Source: Promethearchaeota archaeon
GTDB taxonomy: Archaea; Asgardarchaeota; Lokiarchaeia; Sigyniarchaeales; SOKP01
NCBI GenBank assembly: GCA_019057865.1
Contig: JAHLWP010000005.1
Span: 1 to 64,000 of the forward strand
Direction: 5' to 3'
Length of the DNA: 64,000 nucleotides
In this document: positions 1 through 64,000 of the stretch, one piece after another
Layout of the letters: each line of letters opens with the position of its first letter
Numbering within the stretch: position 1 is the first letter of the stretch
The notes under the pieces: model-generated
Told to the model about the DNA's origin: nothing
The model's database searches: none
What the model saw: the letters and a program-made list of their open reading frames with translations, nothing else
Translations under genes and position numbers: made by a program

Positions 1-94
1 TCAACTAGAGAGGACCTAATCTATTTTGTCGAGTGAGTGGGGTTTGACATTAAAGAAAAAAAAAGAATTATGAAGGAAAAAAGGAATTAATAAC

Positions 95-892
95 TTATTT
101 GATTTCCTTAGCTTGTGCTATCCAATCTTCAATATCTTTTAATCGTGGGGGTCTTCTAATCACGTCTGGTTTTTCTTTATCTAATTCTATTATTCTTTCT
201 AATGTATTTTCAGGATTTCGTTGCGCAAATTCTTTTACAGAGTCTATACCTATTTGATTTAGCACATCAGCATATTCAGGACCTACACCACCTATACGCA
301 TTAAATCTGCATGTTCAGCCCATTTATCAATCAATTTTTCTGAGATTTTAGTTTTTCCAACTAATTCCTTAACTCTATCAGTATCTAATAATAATAAATT
401 CTCAACTTTAGAAACCCCAGCTTTTTCTAAAGTTTTTCCATACTTTTTTCCGATACCTTCAATCTCTATAATCGGAGTTTCCTTGGGACTTGTTTTCGCT
501 TTTTTCTCTTCGTATAAATCATTTGCCTCTTTAATCCATCCATCAAGATCTTCTACTACTGGGATCTTTCTTATAACATCAGGTTGCTTCTTATCAAATT
601 CCACTATTTTATCTAATGTACTTTGCGCAGTTCTATAAGATAGTTCTTTAATTGAGTCAATGCCTATCCTATTTAAGACTTCAGAATATTCTGGACCAAT
701 GCCCTTAATTTTCATCAATTCTGCTTGTTCCTGCCATTTATCAATTAATTTGGGTGAAATCTTAGTCTTTTCTGCTAATTCTTTAACTTCTCGCCAAGTT
801 AAGGGTATTAAATCTTCTGCATTAGCAAAACCAGCTTTTTCTAAAATTTTAGCATATTTTTCGCCAACGCCCTCAATTTCTATAATTTTCAT
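95..892 (-). CDS. Tandem helix-hairpin-helix (DUF4332-like) protein, internally duplicated
   Basis: ORF 265 aa; two homologous halves starting IIEIEGVGEKYAKILEKAGFANAEDL and IIEIEGIGKKYGKTLEKAGVSKVENL; HhH-type GxGxxYxxxLxxxG motifs. Confidence 0.75.
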   Translation of the reverse strand: MKIIEIEGVGEKYAKILEKAGFANAEDLIPLTWREVKELAEKTKISPKLIDKWQEQAELMKIKGIGPEYSEVLNRIGIDSIKELSYRTAQSTLDKIVEFDKKQPDVIRKIPVVEDLDGWIKEANDLYEEKKAKTSPKETPIIEIEGIGKKYGKTLEKAGVSKVENLLLLDTDRVKELVGKTKISEKLIDKWAEHADLMRIGGVGPEYADVLNQIGIDSVKEFAQRNPENTLERIIELDKEKPDVIRRPPRLKDIEDWIAQAKEIK

Positions 893-999
893 GTTTTTTG
901 CTCCTTAATTTTTTAAAATTTATAATTTAATTTTTATGTAAAATATTGAATGTTCTTCTTTAATATTTTACTCAATAAAAATTAAGTTAGTTTATTTCA

Positions 1000-1335
1000 T
1001 TGGCATATATCACTTTTAACGATAGATTTATTAATTCAATTCGATTAAATACAATCATGGAAGAAGTTAATGAGAGTTCAGCTATTGCTGGGGAGATTAT
1101 GACTCCCAACGTTATAATGCTCGATACAAGTTCTACTTTCAAAGATGTCATTAAAAAATTGCATAAACATAACATCTCGTCAGTTTTTATTGAAGATGTT
1201 TTTAAAGGCGAATATTTTATAATTACTAAGACTGATGTTATTAATTTCCTTAATAGTGGAAGTATATTTGAGCAAAATCTCTCAGATATTTCAGTCAAGT
1301 ATATAATGCAAGGACCAGTACAATACCTATTTTAA
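1000..1335 (+). CDS. CBS-domain protein, apparently truncated after one CBS motif
   Basis: AGEIMTPNVIMLDTSSTFKDVIKKLHKHNISSVFIED...TKTDVINFL is CBS-like; a second CBS start (VKYIMQGP) is followed immediately by a stop. Confidence 0.6.
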   Translation: MAYITFNDRFINSIRLNTIMEEVNESSAIAGEIMTPNVIMLDTSSTFKDVIKKLHKHNISSVFIEDVFKGEYFIITKTDVINFLNSGSIFEQNLSDISVKYIMQGPVQYLF

Positions 1336-1363
1336 ACCTGCAAAACCTCAAATTCTAATTTTC

Positions 1364-1747
1364 ATGGACAATATAAATAGTGTATTTATCGCAAAGCACA
1401 TCTATAGAGAAAATATTGATGATGAGATAGACAAAGATTTAATGGATGTATATGGAGGAGCTTTAAGTTCTATTTCAGCGATAACAGATGAAGTAATTAA
1501 AAGGTCGGGAACCATGCGTCAATTACTTAAAGATAAACGATCTATCCTTTTTGAACCACACAAAGGAATTACGGGGATTTTAATCAGCGATTATAATTCT
1601 ATTGAACTACGACGCAAATTACAAATTGCTACCAAGAAATTTTATGAAACCCATTCAAAAATCATCGACTCTAAGCATAAAGATGAGGTAGGAGTTAATA
1701 GAGATCTTAGTATTGAACCAGTGGTTCCAATTTTTAAAGAAGATTGA
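1364..1747 (+). CDS. Longin/roadblock-like domain protein, N-terminus uncertain
   Basis: 127 aa; frame is open upstream to 1307 (CKDQYNTYFKPAKPQILIF) without an ATG, adding a probable first beta strand; pattern resembles the cytoplasmic domains of 7978-10269 and its paralogs. Confidence 0.45.
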   Translation: MDNINSVFIAKHIYRENIDDEIDKDLMDVYGGALSSISAITDEVIKRSGTMRQLLKDKRSILFEPHKGITGILISDYNSIELRRKLQIATKKFYETHSKIIDSKHKDEVGVNRDLSIEPVVPIFKED

Positions 1748-1889
1748 AGTTCAACAATATTTTCAGTTATTGTAAAACAAGTTCGATCATTGTATATTTT
1801 TCTATTAATAGATTTAGGTATCTTATTAATTTTTAAATAACTTTATTTCTACTAGTTTGTTTAATATCTTAATTATAATAGATTGAGAG

Positions 1890-3164
1890 GTGGAAATATT
1901 AATGCAATTAATTACGGGTGTTGATATTTTAGATGAAGAGATAAAAGAGAAATTAAAATCCGAAAATATTTATAAAATTTTTAATAATTTCATTTTTCCA
2001 ATTATAACAGAGGAAGAGAGGGAATTTTTGGAGGAATTAGAGTCATTTCTACTTAAAAATATTGAACCGAATATGAATTTAACTGAAGAAGTCTATAATC
2101 TTTTTCCAATCCTTGGTCAGAAAAACTATATCCAGAGATTAAATCCCTATGGGGAATATGAAAGATATAACATGCGTTATGAGATGCTTTTAGCAATGGC
2201 AACATCGATCATTGATCCCGAATTAGATTTAGCTAGAGTGGTTACTGGTGTTATATTTGCCAATCCTTTGTTTCAATTTGGTAGAGGAGATAGAATTTCT
2301 GAAATTTTAAACCAAATAATGACAGGCAAAAAGATTGGTTGTATTTGTATTACCGAAAGAAAACATGGTTCTGATGCTGTTAACATGGAAACGAAGGTTT
2401 TAGATAAAGGAGATCATTTAATTTTTGATGGAGAAAAGTTATATACGACTAATGGTCCAGTAGCTGATTACTTTATAGTATATGGAGTTTCGGACGTCTC
2501 AGATCCACGAGGAACAATGTATCAGGCGATTGCTGAAAGAGGATACGAAGGATTAATAACTAATAGATTGGGCATTCAATCAGTTCCACGTGTAGAAATT
2601 GGTCAGACTCTTTTTAATTCTGTTAAAATCCCTAAGGAAAATGTTCTTGGAGAAAAAGGGCAAGGATATAAAAATTTGTTTTCTGGGCTAGTAGCTGAAA
2701 GATGCGCTATTATTGGTTCTAGTTTAGGTATTGCTTGGTTAACTGCAATTACAGGTCTAATTTATACAAATTTAAGAATTCAATTTCATCGACCAGTATA
2801 TGATTTTCAAGGAGTCTCATTTCCTCAGGCACAGAATTTTACTGAATTAATGGCAGCTACAGAATTGGGTTTTAAAGCAGCTTCTGAGTATAACAAGACT
2901 ATTGAACGTAAATATTTTGATCAACAAAAATTTGTTAAATATAACGCGGCATTTAGTTCTGGTACAAAATATCTTGCGTCTCATTTAGCTCATAAAATTT
3001 CATATGAAACTCAACAATTGTGTGGAGGTATTGCGTTTACAGATAATCTAAGGATTGATAAAGCCTTAGAAGTTGCTAAAGTTCAGGAAATTATAGGAGG
3101 TGCCCGAAATATTCAGCTTTATCTGGTTAGTAGAGCTATTAAAGATATGATTTCTCTTTTATAA
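1890..3164 (+). CDS. Acyl-CoA dehydrogenase family protein
   Basis: 424 aa; CICITERKHGSDAVNMETKV, FDGEKLYTTNGPVADYFIV and C-terminal QLCGGIAFTDNLRIDKALEVAKVQEIIGGARNIQL motifs. Confidence 0.85.
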   Translation: MEILMQLITGVDILDEEIKEKLKSENIYKIFNNFIFPIITEEEREFLEELESFLLKNIEPNMNLTEEVYNLFPILGQKNYIQRLNPYGEYERYNMRYEMLLAMATSIIDPELDLARVVTGVIFANPLFQFGRGDRISEILNQIMTGKKIGCICITERKHGSDAVNMETKVLDKGDHLIFDGEKLYTTNGPVADYFIVYGVSDVSDPRGTMYQAIAERGYEGLITNRLGIQSVPRVEIGQTLFNSVKIPKENVLGEKGQGYKNLFSGLVAERCAIIGSSLGIAWLTAITGLIYTNLRIQFHRPVYDFQGVSFPQAQNFTELMAATELGFKAASEYNKTIERKYFDQQKFVKYNAAFSSGTKYLASHLAHKISYETQQLCGGIAFTDNLRIDKALEVAKVQEIIGGARNIQLYLVSRAIKDMISLL

Positions 3165-3311
3165 TTTAATTTAAAATAATACAATCAATTTTTTTGAAAA
3201 AATGATAAAAGGATTTAACTCATTTATAACTAGATGTTCTTATTAATATATAGAAGAGTAACAAATAGCAAATTAGTTAAATTTTTGAATTCTTAAAAGA
3301 ACGGAAAGGAA

Positions 3312-4088
3312 ATGGTTGATATCACATATAAAGTAGTTTTTAATGGTCAGATCGATGACAATTTGAGAAGTAAGATTGATAACGGATTTTTAGAAGAAGT
3401 AATTGATGATTCACAAACAAATGTTGTAATAGGAGTAGATTTCTATGCTAAAAATTTTAATCTCTATGGTAAAGAAATAAAAGCTCAAGTTTGGATTGTA
3501 AATCAAGGGCAAATGTTTAAGACTATTAAAGCTATGTACTATAAAGGTGCTAATCTTGTAATATATGTGAAATCTAATAACTCATCTACATTTGAAAAAT
3601 TAATAGATTCCTTCAAAAATGCTAAGATTAATCCAAGTCATATAGTTCTAATAGAGAACACAGAGGATTTTACTGAGGTTTTTTTTAAATATGTAATTGT
3701 AATTACTTTGTATCATGATGGTTTAATAAGTGCTAGTACATTTAGAGAGAGACAATTGGTTTATGAGAAAGGCAATAACCCACAATTTACAGTATTAAGT
3801 GATTATTTAGAATCAGAAGAATATGAAATTAAAAATTTAAAAAATTATCTAAGGATAAAAGAGGAGGAAATTGAAGAATTCAGAAAGTTAGTTAAATTTA
3901 AAGATAAACAGATAAATAATTTAAAAGATTCCCTCAAATCGAAAGACAAACTCATAAGGTCACAAATTAATGAAATGAAAATTATAGCGAATTCGGTAAA
4001 AATTAAAGAAAAGGAACTTGAGGATCTAAGAAAAGAATTAAAGCTTAAGGATAAGCAAATAAATGGTTTAAAGAATACGAAAACTTAG
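3312..4088 (+). CDS. Rab/Ras-like pseudo-GTPase with C-terminal coiled coil
   Basis: VVIGVDFYAKNFNLYGKEIKAQVWIVNQGQMFKTIKAMYYKGANLVIYV matches the Rab core TIGVDFxxKxxxxxGKxxKLQIWDTAGQExFxxIxxxYYRGAxGxIxV, but P-loop, DTAGQE and NKxD are absent; heptad-like C-terminus. Confidence 0.75.
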   Translation: MVDITYKVVFNGQIDDNLRSKIDNGFLEEVIDDSQTNVVIGVDFYAKNFNLYGKEIKAQVWIVNQGQMFKTIKAMYYKGANLVIYVKSNNSSTFEKLIDSFKNAKINPSHIVLIENTEDFTEVFFKYVIVITLYHDGLISASTFRERQLVYEKGNNPQFTVLSDYLESEEYEIKNLKNYLRIKEEEIEEFRKLVKFKDKQINNLKDSLKSKDKLIRSQINEMKIIANSVKIKEKELEDLRKELKLKDKQINGLKNTKT

Positions 4089-4249
4089 CCCATTATACTT
4101 ACTTAATTGTCTTAAATTTATTATTTTTATATCATGATTTTAAATTGATATAAAATTTTAATACATATTATCTGGGCAATATGTTTATTAAAAAATAATG
4201 AATGTGTAGATTATTACATAGTAAGTAGCTAAATAGGTAATATACACTC

Positions 4250-4657
4250 ATGGAATTAAATGGTTATCTAGAGAACCCAAAGGATAATGAGGAGGACTTA
4301 GGGAAAAATTTAGAAGCACTACTTCACATGTTTTTACTTAAAAATCCGAACATTAATGCAGCAGCTGTAATTACAACGGAGGGGCTTCCAATTCTTTCTG
4401 CCATTTCTCATCGTTTAGATGAAACAAGAATCGCGGCCATGTCAGCTACACTACTTTCTTTGGCAGAAAGGGCTATAGAAGAAATGGAGAGAGGAGATTT
4501 TAATGAACTTTTTATTAAGGGAACAAAGGGATACTTAATATTAACACAAGCAGGGCCTCATGCTGTTTTGATGCTTTCTACAACCTTGGACGTTCAACTT
4601 GGATTATTATTTTTTGATTGTGAAAGAATATGTGAAAAGATTGCATACCTAATATGA
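4250..4657 (+). CDS. Roadblock/LC7 domain protein
   Basis: 135 aa; AAAVITTEGLPILSAISHRLDETRIAAMSATLLSLAERAIEEMERGDFNELFIKGTKGYLILTQAGPHAVLMLSTTLDVQLGLLFFDCER. Confidence 0.85.
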   Translation: MELNGYLENPKDNEEDLGKNLEALLHMFLLKNPNINAAAVITTEGLPILSAISHRLDETRIAAMSATLLSLAERAIEEMERGDFNELFIKGTKGYLILTQAGPHAVLMLSTTLDVQLGLLFFDCERICEKIAYLI

Positions 4658-4696
4658 TTTAACAAACTTATTATTATTTCTATATTAATCATTATT

Positions 4697-5566
4697 ATGA
4701 CCTTCTCTAAACCAATAACAGAAATCATAAGAGAGCGTACTTCATGGAGGACCTATTCTCCTATACCAATCGAAAAAGATAAGGAAGAACGTTTAAAAGA
4801 AATACTTACACTTAAAAGTTTCTCAAGCCCGTTTAGTAAGATTGCTGGTAGATGTCGATTTGAACTCATTAGTATGCCTGAGTTTGAACCAAATGAAAAG
4901 AAAAAGCTAGGGACCTATGGTTTAATCTCAGGAGCTCAAGAATTCATAGTGGGCGCTACTGAAGAATCGAAATATAATATTGAAAACTATGGTTATTTAA
5001 TGGAAGCAATTATTTTGGCTGCTACTGATATGGGATTAGGTACGTGTTGGTTAGGGGGAACCTTCAATCGCAGTTTATTTTCTGCAAAAATTAATTGTAA
5101 GTCAAATGAAATAGTTCCAGCAATTTCTCCTATAGGGTATATTCCAGAAAATCGCAGTTTTAAAGAAAAAATAATCCGTAAGTTTGCCAAAGCAAATGAT
5201 CGGTATCAATGGGATAAACTCTTTTTCAATGATAATTTTAGTACTCCCCTCAATCAAGAAGAAGCTGGAAAATATGCTCCTCTACTTGAAATGGTTCGAC
5301 TTGGTCCTTCTGCTGGAAATAAACAGCCATGGAGAATTGTTAAAGAATCAGCCTATAATATTTTCCATTTCTATGTGAAAAGTTCGAAAAATAAATTTGG
5401 TATTAAATATAGCATGTTCGTGCACCTCGATATAGGAATTGCAATTTGCCATTTTGCCCTAACTGCTAGGGAACTTGAAATTAGAGGAAGTTGGGAATTC
5501 CTCCAACCAAAAATTAATGAAATTGAAGGATTAAACTATATTATATCTTGGAATGGCTCTTCCTGA
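4697..5566 (+). CDS. Nitroreductase family protein (double-domain type)
   Basis: 289 aa; SAGNKQPWRIV, DMGLGTCWLGGTF, ERTSWRTYSPIPI. Confidence 0.75.
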   Translation: MTFSKPITEIIRERTSWRTYSPIPIEKDKEERLKEILTLKSFSSPFSKIAGRCRFELISMPEFEPNEKKKLGTYGLISGAQEFIVGATEESKYNIENYGYLMEAIILAATDMGLGTCWLGGTFNRSLFSAKINCKSNEIVPAISPIGYIPENRSFKEKIIRKFAKANDRYQWDKLFFNDNFSTPLNQEEAGKYAPLLEMVRLGPSAGNKQPWRIVKESAYNIFHFYVKSSKNKFGIKYSMFVHLDIGIAICHFALTARELEIRGSWEFLQPKINEIEGLNYIISWNGSS

Positions 5567-5583
5567 GAATTTTTAATACAATA

Positions 5584-5679
5584 TTAAAAATCTATATCTT
5601 GTCCAATTCCTTTTTCTAATGCTTGGTCATATACTATTTTTCCAAATGCTACATCATATGTACTTATTCCAACAGAATT
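5584..5679 (-). pseudogene. Ornithine cyclodeaminase / mu-crystallin family C-terminal remnant
   Basis: Manual minus-strand translation gives NSVGISTYDVAFGKIVYDQALEKGIGQDIDF-stop, resembling the family C-terminus (GxAIxDVAxAKLVYExAxEKGIG); no full ORF upstream. Confidence 0.65.
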
Positions 5680-5746
5680 TAAATATAAATATATCTTATA
5701 AACCATTTTTAACTATATCAGCACAAGAAGTTATTATATTTAGAAT

Positions 5747-6277
5747 ATGAAAGATTTTTCAAATTATTGGAATGCAATTTCCTTTGCATTTATTAAACAT
5801 GGCCACCTAAAAAGAAAGACCAAGGATGTTCCTTATGTCATTCATCCAATTCGAGTTACTTCAATTTTAAGAGCAACTGGTTTTAACGAATTTGAACACG
5901 AAGATTTGATGATTGCTGCATTATTTCATGATCTAGTTGAAGATACTGACACTAATTTGATAGAAATTGAAAGCCAATTTGGAAAATCAGTTGCCTTAAT
6001 TGTTGCTGAACTTACTAAACCTGATGGGGCTAAAGGTCGTAAAAAAGAAAAATGGTTAGAAAGTTTTATAAAAAAATCAAAAGAAGCAAAAATAATTAAA
6101 ATGGCTGACAGAATAGATAATCTCATGGAAAAGGGAGATATTTGGACTGAAGAAAAACAGAAATTATATGCTGAACAAGCGAAAATAATTTTAAAATCTT
6201 GTGGAGATGCTAACAAAAAATTAGCTGATAAGTTGGACAATAAAATCAGTAAAGTTTTAGAGAGTAAAAACTTCTAA
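5747..6277 (+). CDS. HD-domain hydrolase, SpoT/MESH1-like
   Basis: 176 aa; YVIHPIRVTSILRATGF, ALFHDLVEDTDTN, KMADRIDNL. Confidence 0.8.
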   Translation: MKDFSNYWNAISFAFIKHGHLKRKTKDVPYVIHPIRVTSILRATGFNEFEHEDLMIAALFHDLVEDTDTNLIEIESQFGKSVALIVAELTKPDGAKGRKKEKWLESFIKKSKEAKIIKMADRIDNLMEKGDIWTEEKQKLYAEQAKIILKSCGDANKKLADKLDNKISKVLESKNF

Positions 6278-6357
6278 TTCTTAGCTCTTTCAGAGTTCGA
6301 AAAGTAAAAATTATAAAAAAAATAGAAATTAATTATTTTGAATCTTTAATTCTTAAA

Positions 6358-7392
6358 TTAGACAAACCGTTGATTAATGACTGTTTGAAATTGTATATTT
6401 GACCGTGGTCGATTTTGATAACCGCCTCTCTTTGAGACTAAGTAAAACTGTGCCATGGTTTTATCATGAACTAAGGTAATTCCACGCCATTTATTATTGT
6501 TAGAATTGAATTCTACTACGTTTCCGAGACCAACTCCTTCTCTTGTTGAAATTTCAAATTTTAAACTATTTAAAATCTTAATAAGTTTATCATGATATTC
6601 AGTAATTTCTTTTTTCTGTGATTTGTCTTTAAATCTTAAGGCTTCAATTGAAAAGGCTTTAAGGATATCATTACTCATATACTTCCATGCATCAGAGTTA
6701 GCATAAAATTCAATTCCGATAAATTCACCGTTTATAAACACAGCAATTCCACACTGATTTTCTACATTCTTAAAATTATTGACCATCTTTTCTGTTTGTT
6801 TTTCAGATTCCTGTGTCATTTCAAGGTAACTTTGAGTAGGAGCAACAGCAAGGTCGTAATTCATTTCAGCTCTATGAGACTGGATTTCATCCCATACTGC
6901 ACCCTGACCTACTGCTGAAATTGCCTCAAATGCAACATTAGGGTGTAGTCGAGTATTTGACGACTTAAACCCACGTCCCTTAGTGTATCTCCATCTTGAT
7001 TGTTCTACACATTTAGCGGGGATTTTATATTTCTGAGAAGGATTTCCAGGATTTTGCTTGACAATAGATTGTTTTCCTCCGACGGGTAATAAAATAGGTT
7101 CCCAGATTGTTCTATCCTGCTTTCCGCCATGGACAGTCATTCCAAATGGAATTAATATTTGTTTATCGCTTTTATTTATAACTTCTAATTCGCCAACTGC
7201 ATCAGTTTCAACAATTTCTATTAGTTCCAATTCTTCAGCTTCTTTTATTGTTATAAAATCAATAAATTTATCATCTTGAACGATAATAGGGATAACAGTC
7301 ATATTTTTATAAACTTGAGGAGATTCTAACTTAAGAAAACCTAATGGATTTTTAAACATAGATTCTACAATTTGAATACTATCATTTTTCAA
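6358..7392 (-). CDS. ARPP-1-like domain protein
   Basis: 344 aa; LEVINKSDKQILIPFGMTVHGGKQDRTIWEPILLP, SRWRY, QGAVWDEI pattern typical of the ARPP-1 family. Confidence 0.6.
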   Translation of the reverse strand: MKNDSIQIVESMFKNPLGFLKLESPQVYKNMTVIPIIVQDDKFIDFITIKEAEELELIEIVETDAVGELEVINKSDKQILIPFGMTVHGGKQDRTIWEPILLPVGGKQSIVKQNPGNPSQKYKIPAKCVEQSRWRYTKGRGFKSSNTRLHPNVAFEAISAVGQGAVWDEIQSHRAEMNYDLAVAPTQSYLEMTQESEKQTEKMVNNFKNVENQCGIAVFINGEFIGIEFYANSDAWKYMSNDILKAFSIEALRFKDKSQKKEITEYHDKLIKILNSLKFEISTREGVGLGNVVEFNSNNNKWRGITLVHDKTMAQFYLVSKRGGYQNRPRSNIQFQTVINQRFV

Positions 7393-7808
7393 ACTTGCTC
7401 ATCCTCCTTTACATTATTTTTATTTTTTTCTTTTTTTTTGGCAACCTCTTCTTCATAAAGCGGACTTATAAATTGATTAACAATATCTTCTCCATTTTTA
7501 GTAAGTTCTACCCCATAAGAGATTTGGATTTTTCCATTGTCAGTTTTTCCATTTATTCTTGTTCCTTTATCTATTTTTAGATCAGGCTCAGGTATTTCTT
7601 CTGTATGAGTCTTTATTAAACCACCTCTTTTAAGTGCATTTAGATGATAATTTAGACTTTGTTTTTGAATGCCGATATTATCAGCCATTTTTTTAGGTCT
7701 TTGAGGACTTTCCGAGAGTTCTCTTAAAATATCAGCTCTTACAGGGCTTCTAAACACAAGTCCGACTTTCTCGAAAATTGGTTTTTTCTTTTCTTTCTTT
7801 TTTGTCAT
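7389..7808 (-). CDS. Winged-helix (ArsR-like) transcriptional regulator
   Basis: 139 aa; LVFRSPVRADILRELSESPQRPKKMADNIGIQKQSLNYHLNALKRGGLIKT; overlaps the next gene by 4 bp. Confidence 0.8.
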   Translation of the reverse strand: MTKKKEKKKPIFEKVGLVFRSPVRADILRELSESPQRPKKMADNIGIQKQSLNYHLNALKRGGLIKTHTEEIPEPDLKIDKGTRINGKTDNGKIQISYGVELTKNGEDIVNQFISPLYEEEVAKKKEKNKNNVKEDEQV

Positions 7809-7977
7809 AATTTTTCACATCAATTTTGGTAAAAAACTTTTTTACTATAAAAATTTTTACTGTAAAAATAAATAATGAATTGCATATTTAAATGTTTGTG
7901 ATTTTCTAAATTAAATTTCTTTAAAATCATTTGAATTTGAAAAGGCATAAAATAATAATTTAAGTAAAAATAAAGGC

Positions 7978-10269
7978 TTATTCAACTGGTCGAAAAATTC
8001 CTTTTTTTATTAAAGAAAGAATTGCTTCATAATCTTTTGGGGTACACACATTCTCAGGAAGTAAGTAAATAGTATGAAAGTAATTAAATTTATTTTGCTT
8101 CATAAAATCTAAAGCTCTTTTAATCATTTCTTTCTCATTTTGATTTAATTCAGCTTTTTTAGGCATTACGATTTGCAATGGATAAAGTAATGATATATTC
8201 AAATGCTTTTCCACTACATCCTTCATTCCTCGAAATGGTTGGAGATTTCCACTAAATTGATCAATTAATTTACCATAATTTTTGTATATATCATAAGCTA
8301 AAGATTCAATAGAGTATAAAAAGTTCTTAGAAGGATTTTCTTTCATTATTATGATTATTCTTAAATTTACAAATTCAACCATTAAAAGGATTGAGCCACG
8401 ATACTCTAATTTAATTGTTCGTGAGTCCTTAGTTCCTCCCAATACTTTTGTTCCAAAGTTATGCAATGCTTGTAGGTATCCCGCTATTAACGTTAAATCA
8501 AATTCTTTTTCTTCAAATGACTCTGCGTACAAATCAATACCGGATTTTTTATCAAGAACTATGATATATTTTAAATTCATAACATCGGTGCATTCTTCTA
8601 AAATTAGTTTTAATCTTTTTCTACCTCTTGTTTCGCGTTTTTTAAGGGTTGTATAACCTACGAATCCTATAAAAGCAGCAGCAATTACAATAATGCCGAT
8701 AATAAGAAATAATGAAAAATCAGGGGTAGACCCAGTAGAAACCGGGACAGAAGTGATTGTAAAACCTTGTGTTTGAACTCCTCCATCGGTTTGATTATTC
8801 CAATATAAATATGCAATATAGTTTCCTTCTAAAATACCTGAAGGTAAATCATAAGAAAATACATTATCATCAGGTGGAATAATCTTTTTTATTTCAAATT
8901 CAATAGAACCTAGGGGATCAATTAATTGAAATGTATAATTTCCAGGTAAAACAGGCGGGCTAATTGAAAATGCCAATTCTTCACCAACTTCAAATTCAGT
9001 TTTAATAGTATTGATATTAAAGTTAATGTTTGGAGAATAAGCTTTTATTTCCCATTCTGCTCCATCTGTAATTGCAATATTCGGTATGCATAAGAGATTT
9101 TCTATAGGATGGATTGTTACATTATTAGTTATATCTTCTAAATCTCTATAAATTGTAATATTCTCCCATTTTGAAGGATAATAGAATTTTACTGAACAAT
9201 TATTTGAATATCTTGTAATGGAAGGTCTTATTATCCATTCATTAGTAGAATTAACTTTAATTGTTAGTGAAGCAGGAGATGAAAAAATATTATGTGTATT
9301 CAAAAAGTAGTTTACATCGAAAATTAGATTTCCTGAATTATTATAAAAAACAGGAAGGTTAATTTGTTCACTATTAGGAGAAAAATCTAACGCTGTAAGT
9401 GGTAAATTGCCAGAACCTATAGATGACCCATTTTGAATTTCATAATATTCATTATCAATTTCAATTGTCATATTTATATCTTCTGGATAAACAGGAACTT
9501 CCGTTTCTCGAATTAATTTATATAAGAAGGGAGAATTTGATATTCCATTAGTCCAGATTTCGGTGTCAATAAATTGAGAGATTAACAAACTTGGGTATTT
9601 TGGATCAATATCATTATAATACCAATGATATCTATCATCTTCTGGAGCAATGATATTTGAACCATTTAAAACTAAAAAGTAATCTCCTTTTGGTAATGTT
9701 AAAGTTGAGGGGAAGGCTTGTAAATACCATCCTTCCACGTCTGATATATTAATGTCCATAGTCAAATATAGAGTATTATTAGGGATATCATTTACCGCAT
9801 CGTATCCTCTAATTTGAACTTGAATAATTTTAGGGGTAGTTCTAATTTCTTTCTTTCCATAAATGTATACACCTGAAAGTGTCTCGGATTCATTTAATTT
9901 AATTTGTACTGCTAAACCCCGTTGGTTGAAATTATCATTTTGAAAATAAATTTCATAGTATTTTCCAGAATAACTTTTATTTTCAATACTTTCTATCTGT
10001 GTGCCTAAATCTTTTATATTTGTGAAATTTAATTCAATATCTTCTATATTCCATGAAGAAGATGGCAATTTAACATCAATTGAATCCACATTATCATAGA
10101 AACCCTGATTAATTGAATTTTCTACCATTTCAAAATTTAAGTTAATATTGAGAGAATGCTCACTACCATTTGAGGAAATAACATCTAAGTTCTGAAATAA
10201 TACTGTAAATAGACTTAATAAGATTAAGAAAGTAAATCCTCTTTTTAATAAATTTTTTGTCTTCATCAT
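7978..10269 (-). CDS. Single-pass membrane protein: signal peptide, beta-rich ectodomain, TM, cytoplasmic longin/roadblock-like domain (paralog 1)
   Basis: 763 aa; N-terminal hydrophobic segment, TM FSLFLIIGIIVIAAAFIGFVGYTTL, cytoplasmic MNLKYIIVLDKKSGIDLYAESF...LIAGYLQALHNFG...RTIKLEYRGSILLMVEF. Confidence 0.75.
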   Translation of the reverse strand: MMKTKNLLKRGFTFLILLSLFTVLFQNLDVISSNGSEHSLNINLNFEMVENSINQGFYDNVDSIDVKLPSSSWNIEDIELNFTNIKDLGTQIESIENKSYSGKYYEIYFQNDNFNQRGLAVQIKLNESETLSGVYIYGKKEIRTTPKIIQVQIRGYDAVNDIPNNTLYLTMDINISDVEGWYLQAFPSTLTLPKGDYFLVLNGSNIIAPEDDRYHWYYNDIDPKYPSLLISQFIDTEIWTNGISNSPFLYKLIRETEVPVYPEDINMTIEIDNEYYEIQNGSSIGSGNLPLTALDFSPNSEQINLPVFYNNSGNLIFDVNYFLNTHNIFSSPASLTIKVNSTNEWIIRPSITRYSNNCSVKFYYPSKWENITIYRDLEDITNNVTIHPIENLLCIPNIAITDGAEWEIKAYSPNINFNINTIKTEFEVGEELAFSISPPVLPGNYTFQLIDPLGSIEFEIKKIIPPDDNVFSYDLPSGILEGNYIAYLYWNNQTDGGVQTQGFTITSVPVSTGSTPDFSLFLIIGIIVIAAAFIGFVGYTTLKKRETRGRKRLKLILEECTDVMNLKYIIVLDKKSGIDLYAESFEEKEFDLTLIAGYLQALHNFGTKVLGGTKDSRTIKLEYRGSILLMVEFVNLRIIIIMKENPSKNFLYSIESLAYDIYKNYGKLIDQFSGNLQPFRGMKDVVEKHLNISLLYPLQIVMPKKAELNQNEKEMIKRALDFMKQNKFNYFHTIYLLPENVCTPKDYEAILSLIKKGIFRPVE

Positions 10270-10442
10270 TCCATTTAACTAGATTCTAGTTAAAATTCTT
10301 CTTTCTTATTAAAAAATTTTTGGTTTATATTCTATTATTAATTTTTAATGAAATAATGGATTTAGTATGTTATTTATACGTAAACATAAATAATTGTATT
10401 TTTATTTCATATTTAAAATTATAAAGAGAGATTTTAGGCGAT

Positions 10443-11234
10443 ATGAAGAATATAAAGATAAAAGTAGCTGTTTTATTAGGTTTTTTAATACTTATAGTTT
10501 CATTTCAGTTTGTGACTGCGGCAAATCAATATTCTGTGGAAGTTGGTGCTCATTTCAGGTGGGATGCTACAAAATATTTCTTTCAAAAAGACGGATTAGG
10601 TCCAGGCAATGATCTTGAGTAAACTCAAACTTATTACCTAGAGTTTAATTTCACAAATTGGGGTGATATTGGAGGTTTAGAGTATCTCAATGGAACGATT
10701 AATAATAATGGAACAGTTTTTGATGATGAAATTAGTCATGAATATTATTATGGGGGTACACCTTCACAGGGTTGGGTAACTGAAATCCTTGACACAATAG
10801 GTCCATATCCAGTGCATGTTTATTTAGTCTGCGACACTGAAATTGAACAAACTACAAAACCAGACCTACAGGACCTCGCTGACATTTCATGGCTTACATT
10901 TAATGAGCCCTCAACAAACAACTTTACTCTTACTGGTACTGACGTTGTTGGAGATGTTACTACCATTTATACAGGAAATATTGAGTTCAACTCAGATAAA
11001 GTCTTGAAATATGTGTATGATGAGTTAGAAATGAAAACCAGTGATGAAACACAAAATAGGATTGACCGATATGAATGGTCTCTCACATATACACCTGGGA
11101 CGGGTACCGAATCAAATGGAGGGAATGGTGGAAATATTCCAGGATTTCAGTTATATGTTGTCATTGCCGCAATTGCGATTGGCTTTATTCTGATAATAAG
11201 AAAAAAAAACCTTTCTAACATAAAAATAAATTAA
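10443..11234 (+). pseudogene. Exported protein with signal peptide and C-terminal PGF-CTERM-like tail, interrupted by in-frame TAA
   Basis: MKNIKIKVAVLLGFLILIVSFQFVTAANQYSVEVGAHFRWDATKYFFQKDGLGPGNDLE*TQTYYLEFNFTNWG...GGNIPGFQLYVVIAAIAIGFILIIRKK; both parts in the same frame, TAA at 10620-10622. Confidence 0.75.
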
Positions 11235-11264
11235 TCCAATATTTTTTCTTAATTTTATTATTTA

Positions 11265-11483
11265 TTAATATCTTTTTTTCATCCATATTACATATTGTAT
11301 CCTTGTTAATAATAAAATACTACCGAGTAATAAAGCAATACCAATAGCCATCAATAATGGAGATGCTTTTTCTGGTGAGCTTATATATGAGATTACCCAG
11401 ATAATCAATAATACTATAGCTGTAATTATGATTATCAAAGAATAGTTCCTAATCTTGGTGTCAAATTTATCTAATTCTTCCAT
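11265..11483 (-). CDS. Small two-TM membrane protein
   Basis: 72 aa; SLIIIITAIVLLIIWVISYI and LLMAIGIALLLGSILLLT. Confidence 0.55.
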   Translation of the reverse strand: MEELDKFDTKIRNYSLIIIITAIVLLIIWVISYISSPEKASPLLMAIGIALLLGSILLLTRIQYVIWMKKRY

Positions 11484-11693
11484 TTTAACTTTAAATTTAC
11501 ACAGATTATTTGAATTATCTTTAAGATATGAAAGACTAAATGAATTAAAGTTAAATATATAAAAAAATATTTCCTTAAAGCATCTTGAAAATTAATTCTT
11601 GAAAAAATGTTAAAATATTTATTTATTTATTATATTTTCTCGTTTAACCAGCATAATCTATAATAGGATTTCTTAATTTGATAGGATTATAAT

Positions 11694-12182
11694 ATGCAGA
11701 ATAAAAATTTCTCATCATTGAAAGTTTCCCTTATAATACAAATAAATAATTTAATAACTATTTATGAGCAAAAGGCAGAATGTGGAATATTTTTTAAGCT
11801 TAATCAAGAAAAATCACCTTTAGACATTATTGGGGTATTAGATTTTTTAAAATACAAGATTAAAAAATGGGGAAATACAAATCTCTTCAGCTATCATGGT
11901 GATTTATTTAATGGCAGTACTATTCTTGTAGTTGGAGCAAGAAATCTTGAAGAAGCTATAAGCATAATGATTTATATGTTTTTAACTAACGTTGTAGATA
12001 ATGAGTACGAAATCAACAATCTAATCGAAAAATTAGGCTCTTCAAATGATATTGAACAGTATTTAAGAAACAACATTTCTAAAAACATAAAAAAAGGATA
12101 TCCAAGCAATTCAGACCTGGAAATGGAATTAAAAAATCATTTAGAAGGTCTTATTAAAAGTGAAAATAATTCTACAACCTAA
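11694..12182 (+). CDS. Hypothetical protein
   Basis: 162 aa ORF with codon usage like its neighbours; no recognised motif. Confidence 0.5.
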   Translation: MQNKNFSSLKVSLIIQINNLITIYEQKAECGIFFKLNQEKSPLDIIGVLDFLKYKIKKWGNTNLFSYHGDLFNGSTILVVGARNLEEAISIMIYMFLTNVVDNEYEINNLIEKLGSSNDIEQYLRNNISKNIKKGYPSNSDLEMELKNHLEGLIKSENNSTT

Positions 12183-12209
12183 ATTTAAGAACCATATTTA
12201 TTAATTCTA

Positions 12210-13493
12210 TTAAATCTGCTCTTTTTTAATATTTCGTGACAGATACAATAAAATGAAGAAAACTAATAGCCCTAAAAATATCAGAAAATTGTGTATTGCA
12301 TATAGTTGAATTTCTACAACGTATCCTGCTATTATAGGAGTTACCCCAAATCCCATTCCTACTATAATTTCATTAATGGTTGCATATCTTGTTGAGTTCT
12401 CAGCTGTTCCATATTCAAGCATGATTTTCATTCCAACTCCATGTATTAATCCTAAGAAAAGCCCAATAATAGCTGTTATAATCGAAATATACCAGATATT
12501 TCCCAAAAGAACAACTGTGAATGCAATTAGGGCCACTGCTATAACACTTACCAGAGTGGCTATTTTTCTACTATAGATTTTCATTGAATTTATCCAGGTT
12601 AAACCTAATAATTGCATAAATTGTGTTCCACATTGTACAAGATAGGTTAGATAAGAAAATTCATTAGATAAAAGGGCTTTTAGAAGAATAGGATAGCCAA
12701 AAATAAAAATTGATTTTGATATTGTTAAAAACATTATACAAATCCATGAAAAGAGTACAGAGTATACAATCATAGGTGTTTGTGAGTTGACTACTAAATC
12801 TTCTTTAATATCTAAGTGAGAAAGGGGGTCTTCTGATTGATAAATTACGCTTTCTTTTAAAATAGCAGGACTTTTTTCCTTTTGTATGAAGAAACTTAAA
12901 GGGATTAATAGAAATGATAATAACCAAGAAATTATCATTGCAGAATAATCATTCAAAGAAAATGCCCAAAGAAAACCGACAAGAAGCCCTATTATAAAAC
13001 CAGAATTCCAAGAAAGGTTAAACATTGCAAAATTCTTCTTAGATTTTTCAATACTACTTACTTTTTGCCACTTACTTAATAGAATAAGACAATTTGGCCA
13101 AAATAATCCCAATGTTAATCCTAATAATACACGACAGATAATTAAAAACCAAGCCACAGGGTATAATATTTGAGCTACCGTTAGAAAAGGAGTTAAAATT
13201 GAGCTTAAAATAAGCGCTTTTCGAATCCCTAAAAATCTTTTTGTTAGTAATTGTCCTATTATCGGTGCAACAATGTAAATGAGTGCTCCCGCAGATGATA
13301 TGAAACCTAAAGTACTTGCTCTAATATCTATTACAAAATAGAGATAATTTAACAGAGCTCTTTCAAAAATTGAAACATAAAATAGCCTAACAAAGGCAAG
13401 CAAAAATATTGGCCACGCTCGATAACCTTCCACAGAATAATTGGTAATAACCTTATTATCTTGATATGTAGGAGATTTTCTCGAGGTTTCCAT
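12210..13493 (-). CDS. MFS transporter
   Basis: 427 aa polytopic; 12-TM-like pattern, VLLGLTLGLFWPNCLILLSKW. Confidence 0.8.
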   Translation of the reverse strand: METSRKSPTYQDNKVITNYSVEGYRAWPIFLLAFVRLFYVSIFERALLNYLYFVIDIRASTLGFISSAGALIYIVAPIIGQLLTKRFLGIRKALILSSILTPFLTVAQILYPVAWFLIICRVLLGLTLGLFWPNCLILLSKWQKVSSIEKSKKNFAMFNLSWNSGFIIGLLVGFLWAFSLNDYSAMIISWLLSFLLIPLSFFIQKEKSPAILKESVIYQSEDPLSHLDIKEDLVVNSQTPMIVYSVLFSWICIMFLTISKSIFIFGYPILLKALLSNEFSYLTYLVQCGTQFMQLLGLTWINSMKIYSRKIATLVSVIAVALIAFTVVLLGNIWYISIITAIIGLFLGLIHGVGMKIMLEYGTAENSTRYATINEIIVGMGFGVTPIIAGYVVEIQLYAIHNFLIFLGLLVFFILLYLSRNIKKEQI

Positions 13494-13704
13494 TATTCAA
13501 TGCCTTTTTCAATTTAATTAAAAATTAAAATAGTACTTTCCTCAAATATTTTCTTAAAATTCAAAAAGGTTCGAAATGTATTTGGATATCATTAAATATA
13601 ATTAATTTAAACTTGAATTTGAAAATGAGCTTAGATAAGGAATTTTTGGGATTGATATGTGAAAAGTATTAACAATAGTATACAATTGATTTATTATGCT
13701 TTTA

Positions 13705-14544
13705 TTAAAAGATATTAAATCCAGCATTTTTGAATGCTTGAATTTGTTTTTTATTCAATTCGACCATTGCCTTAGAGGGGTAACGCAATTTAAATAAGAA
13801 CTGGGCATGATTCCTTATCTCTAACTTTTTCATCATTTGTTTAACCAGTTTTATCCAACTAGTTTTATGTTGTTTACTTGCCTCAATAACTTCAATATAA
13901 GCTTTTTCAAGATATTTATCTACATTTTCATCGAAATCCCCATATTTATTATTATAAGCTTCTGCTATCTCGTCATCACTTAAAATTTTGTATTTTTCAT
14001 TATGAGCAATTAAGTTATGTTTTAATTTAGGTATATTTTTTGGAATAGATTCGGGATATCCTATTGATAAAACCATCATAGGAAGTACATACTTAGGTAT
14101 TGAAAAATATTCCCTCACATCATCAATCTTAGATTGAATTGAGCCCACGTAAACGGATCCGAGTCCATAACTTTCAGCTAAGATGACAACATTTTGGGCA
14201 GCGCCCATAAGATCAGCATAGGCAATTAAAAAATGCGAAAGCGAATTTTCTCCTTGAAAGTCCGTATCAGACTTGAGTGTCCATTTTTTTATCCTATAAA
14301 AATCAATACAAAAAATCATGGATAGAGGCGCATTTTCAACCCATGGTTGACCTCCAACAAATTCTGTTAGTTTTTTCCTTCCCTCGACCTTTTGTATAAT
14401 GATAATTGATATAGGTTGTATATTTCCTCCTGATGGAGCATTATTAGCAACTTGGACAAGGTTATTAATGATCTCGTCTGGAATTTTTGTATCTTTAAAG
14501 CATCTAACAGATCGACGTTTGATCATTAAATCAAAAAGATTCAT
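13705..14544 (-). CDS. Nitroreductase family protein
   Basis: 279 aa; MIKRRSVRCFKDTKIPDEIINNLVQVANNAPSGGNIQPISIIII, AAQNVVILAESYGLGSVYVG. Confidence 0.85.
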   Translation of the reverse strand: MNLFDLMIKRRSVRCFKDTKIPDEIINNLVQVANNAPSGGNIQPISIIIIQKVEGRKKLTEFVGGQPWVENAPLSMIFCIDFYRIKKWTLKSDTDFQGENSLSHFLIAYADLMGAAQNVVILAESYGLGSVYVGSIQSKIDDVREYFSIPKYVLPMMVLSIGYPESIPKNIPKLKHNLIAHNEKYKILSDDEIAEAYNNKYGDFDENVDKYLEKAYIEVIEASKQHKTSWIKLVKQMMKKLEIRNHAQFLFKLRYPSKAMVELNKKQIQAFKNAGFNIF

Positions 14545-14653
14545 AATTCATCTGAAATATAGATATCATTTTAGTTTATGTATATCCTACTTAAACGAAA
14601 AATTAATATTTCTTAACATATCTATTTACAAAAACAATAATATTTAGATTATT

Positions 14654-15871
14654 ATGAAGTATCGAAAAATGGGTTCATTGGATTGGGAAGTATCTGCTTT
14701 AGGTTTTGGGGCTATGCGATTGCCAGTGAATCAGCAATTCAAGATTATTGAAGAAGAAGCAATTAAGATGATTCGTTATGCAATTGATCATGATGTAAAT
14801 TATATTGACACAGCATATCCATATCATGATGGTTATAGCGAAGTACTAGTAGGAAAAGCATTAAAAGATGGTTATCGTGAAAAAGTTAATCTCACTACAA
14901 AGCTACCTATTTGGTTAGTTAAGGAAAGAGAGGATTTTGACAAATATCTTAATGAACAAATTGGAAGATTACAAACAAATCCAGATATTTATCTATTCCA
15001 TGGATTAAACAAAGGACGATTAGAAAAAATTAAAAAGTTTAATTTAATCGAAAAAATGGAAGAAGCTAGAGATATTGGCTTATTTCAATACATAGGTTTC
15101 TCATTTCATGATAGTTTTGAAGTATTTCAAGAGATAATTGATTATTATGATTGGGACTGTTGTCAAATCCAACATAATTATCTAGATATCGATTATCAAG
15201 CAGGTACTAAAGGATTAAAATATGCTGGAAGTAAAAACATTGCTGTTATTATTATGGAACCAATTCGTGGCGGGAAATTGGCTATTCCAGAGAATAAATT
15301 AGAGACAAAGCCAGAGATTAAGGAAGTATTGGAAAATTCAAATGTAAAAAGGAGTATGGCTGATTGGGCTTTACAATTCCTTTGGAATCAACCTGAAGTT
15401 TCAGTTGTATTAAGTGGTATGAGTACTATGCAACAAGTTATAGAAAATGTAGAATCTGCTGATAAATCAGGAATTAATATTCTATCTGAAGAAGAATTAC
15501 AAACAATTTCTAATTTGCGAAAAGCATACAAGAAATATGATATAGTACTTTGCACAAGTTGTGGATATTGTATGCCCTGCCCAAATGGAGTAACTATTCC
15601 AAGCGTTCTAATGTTAATGAATGAAATTGCATATTGGGGTGAAAGACGTAAACCAAGAATTGCATTTTTTTATAATAGAATGGCTAAAACCCGAGAAGAT
15701 TTAGAAAAAAAGATATCAGAAGGAGAAGAAGCTGAAGGAGCAGCCTCTCTATGTATCCAATGTGAGGAATGTCTGGATAAATGCCCACAACAAATTGGTA
15801 TTCCAGATATAATGGAAAAGGCAAACGCTATTTTTAAAGATAACAAAAAAGTCTCAGAAGTTCTAGAATAA
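14654..15871 (+). CDS. Aldo/keto reductase with C-terminal 4Fe-4S domain
   Basis: 405 aa; GFGAMRLPV, NYIDTAYPYHDGYSEVLVGKAL; CTSCGYCMPCPNGVTIP and CIQCEECLDKCPQQIGIP. Confidence 0.9.
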   Translation: MKYRKMGSLDWEVSALGFGAMRLPVNQQFKIIEEEAIKMIRYAIDHDVNYIDTAYPYHDGYSEVLVGKALKDGYREKVNLTTKLPIWLVKEREDFDKYLNEQIGRLQTNPDIYLFHGLNKGRLEKIKKFNLIEKMEEARDIGLFQYIGFSFHDSFEVFQEIIDYYDWDCCQIQHNYLDIDYQAGTKGLKYAGSKNIAVIIMEPIRGGKLAIPENKLETKPEIKEVLENSNVKRSMADWALQFLWNQPEVSVVLSGMSTMQQVIENVESADKSGINILSEEELQTISNLRKAYKKYDIVLCTSCGYCMPCPNGVTIPSVLMLMNEIAYWGERRKPRIAFFYNRMAKTREDLEKKISEGEEAEGAASLCIQCEECLDKCPQQIGIPDIMEKANAIFKDNKKVSEVLE

Positions 15872-16011
15872 AATAATTTACTTACTACTTTTTAGAACTT
15901 ATTATTAATTATTTAGTTTTAATAGATTGTTTATAGATAAGTTTCAACTAATGATTAAGTTATGAAACTTAAATTATACCAGAGGATTTCTTAAATTTTG
16001 AAAGTTCAATC

Positions 16012-17184
16012 TTAATCTTTCCTTTTATAACTTTTCTTAATAAGATTGATCACCTCTTCTAGATTCGGAACTCTTGGATGTATTGAATAATTCCGAAGTT
16101 TTAATGTATCATTGGCTATTGCTTCGAATTCGCTTTCAGGTACATTTTTGTCCTTTAAATTCATCCACATACCAATTTTTTTTAGGAATAAATTAATTTC
16201 ATTGCAACATTTCTCAGCTGCAACCTTATCAGATTCATTTTTTAAATCATGGTTAAAGAGACGACCTACAATCGCAAATTTAGGAATTGCATGTTCCCAT
16301 GTCCATTGATTAATTTCAGGGTACATGATTGCAAGACTCTCTCCATGCATTATTTCGGAAACGTGCCCTCCAATTGCCATACTTATTCCATGAGGAAGTG
16401 TCGTTCCTATATTTGTAATTGAAATCCCACCAAGAGTAGCTGTATATGAGAGTGCCTCTCGTGCCTCCCTATCTGATCCATTTTTAATTGCAAGAGGAAG
16501 GTATTTAATAACCTTTTTTAACGAATCGATTGCCAAAAGATCGATAAAATCGGAAGCATTCTTGTTTAATAGACTTTCAAATGAGTGACAAAAAGCGTCA
16601 AAACCAGTTGATGCTGTAATATGTGGTGGAACAGTGAGTGTGAGTTCAGGATCAATAAAGCTAACCCTCGGAGTAAGTGTCCAATCAGCAAGCACACTTT
16701 TAAATTTTTCATCAGGATTTTTTATAACTGACATATTAGTAACCTCTGCTCCTGTACCTGCTGTAGTTGGAACTGCTATAATTGGAAGTACTTTTTTACT
16801 TTCAAATCGTTGTTGTCCTAAACGGTAATTCCACACATCACCTTCATGTGTAGCGCCAACAGCAATAGCTTTTGCAGTATCAATACTAGAACCGCCCCCT
16901 ACTCCTAAAACAACGTCAATTTTATTATATTTAGCCATCTCCGAGCCTATATTTACACAATCGTTTGTAGGATTGGGTATAACCCCATCAAAATGAAATA
17001 TTTCTATTCCTGCTTCAATGCATAAACTTTTTACTTTTTCAAAGACATGTTCTAAAGCAGGAAATGGTTTAACAGTAACCAATAAACATCTTTTTCCCAT
17101 TCTTGCAATAACCCTCCCTATCTCATTTACACCCCCCCATCCAAATCTAATCCGAGTTGGCTGATAAAAGTTGAAATTTCTCAT
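16012..17184 (-). CDS. Iron-containing alcohol dehydrogenase
   Basis: 390 aa; GVGGGSSIDTAKAIA, PTTAGTGAEVTNMSVI, GFDAFCHSFES, LPHGISMAIGG. Confidence 0.9.
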   Translation of the reverse strand: MRNFNFYQPTRIRFGWGGVNEIGRVIARMGKRCLLVTVKPFPALEHVFEKVKSLCIEAGIEIFHFDGVIPNPTNDCVNIGSEMAKYNKIDVVLGVGGGSSIDTAKAIAVGATHEGDVWNYRLGQQRFESKKVLPIIAVPTTAGTGAEVTNMSVIKNPDEKFKSVLADWTLTPRVSFIDPELTLTVPPHITASTGFDAFCHSFESLLNKNASDFIDLLAIDSLKKVIKYLPLAIKNGSDREAREALSYTATLGGISITNIGTTLPHGISMAIGGHVSEIMHGESLAIMYPEINQWTWEHAIPKFAIVGRLFNHDLKNESDKVAAEKCCNEINLFLKKIGMWMNLKDKNVPESEFEAIANDTLKLRNYSIHPRVPNLEEVINLIKKSYKRKD

Positions 17185-17302
17185 ATTCTTTCCTCCATTA
17201 CTTAAAAAAATTAAAAAATTTTAATTTGCATAGTTTTTTACCCTTTTTTAGTATTATATCCTTATTAATATCCTATCCTATATTATTTTTATTTTGAAAC
17301 AA

Positions 17303-17364
17303 AAGATTATATAGATAAGAGATATCCAATTCAAAAAAATTAAAAATTTCAGAAGTTTGAAGTG
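17303..17364. repeat. 62-bp direct repeat, distal copy
   Basis: AAGATTATATAGATAAGAGATATCCAATTCAAAAAAATTAAAAATTTCAGAAGTTTGAAGTG aligns ungapped with 17463-17524 (51/62 by eye). Confidence 0.7.
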
Positions 17365-17462
17365 ATTAATTCACTTACAATTTTTTATTATATTTTTTTC
17401 TTTCCTTTTGTAACTATTTCTAAAAAGTTTAGCGGATTGGATGTTAAAAAGTTGAATAAATG

Positions 17463-17524
17463 AAGATCATATAAATAAGTGATAAGCAATTCATAAAAAT
17501 AAATAAATTTAGAATTTTGAAGTG
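17463..17524. repeat. 62-bp direct repeat, proximal copy ending at the GTG start of the downstream CDS
   Basis: AAGATCATATAAATAAGTGATAAGCAATTCATAAAAATAAATAAATTTAGAATTTTGAAGTG; 160 bp offset from the other copy. Confidence 0.7.
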
Positions 17525-18430
17525 TTTAAATTGGTTGAAGTTCATAAAATTGTGAATCCTAAAATTGAAGTAGATCTTGATGTTTGTACTAAATGTAAAG
17601 TATGCACACGTGCATGCCCTTTAAGACTTTACTACTTTAGAGATGATAATCTAGTAATGAGACGGTCTACTGAAATTTTATGTATGGAATGTGGACATTG
17701 TTTTGCAGTTTGTCCAGTTGGTGCAATTAAATTAAAGAATTATCCAGCTGAAGAGATAATAGAGATTTCAGAAGGTTTTGAAATACCATCTTATAAAGAT
17801 TTAATGAATTTAATCAAATCTCGAAGATCTATAAGAAATTTTAAATCTGAACCAATTCCAGAAGATTTATGGAATAAACTTCTTGAAGCAGGAAAATATT
17901 CTCCTACAGGTCATAATGATCAACTGGTAAATTTTACAATTTTGCGTGATCCTGAACTTTTGAAAAATTTTTCAAATGAAATTACAAAGGGATTGATTAA
18001 ACTTTCTAAAATTTATGCTGAACGGAGTAAATGGAAAGAATTTAGAAAGTCAATTGAAAAGAGCTCTCTAAAGATAATTGGAGGTATACTTCCAAATTTT
18101 AGTGATATGCTTAAGGGTATTGAACGAGGTGAAGAATTTTGGCGCTGGAATGGAGAATTAATTATTATTCATGCAGCTAAAAAAACATTTACATTAATTC
18201 AAGATTGTTCTGTAGCAGCTAGCAACATCATGTTAGCAGCAGAATCATTGGGATTAGGAACATGTTCGTTGGGAATTGCAACAGTCGCTATAAATGAGTT
18301 TGAGAATGTTGCTAAAGTAATTCAAATTCCACAAAATCATGTAGTAGGTTATACTTTAGCAGTTGGATTCCCTCGAGTAAAATATTATCGAATACCACCT
18401 CGCAGGTCAGCAAAAGTAAAGTGGCTTTAA
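17522..18430 (+). CDS. Ferredoxin-nitroreductase fusion (4Fe-4S + nitroreductase)
   Basis: 302 aa, GTG start; CTKCKVCTRACPL, CMECGHCFAVCPVGAI; SRRSIRNFKSEPIPEDLWNKLLEAGKYSPTGHNDQLVNF. Confidence 0.9.
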   Translation: MFKLVEVHKIVNPKIEVDLDVCTKCKVCTRACPLRLYYFRDDNLVMRRSTEILCMECGHCFAVCPVGAIKLKNYPAEEIIEISEGFEIPSYKDLMNLIKSRRSIRNFKSEPIPEDLWNKLLEAGKYSPTGHNDQLVNFTILRDPELLKNFSNEITKGLIKLSKIYAERSKWKEFRKSIEKSSLKIIGGILPNFSDMLKGIERGEEFWRWNGELIIIHAAKKTFTLIQDCSVAASNIMLAAESLGLGTCSLGIATVAINEFENVAKVIQIPQNHVVGYTLAVGFPRVKYYRIPPRRSAKVKWL

Positions 18431-18477
18431 ATAATGCTTATAAAAAAAAATTGTTAATTTTATAAAAAATATTATCT

Positions 18478-18816
18478 TTAGATGGTTTTTATCATTATCA
18501 ACATCATCTTATACTTTTCGAGCGCTTTTAATGCGTGGGGTTCATTTGCAGGCATGATAATCATTTGACCTTTCTCTAAAATATAATCTTTTTTAGAAAT
18601 TGTAATTTTAGCTTTTCCATCGAATATATATACAAGAGCATCAAATGGGGTAGTATGTTCGCTTAATCCCTCACCCTTATCAAAAGAGAATAAGGTGACT
18701 GTACCTTCCTCCTTATTTATTAGAGTTCTACTAACAACTGAGCCTTCTTGATAATCCAGCATTTCATCTAAATTATGTATTTTTACTTTTTCCTTAATCA
18801 AATCCTTGTTTGTCAA
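18478..18816 (-). CDS. Small cupin-domain protein
   Basis: 112 aa; LFSFDKGEGLSEHTTPFDALVYIFDGKAKITISKKDYILEKGQMIIMPANEPHAL. Confidence 0.85.
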   Translation of the reverse strand: MTNKDLIKEKVKIHNLDEMLDYQEGSVVSRTLINKEEGTVTLFSFDKGEGLSEHTTPFDALVYIFDGKAKITISKKDYILEKGQMIIMPANEPHALKALEKYKMMLIMIKTI

Positions 18817-18989
18817 ATTTCTTTCACATCCAAATTATCGAATTTTTTAATTAAATAAGGAAAGTTTACATATAAAATTAAATTCGAACATGTTTTATTA
18901 AAAATAAATAATTTCACCTCTATAATAATGTGTATTAATTAAATTTGATATTTGCTATTAAAGTATATTTGAAAATCAAGTGATATTTA

Positions 18990-19082
18990 ATGAAGCGAGA
19001 AAATCTTACCATAATCATTATTATTATAGCTCTCTTTGTATCTATCTCCTTATTTATTAATGCTACTTTATTTAGTACGTGA
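18990..19082 (+). CDS. Possible 30-aa single-TM peptide
   Basis: MKRENLTIIIIIIALFVSISLFINATLFST-stop; positive N-terminus plus hydrophobic segment; not in ORF track. Confidence 0.3.
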   Translation: MKRENLTIIIIIIALFVSISLFINATLFST

Positions 19083-19206
19083 TAAACTTAAAATGAAAAA
19101 TAATTAATTTAAAAAATGAATGATTCTTGTAAAAAATGCTAGTTGCAAGAGGACAACCCTGTGCAGGTTTTATAATAAAATTGTAAGTACTTAAGATGAT
19201 ATAAAT

Positions 19207-19515
19207 ATGAATGATTCATTTTCCGAGAGAATAAAACAACTAATTAAACAAATTCCAAGTGGAAAGGTTGCAACATATGGTCAAATTGCTGCTTATGCGG
19301 GAAATCCACGTGCTGCACGACAAGTAGCATGGATATTGCATTCTTGTTCGAGGAAAGATAATTTACCATGGCATAGAGTTATTAATAGTAAGGGAAGGAT
19401 TTCATTGCCTTATGATGGTGGTTATGAAGTACAGAAAAAGTTATTAGAGTTAGAGGGGATTGTTTTTAATGAAGATGATTTCATTGATCTTAATATTTAT
19501 ATCTGGCATTTATAG
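19207..19515 (+). CDS. Alkyltransferase-like (ATL) DNA-lesion-binding protein
   Basis: 102 aa; GKVATYGQIAAYAGNPRAARQVAWIL and PWHRV in place of catalytic PCHRV. Confidence 0.9.
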   Translation: MNDSFSERIKQLIKQIPSGKVATYGQIAAYAGNPRAARQVAWILHSCSRKDNLPWHRVINSKGRISLPYDGGYEVQKKLLELEGIVFNEDDFIDLNIYIWHL

Positions 19516-19547
19516 ATGAAAATTAAAAGTAAAATTTCTAATAAAAT

Positions 19548-20024
19548 TTGAAAAAAATTGTGAGAAAAGATATAGAAATGAAATATAATGATATATTAGA
19601 TATCCTTGCTCCATGTGGGCTTAATTGTCGTAAGTGTTTCGCAAATTCTAATGGAGATATAAGGAAAAGTAGTATAAAATTACAAGAACTTCTAGGATCT
19701 TTTGATAGATATGCCGAGAGATTCTCAACATTTCTTCCGGTATTTAATAATTATCCTCCATTCAAAGAATTACTTATATATTTAACAGAAGAGAATTGTA
19801 ATGGATGTAGAAAAGGATCTTGTTTATATCCTGATTGTGGAGTAAGAGATTGTTATAAAAGTAAAGGAGTTGATTTTTACTTTCAATGTGATGAATTTCC
19901 TTGTGAAAAAACTAATTTTGATTCTGATCTTAAGGGAAGGTGGATTCAAATGAATAATCAGGTAAAAGAAATAGGAATTAAATCATTCTATCAGAAGACT
20001 AAAGATTTACCAAGGTATAGGTAA
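19548..20024 (+). CDS. DUF3795-like Cys-rich protein (start probably 19578)
   Basis: LAPCGLNCRKCFAN...CNGCRKGSCLYPDCGVRDCYKSKGVDFYFQCDEFPCEK. Confidence 0.75.
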   Translation: MKKIVRKDIEMKYNDILDILAPCGLNCRKCFANSNGDIRKSSIKLQELLGSFDRYAERFSTFLPVFNNYPPFKELLIYLTEENCNGCRKGSCLYPDCGVRDCYKSKGVDFYFQCDEFPCEKTNFDSDLKGRWIQMNNQVKEIGIKSFYQKTKDLPRYR

Positions 20025-20042
20025 GATATTTCATAGAAATAA

Positions 20043-20510
20043 TTAAGTCAAAGATAAAATAAATTTTCTAATTTTGTTACTATACAATCCTTCTTTAATT
20101 TCTTTTTTATTAATTTCCAGAGTTGATATTGCTTGTTTATCACATAATTTTGCCATGCTTTCAAAGGCTTTATGACTTCCTTTCCCACCCTTAGTACAGA
20201 AAAAGGCAACATTCTTAATTATACTTCTATACTCAGTAATATATGTTCTTATTGGCGTACTCATTCTTTTATTCCATATAGGCGTTCCCATTATAATTAA
20301 ATCATATAATTCAGGATTTTTTTCAATCTCTTTAATTATTGTTAATTTCTTTCTTGTAGCATCTGCACCAGCTCTAAGAAATCCTATAAATCCTGATCGC
20401 TTTTTAGTATCAAATATTTCTTCATACTCGCAATTTAGCTCTCTTGAAATTAATTCACCAATCTTCTTTGTATTACCGGTTCTTGAGTAAAAAACTACCA
20501 AAACACCCAT
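20043..20510 (-). CDS. Flavodoxin family protein
   Basis: 155 aa; VVFYSRTGNTKKIGELI, IIMGTPIWNKRMSTPIRTYI, FFCTKGG. Confidence 0.85.
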   Translation of the reverse strand: MGVLVVFYSRTGNTKKIGELISRELNCEYEEIFDTKKRSGFIGFLRAGADATRKKLTIIKEIEKNPELYDLIIMGTPIWNKRMSTPIRTYITEYRSIIKNVAFFCTKGGKGSHKAFESMAKLCDKQAISTLEINKKEIKEGLYSNKIRKFILSLT

Positions 20511-20684
20511 AATAAGTTATTTAACAAAAAAAAACTATTAAAACTTTAGATTTCTAATTTTAATAATAGAAATGAATTTTTCAGTAAATTTAAAAGAGTA
20601 ATATTGAATAATTTAATATAAACCATTAATTCAAATTCTCATAAGAATATATTTTAAAGTTAAATAAAGTTCCTTATCCCGATT

Positions 20685-21530
20685 ATGATCATTTGGATAT
20701 TAGATTCTGAATCTGGAACAAAATTGTTATATAAATCCTTTTTGAAAACTACTGCAGATGAAGATATTGTTTCTGGATTTTTAACAGCGTTTCATCATTT
20801 TTCTATGGTTGAATTTAAGCAATCATTAGAATCTATAGAGATGGGTGGATTAAGATGGAGTTATATATTAGAGCCAGAGTATCAATTACTTTTTGTCGCA
20901 GCAGACCACAAAAATGTAAGAACTGAAATGTTAATAGGGAGATTGAATGTTATAAAAGAAGCATTCATAAAAGAGTTTAAATCCGCATGGGAAAAAAAAG
21001 GGCATACTTGGAATGGAAATATTAATATTTTTTTACCTTTTATTGATGTAATTGAGGATTATTATAATCAATGGGAAGAGGTTGAAACTTTAACACATGT
21101 TGCAGATTTTTTTGATATCTTGGGTGTTTTCCAGCATATATTAATTTCAATTAGAAATATTATAGATCATAAAATGTATAGTAAGTCCAAAACTGAAATT
21201 TTAAATCTCATCGATAATTCGTATAGTACTATTAAAAACCAAGCAATATTCAAAAACCATCCAGAATTGAAAAATATTTCCTATTCTAAAGAGTCTTGGT
21301 TTAATATTGTTGATATAGACCTTATTAAGGGTGAAAAAAAATTAGTTCTTAAGTATTTAAAATCAATTCTTAGCCAAATTATAAATATTTTAAAGGAAGT
21401 AAAAGGAGAGAATTTATGTTTGAGATATTTTAGCGAAGAACATGTTTATGCTTATATTTATAATAATATGAAATTATTAAAAGATTTAAAATTAGATATG
21501 TTTTTCTTAGAACTCTTTTTGTTATTATAA
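20685..21530 (+). CDS. Longin-like domain protein with C-terminal helical region
   Basis: 281 aa; WILDSESGTKLLYKSF...EDIVSGFLTAFHHFSMVEF...GLRWSYILEPEYQLLFVAADHKN resembles the cytoplasmic domain of the 7978-10269 family. Confidence 0.5.
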   Translation: MIIWILDSESGTKLLYKSFLKTTADEDIVSGFLTAFHHFSMVEFKQSLESIEMGGLRWSYILEPEYQLLFVAADHKNVRTEMLIGRLNVIKEAFIKEFKSAWEKKGHTWNGNINIFLPFIDVIEDYYNQWEEVETLTHVADFFDILGVFQHILISIRNIIDHKMYSKSKTEILNLIDNSYSTIKNQAIFKNHPELKNISYSKESWFNIVDIDLIKGEKKLVLKYLKSILSQIINILKEVKGENLCLRYFSEEHVYAYIYNNMKLLKDLKLDMFFLELFLLL

Positions 21531-21637
21531 AACAATACTGGATACACTTCCATTTAAGACAATTATTGGTCTATATAAGGGTTAAATAAAAAGGATAAAA
21601 ATCAAAATGATAAAACTTTAAGGAATGATATGTTAAA

Positions 21638-22135
21638 ATGAATGGAGGAAGACATAAGGGTCATGAGAGAGAAATACCACGCGCACACATATATCATGCA
21701 ATATTGCCAATAGTATTTTTTCTGATTTGGTTTCTAGATTCAACAATTTTTCTAATTTCAACGTTCCTAAACGATTTTGTACCATTTTTAATTCGCTTAA
21801 TACTATTTATTGTAGTTATTGTCATAGCAATTATTTTCATATTATTATCTCATCGTGCTTTATTTAAATCACATCAACCACCTAATACTTTGATTACTAA
21901 TGGGATTCTTGGATATGTGAGAAATCCAATGTATTTTGGTATTTTATTGATTTATATAGCATTTATCTTTTTATCAATTTCATTAATTAGTATTGGCTCC
22001 TTCATAGTAGTTTTTTTAGTTTATAACTGGATGGCAAATTTCGAAGAAAGTATTCTTGAAAATATGTTTGGCAAACAATATCTAGAATATAAAGAGAAAG
22101 TACCAAAATGGTTTCCAAATCCATTTAAAAAGTAA
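21638..22135 (+). CDS. Isoprenylcysteine methyltransferase-like integral membrane methyltransferase
   Basis: 165 aa; LITNGILGYVRNPMYFGILLIYIAF...FEESILENMFGKQYLEYKEKVPKWFPN. Confidence 0.75.
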   Translation: MNGGRHKGHEREIPRAHIYHAILPIVFFLIWFLDSTIFLISTFLNDFVPFLIRLILFIVVIVIAIIFILLSHRALFKSHQPPNTLITNGILGYVRNPMYFGILLIYIAFIFLSISLISIGSFIVVFLVYNWMANFEESILENMFGKQYLEYKEKVPKWFPNPFKK

Positions 22136-22263
22136 AAGAGCATGATCCATAAGTATATAAATTTTTAATGTTTAAGCAAAATTTTATTACAAAAGAATAC
22201 ATACATATCTTAATTGTTGCATTTTTAGCAAATGTGTGTACACAATTGTTTTAGGTTTTATCA

Positions 22264-22518
22264 ATGGCAAAAGGAACAGTAAAATGGTTTAATAGTAAGA
22301 AAGGCTATGGCTTTATTACTCCCGATGATGGTTCGAGTGATTTATTTGTTCACTATTCCACTATTCAAGCCGAAAGTGGTGATTTTAAAATAATCTATGA
22401 AGGGGATATTGTAGAATTTGAAGTCACTCAGGGTCAAAAGGGACCGCAAGCCAGCAATGTCGTAGTTACTGAAAAAGGACCTCGGCAGAGTTTTCATAGC
22501 CGGAAATCTTTTTATTAA
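22264..22518 (+). CDS. Cold-shock domain protein
   Basis: 84 aa; [35 protein letters not shown]...[17 protein letters not shown]. Confidence 0.95.
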
Positions 22519-22643
22519 TAAAATAGTTTATTAATTAAGAAAGAGAATAGGTAATAAAAATAAGGAATTTTGGAAGATAGTAAATATGGTATAAGAGATT
22601 TGTTAATTTCTTTTTAGTATTTCTTTACATCTGACAGGTTCCC

Positions 22644-22668
22644 TTTTTTTTTTAATTTTAATTTTTTT
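22644..22668 (+). terminator. Poly-T tract, candidate archaeal terminator after the cold-shock gene
   Basis: ttttttttttaattttaattttttt between convergent genes. Confidence 0.35.
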
Positions 22669-22685
22669 AAAGCTCTAAATTGAAT

Positions 22686-23150
22686 TTAAAGTTTTAACTC
22701 AAAAAATTTAGCACCATCATAAGGATTATAACAATAAGGATCGATTTCTTTAAATCCTAAAGAAAGATATAAAGTTATTGCTTCTTTCATAAATGGAAGT
22801 GTGTCTAAACGCATATGTGTATATCCCAATTTCCGAGCTGTATTAAGTATTTGTTTTGCTAACGCTTTTCCTATACCTTTTCCTCGATATCCTGATCGAA
22901 CATAGAGTCTTTTCATCTCACACATGCCTTCATCAAACTTTCTTAGAGCTACACATCCTGCTAATTTATTTTTATAAAATGCTAAGAGAAGACATCCCTC
23001 TGGTAATGAATAATCACCAGGTAAGGATTCAAGTTCCTCATTAAAATTTTGAAACTCTAAATCAATGTTTAAGTAGTTAGCATATTCTTTAAATAGCTCG
23101 AACGCTTGTTCTATTCGTTCTTTAGATGTTACCTGTTTAATCTCTAGCAT
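22686..23150 (-). CDS. GNAT family N-acetyltransferase
   Basis: 154 aa; MKRLYVRSGYRGKGIGKALAKQILNTARKLGYTHMRLDTLPFMKEAITLYLSLGFKEI. Confidence 0.9.
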   Translation of the reverse strand: MLEIKQVTSKERIEQAFELFKEYANYLNIDLEFQNFNEELESLPGDYSLPEGCLLLAFYKNKLAGCVALRKFDEGMCEMKRLYVRSGYRGKGIGKALAKQILNTARKLGYTHMRLDTLPFMKEAITLYLSLGFKEIDPYCYNPYDGAKFFELKL

Positions 23151-23274
23151 GAACTTCCAAGAAGAACATTTCTGTATAGTTTAAAAATAATTTGAATTTT
23201 AATCAAAGAATTTATATAAGATTTAAAAGTATTTTTCTTAAATTAAATATAAACAATAGAGGTAGAAATAAAAA

Positions 23275-23727
23275 ATGGTAAAAGTAAAATATGGAACTCA
23301 AGAGTTTGCGGATGCCTATCGTGATGCCCTCAATAAAAATGAGAATTATAGAGACGCTGCTGCCGATTGGGAAGGGGATTTTGTCTGGGTAGCTACTCCT
23401 AGCGGAAATTTAGACCATGAACAGAGAATGTGGATTGGGCTGTATCATGGAGAATGTACAGGTTGTAAGAAATTAAATCCTGAAGATAAAATAAAACTTT
23501 TACAACCAGGAGAAAAACCGAGTGGAGAAGGCTATGAAGTTGAATATATATACACTACTGATTATGGAACATGGAAAAAAATCACTATAGGTGAAGCAGA
23601 TTCTATTAGAATGATGTTAAGTGGAAAAGCAAGACTCGAAGGAGATATGGCTAAAGTAATGAAATATACTAGAGCAGCTGCTGAACTAACAGTTTCTGCT
23701 CAACAACTTGATATAGAATGGCTCTAA
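23275..23727 (+). CDS. SCP2 sterol-transfer-like domain protein
   Basis: 150 aa; MMLSGKARLEGDMAKVMKYTRAAAELTVSAQQL. Confidence 0.6.
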   Translation: MVKVKYGTQEFADAYRDALNKNENYRDAAADWEGDFVWVATPSGNLDHEQRMWIGLYHGECTGCKKLNPEDKIKLLQPGEKPSGEGYEVEYIYTTDYGTWKKITIGEADSIRMMLSGKARLEGDMAKVMKYTRAAAELTVSAQQLDIEWL

Positions 23728-23759
23728 ATAAATCTAACATTCAAAGAAATATTCCATTT

Positions 23760-25031
23760 TTAGCGCCATTCAGTACCACACTGACCACAGTGGTATTTCT
23801 TACCATAGACTCTTGGATACGCTAAAATAATATGTGTTTTATCAGACATTTCCCGGATGAGTGCTTTATTAGCATTTCCACATTTTGGACATCTGCGCCT
23901 TCCCTCAGAACTTCCTTCTAAAACTGGTTGTTCTTCTTTTTCTAATTCAGGAGAAAGGATTGATTTCAACTCATCGAACGTAGTATGAGAAGAAACAACT
24001 TCTTCTGCCTCAACCTTCAAGATATCGGTATCTAGTGTAATCTTTTCTTCCATTTCCAACGAAGGTTCCGTTAATTGTTCAGTCTCAACTTTTAAAGGTT
24101 TTTGAGTAGGGATCTCAATTTCTTCTTGAGATAGAGGAATTGATATAGCTTCTTTCAAGACTTTTTCATCTTTTTCTTTAAGCCTTATATTTTCATCCTC
24201 AAGAGCGACTACTTGTTCTTGCAAAATAGCGATTTCTTCTTCTAATTGAGCAGTATCGGGTTTTTCAATCTTTAAAAAATCAATATTATTCCTTAACAAA
24301 TTGTTTTCATTCACTAATTCAAAGATTTTCTCATTTTTTTTAAGAATTACATTTTCTAATCTATTAACTTCTTCCATTAAGTTTGCGATAGTATTACGAG
24401 TGCTCTCTAAAAACTCAATATCAGGCGTTTTTTTTTCTGCTTTCATACTATTATCTTTGAGTATCTGATTTTCATTTTCTAATTCTACAATTTTTGCTTC
24501 TAAATCTATAATTTCTTCCTCTAAATACGCAATCGTTGACAGCTCAGTTTTTAAATCTTTGAGATTATTTTTTAACAATCTATTTTCATCTTCTAATTCA
24601 GAAATTTGATTTTTCAATGGTTCAAAGTCCTTTTCTAATCTATCATAATCTTTAGATAAGTTTTCGATTTTTGTAGTATACTCTTTTAAAATCATGGGAT
24701 CAATTGCTTCATCAACATTTTCTTTTTGTTTCGATAATTCGAGATTTATATCATCAAATTTTTTTTGTAAAATTTCACTTTCATAATCTTTCTGAGCTAG
24801 TTCTTTTCGTTGTGAAGAAACCATATTTTTTAAAATTGTAATTTCTTCCGATTCATTTATACTATCGGCGGTAACTTTATCACTTAATTCGGTTCGTGAA
24901 TTCTGTTCTTCTAATTGAGCATTCAATCTATTAATCTCATTATTCAATTTTTCTATTATTTTTTCCAATTCTGCTCTGTTACTTTCTTCTTCTTCAGCTT
25001 TATCAATTAAATCTTTTAAATTTTCGCTCAT
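23760..25031 (-). CDS. Long coiled-coil protein with C-terminal zinc ribbon
   Basis: 423 aa; repeated ExENxxLKxN coiled-coil blocks; RRCPKCGNANKALIREMSDKTHII...KYHCGQCGTEWR. Confidence 0.8.
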   Translation of the reverse strand: MSENLKDLIDKAEEEESNRAELEKIIEKLNNEINRLNAQLEEQNSRTELSDKVTADSINESEEITILKNMVSSQRKELAQKDYESEILQKKFDDINLELSKQKENVDEAIDPMILKEYTTKIENLSKDYDRLEKDFEPLKNQISELEDENRLLKNNLKDLKTELSTIAYLEEEIIDLEAKIVELENENQILKDNSMKAEKKTPDIEFLESTRNTIANLMEEVNRLENVILKKNEKIFELVNENNLLRNNIDFLKIEKPDTAQLEEEIAILQEQVVALEDENIRLKEKDEKVLKEAISIPLSQEEIEIPTQKPLKVETEQLTEPSLEMEEKITLDTDILKVEAEEVVSSHTTFDELKSILSPELEKEEQPVLEGSSEGRRRCPKCGNANKALIREMSDKTHIILAYPRVYGKKYHCGQCGTEWR

Positions 25032-25280
25032 TGTATTAAAATTTCTATAATTTTATTTAAAAATTTCCAATTTTCTAGAATGATAATAAAATTCTAATTA
25101 AAAAATTTAAGGGGACTAGATTAAGAATAAAATAATATGAGTATTGCAGAAATTTAAAAAAATAATTGATTAAATGTCTTATAAATTATATATTAAAGCT
25201 TTAAAAATGTTTAAATATTTACACCTCTTACTTTAAAAATCTTACAATAATAATAAAAAAATTAATGAAAGGTAATTAAA

Positions 25281-25859
25281 ATGGAAGATGTAAGTGCTGA
25301 AGTTTTCTGGAAAAATAAAATTAAAAAATATTGGAAAATATTCGTCATTTGTATAATCGCAGTAATTGTATGTGCTATAGGAGCACTTCTAGTTCTTGTT
25401 TGGTTTATAGAAACCTCTACTCTTGGGGGGCAAGGTGAATGGACTTTTAACGATTGGACATTGAATTATGTTGTTGGCTTTTACATTTTGATAATTCTAT
25501 GGGAGCTATTGTTTATAGGAGTTCCAGCAGCTCTATTTTTTGGTGTAGGAGCATATCTGTGTTGGAAGAGATTACCCGATGAAGAGAAACAAGAATTCAA
25601 AGAAAGAGAAAAGAAGGAAAAGAAAAAATATAAACAGGGTGGCAGTGGTGGAGGCTTTTCCTTTTTTATATTTATAGCATATTGTATCGTTATTGCAATT
25701 GATGGAAACTATAATACCCAATTTGGGCAATTAGATTACAGTTATTTCGTTTATGCTTGGTTTTTTACTATTATGTGGCTTTTGATAATTTTTGGCGTTC
25801 CTGTGGCTATTATACTGTTGATTGTTTATTTTAAAGTATGGAGAAAAAAATCAGAATAA
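25281..25859 (+). CDS. Multi-TM membrane protein
   Basis: 192 aa; four hydrophobic segments separated by a charged loop (EEKQEFKEREKKEKKKYK). Confidence 0.65.
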   Translation: MEDVSAEVFWKNKIKKYWKIFVICIIAVIVCAIGALLVLVWFIETSTLGGQGEWTFNDWTLNYVVGFYILIILWELLFIGVPAALFFGVGAYLCWKRLPDEEKQEFKEREKKEKKKYKQGGSGGGFSFFIFIAYCIVIAIDGNYNTQFGQLDYSYFVYAWFFTIMWLLIIFGVPVAIILLIVYFKVWRKKSE

Positions 25860-25861
25860 AA

Positions 25862-25899
25862 TTTTTTTTATTATAATTTTTTTTTTATATTCTTTTTTT
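25862..25899. terminator. T-rich convergent intergenic region, candidate terminator
   Basis: Consecutive T tracts between convergent CDS 25859(+) and 25938(-). Confidence 0.35.
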
Positions 25900-25937
25900 G
25901 TATAGAACCTCTTATAGTCAAGAATAAAAGATGTTAA

Positions 25938-28214
25938 TTATAATTTAGGTTGAAAAACTTTTTTCTTTATCAAATTAAGGATTATTTCGGCCTCTTTTGC
26001 ATCAAAATCCTTTCTTATTGATAAGAGACTAGTTACAGTAAAATAATCCTTGTTCTTCTTTTTCATAATCGCTTTAGCTCGATTTACCATAGATTTTTCA
26101 TAAGACTTAAGTTTTATATCTAGTTTAATTATTTCTAATGGATATATCAAGGCTGTTTGTAAATGTTGTTCAAGTAATTCACCAATACCTTTAAATGGTA
26201 TTAAATTTCCATTAAAACTTTCAATAATATTACCATATCTTTTATCAATATCATAAGATAAAGCTTTAATAGATTCTAAGAAGTCCTGTGAAGGATGTTC
26301 TTTCATAATGAGCAAAATTCTAAAACTCTTAAATTCTGACATTAAGATTTTTGAATCTTGATATTCCAATTTTATTGTCTGAGATTGTTCACCAGCTCCA
26401 GTTAATTCAATACCAAAGCTACGAATTGCTTCAAGAAATCCTGCGACTAATGAAGCATCAATGGATTTGCCAGCTAAAATTTGTTCGTATAAATTTAAAC
26501 CAGACTTCTTATGTGTGATAATAAAATAATCTAAATTTAAAACATCCATATATTTATTAAATATGCTCTGTCTGTATGCCTCATGTTTTCTCTTAGTATT
26601 TTTAACAAGTTTATATGTGGTAAAACTAGCAATTGACAAAACAGCTACAACAGATACTATTATAATAATTAACATTGGATCTAAAACAAATGGAACACTA
26701 ATTTTAAATTCTTGGGTAATTACTCCTGCATCTGTAGCATTATTCCAGAAAATGTAAGCCTTATAAGTTCCCTCATGGGGATTAGATGGAAGTTGATAAG
26801 TAAGTAAGAGTTCCTCCGTTTCGATTGTTTCTATAACATAAGTTATATCTGGTTGAGCTGGATAATCTAGTGGATTAATTAGCCTAAAAGTAATATTTCC
26901 TGGAGGAATTGGAGGCAGAATTGAAAATTGTATTTCTTGACCCGCGCTAAATTTTGTCTTTCGTACATCTAAGGAAGGTTCAATATTTGGAGAATTTGCT
27001 GTGATTTCCCAATCTGTATCCTCTATTATTGTATTATTTGGAAGAAATATAAAATGATTTATTGGATCTTTTATAATATCTGCTGTAATATTCTCCCAAC
27101 CAAACCCTATATCTCTGTATATAGTTAAATTATACCAACTGTTTGGATATATAAATTTAATCGAATAATTAGAATAACATCTATCAAAATTTTGAGTCAT
27201 TATCCAAATATTAGCCAAATTTTCTTTAATTGATATTTCCCATTCTGATTCAAAAATATTTTGAAGTTTGATATGATAACTTAAATTGAATAATAACTCA
27301 GGGACACGATTATTTTCTATTGGTATATTATATATTTCAGATAAAGGAGAAATATCTTTACTGATATTTAATTGACCAGTTCCAGGTTCTGTTCCATTTA
27401 AGATGGGATAATGAATACCATCAATAATTGCACTCATATTAATTTCCTCCGGTTCAAAAGATTTATTTACTCTTTGAATTAATTTATATAATAAAGGTTC
27501 TCCAGTAGCTTCCCAATTCCATTTTGCGCCATCATAGTTTGATGTATTAAGATTAGTATTAATAGAGTCACTATCATTGAAATACCAATTATAAGCTGTT
27601 TTTTCTATGGGAATATTCATTTCTGTTCCATTCATTACCAGATAATATTGGCCAATTAAAAGTGATATTGGGTTTTCGAAGGTTTGGATATACCAATCAA
27701 AACTATTAGTCATATTTATTGGTACTGTTCCATAAATACTATCATCTGGTATGTCTTCTGTGTCATTATACCCGTGTATTTGTATATATGCCGGAATTGA
27801 TGGATCGTCCCCGCTACGAACTCCATATATATATACTCCAAAAATTTCCGTCGGTACAGTAATATTAATTTGAACACCATAGCCTGGTTCTCCTTTATAA
27901 CCTACTGTTTTTGTTTCATCTCCCTCATATTCAATTGTTATAATTTCTTTTCCTAATTTTATATCCGTAAAATTAAACTCCATATTTGTAATGTTCCAAG
28001 TAGTTGATGGTAAAGGAATATCTATTGAACTAACATCTGTACTTGTATTTATATTATCTGAATATTCAATCATTTGTAGATTTGAATTGATTTCAAGGGA
28101 TTCACCATTATTTTGAGCATTAGCAAAATTAGTACTATATATTAGACTTACTAATATAAGTGTTATAAAAGCGATTCCTATCATTAAATTTCTTGGTTTA
28201 TATGCCTTTTCCAA
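25938..28214 (-). CDS. Membrane protein with ectodomain and cytoplasmic longin/roadblock-like domain (paralog 2)
   Basis: 758 aa; NLTIYRDIGFGWENITADIIKDPINHFIFLPNNTIIEDTDWEITANSPNI shared with paralog 3; cytoplasmic YFIITHKKSGLNLYEQ...QTIKLEYQDSKILMSEF. Confidence 0.75.
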   Translation of the reverse strand: MEKAYKPRNLMIGIAFITLILVSLIYSTNFANAQNNGESLEINSNLQMIEYSDNINTSTDVSSIDIPLPSTTWNITNMEFNFTDIKLGKEIITIEYEGDETKTVGYKGEPGYGVQINITVPTEIFGVYIYGVRSGDDPSIPAYIQIHGYNDTEDIPDDSIYGTVPINMTNSFDWYIQTFENPISLLIGQYYLVMNGTEMNIPIEKTAYNWYFNDSDSINTNLNTSNYDGAKWNWEATGEPLLYKLIQRVNKSFEPEEINMSAIIDGIHYPILNGTEPGTGQLNISKDISPLSEIYNIPIENNRVPELLFNLSYHIKLQNIFESEWEISIKENLANIWIMTQNFDRCYSNYSIKFIYPNSWYNLTIYRDIGFGWENITADIIKDPINHFIFLPNNTIIEDTDWEITANSPNIEPSLDVRKTKFSAGQEIQFSILPPIPPGNITFRLINPLDYPAQPDITYVIETIETEELLLTYQLPSNPHEGTYKAYIFWNNATDAGVITQEFKISVPFVLDPMLIIIIVSVVAVLSIASFTTYKLVKNTKRKHEAYRQSIFNKYMDVLNLDYFIITHKKSGLNLYEQILAGKSIDASLVAGFLEAIRSFGIELTGAGEQSQTIKLEYQDSKILMSEFKSFRILLIMKEHPSQDFLESIKALSYDIDKRYGNIIESFNGNLIPFKGIGELLEQHLQTALIYPLEIIKLDIKLKSYEKSMVNRAKAIMKKKNKDYFTVTSLLSIRKDFDAKEAEIILNLIKKKVFQPKL

Positions 28215-28275
28215 ATATAAAACCCTGAAGAATTTAAAAATGAACTAAAATGTCTAGCAATATGATCTAAATTCG

Positions 28276-28313
28276 TCTATTTAAATTTTGATTTTATTAC
28301 TTATAGGATTCAT
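28276..28313 (-). promoter_or_regulatory. Conserved upstream element (BRE/TATA-like) of paralog 2
   Basis: tctatttaaattttgattttattacttataggattcat, nearly identical to 30702-30739; minus strand reads AAAATCAAAATTTAAATAGA. Confidence 0.5.
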
Positions 28314-28364
28314 TAAAATAAGTTGTTTTTATTCAAAATCGAAGAATTGAGAGATTAATAAAGG

Positions 28365-30644
28365 TTAAATTGCTACTTGAAAAATATTTTTTTCTATTAA
28401 TTTAAGAATAATTTCAAAATCTTTAGGACTGCAAGTTTTTTCAGGTATTAAATCTTTAGTATAAAAGGCATCAGTATTAGTCTTTTTGGTAATCGATATT
28501 GCATTATTAATAAAAGACTTCTCAGTTGGGCTTATTCTGATTTTGTCTAATTTATCTATATTAACAACTTTTAGTGGATATACAATTGAAACATTTAGGT
28601 GTTTCATAAGTAAATCCTCTATACCCTTAAACTTTCGAATATCTCCATTAAATTGATCAATCATATTCCCGTAATTCTTATAGATATCATAAGCTAGATC
28701 TTCAAGGGAATAGAGCAAGTATTTTGATGGACTTTCTTTCATTATTAAGATTAATCTAATATTTACGAATTCACTCACTAGTACAATTGAATCTTTATAT
28801 TCTAATTTTATAGTTTGAGATTGATTTTCAATTTTCATTAGTTCAATTCCAAATGAAGAAATGGCTTGCAAAAATCCAGAAATCAAAGTACCATTAAATT
28901 CTTTAATTGCAAATTTTTGTTCATAAATGCTTAATCCAGAATTCTTATTTGTCACAATAAGATAATCAAGGCTCATAATATCCATACATTTACTGAAAAT
29001 TTTCTGCTCTTCCTCAATTTTTCTGGTTCGAATCTTTTTAATTGTTCTGTATGATATAATGCTAAATGCTGATAATCCTACTGCAAGTAGGACAATTCCA
29101 AAAATAGTTAGTGGATCTAAGGTGAATGGGACTGATTGAACTATTATTTGGAATTTTTGAGTAATTACACCTGCATCCGTAGCATTATTCCAAAAAACAT
29201 AAGCCTTATAATTTCCCTCATGGGGATTAGATGGAAGTGTATAATTTAGTTTAAGATCCTCTGTTTCGATTGAATCTATTACATAAGTTTCATCTGGCTG
29301 AGCGGGATACCCTAAAGTATTAATTAACCTAAAAGTAATATTTCCTGGAGGAATTGGAGGCAGAACAGAAAATTGTATTTCTTGACCCGGGTTAAACTTT
29401 TCTTTTTGTACATCGTAAGGAAGTTGAATATTTGGAGAATTTGCTGTGATTTCCCAATCTGTATCCTCTATTATTGTATTATTTGGAAGAAATATAAAAT
29501 GATTTATTGGATCTTTTATAATATCACTTGTAATATTTTCCCATCCAGTTCCACTGTTTCTATATATAGTTATATTATACCAACTGTTTGGATAAATAAA
29601 TTTAATAGAATAATTACAATAATATCGTGAAATTTCAGGATTTAAAGTCCAAATATTGGCAGGATTCTCTTGAATGAATACAAAACCTTCGGTATTTAAG
29701 AAATTTTGTAATTTAATATGAAAACTTAGATTAAATAATAATTCAATTGATCGATTATTATAGATTGGTATATTAAAAACATCACTATTGGGAGAGATAT
29801 TTTTATTCACAGTAATACTTCCATTTCCACTAATTGGAAATAACGATCCATCAATATCTAATGTCATATTTATCTCTTCAGGATTAAATGATCTATCTAC
29901 TCTTTGGATTAGTTTATATAGAAGAGGTTTACCTACATCTTCTTCAGACCATACCCCGCCATCATAAACGGCTGTATGTAAATTGGTGTTTATAGATCCA
30001 CTACCATTAAATAACCAATTGTAATCTGATTTGTCAGTAGGAAAAGTTAATTCTGATCCGTTAATTACTAAATAATAGTTTCCTGGAGAGAGTGAGACTT
30101 CATATTCAAAAATTTGTTGATGCCAACCTGGAGTAGAAATATTTATTACGGTATTTCCTAGAATATTTTCATCTGGAGAATTGGTTGAAATATTATATCC
30201 TTGTATTTGAACATATACTGGTTTAACTGGAGTCCCAGTTATATAGCCATAGATATAAACACCAAATAGTATAGTAGGCTCAATAATATTGATTTCAACA
30301 CCATACCCTAATTTACCCCTTGAATCTATTCTATGAATACTTGTACCGCTTTCTTCAACGGGTTTTATTTCTTTACCTAATTTTACATCTGTAAAATTCA
30401 TTTCAATATATGTTATATTCCATGAAACACATGGTAATGAAATATCTATTGATCTTATTCCACTATTTGTATTTATATTATCTGCAAATTCAAGCATCGG
30501 GAAATTTGAATGGGTTTCAAGGATTTCATCATTATTCTGAGCATTAGCAAAATTAGTACTATATATTAAACTTAGGAATAAAAGTGTTATGAAAGCAAAT
30601 CCTATTATAAAATTTCTTGATTTATATACCTTTTTCAAATACAA
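28365..30644 (-). CDS. Membrane protein with ectodomain and cytoplasmic longin/roadblock-like domain (paralog 3, putative chimera)
   Basis: 759 aa; ectodomain resembles paralog 2, TM/cytoplasmic part resembles paralog 4. Confidence 0.75.
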   Translation of the reverse strand: MYLKKVYKSRNFIIGFAFITLLFLSLIYSTNFANAQNNDEILETHSNFPMLEFADNINTNSGIRSIDISLPCVSWNITYIEMNFTDVKLGKEIKPVEESGTSIHRIDSRGKLGYGVEINIIEPTILFGVYIYGYITGTPVKPVYVQIQGYNISTNSPDENILGNTVINISTPGWHQQIFEYEVSLSPGNYYLVINGSELTFPTDKSDYNWLFNGSGSINTNLHTAVYDGGVWSEEDVGKPLLYKLIQRVDRSFNPEEINMTLDIDGSLFPISGNGSITVNKNISPNSDVFNIPIYNNRSIELLFNLSFHIKLQNFLNTEGFVFIQENPANIWTLNPEISRYYCNYSIKFIYPNSWYNITIYRNSGTGWENITSDIIKDPINHFIFLPNNTIIEDTDWEITANSPNIQLPYDVQKEKFNPGQEIQFSVLPPIPPGNITFRLINTLGYPAQPDETYVIDSIETEDLKLNYTLPSNPHEGNYKAYVFWNNATDAGVITQKFQIIVQSVPFTLDPLTIFGIVLLAVGLSAFSIISYRTIKKIRTRKIEEEQKIFSKCMDIMSLDYLIVTNKNSGLSIYEQKFAIKEFNGTLISGFLQAISSFGIELMKIENQSQTIKLEYKDSIVLVSEFVNIRLILIMKESPSKYLLYSLEDLAYDIYKNYGNMIDQFNGDIRKFKGIEDLLMKHLNVSIVYPLKVVNIDKLDKIRISPTEKSFINNAISITKKTNTDAFYTKDLIPEKTCSPKDFEIILKLIEKNIFQVAI

Positions 30645-30701
30645 ATCCCTGAAGATTTTAGATTATACAAAAATGTTATCAAGAAATATAATTTCAATTA
30701 A

Positions 30702-30739
30702 TCTATTTAAATATTGATTTTATTACTTATAGGATTCAT
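30702..30739 (-). promoter_or_regulatory. Conserved upstream element (BRE/TATA-like) of paralog 3
   Basis: tctatttaaatattgattttattacttataggattcat. Confidence 0.5.
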
Positions 30740-30782
30740 CGACAATAAGTCGTATTTACTCAAAATCGAAGAATTGGAGGGA

Positions 30783-33071
30783 TTAATAAACTTGAAAAAT
30801 ATTTTTCTCTATTAATTTAAGAATGAGTTCAATATCTTTGGGACTGCAAGTTTTTTCAGGTATTAAGTCTTTAATATAAAAGAATTCAGTACTACTTTTA
30901 TTCATAATTGATATTGCAGTATTTATAACAGACTTTTCAGCGGGGTTAATTCTAATTTTCTCTAATTTATCTATATTAACAAGTTTTAGAGGATATACTA
31001 TTGAAACATTTAGGTGCTTTATAAGTAAATCCTCTATACCCTTAAATTGTCGAATATCTCCATTAAATTGATCAATCATATTCCCGTAATTCTTATAAGT
31101 ATCATAAGCTAGATCTTCAAGGGAATAGAGCAAGTATTTTGATGGACTTTCTTTCATTATTAAAATTAATCTAACATTTACAAATTCACTCATTAATACA
31201 ATTGAATCTTTATATTCTAATTTTATAGTCTGAGATTGATTTTCAACTTTCATTAGTTCAATTCCAAATGAAGAAAGAGCTTGTAGAAACCCAGAAATTA
31301 AAGTTCCATTTAAATCTTTACTTGTAAATTTTTGTTCATAAACACTTAATCCAGATCTCTTATTTGTTACAATAAGATAATCTAAGTTCATAATGTCCAT
31401 ACATTTACTGAAGATTTTCTGCTCGTCCTCAATTTTTCTGGTTCGAATCTTTTTAATTGTTCTATATGATAAAATACTGAATGCTGATAATCCTACTGCA
31501 AGTAGGACAATTCCAAAAATGGTCAGCGGATCCATGGTGAATGGGACTGATGGAACTATTATTTGGAATTCTTGAGATTGAACTCCTGCATCTGTTTCAT
31601 CATTCCAATAAATCTCTATAGTGTATTCTCCTTCACGGAAACTTGTTGGTATTATAAATGAAAATAAAATTTCGTCTGAAGTCACTTCTCTATTTAATTC
31701 AATAATCTCGATAAAATTTCCTGGTTTTATTAAAATAAATGTAAGATTGCCTTGTATTATTGGAACTTCAACTGAAAATTGTAGGTCTTGTTCTGGTTTA
31801 TATTCAGAAAATAGTCCCTTTATCTCGAAATAAATATTCGGTGAATTTGCTGTGATTTTCCAGTCTGCTTCCTCTATTGTTATATTGTTTGGAAGAATGA
31901 TTATATGATATAATGGATCTATTATAATATCTGAAGTAATATTTTCCCAACCAGTTCCAGTATCCCTATATATAGTTAAATTTTGCCAACTTGCAGGATA
32001 TTCAAATTTAACTGTATAATTAGATGAAAACCTAGAAAACTCAGGAAAAATATTCCATTCATTATTAGAATCTGAAATTATTACAGAACCTTCTGAAAGA
32101 AAGGTGTTTCTTAAATTAATGCTATATTTAACGTTAAAACCTAAATCAGACATTAAATTATTTGTAATTGGAATAGATATTACATCAGTATTCAGAGAAA
32201 AGTTCATATTTAAATTTAGATTTCCAGTTCCATAACTACTACCATTTATAATTGGGAAATAATTTTTATCTATTTCAGCAGACATATTAATCTCTTCTGG
32301 AAAAACTTCTTTTGTAATTTTTTGATCTAATTTGTATAGAAACGTTTCTCCAGTTATACCATTTACCCAATCTATATCATATCCCCATGAAAATAAATTT
32401 GGATTATTTGGATTAATATCATTGATTTCCCAATAATATTTTGCCCCATCAGAAGGACCCATTTCTAAACCATTCACAATTAAATAATAATATCCTTTAG
32501 TGATATGTATAGAAGAAGGAAAACTTTGGGAATACCATTTTGTTTCACTTGACATATTTAATACAACTGATCCATAAACTGTTTCATTTGGTTTATTTGT
32601 TGGATTATCATAGCCATTTATTTGAACTTTTATAGTAGTTGTTGTAGCTGGGTTAGATTCATACCCATAAATTTGCACTCCAAAAACATCAGTAGGCTCT
32701 GTAATATTAATTTGGATTGCATATGCTTTATCCCATTTATCTAATTCTCTCGAATGACCAACTCCAATGCTTTCAATTTCTCGTATCTCACGTTTAAATT
32801 CAATATTCGTAAAATTTAACTCAATATTAGTAAGATCCCACTTAGATGAATTTAATGGAATCTCAATTGAACTAACATTGTTAATGTTATCTCTAATATT
32901 CGCGTATTCAGTCATTTCAAAATTAAGATTAATTGGCGGAGATTCGCCATTAATTTGAGCGTTGGAAAAAGTTATGAGATTATTTAAAAAAAATAGAAAT
33001 GATAATAAAACTAATATGATTACAACAACGTTTTTTGATTTTGATATAGCTTTTTCCATAAAATTGATCAA
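30783..33071 (-). CDS. Membrane protein with ectodomain and cytoplasmic longin/roadblock-like domain (paralog 4)
   Basis: 762 aa; FTMDPLTIFGIVLLAVGLSAFSILSYRTIKKIRTRKIEDEQKIFSKCMDIMNLDYLIVTNKRSGLSVYEQKF. Confidence 0.75.
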   Translation of the reverse strand: MINFMEKAISKSKNVVVIILVLLSFLFFLNNLITFSNAQINGESPPINLNFEMTEYANIRDNINNVSSIEIPLNSSKWDLTNIELNFTNIEFKREIREIESIGVGHSRELDKWDKAYAIQINITEPTDVFGVQIYGYESNPATTTTIKVQINGYDNPTNKPNETVYGSVVLNMSSETKWYSQSFPSSIHITKGYYYLIVNGLEMGPSDGAKYYWEINDINPNNPNLFSWGYDIDWVNGITGETFLYKLDQKITKEVFPEEINMSAEIDKNYFPIINGSSYGTGNLNLNMNFSLNTDVISIPITNNLMSDLGFNVKYSINLRNTFLSEGSVIISDSNNEWNIFPEFSRFSSNYTVKFEYPASWQNLTIYRDTGTGWENITSDIIIDPLYHIIILPNNITIEEADWKITANSPNIYFEIKGLFSEYKPEQDLQFSVEVPIIQGNLTFILIKPGNFIEIIELNREVTSDEILFSFIIPTSFREGEYTIEIYWNDETDAGVQSQEFQIIVPSVPFTMDPLTIFGIVLLAVGLSAFSILSYRTIKKIRTRKIEDEQKIFSKCMDIMNLDYLIVTNKRSGLSVYEQKFTSKDLNGTLISGFLQALSSFGIELMKVENQSQTIKLEYKDSIVLMSEFVNVRLILIMKESPSKYLLYSLEDLAYDTYKNYGNMIDQFNGDIRQFKGIEDLLIKHLNVSIVYPLKLVNIDKLEKIRINPAEKSVINTAISIMNKSSTEFFYIKDLIPEKTCSPKDIELILKLIEKNIFQVY

Positions 33072-33436
33072 TAAATATATTTTATTATGAAAAATCCTTG
33101 GTTAAGTCTTAATACAGAAACCCTTCATATAAAAAAATCCGTAATAATTTATAAATTTATGTAAGATTTATTGACTTTTTTCATATGACTTATTAGAAAT
33201 TCAACTTTTGAGGAAGAGAGATAATTTTCTTAGAGTTCTTTACTGTACTGTAATTTAACGCTAGGATAAGAATGAAAATCTTAGGTAATAAAGATTCTAA
33301 GGAAATTGAATTCAATAAAATGAATAAATATTAACAATTTTGAATTAATTTTTAAAGGATCTGCTATTTTAAATGATTTAACAAATACACTTTATAATTT
33401 CTAGATATTTAGAAATTCCACACGAATTAAAGTGAT

Positions 33437-33820
33437 ATGGATATGATAAACACTATATTATTAATAATTGGAGCTGTTTTTGTGTTATTGTGGGGAATAA
33501 GTCATTTATTTCCAACTAAATCAGTTGTAAAAGATTTTGGTGATATCTCTCAAGACAATAAATATATAATTACAATGGAATGGATTATTGAAGGTTTTAC
33601 GCTTATCTTTATTGGATTACTAGTATTATTGGTTACTCTATTGGGAGGACCTGAAGAAGCAGTCTCAAAATTAGTATATTGGATTTGTTCTGTAATGTTA
33701 TTTGGTTTAGCAATTCTTTCTTTGTTTACTGGTGCGAAAGTAGCTTTTATTGTTTTTAAACTCTGTCCAGTCATTTTTACAATATCCGGGATTTTAATAT
33801 TAGCAGGAAGTCTTTTATAG
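33437..33820 (+). CDS. Small multi-TM membrane protein
   Basis: 127 aa, about four TM segments. Confidence 0.65.
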   Translation: MDMINTILLIIGAVFVLLWGISHLFPTKSVVKDFGDISQDNKYIITMEWIIEGFTLIFIGLLVLLVTLLGGPEEAVSKLVYWICSVMLFGLAILSLFTGAKVAFIVFKLCPVIFTISGILILAGSLL

Positions 33821-33854
33821 AAAAATCTTATTTAATATTTCTCAATCTTTTTTT

Positions 33855-35378
33855 TTATGTAGCTGCTATTCTTTTGGGAACTTTAGTCTGGGCTTTTAGA
33901 TTTTCATGTAATACTTTATTTACTAGTTTGAATCTAATATCCTTATAGTTATTATCATACCATAGATTATTTAGTTCATTAGGATCATTTTTACGATCAT
34001 ATATATCCCCAAAATTACTCATTCCTTCGTAAATTGTTATTTTATAATTTTCGGTTATTAAATGTCTTAAACGTGCTTCAAGAGGTCCTATTTCTTCATC
34101 ATTTTCTATAAATATACTGTCTTTGACTTTTTCATTTGGATTTTTTAATATAGGATTTATATCAAAACCCTGCATATCTGGAGGTTGGTGTCGTTCAGGA
34201 ATGTTTAAAGTATTTAAAATTGTCTTAGGATAATCAATTGAACTTACTAATGAATCAGATACAGCTGGCTTTGTTAACCCTGGTACTTTCCATATCAATG
34301 GAAGTTGCAGTACTCCATTGAATGGGCAAGGTCCCTTAAATAATAAACCATGATCCCCCATTAAATCTCCATGATCGCTCATGAAAACAACAATTGTGTT
34401 ATCTGAGTAACCTAGTTTGTCCAGTGCGGCTAATATTTGTCCTATAGTGTAATCAACATATGAAACTGCTGCATATGTTAATGCAGTAATTTTACGAACT
34501 TCTTCCTCTGATGATTCACGTAGGAAAGCTTTTTTAAATGGGGGATTCTTCAAATGAGGTCCTAAGAACTTATGACCGTATAAATTTCTAATATCAGTAA
34601 AATTTGGAGGAAGTTTAACTTTATCAGGTTTATACATATCTCGATATTGTTGGGGGGGAAATAAGGGGTAATGTGGGTCTGGAAAGGAGCAATGTAAATA
34701 AAAGGGTTTATTTCCATAGTCTCCATTAGCATATCTTTCCAAAAATGCAATAGTTCGTTCTTTCACATATGTAGTATTGTATAATTCTTCAGGAATCTCA
34801 TCACAAAATAAACTAAATAGATTATCATAGTTTTGAACTCTCTTTTTCATTCTATTCGCTTGCTCTGGTGATTTTTCTTCTAACCACTGAAGATAATGGC
34901 CTGAACAGACCGAACCATTTCCAGAAACTACTTCCACTTCTTGATATCCATAATAAGGAAGAGGAAAATTTTCTCTAACAGGATAATTTTTATCTCTCTT
35001 AATAGCCCAATCAGTTATGCTTTCTGCTGATCTACTCTTATGACGAAATGGTCCAAGCCAATATTGATGGTGTATTTTACCAATAGCTGCTGTATACCAC
35101 CCCCTTTTATTTAATGTTTGAATAATTGTTGGAATGGTGAGTCGTAAATTTATGCCATTACTTCTAACACCATGCACATTAGGATAAACGCCTGTGGCTA
35201 ATGTAGCTCGATTAGGCATGCATATTGGGTTAGTACAGAAATGGTTTGTAAACCTTATTCCCTCATTTGCCAATCTATCAAGATTCGGTGTCTTTATAAT
35301 CAGATTTCCGGTACATCCTAAATGATCTGCTCTTTGAGCATCAGTAATTAGAAATAATACATTCAATTTTTCACTCAT
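33855..35378 (-). CDS. Type I sulfatase
   Basis: 507 aa; LFLITDAQRADHLGCTGN, CMPNRATLATGVYPNVHGV (C-x-P-x-R), GKIHHQ, FMSDHGDLMGDHGLLFKG. Confidence 0.92.
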   Translation of the reverse strand: MSEKLNVLFLITDAQRADHLGCTGNLIIKTPNLDRLANEGIRFTNHFCTNPICMPNRATLATGVYPNVHGVRSNGINLRLTIPTIIQTLNKRGWYTAAIGKIHHQYWLGPFRHKSRSAESITDWAIKRDKNYPVRENFPLPYYGYQEVEVVSGNGSVCSGHYLQWLEEKSPEQANRMKKRVQNYDNLFSLFCDEIPEELYNTTYVKERTIAFLERYANGDYGNKPFYLHCSFPDPHYPLFPPQQYRDMYKPDKVKLPPNFTDIRNLYGHKFLGPHLKNPPFKKAFLRESSEEEVRKITALTYAAVSYVDYTIGQILAALDKLGYSDNTIVVFMSDHGDLMGDHGLLFKGPCPFNGVLQLPLIWKVPGLTKPAVSDSLVSSIDYPKTILNTLNIPERHQPPDMQGFDINPILKNPNEKVKDSIFIENDEEIGPLEARLRHLITENYKITIYEGMSNFGDIYDRKNDPNELNNLWYDNNYKDIRFKLVNKVLHENLKAQTKVPKRIAAT

Positions 35379-35414
35379 TATCTTTACTCTAATTTTTCGA
35401 AATATATAATTTTC

Positions 35415-35585
35415 TTAATTCAAAATTCTCACAAAGAGAGATAAATAAGATGTTGTTAGACCAGTAGAATGAAGTCCGCATAGATCTTCTGCTATTTGAA
35501 TAATATCGTTAGTTTTATTATCTTCAGTTAAATGGTGTTTTTGTAAAACTAATTTATAAATTTGAATTAAATCGAAAGCGTCCAT
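35415..35585 (-). pseudogene. N-terminal remnant of a winged-helix DNA-binding (HTH_42/YcaQ-like) protein
   Basis: Manual translation MDAFDLIQIYKLVLQKHHLTEDNKTNDIIQIAEDLCGLHSTGLTTSYLSLFVRILN-stop; family motif xxDLxGLHATxxxTPYLSLxxRx. Confidence 0.65.
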
Positions 35586-35635
35586 ATGATATCACCTGGT
35601 AATATTATCATTAAAAATAAAAAAATTGATGAAAA

Positions 35636-36202
35636 TTAAGATTTAATTTTTTTAAGCACAAAAGCAATATTTCTACCTAATCTCTCAAATGTTCGTATAC
35701 CCTCCTCGTCATTCAATACATCTCCCGGATCCCCCCCAACTCCAAGATTCCAATAACTCGAACCAACAACTATCATTTGCTTTATCAAGAAAAAATAGTT
35801 AATACTAGAGAATACATGAACTGCTCCTGCTCGTCTAACGGCAACCACAGCAGCACCAACTTTATGTTTTAAATGTCTTCCTGTTGCATATCCTGCTCTT
35901 TCTATTAATGCTTTTGTACTTGTAGTTAGATTTGAGAAATAAGTTGGTGATCCAATGATAATCCCATCTGCTTCAAGCATTTTTTTAATATAGTCATTCA
36001 TTTTATCTCCAGGTAAAACACATTTTTGATCATCATTATCAATACATTCTAAACAAGCTGTACATCCTTGTAACTTATCCATACCAATCCAATTATAATC
36101 ACACTCAATTCCAGCAGCTTTTAGCTCATCCATAACGATATTAAGGCAGTGATATGTATTTCCTTCTTTTCTTGGACTTCCGTTAAATAATACTACTTTC
36201 AC
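35636..36202 (-). CDS. NADPH-dependent FMN reductase / iron-sulfur flavoprotein family
   Basis: 188 aa; LFNGSPRKEGNTYHCL, CTACLECIDNDDQKC, IIGSPTYFSNLTTSTKALIERAG. Confidence 0.88.
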   Translation of the reverse strand: MKVVLFNGSPRKEGNTYHCLNIVMDELKAAGIECDYNWIGMDKLQGCTACLECIDNDDQKCVLPGDKMNDYIKKMLEADGIIIGSPTYFSNLTTSTKALIERAGYATGRHLKHKVGAAVVAVRRAGAVHVFSSINYFFLIKQMIVVGSSYWNLGVGGDPGDVLNDEEGIRTFERLGRNIAFVLKKIKS

Positions 36203-36323
36203 TTTTAGTTCCCCTAAATAATTAGCAAATTAATTTTCAATAATTATTATAATACTATTAATTTTTTTGAAAAATCAATTATCACATTCAAAAAAAGGAA
36301 AAAAAGGATTTATTTATCAAAAC

Positions 36324-37067
36324 CTACTTTTCTCTTAGAAGTAATCGTTCCATCCATTTTGGTAACATGAAACCCCCATAAAATTCGATAGAACTCGAGA
36401 TTAAGATCAATCTAGCTACAATTAGTATGATAATCGAAATACCACTTAAAATTTCTAATACAGAGCCCAAAACGAAAGAAATAAAAGCAGCAAAAAGTAA
36501 TTTTCCTTTTAATCTGATTTCGGGACTTTTAGATTTTAAAGATTGTCGAGCAAATAAGATTCCCGTTAATAAAACAATGACAACAAGGAAAAGTTGGTAA
36601 GCAGTAACGAAGAACTCATATTCAGCGTCAACAGGGCTAGTAACTTCTCCTATTTTTGTATAATCAATAAAAACTATTGAGAAAAACACTATTTCGAAAA
36701 CAATTCCAATAATTCCAAAAATTATTAAAATTGTTTTCTGATTTTTTTTATAGAGAAGGTCTGTAAAGGCAATCATCCAAATAAAAGCTGTTATTGGTAA
36801 TGGTACAACTCCTATTATGAAATAAAATGGGGGTGCTGACATATAACCATCACCACCAGTTATTAATGCGACTAAAAATGAAGAGGAACTCGCATACCAA
36901 CTGGATACAATTCCAAGCCAGACAAGACCGACGAGTAATATCGTTCTATTTTTAGATTTAGGATATTTTGAGATAATGGTTATACCAATTACTACTGATA
37001 CAATAGCAAATATTAAGCTAAAAATTCCATTTAAAAATTCGTCTGGGGTTAACGTCAAAAATATCAC
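36324..37067 (-). CDS. Seven-TM-like integral membrane protein
   Basis: 247 aa with about seven hydrophobic segments. Confidence 0.6.
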   Translation of the reverse strand: MIFLTLTPDEFLNGIFSLIFAIVSVVIGITIISKYPKSKNRTILLVGLVWLGIVSSWYASSSSFLVALITGGDGYMSAPPFYFIIGVVPLPITAFIWMIAFTDLLYKKNQKTILIIFGIIGIVFEIVFFSIVFIDYTKIGEVTSPVDAEYEFFVTAYQLFLVVIVLLTGILFARQSLKSKSPEIRLKGKLLFAAFISFVLGSVLEILSGISIIILIVARLILISSSIEFYGGFMLPKWMERLLLREK

Positions 37068-37212
37068 TTTTTTTGCAATTCTGTAAAAATATAATTAATT
37101 GAATTAATATATATGATAAAATAATTAATAAGCTTATATCATATATTTAACATAAATTATTTTAGAGCTATTTTTCATATATTTTCATATAATAAAGAAT
37201 TTATTCAAATCC

Positions 37213-38460
37213 ATGAATTCTATTATGGTTAAACGTCCTGAATTACTTGCGCCAATCCAAGAATGGAGCTCATTAAAAGCAGTAGGAGGGATAGCAGATG
37301 CTATATATTTTGGAGTAAAGAAATATAGCATGCGCGCAAAGGCAAAAAACTTTAGGAGAGTAGATTTAAGAAAAATTACAGAGTTTTGTCATAACCAAAA
37401 TCCACCTATGAAAGCTTATTTAACTACAAATATTTTAATTTATGATTCCGAACTACAGGATTTGGAAAACTTGATCTTAGAAGCTAAAGAAGCAGACATT
37501 GATGCAATAATTGCTCATGATCTTGCTGTACTCAGAATTGCTAAACAATATAAGATAGATTTTCATATATCAACTCAGGCAAATGTATCTAACATTGAAG
37601 CAGCAAAATTTTATGAAGAATTGGGCGCTGAAAGAATTATTTTAGCAAGAGAACTCTCTTTAAAGCAAATAAAGCTTATAAAACATCACTTATCAAAAAC
37701 TAAGATTGAATGTTTTGTTCACGGTTCGATGTGTACTTCAATTTCAGGAAGATGTTATTTTTCTGCTACTATTTGTGATTCTGAAGAATTTTCTGCAAAT
37801 CGAGGAAATTGCGTCCAACCATGTCGAAGAGAATGGCGAGTTATTGACGATGAGAATAATGAATTCATTTACGATGGTCAAATGTTTTTAAACACAAAAG
37901 ATTTATGTATGATTGAATACATTCCTCAACTTATTGATGCGAATATTGACGCTTTTAAAATAGAAGGTAGAATGAAGGATCCACTTTATGTTAAAACAGT
38001 TACAGAATGTTATAAAGAAGCTCTTGATAGTTTTTTTAATGGAACTTATACAAAAGAAAGAATTAAAAATTGGCTTCAAAGATTATCCAAAGTGTATAAT
38101 CGGGGTTTTCATACTGGATTTTATTTTAGAAAACCTACTATTGAAGATATTCAATTAGAGCAAAGAGGTAATATCTCACCTTATAAAAAACATTATCTTG
38201 GAAAAATTTTATCTTTTGATAAGACTAGTAAAACAGCCAATGTTCTGCTTGAGAGTTTAGAAGTACCATTAAAATTAGGAAATGAAATTATAATTATTGG
38301 AAATAACACTTATTTAACTGAAACCATAAAAAAAATGATTTATAAAGGTGAGAAAATCAAGAGTATTGTAAGGAAAAGATATAGTGATCCAGTAAAAATT
38401 AACTTACGTATTGATAATTGCGAGGCAAACGATAAAATTTATATCATTTCAAAAACATAA
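37213..38460 (+). CDS. Peptidase U32 family protein
   Basis: 415 aa; RPELLAPIQEWSSLKAVGGIADAIYFGVKKYSMRA, ECFVHGSMCTSISGRCYFSA, NRGNCVQPCRREW. Confidence 0.9.
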   Translation: MNSIMVKRPELLAPIQEWSSLKAVGGIADAIYFGVKKYSMRAKAKNFRRVDLRKITEFCHNQNPPMKAYLTTNILIYDSELQDLENLILEAKEADIDAIIAHDLAVLRIAKQYKIDFHISTQANVSNIEAAKFYEELGAERIILARELSLKQIKLIKHHLSKTKIECFVHGSMCTSISGRCYFSATICDSEEFSANRGNCVQPCRREWRVIDDENNEFIYDGQMFLNTKDLCMIEYIPQLIDANIDAFKIEGRMKDPLYVKTVTECYKEALDSFFNGTYTKERIKNWLQRLSKVYNRGFHTGFYFRKPTIEDIQLEQRGNISPYKKHYLGKILSFDKTSKTANVLLESLEVPLKLGNEIIIIGNNTYLTETIKKMIYKGEKIKSIVRKRYSDPVKINLRIDNCEANDKIYIISKT

Positions 38461-38516
38461 TCAAATGATTTTTTCAGACTCCAATCTAATTAGAGAAAAT
38501 ATTATCAGGTATAATT

Positions 38517-39188
38517 ATGACCTTTGAGGAGAAAAGAAGAAGATTGGTTGAAAGTCTTACAAGTCGAAAAATCTTAACAGATCCAAAAGTAGTTAGGGCA
38601 ATGTTAATAGTACCTAGACACAAATTTGTACCTGAAGAAGCTGTTTCTTCTGCTTATATAGATTCTCCTCTATCAATTGGTCAAGGTCAAACAATAAGCG
38701 CACCTCATATGAACGCCATGATGTGTGAATACCTTGAACTTAAAGAGGGTGAAAAGGTTTTAGAAGTTGGAACAGGCTCGGGATATCACGCTGCTTTATG
38801 TGCAGAATTAGTTGCCCCAAAAAATTCAGAATCAAAAGGGCATGTATATACAATTGAACGCCTCAAACAATTAGCTGAAGGAGCTAAACGTAGTTTAAAA
38901 GATACAGGATATGAGAACATTGTAACTGTAATTCATGGTGATGGTACATTAGGATATCCAGAAGCTGCACCATATGATAAGATTTTAGTAACTGCTGCTT
39001 CACCTAGCAAAATTCCTCAACCGCTAAAAGAACAATTAAAAAATGGTGGAGTATTGTGCGTTCCAGCAGGTTCTAAAAATTTTGCCCAAAACTTATATAT
39101 TATTAAAAAAAGAGGAGAAAAATTCGAAACCAAACGTGTTTCTGGAGTAAGATTTGTACCTCTAATTGGAAAATATGGATTTGATTAA
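38517..39188 (+). CDS. pcm: Protein-L-isoaspartate O-methyltransferase
   Basis: 223 aa; DSPLSIGQGQTISAPHMNAMMCEYLELKEGEKVLEVGTGSGYHAALCAELV. Confidence 0.95.
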   Translation: MTFEEKRRRLVESLTSRKILTDPKVVRAMLIVPRHKFVPEEAVSSAYIDSPLSIGQGQTISAPHMNAMMCEYLELKEGEKVLEVGTGSGYHAALCAELVAPKNSESKGHVYTIERLKQLAEGAKRSLKDTGYENIVTVIHGDGTLGYPEAAPYDKILVTAASPSKIPQPLKEQLKNGGVLCVPAGSKNFAQNLYIIKKRGEKFETKRVSGVRFVPLIGKYGFD

Positions 39189-39238
39189 ATTATAGAATAT
39201 TAAATTATAGAATGAAGTAAGTTATTCTTAAAATGAGT

Positions 39239-39388
39239 TTATTCAGAAAAATTATTTTTTAGCTTTTTTTCCATTAATTTTTTACGAACGCTTTTTACAT
39301 ATTCGTTATTTTGTATCCTATCTTTTATAGATTTGTTATTATAGGCCCAGCCATTACGCTTTTCAAAGTTATTTCCTTTAATTGTAAC
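39239..39388 (-). pseudogene. Unidentified 49-aa coding-like fragment without a start codon
   Basis: VTIKGNNFEKRNGWAYNNKSIKDRIQNNEYVKSVRKKLMEKKLKNNFSE-stop read from intergenic DNA; preceded directly by TGA. Confidence 0.35.
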
Positions 39389-39510
39389 TCATTCTCTTTT
39401 TTTAATGTTTCTTTACTTTTATTACTACATTAATATTTAAAAAGATAATCAAAACCGACAGAATTCCTCCTATTGCTCACAAAATTGTAAAATATAAAAA
39501 AGTATAAATT

Positions 39511-41682
39511 TTAAAAAATCTTTATTTGGAGGGTAATTTCAAAACTTTTATCTATTTTAATGAGAGGGGAAACATTTATTCCTTGATAGATCTTTTTATA
39601 TCCTTCTTCGGTATATACATATGCAATTATTGGAAATTTATTAATTTTAATTGGACCTACTTTACTCAAAATAGTAAACTCGATATTTAAATCGTAAGAA
39701 TCATCATAAGCTTTAAAATGGGATCCCTCATATTGGAAAGGCTCTAGTAGATCCTTTTCCTTATCATCCTTGAGTTCTACTTGAGCGCTCTCCCATCGGA
39801 ATTTATTTGTATCCCCATTAAAGAAAAAGGGAAGATCAATTGCTAGCTGTAGATTATCAACAATCCTCTCTAGTTCTTCTTCTTGACCAAGGATCTCCTC
39901 AAAATTAACTCTAATTATTGCTTCAATTTGGTTTTCTTCAACATAAATATCTTTTGTAATTAAACAAGGATTTCTAAAATCTGTTTCGGTATCTTTCACC
40001 GTTCCATGTTTTTCCATTTCTAAAATAGCAAGTTTTACATCTTTTTCACTACTCGTAACCTTAAAATTACCGTCAATGAAATCACCAAACTCATGATATT
40101 TATCTATATGTAATTGTTCCAGATTTTCATCTTTGTGTAAAAATCTTATCCGCAACATGCTTCGCCTAAATCTATCTACTAAAACCTCTTTATCTTTAAG
40201 TTTTTTACTTTCATGATATGCTTCTCGCCATCTTGTTAAGGTATTAAGTAAATTATAAGATTTGGGTTTATAGTCTAATTCAAATATCGTCCCACCGTTA
40301 GAGGGATTAATATAAAGATTGAGTATATTTGATTCAATCAAATAATCTGTTTTACTATCTTTATTGAAATCTAAAGGAGTTATATAAATGTATGATTCTA
40401 AAGCTGGAGTTATCAGAGTGTTTATCTCATCAATCAATTTCTCAGCATTAATTAAGTGAGTATATACCGAAAACCTTAAAAATTGTAAATAAACTCCTCC
40501 AAAAACTCCATGCCAATAGCAGTCATTACATTGGGATCTGTATATTTCATCCCACGCTTCATTTATTTTATCTAGAATTTTTGGAATTAAGACCTCATCA
40601 TCAACTCCTATTAGTCGTTCTTCTGCCTTAATAAGTTTTCCTCTTACATAAAGCATTTTTTTGTGCATAATATTAGATTCAGGATATTTTACAAGAAAAT
40701 ATCGCCAAAATCCACCACGGAGAAATTGATATGTCTCTTTCTTTTCTTCATCATCTTTTAGCGATTTTCTTATTCGCTTGAAATTTTTACGAATTTCAGT
40801 AGGTAGAACCCATTCCTCCATCTTATCATAACTTGCTGTTGGAAGATAGACCAAACTTTTTGCCGGAAACTGGTCCATATATTCAGAAAGAGTTATAGAT
40901 TTAATCCATGTATTATTTCTAATTTGTTCGAAAAATGCTGGAATAAACGGCTTGCTCTCATCTCCTTCATCATGACCAAGAACATAACAAATTTCATGTG
41001 TAGTTCCCCAAACACCCATTTTTTCAGCGTCAGATATGAATAAAACACATCTATCACCTTCAATGTCTGCTGCTTTTCGTAAATAATCAATCGACATATA
41101 TGTAGGTTTCCATGGTGTTAAATATCTCAATTTTTCGTTAATTGGGAATATTCGTAATGTTTTTCCTTCATCTTCAGTTATGTATGAATAAAATGTGTCT
41201 TGCTCAGTAATTCCTGTAGAGCGGAAATGATTATCGTCAACCATAACATATTTTAACCCTGCATCACTTAAGAATGAAGGGTAATCTGGCTCCCACACTC
41301 TTTCAGATAACCACGCACCTTTTACTTCAAGGTTAAATTCATTATTTATTAGATTGGTTAATTTTTTAATTTGTGCGATTTTATCTCGATAGGGGATGAT
41401 CGCAAAAATAGGTTCGTAGTAACCACCTCCAATTATCTCTATTTGTCCTCTTTTTGCCATGATTTTAAGTTTGTCTATTGTATCGGGTTTATTTTCAATA
41501 AGCCATTCAAGTATATTTCCAGAAAAATGTAAAGTAAATTTAATTTCTGGAAATAGATATAAATTTTCTACTAAAGGTTCATAAGATTTCTTATATACAT
41601 CCTCATAAATGAAATCTAGTTGATCAACAGGTTGATGAAAGTGAAAAACAATCGGAAGACAAATGGTTTTCTCTTTGGCCAT
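39511..41682 (-). CDS. Glycoside hydrolase family 57 (4-alpha-glucanotransferase/amylase-like)
   Basis: 723 aa; LPIVFHFHQPVDQLDF, LHFSGNILEWLIENKPDT, IEIIGGGYYEPIFAIIP, GAWLSERVWEPDYPSFLSDAGLKYVMVDDNHF. Confidence 0.92.
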   Translation of the reverse strand: MAKEKTICLPIVFHFHQPVDQLDFIYEDVYKKSYEPLVENLYLFPEIKFTLHFSGNILEWLIENKPDTIDKLKIMAKRGQIEIIGGGYYEPIFAIIPYRDKIAQIKKLTNLINNEFNLEVKGAWLSERVWEPDYPSFLSDAGLKYVMVDDNHFRSTGITEQDTFYSYITEDEGKTLRIFPINEKLRYLTPWKPTYMSIDYLRKAADIEGDRCVLFISDAEKMGVWGTTHEICYVLGHDEGDESKPFIPAFFEQIRNNTWIKSITLSEYMDQFPAKSLVYLPTASYDKMEEWVLPTEIRKNFKRIRKSLKDDEEKKETYQFLRGGFWRYFLVKYPESNIMHKKMLYVRGKLIKAEERLIGVDDEVLIPKILDKINEAWDEIYRSQCNDCYWHGVFGGVYLQFLRFSVYTHLINAEKLIDEINTLITPALESYIYITPLDFNKDSKTDYLIESNILNLYINPSNGGTIFELDYKPKSYNLLNTLTRWREAYHESKKLKDKEVLVDRFRRSMLRIRFLHKDENLEQLHIDKYHEFGDFIDGNFKVTSSEKDVKLAILEMEKHGTVKDTETDFRNPCLITKDIYVEENQIEAIIRVNFEEILGQEEELERIVDNLQLAIDLPFFFNGDTNKFRWESAQVELKDDKEKDLLEPFQYEGSHFKAYDDSYDLNIEFTILSKVGPIKINKFPIIAYVYTEEGYKKIYQGINVSPLIKIDKSFEITLQIKIF

Positions 41683-41791
41683 TTTTCATAAAACTCCTAA
41701 ATTCTTTAAGATATTAAGAAATTGGACAATTATTTACAAGATACATCAAACGTTATGATAGTATATCTTTAAAATTTAGAATTAATAAGGT

Positions 41792-44050
41792 TTAACCATT
41801 TAAAAAATAATCTAAATCTAGTTGTTTTCCATTATCATCCTTTTTATTTATTACTTCAAAATTGAAATATTCATAAAAATCTTCTTTAATTAACCCTTTT
41901 TGAATTAAATCTTCTTTTAATTCTTTAGTACTATGAGTGTTAATAGAAGATAAATCATAATTATAGAGCGCCTTTAGTGAATCCAAATCATGATTATAAT
42001 TGAAATCAATTATTTTATTATAAAAATCTTTATCTCTACCTTCTAATCCAATGAGAACTACTCCTAAATTATGACTAATAACTCTCACATTTTCAGGATA
42101 TTTAATCCTATCGTCTACAGGTAAATGTTTAATATCATCATACGGATACCATCTAGTTCCGACAATGACGAGGAGTGTGTCTTCTGATTGATATTTTTCA
42201 ATCTTATTAATAAGGTTTTCATTACCTATATCATTAGTAAAATCAAATTGAGTGCTTTTTACATGATCTAAATTTTTAGGATCTAATTCAAGTTTATCTC
42301 TTAAATATTCCCCGGTTTGAGGGTTTGTTAATCTTTGATGTATAAAATTATTGTCTTCTAGAATTAATCCATCAGGTCTTCTTTTATCGGAATATATATT
42401 TGGTTCTGTATAATATTTCTGCTTATGGATATTGTTAATCGCTCTTGTTAGAAGAGAATTTAAATTTAAATGAGAATAATTTCCAATTTCAAGATTTTCA
42501 TCATAAGGAAATCTTTCTCTATGGGCATCAAGACTATCCTTGAAAACCTCATTCTGAGAAACACTTGAGACTGAAGGTCGACTTACTCCATTTTTTTCGG
42601 CTATTTCTGAAATATTCAGTTTGGTATTTTTGATATCATTTATAATTTCTTTTTTTGTATCAGAAGTAATTGGATCGTAAGGCTTCCAAGTTTTTTCATA
42701 AATTTCTTTAGGGATTGTACTTTTAGCTAGTTTTCGAGTATATTCAGTAGAGACCTTGTACTTTTTTCCAATTTCATTTAAGGAGAGATGATCAGGTTTT
42801 TTAATTTCCTCTTTTAAAGATTGTATTATTTCTAAGGCAATTTCCTTAGGAATTTCAATTGTTAATGGAGACCATATTTTATCATGGAGTTCCTTGGGAA
42901 CTGCTTGTTGGGCAAGTCGTTTAATTGTATCTGAACCCACTTCTGGAAAATCTTTATGAATATCCCTTAAAGTTCTAGGATTTTCTTTCTGAGATTCGTT
43001 TTGAAGAGTTTTTAAGATCTCATTTTTTATTTTGCTAGGTATCTTTTGGATTGCTGGCCATAATTCTTCATATCTATCTGGATATGTATATCTTGCTAAT
43101 TCAAAAATGTATGTATTAGAAACTTCTGGAAAATCTCTTGAAATATTTCTGAGAGAGCGTGGAGATTCTTTTTGAACTTCTTCTCTGAGTGACTCTTTAA
43201 TGCGTTCTCTTGTTTCAGGAGAGACTGTACTCCTTGTGGATGGCCACATTTTTTCATATATTTCTTGGGATATTTCCTTCTTAGCGATTCTGTCTATTTT
43301 TGAGATTTCTGGAAATTCCTTTGCAATTCTATAAAGTGAATCATGTTTAGTTCCCGCATTATATTTTTCTACTTCTTCTTTTAATCTTTCCATTATTCTT
43401 TCTTTTAAATCATTTGGTAAACCTCTAGCCCATCGTTCTTTATGAGAATTTATATCATTTTTATATACTTCTTGAAGAGAAATACTTCCAACTAGTTTGC
43501 GATTAATATATAACCCTACCTCATTCAGCTGATTGGCAATTTCATTTTGAGAAAGACCTGAATTTCGGATTTTATCGTTTAAGAAATTATTGATTTCTTG
43601 TTTATTTTGGATATCTTTTATTCTATTGATAATCTCTGGATCTTTTTCTGTATTTTCGACCCATTCTATGAAATCTTTTTTTAAATTCCTACCATAATTA
43701 GCATATTTCCCTGTTTCATCATAATATTGTCTAAAAGTGTTTTGAATCCTTTCTTTTAATAAGTCATTATAATCTTTAGATCCTTCATTAAAATTATCTA
43801 GAACTAAATTTTTGTGTTCTTCAAATGGTTCTTCAACCTCTTCTTGAGGATTAAAATTAATATATTCTTCAAATGGATCTTCGACCTCTTCTTGAGGATC
43901 AAAATTATTATATTCTTCAAACGGATCTTCAAATTGTTTATGAATTTCCTTATCCTTATCTAAAGTTTTTTCTTCAATCATATCTTCGTCTTTTTCTTCA
44001 TCTATCTCTTCAAAAGTGTCATCATTATAATCGCTACCATATTCACTCAA
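41792..44050 (-). CDS. Multi-HTH repeat protein with C-terminal possible PD-(D/E)XK-like domain and acidic N-terminal repeats
   Basis: 752 aa; about 60-aa repeats (LxxIxxxFPEVSxxxIxxLAxxxxPxxxxExxWP) and a C-terminal domain with KRRPDGLI...DHVKSTQFDFT...DTLLVIVGTRW. Confidence 0.6.
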   Translation of the reverse strand: MSEYGSDYNDDTFEEIDEEKDEDMIEEKTLDKDKEIHKQFEDPFEEYNNFDPQEEVEDPFEEYINFNPQEEVEEPFEEHKNLVLDNFNEGSKDYNDLLKERIQNTFRQYYDETGKYANYGRNLKKDFIEWVENTEKDPEIINRIKDIQNKQEINNFLNDKIRNSGLSQNEIANQLNEVGLYINRKLVGSISLQEVYKNDINSHKERWARGLPNDLKERIMERLKEEVEKYNAGTKHDSLYRIAKEFPEISKIDRIAKKEISQEIYEKMWPSTRSTVSPETRERIKESLREEVQKESPRSLRNISRDFPEVSNTYIFELARYTYPDRYEELWPAIQKIPSKIKNEILKTLQNESQKENPRTLRDIHKDFPEVGSDTIKRLAQQAVPKELHDKIWSPLTIEIPKEIALEIIQSLKEEIKKPDHLSLNEIGKKYKVSTEYTRKLAKSTIPKEIYEKTWKPYDPITSDTKKEIINDIKNTKLNISEIAEKNGVSRPSVSSVSQNEVFKDSLDAHRERFPYDENLEIGNYSHLNLNSLLTRAINNIHKQKYYTEPNIYSDKRRPDGLILEDNNFIHQRLTNPQTGEYLRDKLELDPKNLDHVKSTQFDFTNDIGNENLINKIEKYQSEDTLLVIVGTRWYPYDDIKHLPVDDRIKYPENVRVISHNLGVVLIGLEGRDKDFYNKIIDFNYNHDLDSLKALYNYDLSSINTHSTKELKEDLIQKGLIKEDFYEYFNFEVINKKDDNGKQLDLDYFLNG

Positions 44051-44561
44051 TTAAAATCACAAGCATTTATTTAATTTTTAATAGATATTAATTTGAAAAT
44101 AATTAAAGAAAAATCTTAGTTCAATCGAAGAATCCTTGTTTCAATATTCTCATTCAAAGAATTCGTAATTTTTTTTTTTTAAAAATCATAGTTATTCATC
44201 TAAATTTTTAGAGAAAATACTAGATTAATATCTTATATTTTATTTAGGTTAGAAAAAGTTATAAAATTCCTCAGACTTTTAATTTAGTAATATTTACTAA
44301 ATCTATAGAAATATGGCTGATGAAATCGCATTTTTCCATTAGTTTAATATAAGTAAAAGAGGATTACTTATAAAAAATAACATTATTAATATTAATTTTT
44401 TGTGTCTATACTAAGGGAAACTGAGACGATAACTAAAATTCAATAAAAATACAAATTTTATTAGTGTACATTAATTTAATTGATCATTGCATTTTCTGGA
44501 TTTGGTATTTTTCAAAACCACAAATCTATATTTTGTAATATTGAACTCTTAAGTAGATGAC

Positions 44562-45872
44562 TTGCATATGTTCACAAAATTTAAACGTACATATAACGAA
44601 TATCCCAATGCATTTAAAGTGCTGACTCTCGCTACTTTCATTGACAGATTAGGAGGCTTTTTATTATTTCCTTTTTTTGCGTTGTATATAACCGATCATT
44701 TTGGAGTGGGGATGACCGAAGTAGGAATTCTATTTGCGATCTTCTCGGGAGGAAGTATACTCGGTAGTGCTATTGGAGGAGCATTATCAGATAAATATGG
44801 TCGTCGGGTGATGGTCCTATTTGGTTTGGTTTTAAGCGGGATTGGAAGTATTTTAATGGGATTGGTCAATGATTTGACTATTTTTTTCATACTCGCTGCA
44901 TTTTTAGGTGTTTTTGGCTCTTTTGGTGGTCCTGCACGACAAGCAATGGTAGTAGATTTACTTCCAACAGAGAAACAAGCAGAAGGATTTGGAATTCTAC
45001 GAGTGGCAGTTAATCTTTCAGCAACGATCGGTCCTATTTTTGGTGGATTTTTAGCGACCCAATCTTTTATGATGTTATTTATTGGGGATGCTGTGAGCAG
45101 CTTAATTACCGCATTTATTGTTTATGGTGTCATTCCTGAGACGAAACCTCAAAAACTTGATGGCATACCAGAAGAAACAGTAGCAAAAACCTTTAAAGGA
45201 TATAAAGAAGTGTTAAACGATTGGGTATTTGTGGTATTTCTCGCTGTGTCTGCCATAACAGTGTTAGTATATATGCAAATGGTTAGCACACTTTCGGTAT
45301 TCTTACGGGACGTTCACGGGTTCCCACCAGAGGGTTTTGGTTTGTTGGTAAGTATGAACGCGGCTATGGTGGTGCTATTTCAATTCTGGATAACTAGGAA
45401 GATTTCAAAGTATGCTCCCATGAAGATGATAGCCGTTGGAACACTGTTTTATATGATTGGCTTTGGGATGTTTGGTTTTGTCTCTACGATATACATGTTT
45501 TTCATCGCTATGGCAATTCTCACGGTGGGAGAGATGATTGCAATGCCTATTGGGCAAACTGCAGCTGCATCTTTTGCTCCTGAAGATAAGCGAGGACGGT
45601 ATATGGCGGTGTATGGTTTCCATTGGGCTATTCCAACTCTTTTTGGGGTTTATGCCGCCGGATTAGTTATGGATAATATTAGCCCATACTTGGTGTGGTA
45701 TTTAGCGGGGATTCTGTCTCTGATTTCAGCGATAGGATTTTGGCTACTCCATGGTCCTACCAAAAAGCGCTTTTCAAAAGTAATGGAAGCTCCAAAAATA
45801 ATAGAAGCTCCGAAAGTAATGGAAGCTCCAAAAGTAATAGAACCCATAAAAGAAGATTTGCATGAACTATGA
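44562..45872 (+). CDS. MFS transporter with repetitive C-terminal tail
   Basis: 436 aa; GGALSDKYGRRVMVLFGLVLSG, polytopic; tail MEAPKIIEAPKVMEAPKVIEP. Confidence 0.9.
   Translation: MHMFTKFKRTYNEYPNAFKVLTLATFIDRLGGFLLFPFFALYITDHFGVGMTEVGILFAIFSGGSILGSAIGGALSDKYGRRVMVLFGLVLSGIGSILMGLVNDLTIFFILAAFLGVFGSFGGPARQAMVVDLLPTEKQAEGFGILRVAVNLSATIGPIFGGFLATQSFMMLFIGDAVSSLITAFIVYGVIPETKPQKLDGIPEETVAKTFKGYKEVLNDWVFVVFLAVSAITVLVYMQMVSTLSVFLRDVHGFPPEGFGLLVSMNAAMVVLFQFWITRKISKYAPMKMIAVGTLFYMIGFGMFGFVSTIYMFFIAMAILTVGEMIAMPIGQTAAASFAPEDKRGRYMAVYGFHWAIPTLFGVYAAGLVMDNISPYLVWYLAGILSLISAIGFWLLHGPTKKRFSKVMEAPKIIEAPKVMEAPKVIEPIKEDLHEL
45783..45845 (+). repeat. 18-bp coding tandem repeat (about 3.5 units)
   Basis: ATGGAAGCTCCAAAAATA / ATAGAAGCTCCGAAAGTA / ATGGAAGCTCCAAAAGTA / ATAGAACCC. 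Confidence 0.85.
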
Positions 45873-46026
45873 TATTATTAGTGACTACAGATTTCTTTAC
45901 TAGTTTAATATAGTTTTATTGCAAATATTCCAAAATATATAAAGTTTAAATTTAAATTATGGAGATATTAGTAAAAGATTTTTACTTATAAAAGATAACT
46001 AATTATAACACTGAAGATTGGATTAA

Positions 46027-47760
46027 ATGGGTATTATGTTAAGCTTTATTGATAACAATTTGGTACAAGATATCTTTAATTCTAATGAATTTAAAGGATG
46101 GCTTCTTTCAAAAAGATGGTTTGGTGATAAATCTGCATTATCTAATCTAGAGTTCAAGATCAACCTAAATTATTTTGAAATTCTTTCTGAAAGGATACTA
46201 CTTACTGTAATAGATATTCAAAAACCGGAATATAAAAAATCATATTTCTTGCCTTTAATTTATTATGAAAAAATTCAAAAAATTCTTGAACCAAATGAAA
46301 TAAGTAATAAAAAAAAAATTCTTACTCTTACAATCAATACTTTTAGTAAGAAAATAGTTTTAAATATTGAAGGAGAACAAAAAATATTCACAGTTAATTT
46401 AGTAGAAGGTGAATATTGTCTTTTCTTCTGGAAAAAGATTTTGTTTGATAAGGATATCTCTGAAAGCTTTCCATCTCGTTCTTTGGATCTTACACTTTAT
46501 ACAGAACAGTTTCAAGATGAGGCTAACATGAAAAAGGTTCAAAATTTAATTGAAACTAGTTTATATCCTGATCGATATTCACTCTCATTAACACAATTAG
46601 GAGGGGGAAATACCACAAATACTTTATTTTTATTATCAATTTTAAATAACAGAATGCCTGACCAAGAACCAATTACATATGTGTTAAAATCATATAAAGA
46701 ATATTTAGAAAGTTTAGAACCAACTACATTATTCGTATTAGTTAAAAATTCATTTCCAAATGCGCCTAAAATTTATGGTACAATTAAATTAAGAGACAAA
46801 GAAACAATAGGTATTCTTGAGGACGTCCCAAATGTAGGAAATCTAGGAGATATCTATTGGAATGAACTTAATAACATGGTTAATAACGTGTTTAAAGTTA
46901 TTAATGGAAATTACTCACAGTTAAGTGAAAAATCTAATATTTCTCAATTAATTAAGAAAAATTGTTATGAAACAATAAAAGTTTCGGATGAAATTGGAAA
47001 CTACATCAAAAGATTACATGAATCCTTAATTTACCCAGAAAAAATAGAATACAATTTAGAATCTGTAGAAAGTAATAATTATCTTGTATCTTATACAGAA
47101 AAACTCAACTCTATGATTTCAGAATTACAAAATACAATGAGTCAACAAACTGAAACTTCATTTTTTAATTTACCTAAAATTAATTCAATATTAATCGATA
47201 TTAAAGATATTATACAAAGCTTTCAGGATGAATTTAAAGAAACTAAAGTCAACATTCAACCTGTACATCAAGATTTGCATATGGAACAAATTTTGTATAA
47301 TAAAATAGATGATCAATATCAATACTACTTTATAGATTTTGAAGGTGATCCACAATTAACTTTCACAGAAAAAAAAGGAAAATTTCCAATTGAAAAAGAT
47401 TTAGCATCCTTTTTAAGGGCATTAAGCTATATAAAATTCAATACATTTCTTAAGTTCATAGAAAAAAAAGTGATTAGGAAGGATAAATATGAAGTTCCTG
47501 AAGAGATTCTTTATAATATAATTTTTAGAAGAGCAGCTAGACCCATAAATAAAACACTTGATGTGGTTCTTAATGTTTTAAACATCTGGGAATCAAAATT
47601 AATAGGTAAAATTTTAAAAAATCTAAATGCACACTATACTCTAATTACTTACTTCTACATAGAAAGAGCATTACATGAATTAAACTATGAAATGTTATTT
47701 AGACCAAGCAAAATAATTGTGCCAATTTTAGGACTAAAAGAAATAATTGATAAAAGCTAA
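46027..47760 (+). CDS. Maltokinase-like / aminoglycoside-phosphotransferase-fold protein
   Basis: 577 aa; GWLLSKRWFGDKSALSNLEFKI, QPVHQDLHMEQILYN, YFIDFEGDPQLTFTEKKGKFPIEKDLASFLRALSYI. Confidence 0.8.
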   Translation: MGIMLSFIDNNLVQDIFNSNEFKGWLLSKRWFGDKSALSNLEFKINLNYFEILSERILLTVIDIQKPEYKKSYFLPLIYYEKIQKILEPNEISNKKKILTLTINTFSKKIVLNIEGEQKIFTVNLVEGEYCLFFWKKILFDKDISESFPSRSLDLTLYTEQFQDEANMKKVQNLIETSLYPDRYSLSLTQLGGGNTTNTLFLLSILNNRMPDQEPITYVLKSYKEYLESLEPTTLFVLVKNSFPNAPKIYGTIKLRDKETIGILEDVPNVGNLGDIYWNELNNMVNNVFKVINGNYSQLSEKSNISQLIKKNCYETIKVSDEIGNYIKRLHESLIYPEKIEYNLESVESNNYLVSYTEKLNSMISELQNTMSQQTETSFFNLPKINSILIDIKDIIQSFQDEFKETKVNIQPVHQDLHMEQILYNKIDDQYQYYFIDFEGDPQLTFTEKKGKFPIEKDLASFLRALSYIKFNTFLKFIEKKVIRKDKYEVPEEILYNIIFRRAARPINKTLDVVLNVLNIWESKLIGKILKNLNAHYTLITYFYIERALHELNYEMLFRPSKIIVPILGLKEIIDKS

Positions 47761-47763
47761 AAT

Positions 47764-48369
47764 TTATTCTTCTTCTATTTCTGGTATTTTAGCGAATTCA
47801 TAGGAATAGTGAGATGATGATCGATCAACAGGACCAATCTCTTTTTTATATTGCGCCCTTAGATTTTTACTGGATTTCATTTCTTCTTCAGTAAAATCAT
47901 AAGTATATTTTGGGTCATAATTGATTAATTTATAGATAAATACTTCAACAAATTTTTTAGGTCCAAGTTTCTTTGAAATTAAAATATAATTCTCCTTATC
48001 AATGAATTTAGGAAAAAGTCCTAAGTGTTCACATAAATCTAATTTATATTCAATATTATCAATTTTACCTTCTAATCTTGCGATATCATTAATAAACCGC
48101 GCTAATTTATTCCCTAATTCCATCTGTTTTGTTTCATTTAATGGTTCAACAAGTTTCCTAAAAGTACTCTTTTTTAAAATAATAAAATCTCGATTATTCA
48201 ACGATTTAATACCATTATTTTGTATCAATAAATATTTTGACATGTCAAGATATTTACGTATAAAATCTGCTTTTGTTATACCTAGCTTAGAACGCATTTT
48301 CTCAATATTTTGGTCTAACTCTTCATCAATTCTGACAGTTACAACACTGGTTGAACTTTTATCCGACAT
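47764..48369 (-). CDS. Ribbon-helix-helix (CopG-like) protein
   Basis: 201 aa; TSVVTVRIDEELDQNIEKMRSKLGITKADFIRKYLDM. Confidence 0.75.
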   Translation of the reverse strand: MSDKSSTSVVTVRIDEELDQNIEKMRSKLGITKADFIRKYLDMSKYLLIQNNGIKSLNNRDFIILKKSTFRKLVEPLNETKQMELGNKLARFINDIARLEGKIDNIEYKLDLCEHLGLFPKFIDKENYILISKKLGPKKFVEVFIYKLINYDPKYTYDFTEEEMKSSKNLRAQYKKEIGPVDRSSSHYSYEFAKIPEIEEE

Positions 48370-48452
48370 TGTAGAATTTTCCTAATTAGTAATTATTGTA
48401 TTTATTTTGTTTCATTTGTAATTATAGTAATAATAGTATATAAACGATTGTA

Positions 48453-48471
48453 TTTTACAATTTTTGTAAAA
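48453..48471. promoter_or_regulatory. Inverted repeat upstream of the RHH gene, candidate operator
   Basis: TTTTACAA-TTT-TTGTAAAA. Confidence 0.4.
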
Positions 48472-49158
48472 AATTATTCAAAACTAAATACGCACTTACC
48501 ATACATTTGACCATTTTGTTGTTCAGATCATCTTGAATAAAGAAAATTTTAATTTAAAGAAATTCAAATTGAAATAAATTGATATATTTTAAAATTAATC
48601 ATAAATAATCTTCATAAGTCTGAAGCAATATCTAATAAAACAATAAGAGTAAGAACTACATAAATAATTTCATTTAATGTTAATTATGCGCGATTTTCCT
48701 TTAATCGACACTTACTGATAGGTAAAAAATTCATAAAAAATCGTTTCAAAACAGAAAATATATAAAAATTATCCTAGTGGGATTTTAATGTCATTTTTAA
48801 TAAATTCATGATGTATTTTTTAATATATTAAAAATCTTGACTTTAAAGGTAGTTTGATTGAAATCTATAGCCTATTTTGATAAAACTTATTTTAAGTTGC
48901 CAAATATTATTAAAAAAGCTTAAATTTACTAAATTTAAAATTATTGAATGTTTTGATTTTATTAAAAGAACGCTTTATTAAATAAATAAACCCAAAAGCA
49001 AAAACAAATAATGGTTAATCTTAATATCAATTGTAATTATTGTAATATTATATAATCTTAAATTACAAATGATACACGAGGTAAATATAAATACCCTCTA
49101 AAATATTGGTTTCATGTAAATAACCATAAAAATTTTATTAAGGGTTGAATAAAAAGTA

Positions 49159-49482
49159 ATGGAAATTACCGAATCGGGTACTTTGGAAGTAAATCTAAAA
49201 AATAAAACAGATTCTATTACAATCGAATCTGATGAACTAATCGAAAAAATAGTTAAAGCCTTATCTTCTCATACAAGACGCCAAATTTTACGTCATATTC
49301 AAATTGAACCACTGGATGTTTCGAATATAGCTTCTAATTTGGACATGACAGAAGCAAATATTTCAGCCCAGATAAAGAAACTTGAGGAGGCTGGTTTGAT
49401 TACATGTGATTATGCGTCTGGCGAGCATGGAGTCAGAAAGATTAGTAAGTTAAAATATGATAGGGTTTTAATAAAATTTTAA
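49159..49482 (+). CDS. ArsR-like winged-helix regulator
   Basis: 107 aa; IVKALSSHTRRQILRHIQIEPLDVSNIASNLDMTEANISAQIKKLEEAGLI. Confidence 0.85.
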   Translation: MEITESGTLEVNLKNKTDSITIESDELIEKIVKALSSHTRRQILRHIQIEPLDVSNIASNLDMTEANISAQIKKLEEAGLITCDYASGEHGVRKISKLKYDRVLIKF

Positions 49483-49636
49483 TTCATCAGAATTATTTTT
49501 TATCTCTTTTTCTAGAGAAGTGTTTAATTTCAATTGAATTCGATAAGTTTCATAATTAAATTATGTTTTAATTACTTAATTTAAATTATTTTATTAATTA
49601 TATTTATTTACTTCTTATACTAAAGCAACAATTCAA

Positions 49637-50581
49637 ATGAAAGAAAGAATTTCTCTAAAAATTCCCGGTCGAATATGTATCCTTGGCGATAAAGTTGATT
49701 TGTTAGGTAAACCAGTCATAGCCATGGCAATTAATTTAATGATGAAGATAAATTTTGTAGCAAAGAAAAATAATAGAGTAATCTTTTATAGCCATAATAC
49801 CAAAGAAAAGATAGAATTTAATTTAGGTGAATCTCCTCCTAAAAATATTGATTTAGGTTATTGGAGTGTTTTATATGAGCGTATAAAAGTGAAAATCAAT
49901 CGAGGTTTTTATATAGAAGTGGATTCTGATATACCAATCGGATGTGGATTATCGACTTCCGCAGCATTATCTGTTGGATTTCTGAGAGCGTTAAATGAAG
50001 CATATGACTTAACTATATCAAATTCAGAAATCGCAGAACTTGCATATTTAGGTGAGAATCATGATTTAGGTATCCAATGTGGAAGAATGGATCAATATAG
50101 TATAGCTTATGGAGGTATAACCTTTATTCATACCGATGAAAATCCGAGGGTTGAAATATTAGATATTAATGAACTACCAGTAGTTGTAGGTGATTCAATG
50201 GAAGAAAGAAAATCAGTGTCGGTATTAAACAGAGTTAAGAGACAAATAAGAGAAAAAGAAGAAAAGACTTTAGAAGCATTTAAGGTTATTGAGGAATGCG
50301 TTTATCAGGGGAGAGAGGCTTTAATTAAAAGAGATTTTAAAAGGTTGGGAGGTCTAATGAATAAACAACAGGAACAAGAGATTATTTTAAAAGCTGAGAC
50401 TGAAAAAATTCATACCTTATGCGAAGTATCTAAAAAGGTTGGTGCTTTAGGAGCTAAGCAAATGGGTGCTGGAGGGGGTGGATGTATGTTAGCAATATGC
50501 CCTGGGAAACAGCAGGAAGTCGCTAAGGCTATTGATGATGCTGGTGGAAGATCATGGATTTTTGATATTTTCAATTATTAA
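49637..50581 (+). CDS. GHMP kinase (sugar kinase-like)
   Basis: 314 aa; SDIPIGCGLSTSAALSVGFLRALNEAY and MGAGGGGCMLAI. Confidence 0.88.
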   Translation: MKERISLKIPGRICILGDKVDLLGKPVIAMAINLMMKINFVAKKNNRVIFYSHNTKEKIEFNLGESPPKNIDLGYWSVLYERIKVKINRGFYIEVDSDIPIGCGLSTSAALSVGFLRALNEAYDLTISNSEIAELAYLGENHDLGIQCGRMDQYSIAYGGITFIHTDENPRVEILDINELPVVVGDSMEERKSVSVLNRVKRQIREKEEKTLEAFKVIEECVYQGREALIKRDFKRLGGLMNKQQEQEIILKAETEKIHTLCEVSKKVGALGAKQMGAGGGGCMLAICPGKQQEVAKAIDDAGGRSWIFDIFNY

Positions 50582-50627
50582 GAATTAGTATATCCAAAGT
50601 AATAAGATAAAATGGGGTAAAATCTAA

Positions 50628-51365
50628 TTGAAGGTTATTATATTGTGTGCTGGGGAAGGGAAACGTATGAAACCCTATACTGAAACATACCAGAAAACTA
50701 TGATTCCTATTCATGGCAAACCTTTACTAGAGTATCTTATAAAGGGCATTAAGTTAGCCGGTTTTAAGGATTTCATAATAGTAGTAGGATATAATAAAGA
50801 ACAGATTATTGATTACTTTCAAGAAGGGAAAAAATGGGATATTAATATTGAATACATAGAACAACATAATTTAAATGGAACAGGAGGAGCACTATTATTA
50901 TGTGAAGATGCAATCACAGATCAGCATTTCTTTCTAACTTGGGGAGATACTTTAGTGGCTTATGATGTTTATAGAGAAGTCTATGAGGTGTTTAAAAAAG
51001 AAAGACCTGATTTTATTTTAGTTACCAATTATGTGGATGATCCCTATAAAGGAGCTGCTGTTTATTGTGAAGGAAATTACTGTATAGATATTGTTGAGAA
51101 ACCACGAAAAGGAAAATCAACTACAAATTTAAATAACGCTGGGATATTTATTTTATCCAGAGAGATATTTGAAATATTAAAGATGCAAACTCCATCAAAA
51201 CGAGGTGAAATAGAAATACCTGATGCTATACGTTATGGAGTAAAAGAAAAGAATTGGAAATTTCGAGTTGTTAAAATAGAAAAAGATCAGTTTTATGGAG
51301 ATTTTGGGGATGTTAAAAAATACGAGAAACTTGTGAAAAATACTAACTGGCTTAATCTATTATAA
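50628..51365 (+). CDS. Sugar-phosphate nucleotidyltransferase
   Basis: 245 aa, TTG start; KVIILCAGEGKRMKPYTETYQKTMIPIHGKPLLEYLI, NNAGIFILSREIF, GDFGDVKKYEKL. Confidence 0.92.
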   Translation: MKVIILCAGEGKRMKPYTETYQKTMIPIHGKPLLEYLIKGIKLAGFKDFIIVVGYNKEQIIDYFQEGKKWDINIEYIEQHNLNGTGGALLLCEDAITDQHFFLTWGDTLVAYDVYREVYEVFKKERPDFILVTNYVDDPYKGAAVYCEGNYCIDIVEKPRKGKSTTNLNNAGIFILSREIFEILKMQTPSKRGEIEIPDAIRYGVKEKNWKFRVVKIEKDQFYGDFGDVKKYEKLVKNTNWLNLL

Positions 51366-51369
51366 TAAT

Positions 51370-53523
51370 TTAATTTATTACTAGAACTAAAACCCAATTT
51401 ACCATCCCACCAATTAATAATGCAAGACCTATTTCAAGAAAAGATATTTGTATGGCATATTTCCAATTAGTTTCTCTCGCTATTAATACTACTGTTGCAA
51501 AACAAGGGATATAAAGCATAGTAACTAAACTAAATACAACCATTTGAGTTGGTGTTAATAATTCTAAGAGACTTAATCCCATAGAATTTGCTAAAACTGC
51601 TAGGAGTACTAAGGTTAATTCTTTTCTTAAAATCCCATAAATCAAAAAAATTCCTGTAATAAATGGTAAACCTAACCAAAATGTTATTGGTGATAAAATA
51701 AAATTTATAGGATCTAATAAGCGAAACATAAATAGTATTTCTAAAATAATACCAGCTATAATTATAATAGGCAATGCTTTATAGACAAATTCTTTAGTTC
51801 TTATCCATGTTTGTTTTAAAATTACAGGGTAATTTGGAGTTCTATATCCATGCATTTCCATAATTAATTCTGTACATTGACCTGGCATTACCTTATTTAA
51901 TATTTTTCCAACGATAATTAAAACAGAAAAATTTATTGAAAATAATGTTAAAACCCAAATTATACCTAGATATCGTCCAACCAAGCCTAAAACTACTGTC
52001 ATAACCGCTGCACACGGAATTAAGGAAGTTAAAGCTATTGAGATTTTTTTTTCTCTTTCAGTTTCCATAATCCTACAACCTGCACAAGCAGGAACATTAC
52101 ATCCAAATCCTAAGATCATAGGAATGATTGTTTTACCATGAACTCCTAAAGAATGCATAAATCTATCCATAAGAAATGCTGCTCTAGGTAAATAACCGGA
52201 ATCCTGTAGAATCTCAATTATTAAAAAGAATGGAATAACATATACCAAAACACCACCAATAGCTCCAAATAACCCACCAATACCACCATCCCAAAATATT
52301 AAAACCCATAGATTTTGATCACCATAAATTTGATAAATTCCATCACTCCATATAGTAAAAACTTTCTCGATTAATCCTCCAAAAAAGTCACCGATAAGAA
52401 ATGTAAAAAAGTATATCCCAATAAGTACTAATAAAAGAATCACATATCCCCAAAATGAATGTGTTGTTACATGATCAAACTTTTCGGCTAAAGAAACTTT
52501 TCTTCCAATTCTAGATTTAACTATTACGACTTTTTCAATAATATTATGAATGTTATTATAAATTTCAGAAGAAATTATTGTATTGATGTCTTCTCCATGG
52601 TAACCCTCTAATTCTTTACGATATTCATCAGCTAATTCTAATAATTGAGATGTTTTTTCATTAGCTATGAATAATTTTTCTATTTCTTCATCTTTCTCTA
52701 AAATTTTAATTGCTAGAAATCGTGAAGGAAAATTAAATTGTGAAAAATATTCTTGATGAGGATCAATTTTCTTAATTAGGTTTTTTATTTTTATTTCAAC
52801 TTCTTTACCATATGAAAGTATAGAAATTAAATCTGGAAATTGAAATGTTTTTTTTACTGAAATATTTTTTGTACTTTCTTTCAAAGAATACCTTTTTAAA
52901 TGATTTTCGTGAGTCAGGTGGTCATGGATTTCTTTACCCCCTTGAATATAATGAGAATGAGGATGATGATATATCATTAATTCTATAGCTTCTTCAAGTA
53001 TTTGATGTACTCCTATCCCATGAACTGCAACAGTTGGAATTATTGGTAATTTAAAAATTTCTTCTAACTTTTCTAAATCAAGTTCAAAATGTCTTTTTCG
53101 TAAAAGATCCATTTGATTAATGGCTAATATCATTGGTACTTTTAGTTCTAATAACTGGAAGGTAAAAAATAAGTTTCGCTCAAGATTTGTAGCATCGATT
53201 ACATTAATAATAATATCAACTTCATCTGAAACAATATACTCTCTACTTATAATTTCTTCTAACGAGTAAGTAGAAAGAGAATAGATTCCTGGCAAATCTA
53301 CAATATTAAAACGATAACCTAAAAAATTTAAGTGCCCTCCCATTTTCTCTACTGTTTTTCCTGGCCAATTTCCAATAGTTTGAGAGAGACCTGTCAAATG
53401 ATTAAATATAACTGACTTTCCAACGTTTGCATTACCAGCTAAAGCTAAATTAATTGTATCTTTATATTCTCCCTTCTTTAATCCTGATTTTTTTTCAGAT
53501 TTATGACTAATTAGTTTTCTCAC
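51370..53523 (-). CDS. feoB: Ferrous iron transport protein B
   Basis: 717 aa; LAGNANVGKSVIFNHLTGLSQTIGNWPGKTVEK, VDLPGIYSLSTYS, INQMDL; polytopic C-terminus with ILGFGCNVPACAGCRIMETEREKKI. Confidence 0.96.
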   Translation of the reverse strand: MRKLISHKSEKKSGLKKGEYKDTINLALAGNANVGKSVIFNHLTGLSQTIGNWPGKTVEKMGGHLNFLGYRFNIVDLPGIYSLSTYSLEEIISREYIVSDEVDIIINVIDATNLERNLFFTFQLLELKVPMILAINQMDLLRKRHFELDLEKLEEIFKLPIIPTVAVHGIGVHQILEEAIELMIYHHPHSHYIQGGKEIHDHLTHENHLKRYSLKESTKNISVKKTFQFPDLISILSYGKEVEIKIKNLIKKIDPHQEYFSQFNFPSRFLAIKILEKDEEIEKLFIANEKTSQLLELADEYRKELEGYHGEDINTIISSEIYNNIHNIIEKVVIVKSRIGRKVSLAEKFDHVTTHSFWGYVILLLVLIGIYFFTFLIGDFFGGLIEKVFTIWSDGIYQIYGDQNLWVLIFWDGGIGGLFGAIGGVLVYVIPFFLIIEILQDSGYLPRAAFLMDRFMHSLGVHGKTIIPMILGFGCNVPACAGCRIMETEREKKISIALTSLIPCAAVMTVVLGLVGRYLGIIWVLTLFSINFSVLIIVGKILNKVMPGQCTELIMEMHGYRTPNYPVILKQTWIRTKEFVYKALPIIIIAGIILEILFMFRLLDPINFILSPITFWLGLPFITGIFLIYGILRKELTLVLLAVLANSMGLSLLELLTPTQMVVFSLVTMLYIPCFATVVLIARETNWKYAIQISFLEIGLALLIGGMVNWVLVLVIN

Positions 53524-53593
53524 CTAAATTCACCTAAATTGATATAATATCATTACCTTTATTTTGAAAATTTGAGGTATATGTTCTATATTA

Positions 53594-53893
53594 TTAAAGA
53601 GTTTGGGTTCTTTCTTTTTTTACCATAATTCTAGATGCCAAACCTCTGCCAATAACTAAACTAGACCCTTTAACAATTATCTCAATGGGACCTCTAAAGA
53701 GAGCTGATCTTTTTTTTATGATTTTTACTCCAGGGATTATTCCTAAATTAGCAAGTCGTTTCTTTGCCATAAAACCGGCATGTACTCTTAATACAGTAAC
53801 TTCTTCGCCATTCTGACAGTTAGATAATCTGTCAATTCGCAGATGTCTATGATGCTTCTTAGTAGAATAATTAATGTGTGTCCGTTTTCTCAT
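53594..53893 (-). CDS. feoA: FeoA-domain protein
   Basis: 99 aa; NGEEVTVLRVHAGFMAKKRLANLGIIPGVKIIKKRSALFRGPIEIIVKGSSLVIGRGLASRIMV. Confidence 0.9.
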   Translation of the reverse strand: MRKRTHINYSTKKHHRHLRIDRLSNCQNGEEVTVLRVHAGFMAKKRLANLGIIPGVKIIKKRSALFRGPIEIIVKGSSLVIGRGLASRIMVKKERTQTL

Positions 53894-54309
53894 TTATAAG
53901 GTTTATCTTTAAAATAATTCAAATGATTTTTCTTAAAATCAAATCTCTAATTATAATATTGAAAATTAATATTTAAATTTTAGGTGAGACTAAAAACACT
54001 ATTAATAACTGATAGAAAACATTATATATAATTGTATAAAATGAATAATTTAATTTTAATAAATAAAATTGATTATTATTTAACTCTAATGATAATAAAT
54101 ATATAATAGAGCTTAAAGAAAAATAATTTTAAGATTATTTAATTGACGATTATAAAAAATAAATTTCTACTTACTTTTAAAATTATTAATTATTTTTATT
54201 AAAAGCATAAGCTTGTAAATTTAAACTTAAAAAATTAATTTAAGATTATCTTATTTTTATAAGAAAAAGTAACATATTTTAATTTGAAAAGTATTTCTCA
54301 CAGAATATC

Positions 54310-55359
54310 ATGGTCAATAAAACAATTTTTTGTGAAATGATAAGACAAGGATACTCCAAAGGTGCATGCGAAGTTATTATTAAAGACAGTGTTAAACGCC
54401 CAGCTTGTCAAGCAACTTTGAAGTATGAAAATGGTCAACATCATAGAGTAATTACAGCAATGCATTTATCGAGACCTGAAGATTATTTTTCAATTTATCA
54501 ATCAGGATGTAATCATGCTTGTTTAAAATGTCATTCTTGGGAATTTTCTAAATACCTTAATGGAAGATGGTATTCAACAGATGAAATTACTGAAAAATGT
54601 AAGGAATATGAGAATTCTGTAACAATAATTGAGCCAAGGGAACGGGCACTGATGTATTATGCTACTGATTTATGTAAACATTGTGGCTCTTGTGTATTAT
54701 TATATAGAAGGAGTCCATTATGTCCAGATAAAGTACCGAAGCACAAAATAGTATTAGGTCCTCAAGGATTTGGTCCAGCAAGAAATATGATTGCATTTAC
54801 AGGGGGTGATATTGCATGTCAGGCAAAATTTTATGCGGAAGTTACAAAAAAAATAAAGCACCGTTGTAAAAATCTCTGGGTCTTATTAGAAACAAATGGG
54901 TATGGATTAACTCCTAAAAATTTGAATCTTTTACAAAAGGCAGGTTTAGACTCTTATTGGCTAGATATTAAAGCTTATGATCCTGAAATTTACAAAAAAT
55001 TATGTGGAACCTCAAATAAAACAGTTTTAAATTCTCCGAAAGAAATCTTAAAACGAAATTTCATTTTGGAAATACTTACTGTCTATATTCCTAATTTTGT
55101 AGAAACTAATCAATTCGAAAAAATCGCGAAAATAATTATAGAACTAGATGATAAAATTCCCTTCCATATTTTAGCATTTTTTCCACAATATAAATTAAAA
55201 GCTTATCGAGCCCCTAACTTATATGAAATATTAGAAACATATAAATCAATAAAAGATATAGGATTGAAAAATGTAAGAATTGGAAATATTGGAGTATTTG
55301 CTAAAACAGAAGAAGAAATGAAAAAACTGATAAAAACAGTTGGGCCTGAAGCAATATGA
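54310..55359 (+). CDS. Radical SAM protein (PFL-activating-enzyme-like)
   Basis: 349 aa; SGCNHACLKCHSWEF (CxxxCxxC), CKHCGSCVLL, MIAFTGGDIACQAKF, LETNGYGL, LDIKAYDPEIYKKLCG. Confidence 0.88.
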   Translation: MVNKTIFCEMIRQGYSKGACEVIIKDSVKRPACQATLKYENGQHHRVITAMHLSRPEDYFSIYQSGCNHACLKCHSWEFSKYLNGRWYSTDEITEKCKEYENSVTIIEPRERALMYYATDLCKHCGSCVLLYRRSPLCPDKVPKHKIVLGPQGFGPARNMIAFTGGDIACQAKFYAEVTKKIKHRCKNLWVLLETNGYGLTPKNLNLLQKAGLDSYWLDIKAYDPEIYKKLCGTSNKTVLNSPKEILKRNFILEILTVYIPNFVETNQFEKIAKIIIELDDKIPFHILAFFPQYKLKAYRAPNLYEILETYKSIKDIGLKNVRIGNIGVFAKTEEEMKKLIKTVGPEAI

Positions 55360-55365
55360 ATTGGA

Positions 55366-56514
55366 TTAAAACTCTTTATAATAAGAGATTAATGTATTTT
55401 TTATTTTTTCAAAATGTCCTAAATGCACCTTTGAGAGCTCATCTAGAGTATCACGGATTCCTGCTTTTTGAATTCTCTTGGCAATTTTAAAATATGGAGA
55501 CTCTTTTAATTTTTTGGCTAGGGGCTTATTTGATTCAACATTTTTTAAAAGAAGATCGATTGAGTCTACCTCTTTAACTCCTATATTTCTTTGAATAATC
55601 TCTAATAACATTGTATCGAATGTAATTCTTAAAATAACTTCATGATCAAATTCTGCTGTTTTCGGAATTAAATATTCCTTAAGTAGCGATATTGACTTTT
55701 GGAAGAGAGAAATTGAATCTTGACCTATTTCTCTTATTTTTTGATCAAAAGAATGATTTTTAGTAAGTGTCAAACACAATGCGGCTACAGTTTGATATTC
55801 AGCAACAAAATGAATAAACCGTGCTTTAGTATTTAGAACTGTTTCTTTTGATTCTGCTTCATCTAAAAGGTCACCTAAATTATCAAGAGATTTTCTAAAG
55901 TATGTTGCAATCTCTAAGAATTTATTTGCTGAAGTTTCATAATCTTTTGCAGATAATAGATGGAGTGCTCTTTTTTCTTCTTGTTCATATAATTCATCAA
56001 ATTTGTTAATTTTCATAACAGCTTTTAAAATCAAACGCTTTCCTAAATCTTTTTTAATATGAGAACGCTCATATGCTTGTCCTGCTTTCAGAAGAAGAAG
56101 AGAAGAAGGGCTATGAAAGTCTTCTGGATCAGCTTTGATCAAATACTCAGAAGCTTTTTCCCAGCTTTCACCAGCGGATTCCCAATCATTCATTTTATAA
56201 GAGAGATTTGCTAATCGCATGAGCAATTTAGCTGAGATTTCATATAGTTTTAATTCTTCAGTCTTTCTAATTATTGATTTTAATCGATAAAGTGCTTGAA
56301 TATTATTCTTAAATTGAGATATAATCTGAACAATTCTAATGAATAATTCATCTAATTTGATATAACTTCCTAAATCAATATAAATTTCGGCAGCTTTCTC
56401 ATAAAGATTGATAGCGTCATCTCCTTTACCTTTATCAGCAAAAGTTTCCGCTCTATCAATTAATTGAATTGCTTCTAATTCTCTCTCATCTTTATATGAA
56501 TTACTAAACACCAT
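55366..56514 (-). CDS. TPR/alpha-helical repeat protein with SNAP-like spacing
   Basis: 382 aa; AIQLIDRAETFADKGKGDDAINLYEKAAEIYIDLG..., DWESAGESWEKASEYLIKA. Confidence 0.6.
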   Translation of the reverse strand: MVFSNSYKDERELEAIQLIDRAETFADKGKGDDAINLYEKAAEIYIDLGSYIKLDELFIRIVQIISQFKNNIQALYRLKSIIRKTEELKLYEISAKLLMRLANLSYKMNDWESAGESWEKASEYLIKADPEDFHSPSSLLLLKAGQAYERSHIKKDLGKRLILKAVMKINKFDELYEQEEKRALHLLSAKDYETSANKFLEIATYFRKSLDNLGDLLDEAESKETVLNTKARFIHFVAEYQTVAALCLTLTKNHSFDQKIREIGQDSISLFQKSISLLKEYLIPKTAEFDHEVILRITFDTMLLEIIQRNIGVKEVDSIDLLLKNVESNKPLAKKLKESPYFKIAKRIQKAGIRDTLDELSKVHLGHFEKIKNTLISYYKEF

Positions 56515-56683
56515 ATTGTTTCATCTTATTACGGTAGAATGACATTTTGATATATTTAGATCAGAAGTTTTCTATACTAAATATATATCAAGTAATTTTC
56601 TAGTAATTTAATTTATAGGATTTAAATAAATAAACTCTTATTTATACTTATTTATACAAATAATTAGATGAAGATTAGGCTTT

Positions 56684-57571
56684 TTATTGATGATAAAATA
56701 GCTTAATATTTCGATTTTTTACTATTTTTTTAAACTCGAAGCTTTGGTAAGCAGATGAGAAAGATTCTTTAGCATCTTCTATAGCTCCATAAAAAATGAA
56801 ATTGGAAAACCAAGTTACAATAAATATTATACTAGCTCTTCTATATCGCGTATGGAATTTAACATTTAGACGCGGTGATGAATATTGAAATAAGAATAAA
56901 TTAGGAGCTGTGCCAACTGGAAGTTTTAGTGATGAACTAATTAATTGTTGAGTTTCTAATATATGAGCTATACTCTCCAAATTAATAACACCTCCATCAA
57001 TCCAAATCTTTTTAACGCCTATGTCTTTTAAACCTTCTAATATACTCACACTATTAGGTTGGTTCTTTTCTGTAATGTAAGCATATCTTTGAGTAGAGGT
57101 CATATTTTCAGAGCCTATTATTAATACCACTACTGAAGGTATTTTATATTTCTGAATAATTTTTAATTCTTTATCGTTCTTTAGATTTGAAATGGTGTTA
57201 TAAATATATTGGTCGGATTTAATACCTCTTTCATTAAGATATTCAACTCCAGCAATTCTAGAATCAAAATTCCCACCTAATACAAAAGGAGGGCTAAAAT
57301 GTTTCAAAAAAAAATCTAGATAACTAATCATAGCTTTGGGTTTGGATGCAGATATTTCAACTAAATTTGGTATTTTATATTGGTTTGATAATGAAATTTG
57401 CGTGTTAATTGCCTTTAGAGCTTTCCTCTCATCGAAAATTTCACTATTCTTACGATCAACAAACGATTGACCTTGATAAAAAAGTGTCCCTATTAATACA
57501 GGTGGTAAATCAAAACTCCCTCGACCTACTTTAATGTGTCCATAGGAATAAAATTTTGATTCTTTCATCAT
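56684..57571 (-). CDS. MtrH-like methyltransferase subunit (tetrahydromethanopterin S-methyltransferase subunit H family)
   Basis: 295 aa; YGHIKVGRGSFDLPPVLIGTLFYQGQSFVDRKNSEIFDERKALKAINTQ, KIWIDGGVINLESIAHILETQQLI, LKLPVGTAPNLFLFQY. Confidence 0.7.
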   Translation of the reverse strand: MMKESKFYSYGHIKVGRGSFDLPPVLIGTLFYQGQSFVDRKNSEIFDERKALKAINTQISLSNQYKIPNLVEISASKPKAMISYLDFFLKHFSPPFVLGGNFDSRIAGVEYLNERGIKSDQYIYNTISNLKNDKELKIIQKYKIPSVVVLIIGSENMTSTQRYAYITEKNQPNSVSILEGLKDIGVKKIWIDGGVINLESIAHILETQQLISSSLKLPVGTAPNLFLFQYSSPRLNVKFHTRYRRASIIFIVTWFSNFIFYGAIEDAKESFSSAYQSFEFKKIVKNRNIKLFYHQ

Positions 57572-57651
57572 TAACTCAAATATTGCTTGAACATCTTTAA
57601 AACAAGATATAGCGGCTATTATCTTTAAATTTATAAAATTTATCTAAGCTA

Positions 57652-57939
57652 TTAAACAATTCTGTCTTTAGGTTTTCTTGTTTTTTTAATCTTTAACTTA
57701 ATATCATGTTCCGAGATAAGCCAGACTATTACCTCATAAGGTATCTTACGAAAATAGATTTCTGCTGCTTTTTCTCTGACTCGCTCTTTGTTCGTTAACC
57801 TTGGATCTCGTTGAGCAAGTAATTCTCTTTCGGCGAGCATCCAGCATAAATTGTCATATGTATAGTTCCTTTCTGAAAGATAATAAGCAGCAACATTAAT
57901 TTGTTCTTTCAAATCGATTTCTTTTCCACTCATTTTCAC
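57652..57939 (-). CDS. Small hypothetical protein
   Basis: 95 aa; no family recognised. Confidence 0.5.
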   Translation of the reverse strand: MKMSGKEIDLKEQINVAAYYLSERNYTYDNLCWMLAERELLAQRDPRLTNKERVREKAAEIYFRKIPYEVIVWLISEHDIKLKIKKTRKPKDRIV

Positions 57940-58030
57940 TCCTTCCTTTAATATTTAATTTTATTTCTACTATTCCTAAAGAGAAATAAGATCTTTTAAA
58001 CTATTTCTTCATTACCATGATTGTATTTTT

Positions 58031-59233
58031 TTAATAAAGGTCAAGTTTGACACCACATTTTTTACACTGGGAATCTAATAATTTAACAAAGCAATCTTCA
58101 TGGTATAGTTGACCACATTCTGGATTACCACATTTAACTACTTTTTGACCTTTCTCAAAAATAAATTGGCATATTGGACAACTTGAATAGAGATCATCCT
58201 CTCTAAGCTCATCAATATTCATTGATTTTGCTGAGAATGTCTGTGGTTTCTGAAAACTAACTTCTTTTTTACCTTTTGAAAGAATCCTTAATTTCTGTAT
58301 TTGAGAAACTTCAGTTGGAATTTTTAATAGAAAAAAGCAATGGGGACACCTTGCGGTTCCAGATTTCTTTAATTTACTACTATGTTGAGAATCTGCCCAT
58401 GCTGCTAAACAATGAATGTGAAATGGAGTTTGACAGTTAGGGCAATATCTACCAGTAACATAAAATGATCCTTTAGTATATGGATTTTTATCAGAAAAAC
58501 AGATTGTGCATTTTTTAAAATCAGCTTCTCCTCTCAACTGTTTTATACGCTGTTCTTGATCTTTCGTTAAATCTTGAACTCTTAATAAATTTGCAGCTAT
58601 TTTCCTAAGGAAAGCTGGATTTTCTATATCGATTTCCTTTACTCCATAATTTTTTATGTTAGCTTCAGCAAATTCATGAGCAGATTGTAATAAAGTCCCT
58701 ACATCATTATTAAAATAGTATCTACCTCCTGTAAGATCACTTATTTTTTTTAAGATATTGACTTGGCTTACGTCTCCAATTCTAAATGTATCAATTTTTA
58801 TATTTAATCCTTCTGCAAGACGAGCCATTCTTAATGGATCGATAGCTGTATTTTTTGTGTAGTTCCCATCAGAAATAAGAAGTATTTTGGGATTTTTAGC
58901 TGCAATTTTTCTTAATTCAGCAATAACAGTTTTAATTGATAAAGCTAGCCCTTCTCCCATAGCAGAATTCCCTCCAAGCTTTATAGAATCCAATGCTGAA
59001 AAAAGACTATTTATGAAATTTGAAGTTGTAAAGTCCATAATTTTTTCTGCTATATCAGAAAATTTAATAATTGCAAATGCACTTGAAGTATCTAAATTAA
59101 ATCTATCAGTTATTAATTTTTTAACAGCCTTTATACAACAAATCAATCGGTTAGGAGTATAATCTGTTCTAAACATTGATCTTGATGTATCGATGCAAAT
59201 AACGATATTTTCAGGGACTCTTTGCTCAGACAT
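58031..59233 (-). CDS. vWA domain protein with two C-terminal RING-like zinc fingers
   Basis: 400 aa; IVICIDTSRSMFRTDYTPNRL (MIDAS), CTICFSDKNPY...CPNCQTPFHIHCLAAW...CPHC and CPICQFIFEKGQKVVKCGNPECGQLYHEDCFVKLLDSQCKKCG. Confidence 0.85.
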   Translation of the reverse strand: MSEQRVPENIVICIDTSRSMFRTDYTPNRLICCIKAVKKLITDRFNLDTSSAFAIIKFSDIAEKIMDFTTSNFINSLFSALDSIKLGGNSAMGEGLALSIKTVIAELRKIAAKNPKILLISDGNYTKNTAIDPLRMARLAEGLNIKIDTFRIGDVSQVNILKKISDLTGGRYYFNNDVGTLLQSAHEFAEANIKNYGVKEIDIENPAFLRKIAANLLRVQDLTKDQEQRIKQLRGEADFKKCTICFSDKNPYTKGSFYVTGRYCPNCQTPFHIHCLAAWADSQHSSKLKKSGTARCPHCFFLLKIPTEVSQIQKLRILSKGKKEVSFQKPQTFSAKSMNIDELREDDLYSSCPICQFIFEKGQKVVKCGNPECGQLYHEDCFVKLLDSQCKKCGVKLDLY

Positions 59234-59437
59234 CTTATTTTGAAAATCTTATTGAGAATTTTGCTAGACAAAATCTAATAAATCTATTTTATATATGTAT
59301 ATTAATTTATAAATAAATAACAGTCTTCAGAAAAATAAAGTTTTTTTTAAATTATACTAATATTTAATAAAACGTTTTACAACTATTAAAGTAAAGAATA
59401 TATAATAAAAGTAAAATGTAATTTAATCTGGTGTATA

Positions 59438-60646
59438 ATGTCAGAGAATAGTGAAAAAGAGATAATTATTAAAGATTTTTTTAAAAGTAATGTAATTTTC
59501 TCAGAATTAGATGAAATTTTAAGATTAAAGCCAGAAACTATGATTGGTATAGATAAAGTAAGTTCTGATAAATTAGTTGAAAATAATATCAAAACTGTTG
59601 AAGATCTAGCCAATCTATCAGTTGATAATCTCCCTGAAATCGAAGATTTACTACCTAAAATATTTAGAAAATGGGTCAAGATAGCTCAAGTCATACAAAA
59701 AGCTGTAAAAGAACAGTTGCGTCGCCATAAGAAGCTTTTAATGATAGGTCTCGATAATGGGGGCAAAACCTCCATCCTAGCGGTAGTTCAAGATAAATTC
59801 TCGATTATAAAATCCTTATTGCCAACAAGAGGCGTTAAGAGAGAAAAACTGGACTTCTTCGGATATCCAATAGTTTCGTGGGATTTAGGTGGACAAATCC
59901 AATATAGAGAAAAATTATATTTTAATAGACCAGAATTATTTTTTACCGAAGCTGACATCCTTTTATATGTTATTGATAGTCAAGATCTAGAAAGATTAGC
60001 AGAATCAGCTAATTATTTTCGAGAAGTTCTAAAAGCCTTAATAGATTTAGATGAGCAACCAAAGATTTTAATAATTATGAGCAAAAGCGATCCAGATTTT
60101 CGTAAATCATTCCAGTGGCAAAAAAATGTTGAAAGTATCAAGAATAAATTTGACAAAATTGCCGATGAATATAAACAATTCACAGTAGATTATTGTGATA
60201 CATCAATATTTCAAAGAGAGACCATAATGCAAATGTTTAGTATTGCCTTGAAGAAAGTTTCTGAAACTTCTGAAATTATCGAAAATATTCTTGAAGATTT
60301 TACTAGTCAGGTTGAGGGTAAAGCGTCAAGTTTAGTATCGATGGACGGATTAATTTTTGGAAGTTATACCAAAACAAGTACTGATGAGATGTTAGTGAAT
60401 AATACAGCACTTTTATTGCAAACACTTTCGAATTTTTATAGTTCAATTGGTCTTATTAGAGAAAAATCAATAAGTCTTGATTTACCACTTAATGGGTTTA
60501 CTATTCGGGGTGAAAAATTATTTGAGTATTCAGACCTTCATATACCTGTATATTTATGGCTGGTTTCGGAAAACCCAGAATTATTACAAAGCAAAATTGA
60601 TTATTTTAGAAAACAATTATTGCCATTGATTAACTTATTCCTCTGA
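59438..60646 (+). CDS. HhH + Arf-like GTPase + C-terminal roadblock/longin-like fusion
   Basis: 402 aa; LLMIGLDNGGKTSILAVVQ (P-loop), WDLGGQIQYREKLYF (G3), MSKSDPD (G4-like); 120-aa C-terminal alpha/beta domain. Confidence 0.82.
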   Translation: MSENSEKEIIIKDFFKSNVIFSELDEILRLKPETMIGIDKVSSDKLVENNIKTVEDLANLSVDNLPEIEDLLPKIFRKWVKIAQVIQKAVKEQLRRHKKLLMIGLDNGGKTSILAVVQDKFSIIKSLLPTRGVKREKLDFFGYPIVSWDLGGQIQYREKLYFNRPELFFTEADILLYVIDSQDLERLAESANYFREVLKALIDLDEQPKILIIMSKSDPDFRKSFQWQKNVESIKNKFDKIADEYKQFTVDYCDTSIFQRETIMQMFSIALKKVSETSEIIENILEDFTSQVEGKASSLVSMDGLIFGSYTKTSTDEMLVNNTALLLQTLSNFYSSIGLIREKSISLDLPLNGFTIRGEKLFEYSDLHIPVYLWLVSENPELLQSKIDYFRKQLLPLINLFL

Positions 60647-60714
60647 TTTTTACTTTTTTTTAAAATTATCTTATCATTTTAATGAATAAAGCTCAAATTG
60701 AATTTTCGGGTATT

Positions 60715-60927
60715 TTATTCTAATTTCTTATTAGCCTCGAGTAGATATTCATTGCACTTTTCCATCATTTCAATTGCTTTATTTAAGTTATCAACAATTG
60801 AGTCCAAACCCTTATTTTTTGCAACATCTCGCCATTTTATAAAAGATTCTTTGTGAGAATTATTATGATCTGCCCAATGTTTCAATAATTTAGATAATTT
60901 TAAAATATCCTTATCTTGTTTATCCAA
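60715..60927 (-). CDS. Small helical His-containing protein downstream of cdhA
   Basis: 70 aa; SKLLKHWADHNNSHKESFIKWRDVAKNKGLDSIVDNLNKAIEMMEKCNEYLLEANKK. Confidence 0.55.
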   Translation of the reverse strand: MDKQDKDILKLSKLLKHWADHNNSHKESFIKWRDVAKNKGLDSIVDNLNKAIEMMEKCNEYLLEANKKLE

Positions 60928-61075
60928 ACAATCTCACACTCTGAAAATTAAAAATGATATTATAATAAAATTATGTACTATACATTAAATTTTTGACTTA
61001 AACTTCTAAACTTAGTTTAAACTCAATGAATAATGCAATTTTAAAAAAAAAAGAAATATAAAAATTAAAAATAAA

Positions 61076-63430
61076 TTAGGCATGGCATAATCTTTTTAGC
61101 AAAGTTGGATCTATAATCTCTTTTGGTTTCCAACCCCTTTCTTTTAGATATTCTACAACTTCATCTTTCACGTTAATAGGAATATCTGCTTCGACACGTA
61201 TAAATTTATCTAAATCATTTGGGAATTTGACACCCTTATATTTACGTTCTAAGTCGATCCAATGAGATAATTTTATCATTCTGCCTTTTGAGTTATCAGC
61301 AGGTCTCAAACATAATTTAGCAACTAAACAGATTGCTTGCTCAATTGACTCAGCTGTAGTTAATAAATGCTCGGGACAAGGCCCTATTAAATGGTCAGCA
61401 GTTCCATCTCTTGCATTCCATACTTTCCAAGTATCTTCATCATCAGATCTGCCAATATACATTCTTCTATATTCAGCAGAATGAGGACCTACTACTGCGG
61501 GTACACCTAATCCATTTGCCATACTTGCGATACTTGCTGCCTTTTGACTCATTGCACCCCAAGCAACCCCCACGGCTCCAACTCTGTTTAAAATATAGTC
61601 AGCGATTTCTTCAAAATTACCTCTTAATGGACGCCTTGCGAAAATATTTGCTACCTTACATGCAGCTCCAGTGATGTGTGGATTTGAAACGCAACTTCCA
61701 ACGTTCACCAAACCACCACGGTCAAATTCGCCAGAATAACGATCATACAAAGTGTTGCCCTCTTCATCCTTAACAAGACCAATATCCATAGCACCACATC
61801 CAGAGACTACGACTATATAATTTCTTTTACAGAATTCTTCAGCCATTAAATAGAGTTCTTGGATATCTTTACCATAATTAGCACATCCAATAATAGCTAT
61901 AATACCTGGAATTTCTCCTAGAACGATAGGAGCGCCAACATTCCTAATTTCAGTGTCCATAATTGGTCCACGCCCAACTCTACAATTAAAGGTCTCGGTT
62001 CGAATCTTTTCGCGGCCAGCATATTGTATTAGAGTTAATGGGGATACGTTTTTCATACATTCCGCTTCACATCGCCCACAACCAAGGCAAAGATCAAAAG
62101 TATCTGCTAGTACAGAAAAGTCTCCCTCTTTTGCCAATCGAATACCTTCTACTAGTGGTAAATCATTAGGACAATTTCGTTGACAATTTTCACAGCCATT
62201 ACATCTATATGCCATATCAATACATCCTTGTTCATCAGGTACTCCACTTTTAGCTTTTCTTATAGGTTTTACTTTTATCGCAGTTTCAGCAGCTACTTCA
62301 CCTGCTTTTATTGGATCTAAAATTAAAACCCCAGGTGTTTTACCACTCACTAAATCATCAACAATTTCTTCATTTGGATCACCTGTTCTATCTGGAAGTC
62401 CACCCATATTTTTTTCATTAGTAGCAATAAATGGAGCTCCAATTAATTGAGCTTGCTCAAAAGATCTTAAATTAACACATTGCTCATCAACCATCACTAC
62501 ATCGGCTAAACCAGAACGGATGAAATGAAGTTGTCTTGACATTGAACCAACAATTTTTGCACCATCATAATACCTTGTTAAATCATGAGCAGTACAACAG
62601 ATAGCTCCAATATCAACCTTATCCTCAATTCCTTTTTCTCTTATGTAATCAACTAACTCAATTCCTGGAGCAACATTATGCCCAATCATTAAAATTGTCG
62701 CCTTGCTTGTATCCATTGTTCCCATACCTAATTCTACGATAGGAACATCTGGATCTCCCATAGGAAATCCATATGCAGCGATTTGTACCGCGTCAGAAAT
62801 CTCCATACCAACAGAATCTGCTAAACCGGCTAAGAAGCTTTTAGCTTCATAATCTAAGTAATTTGATTCTTGACCAGTATGACCTGCTGCGAGCAAGTGA
62901 GTTATAGTATAATGAACCCATTCCATTGCTGTTTCTAAATCCTCTAACGTTTCAGGTTTCATACCTACAACTAATCGAGTATGAGGCATCTCAACAGCAA
63001 TATTATTACCAAAATTAATGGGTACATTCCCGTATTTTTCTTTTAACCAATGTAATAAATGATCTCCATGAGCACTATGACAGGCAGCACCAATACAACA
63101 TGCAATTTCTACAATACGGCCCTGTTGGGTTTCCATATTAATTCCACATGCACCTGTCCTACCTTTTGATAGATTGCATTTACCATATGTACATAAGCAA
63201 CACATATCACATATTGGCATGTAATAAGGTTTATATCTTTCCATAAGCTTGAAAAACCATGATCTCAATGTGGGGATATTCGGAGTTGGTGTAGGACCAA
63301 GTGGTTCCCATTCAGTTTCATCTCCATAAGAAATTTTACCAGTAGTTAATTCAAATCCTTTAATTGTTCCCAGTGGTCCTTTATAAGAGTCTATTTTAAG
63401 TTTTGCTCCTTTTTTTTCCAATTTTTTCAC
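61076..63430 (-). CDS. cdhA: CO dehydrogenase/acetyl-CoA synthase complex alpha subunit
   Basis: 784 aa; CDMCCLCTYGKCNLSKGRTGACGI, GHNVAPGIELVDYI, CNGCENCQRNCPNDLPL, CLGCGRCEAECMKNVSPL, GAMSQKAASIASMANGLGVPAVVGPHS. Confidence 0.95.
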   Translation of the reverse strand: MKKLEKKGAKLKIDSYKGPLGTIKGFELTTGKISYGDETEWEPLGPTPTPNIPTLRSWFFKLMERYKPYYMPICDMCCLCTYGKCNLSKGRTGACGINMETQQGRIVEIACCIGAACHSAHGDHLLHWLKEKYGNVPINFGNNIAVEMPHTRLVVGMKPETLEDLETAMEWVHYTITHLLAAGHTGQESNYLDYEAKSFLAGLADSVGMEISDAVQIAAYGFPMGDPDVPIVELGMGTMDTSKATILMIGHNVAPGIELVDYIREKGIEDKVDIGAICCTAHDLTRYYDGAKIVGSMSRQLHFIRSGLADVVMVDEQCVNLRSFEQAQLIGAPFIATNEKNMGGLPDRTGDPNEEIVDDLVSGKTPGVLILDPIKAGEVAAETAIKVKPIRKAKSGVPDEQGCIDMAYRCNGCENCQRNCPNDLPLVEGIRLAKEGDFSVLADTFDLCLGCGRCEAECMKNVSPLTLIQYAGREKIRTETFNCRVGRGPIMDTEIRNVGAPIVLGEIPGIIAIIGCANYGKDIQELYLMAEEFCKRNYIVVVSGCGAMDIGLVKDEEGNTLYDRYSGEFDRGGLVNVGSCVSNPHITGAACKVANIFARRPLRGNFEEIADYILNRVGAVGVAWGAMSQKAASIASMANGLGVPAVVGPHSAEYRRMYIGRSDDEDTWKVWNARDGTADHLIGPCPEHLLTTAESIEQAICLVAKLCLRPADNSKGRMIKLSHWIDLERKYKGVKFPNDLDKFIRVEADIPINVKDEVVEYLKERGWKPKEIIDPTLLKRLCHA

Positions 63431-63497
63431 TTTACTTTTTTTTTTAATATTAGGTATAATCGATAATAATTAGGTTTATCTTTGATTTTATTTTAAA

Positions 63498-63529
63498 TCT
63501 ATGAAATAGATTTAATTCTATGAAATAGA
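63498..63529. promoter_or_regulatory. Tandem 13-bp repeats TCTATGAAATAGA upstream of cdhA
   Basis: Exact copies at 63498-63510 and 63517-63529; each is an inverted repeat TCTAT-GAA-ATAGA. Confidence 0.6.
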
Positions 63530-63599
63530 CATATTTAAGAATTTAAAAGTTGATGTTTATATTCCAAAACTTAGATTTGGAAATTCCATAATTATAAAA

Positions 63600-63617
63600 A
63601 GTGTGAAGCTTCACACT
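63600..63617. promoter_or_regulatory. Perfect 18-bp palindrome AGTGTGAAGCTTCACACT
   Basis: Self-reverse-complementary; lies between cdhA start and the upstream gene end. Confidence 0.8.
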
Positions 63618-63668
63618 AGCTTAAAAATCTGAATTCAGTAAAATGAAATTAATCTAAAAACTATAACC

Positions 63669-64000
63669 TTAAAGTGTAGAGAGAAAATCAGAAACTACTT
63701 CTTCTGAGGGTTCTGGATCGACAACAGAACTATCTAGTTCTTCACTTATGATATCAAATTGGTATGTACATTTATCAGCACCTACTAGAACACATTCAAC
63801 TTCCTGACCATCGACATCAAAATTTAAGGTTTCAAGTACCCCTTGGAAGATGCCTAAGTAAAGTAAGCATATGTTTTTAGCCATAATATTTTCTTTTTCT
63901 TGAGATGCTAAGGAGTTATTTACACCCACTAAAATTTGAGTTTTTCTGAATAGTGCCCTTAATTGACCATAACCCATTAATTCCATGGCTTCAAGAACAC
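63669..64000 (-). CDS. Partial CDS, possible V4R-like domain C-terminus, open at window edge
   Basis: Frame continues upstream of the listed ATG to the edge (VLEAMELMGYGQL...); ECVLVGADKCTYQFDI pattern. Confidence 0.45.
   Translation of the reverse strand, partial: VLEAMELMGYGQLRALFRKTQILVGVNNSLASQEKENIMAKNICLLYLGIFQGVLETLNFDVDGQEVECVLVGADKCTYQFDIISEELDSSVVDPEPSEEVVSDFLSTL

Follow-up and report, generated by a model that had tools for sequence, protein, structure and literature searches.

The open reading frame at the start of Table 1 encodes a protein of 258 residues in which a Rab-derived domain with degenerate or deleted guanine nucleotide-binding motifs is followed by a long coiled coil. 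It was found in a 64,000-nucleotide stretch of a Promethearchaeota genome (GCA_019057865.1, contig JAHLWP010000005.1, positions 1 to 64,000; the window). The parts that handle GTP were lost, a coiled coil was gained and selection keeps the gene, and the product is therefore probably a fixed adaptor, not a switch. A probability of roughly 0.6 was given to the full reading, in which the protein is a class (i) pseudo-GTPase that arose from a Rab with a zinc-ribbon tail (Zn-Rab) and works as a nucleotide-independent, dimeric Rab-like adaptor.

Table 1. Features of the pseudo-Rab gene and its surroundings, in window coordinates.
Feature	Residues	Coordinates	Strand	Basis or remarks
Whole ORF, Rab-derived pseudo-GTPase domain and coiled-coil tail	258 aa	3312..4088	+	Pfam and PDB matches; 85%-identical ortholog at L028:3881-4627
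P-loop (G1) position, GQIDDNLRS	12-20	3345..3371	+	GxxxxGK[ST] reduced to its first Gly; GRIDDNLKN in ortholog
Switch I / RabF1, VVIGVDF	38-44	3423..3443	+	Val for Thr; RabF1 IGVDF intact; F44 of triad kept
G3 position, WIVNQGQ	61-67	3492..3512	+	Without the catalytic Asp, Gly and Gln of the Rab motif WDxxGQE; W61 of triad kept
RabF3-like motif, YYKGAN	76-81	3537..3554	+	Y77 of triad kept
G4 position, ENTED	115-119	3654..3668	+	NKxD in GTPases; STED in ortholog
alpha5 remnant, FTEVFFKYVIVITLYHDGLISASTF		3669..3743	+	Directly after G4; about 33 aa missing relative to Zn-Rabs (hhalign E = 1.4e-16)
Coiled coil, about 14 heptads, LKxKDKxI repeats	161-255	3792..4076	+	Periodicity; AlphaFold helix
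Upstream non-coding stretch, alignable between orthologs		3189..3307	+	AT-rich; ATATATAGAAG element; GGAAAGGA before ATG
Roadblock/LC7 protein, next gene downstream in both genomes	135 aa	4250..4657	+	PF03259, E = 3.9e-16; ortholog 90% identical

Rab homology and the state of the G motifs

The frame was intact from its ATG to its stop, exactly as in the original prediction. Upstream of the ATG it stayed open for just five more codons. A concealed P-loop, whether upstream or out of frame, was ruled out, as no GK[ST] P-loop occurred upstream of the ATG in any frame. Pfam Ras (PF00071) matched the protein at 28.5 bits (E = 1.3e-6; curated gathering cut-off 21.6 bits). The best PDB match by phmmer was Sec4 (E = 9.8e-8), followed almost exclusively by other Rabs (Rab1, Rab8, Rab4, Rab10), and hhalign against the Rabs of the same genome gave a probability of 96.4 (E = 1.1e-9). 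Residues 27-119 form the part that aligns with Rab GTPases, the alignment starting past the P-loop. GTPase-fold homology was present at the level of sequence and of profile, and the earlier statement that the protein tracks the Rab/Ras core was borne out. No viral homologs of the gene were found.

Two AlphaFold runs with alignments of 2-3 rows (the protein, its ortholog and a single eukaryotic Rab exon obtained by scanning viral contigs) gave mean pLDDT values of 50 and 43, and the greater part of the domain scored below 50. Foldseek searches of the PDB with these low-pLDDT models returned nothing meaningful. Because such shallow alignments gave no usable G-domain model, the predicted Rab-type fold is argued from sequence and profile homology. 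That AlphaFold returned no Ras fold with 2-3 sequences would fit a differently folded protein that resembles Ras by chance or through its composition. This we consider hardly credible, given a Pfam score above the cut-off, a PDB match at E ~1e-7, an hhalign E of 1.4e-16 over 118 columns and tree support of 99/96 (below). One contig classed as viral (L099, IMGVR_UViG_3300025035_000958) carries a Rab gene split by an apparent spliceosomal intron, and for that reason its listing among viruses is probably an error and the DNA eukaryotic.

Alignment columns conserved to 70% or more in 28 relatives with a P-loop were scored in the protein. Nucleotide-binding columns were mostly lost (G15, K16, T17, the switch-I Thr, the G3 Asp and Gly, the G4 Lys and the G5 Ser), leaving the first P-loop Gly (G12) and the G4 Asp (D119). 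Columns of the interswitch and framework were mostly kept (K7, I40, G41, K47, G53, W61, F69, G79, A80), and RabF1, IG(V/I)DF, and the hydrophobic triad F44/W61/Y77 were present in both orthologs. With nucleotide columns lost and the framework and effector triad kept, a constitutive Rab-like adaptor is therefore favoured. Retention of the triad and RabF1 may reflect core packing rather than binding.

Single motifs agreed with this census. The P-loop GDASVGKTS of Rabs in the same genome aligned by hhalign to a segment that lacks GK[ST], V39 stood at the switch-I Thr position, and IVNQGQ replaced the DTAGQE-type G3 motif; these three substitutions had been foreseen. The claim that every nucleotide-binding motif is gone needed correction at one site. 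It was right for G1, the switch-I Thr and G3, all degenerate, and for G5, which is deleted, but G4 has lost its Lys alone, and the Asn and Asp of NKxD survive in NTED. In the ortholog the Asn is lost too (STED), and its G1 (GRIDDNLKN) and G3 (WILSQDQ) motifs are equally absent. In both proteins G1-G4 are degenerate and G5 is deleted, and the GxxxxGK[ST], DxxG, NKxD and SAK motifs of an active Rab are missing.

A single gap of about 33 residues separated G4 from alpha5 in comparison with the nearest relatives, and the SAK/G5 motif was deleted within it. We take this gap to be the loss of alpha4 and beta6. A five-stranded remnant is conceivable because beta6 is the edge strand of the Ras fold. 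The retention of G12 and D119, and of N116 in the window protein, leaves some room for a highly divergent G protein that still binds nucleotide through a non-canonical pocket. Such binding is improbable, since G15, K16, T17, the G3 Asp and Gly, the G4 Lys and the whole of G5 are missing in both orthologs and N116 is Ser in one of them.

The genome contained 69 PF00071 matches and about 65 Ras-family genes. Every strong or weak Ras match had GxxxxGK[ST] except the present protein and two fragments, one due to a frameshift (C28) and the other to a contig end (C27). The pseudo-Rab was the sole P-loop-less protein among these genes; further P-loop-less Rabs were sought in the genome and rejected, all weak Ras matches proving to have the loop. 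The 258 residues include no Cys, hence no C-terminal prenylation site. Many Asgard Rabs of the same genome likewise end without a C-terminal Cys.

Origin and conservation

The best matches outside were Rab-like GTPases of 261-266 residues from other genera of the family, which end in a CWxC...CCxC tail (Zn-Rabs: L027/L104, L080/L107, L079/L105, L103/L106). Their P-loops were intact (GFGGVGKT, GYGGVGKT, GMGAVGKT, GRGGTGKS). Against a profile of three Zn-Rabs, hhalign gave a probability of 98.8 (E = 1.4e-16) over residues 27-144 (118 columns), and the alignment ran beyond the Ras core into a shared segment, LFELATALAMYHKGMITENEY in the window protein and FFKYVIVITLYHDGLISASTF in the Zn-Rabs. Zn-Rabs were the closest proteins by BLAST, hhalign and tree, and the alpha5 signature was recognisable in both (xMYHKGxIT in Zn-Rabs, LYHDGLIS here). 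They differed in keeping GxGGVGKT/GRGGTGKS, DxxG, (N/A)KTD, SAR and the zinc-ribbon tail, all of which are missing from the window protein, where a coiled coil takes the place of the tail.

The branch of the pseudo-Rab was very long in the trees. Its grouping with a degenerate Rab, L053, in a first tree (98/91) was rejected as long-branch attraction: when L053 was removed, or its own relatives were added, the protein moved to the Zn-Rab family, which the ortholog pair joined with 99/96 support in the tree with L053 relatives. Since profile and tree agree on the nearest relatives, a P-loop-bearing Zn-Rab of the sister genera is the likely ancestor type. The Zn-Rab family was absent from the genus of the pseudo-Rab, which may have inherited the gene vertically, other lineages having lost it, or received it from another genus. 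The predicted descent from an Asgard Rab is supported, with a Lokiarchaeal origin.

A close homolog occurred in one other genome, Ca. Lokiarchaeota YT5_1216 (G005; JAEOTZ010000045.1, GTDB contig collection; L028:3881-4627, 85% identity), in searches that covered 227 phylum and 65 family genomes. Both frames were open across 248 codons, and that of the ortholog stopped 10 codons earlier at its 3' end. The pair gave dN = 0.076, dS = 0.544 and dN/dS = 0.139 (bootstrap 95% 0.082-0.212), a value from a single pair of orthologs because just 2 of the 227 genomes carry the gene. Genes next to it gave 0.08-0.28 for the same two genomes, a comparable range. Third positions dominated the changes per codon position in the domain [18,14,39] and in the coil [6,4,17]. 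From the ratio and this third-position excess it follows that the gene is under purifying selection and not decaying. Conservation is shallow, with two species carrying the gene. The original prediction had called the gene retained and named the lack of an ortholog, or a neutral dN/dS, as contrary evidence; an ortholog was found and the ratio was far from neutral.

The narrow distribution, the very long branch, the shorter 3' end of the ortholog and a decayed CBS gene nearby are what one would expect of a decaying duplicate still open by chance. The selection data largely refute this, as the upper bootstrap limit of dN/dS was 0.21, the third-position excess extended over domain and coil, both frames were open and the upstream DNA was still alignable; we hold a pseudogene to be very unlikely.

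Coiled coil, locus and putative function

The predicted C-terminal coiled coil is real. The last 98 residues followed a strict hydrophobic period of 3.5 residues that none of 5000 shuffles reached, one heptad position was hydrophobic in 13 of 14 heptads, and the LKxKDKxI units were spaced by multiples of seven. AlphaFold gave a single helix over residues 169-256 with pLDDT ~94 over most of it. In the ortholog the coil was 91% identical and ended 10 residues sooner at a TAA.

In the favoured reading, a P-loop-bearing Lokiarchaeal Zn-Rab (Rab domain and CWxC...CCxC tail) would have been the starting point. It would have lost the guanine nucleotide-binding motifs and the edge element alpha4/beta6, and its tail would have been swapped for the long coiled coil. 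The coil would dimerise the protein, which would offer a fixed, nucleotide-independent Rab-like surface (RabF1, F44/W61/Y77) to Rab-binding proteins. Possible targets include Rab effectors and regulators of the roadblock/longin type, among them perhaps the adjoining Roadblock protein, and the role would be that of an adaptor or tether, not a switch. The role of scaffold or decoy for GTPase partners put forward in the original prediction is likewise putative. A passage in PMC8458453 (citing Merithew 2001) describes the hydrophobic triad as a main determinant of Rab effector binding.

Downstream gene order was common to both genomes (Roadblock, nitroreductase, HD protein, onward). Other members of the genus had the nitroreductase gene but lacked the pseudo-GTPase and Roadblock genes upstream of it. 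A spacer of 161 bp lies between pseudo-Rab and Roadblock genes, and the latter seems to be transcribed separately. Their adjacency was not accepted as proof that they function together: by a rough estimate, roadblock-GTPase neighbours occur in the genus at about chance frequency among roadblock loci. As a rule, the GTPase genes of MK-D1 do not share operons with Roadblock genes (PMC10933270). Neighbours not being clearly enriched, and MK-D1 showing this pattern, the adjacency is weak evidence for partnership, and the Roadblock protein is a possible, and the nearest candidate, partner. A Ras-like gene beside a Roadblock gene recalls pairs of the MglA-MglB type. Unlike in those, the G domain here cannot plausibly cycle, the GTPase motifs being missing from the Ras-like neighbour, and the pairing is drawn from adjacency in two genomes.

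The protein might instead pair obligately with an active small GTPase in a Rag-like heterodimer, the dead subunit serving as interface and the coil pairing with another protein. The genome offers about 65 P-loop-bearing Ras-family proteins as candidates, Rag-like pairs are found in an operon in MK-D1 (PMC10933270), and the coiled coil may be heteromeric. No active GTPase gene adjoined the pseudo-Rab in either genome, its neighbour coding for the Roadblock protein, and we consider this arrangement unlikely, though worth keeping in mind.

Further upstream in the window, a CBS-domain-like gene was split into two frames (1000-1335 and 1364-1747) with about 50-60 middle codons missing. The protein is intact in the related genome (280 aa, L028:249-1091), and the split is either a decayed gene or an assembly fault.

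Relation to known pseudo-GTPases and Rab-like proteins

Class (i) pseudo-GTPases are established in eukaryotes (CENP-M, p190RhoGAP pG1/pG2 and fungal dynein LIC; PMC5593906), and for p190RhoGAP pG1 the absence of nucleotide binding was shown (PMC5593906). They share with the present protein a Ras-like domain with degraded G motifs, and the known ones have a regulatory or structural role. They are eukaryotic and of other lineages, whereas this protein is archaeal, Rab-derived and coiled-coil bearing, and its lack of binding is predicted from sequence. Structural descriptions exist for Asgard Rabs and Roadblocks (PMC10933270), and archaeal RabF motifs were analysed earlier (PMC4915359). A search of the open-access literature found no reports of Asgard pseudo-GTPases. 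With canonical Asgard Rabs (Thor-Rab, PMC10933270; L010 and L013 of the same genome) the protein shares the domain, RabF1 IGVDF, YYKGA and the triad; it differs in its degenerate nucleotide motifs, the deletion of alpha4/beta6/G5 and the lack of Cys.

Searches with L053 led to 15 proteins, encoded by 14 family genomes, that join a Rab-like domain to a second domain of about 165 residues, called EFWGHCSN after a motif in it (loci within L112-L137, and e.g. L108:1698-2894, L121, L122, L123, L129, L133, L136). G motifs were damaged in all 15, and unfused sister Rabs keep theirs. Some fusions had P-loops reading GDRSVPKT, GDDSAAKT, GDESAEKS, GDASTEKT, GEESSQKT or GAGGVGRT; others had a loop of the GDxSEGKS type with damaged G3, G4 and G5. 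Searches of Pfam and the PDB gave no match to the EFWGHCSN domain. Matches to it occurred in 64 of the 65 family genomes, often in several copies each, and it is also joined to TPR-like repeats, CBM96, transmembrane-like and other modules (L138, L140-L143 and many more).

In these fusions (L112-L137), as in the pseudo-Rab, a Rab-like domain with damaged G motifs has acquired a module at its C-terminus. They form a separate tree clade, their degeneration is milder and varied, and the acquired module is a domain other than a coiled coil. Several adjoin different unfused Rabs with intact P-loops in the tree, so the motif losses were not a single event. This suggests that conversion of Rabs to non-switching modules recurs in Lokiarchaeia, with the present protein as the extreme. 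The broader idea, that Lokiarchaeia repeatedly turn Rabs into nucleotide-independent scaffolds upon gain of a C-terminal module, is put forward tentatively, at somewhat less than even odds. The pseudo-Rab would be its most extreme case and the EFWGHCSN fusions a second set, larger in number.

Two other odd Rab-like genes were noted. One (L109:4810-5460, G002) has a damaged P-loop, GDPEVGKAN, with Ala for Thr/Ser, and has a Roadblock gene about 700 bp away. The other (G000:C63:14678-15517, L166) is a 280-residue frame that resembles a circularly permuted Rab-like G domain, in the order beta3/G3 (WDIAGQE), G4/G5, then beta1/P-loop (GSAAVGKS)/switch I, with a hydrophobic, transmembrane-like end. 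No missing N-terminal half was found upstream of it.

Asgard archaea are rich in Rab-like GTPases, few of which have known partners or functions. A Rab kept by selection and apparently devoid of GTP-binding motifs suggests that part of this repertoire may act as protein-protein adaptors, and the pseudo-Rab could be used as a constitutive bait for regulators and effectors of Asgard Rabs. With the intermediate series, from P-loop-bearing Zn-Rabs through partly broken fusions to full loss in the pseudo-Rab, the path from switch to scaffold can be tested. If Lokiarchaeia do turn Rabs into scaffolds repeatedly, regulation by pseudo-GTPases of the Ras superfamily would have an Asgard origin that is separate from, or older than, the eukaryotic one.
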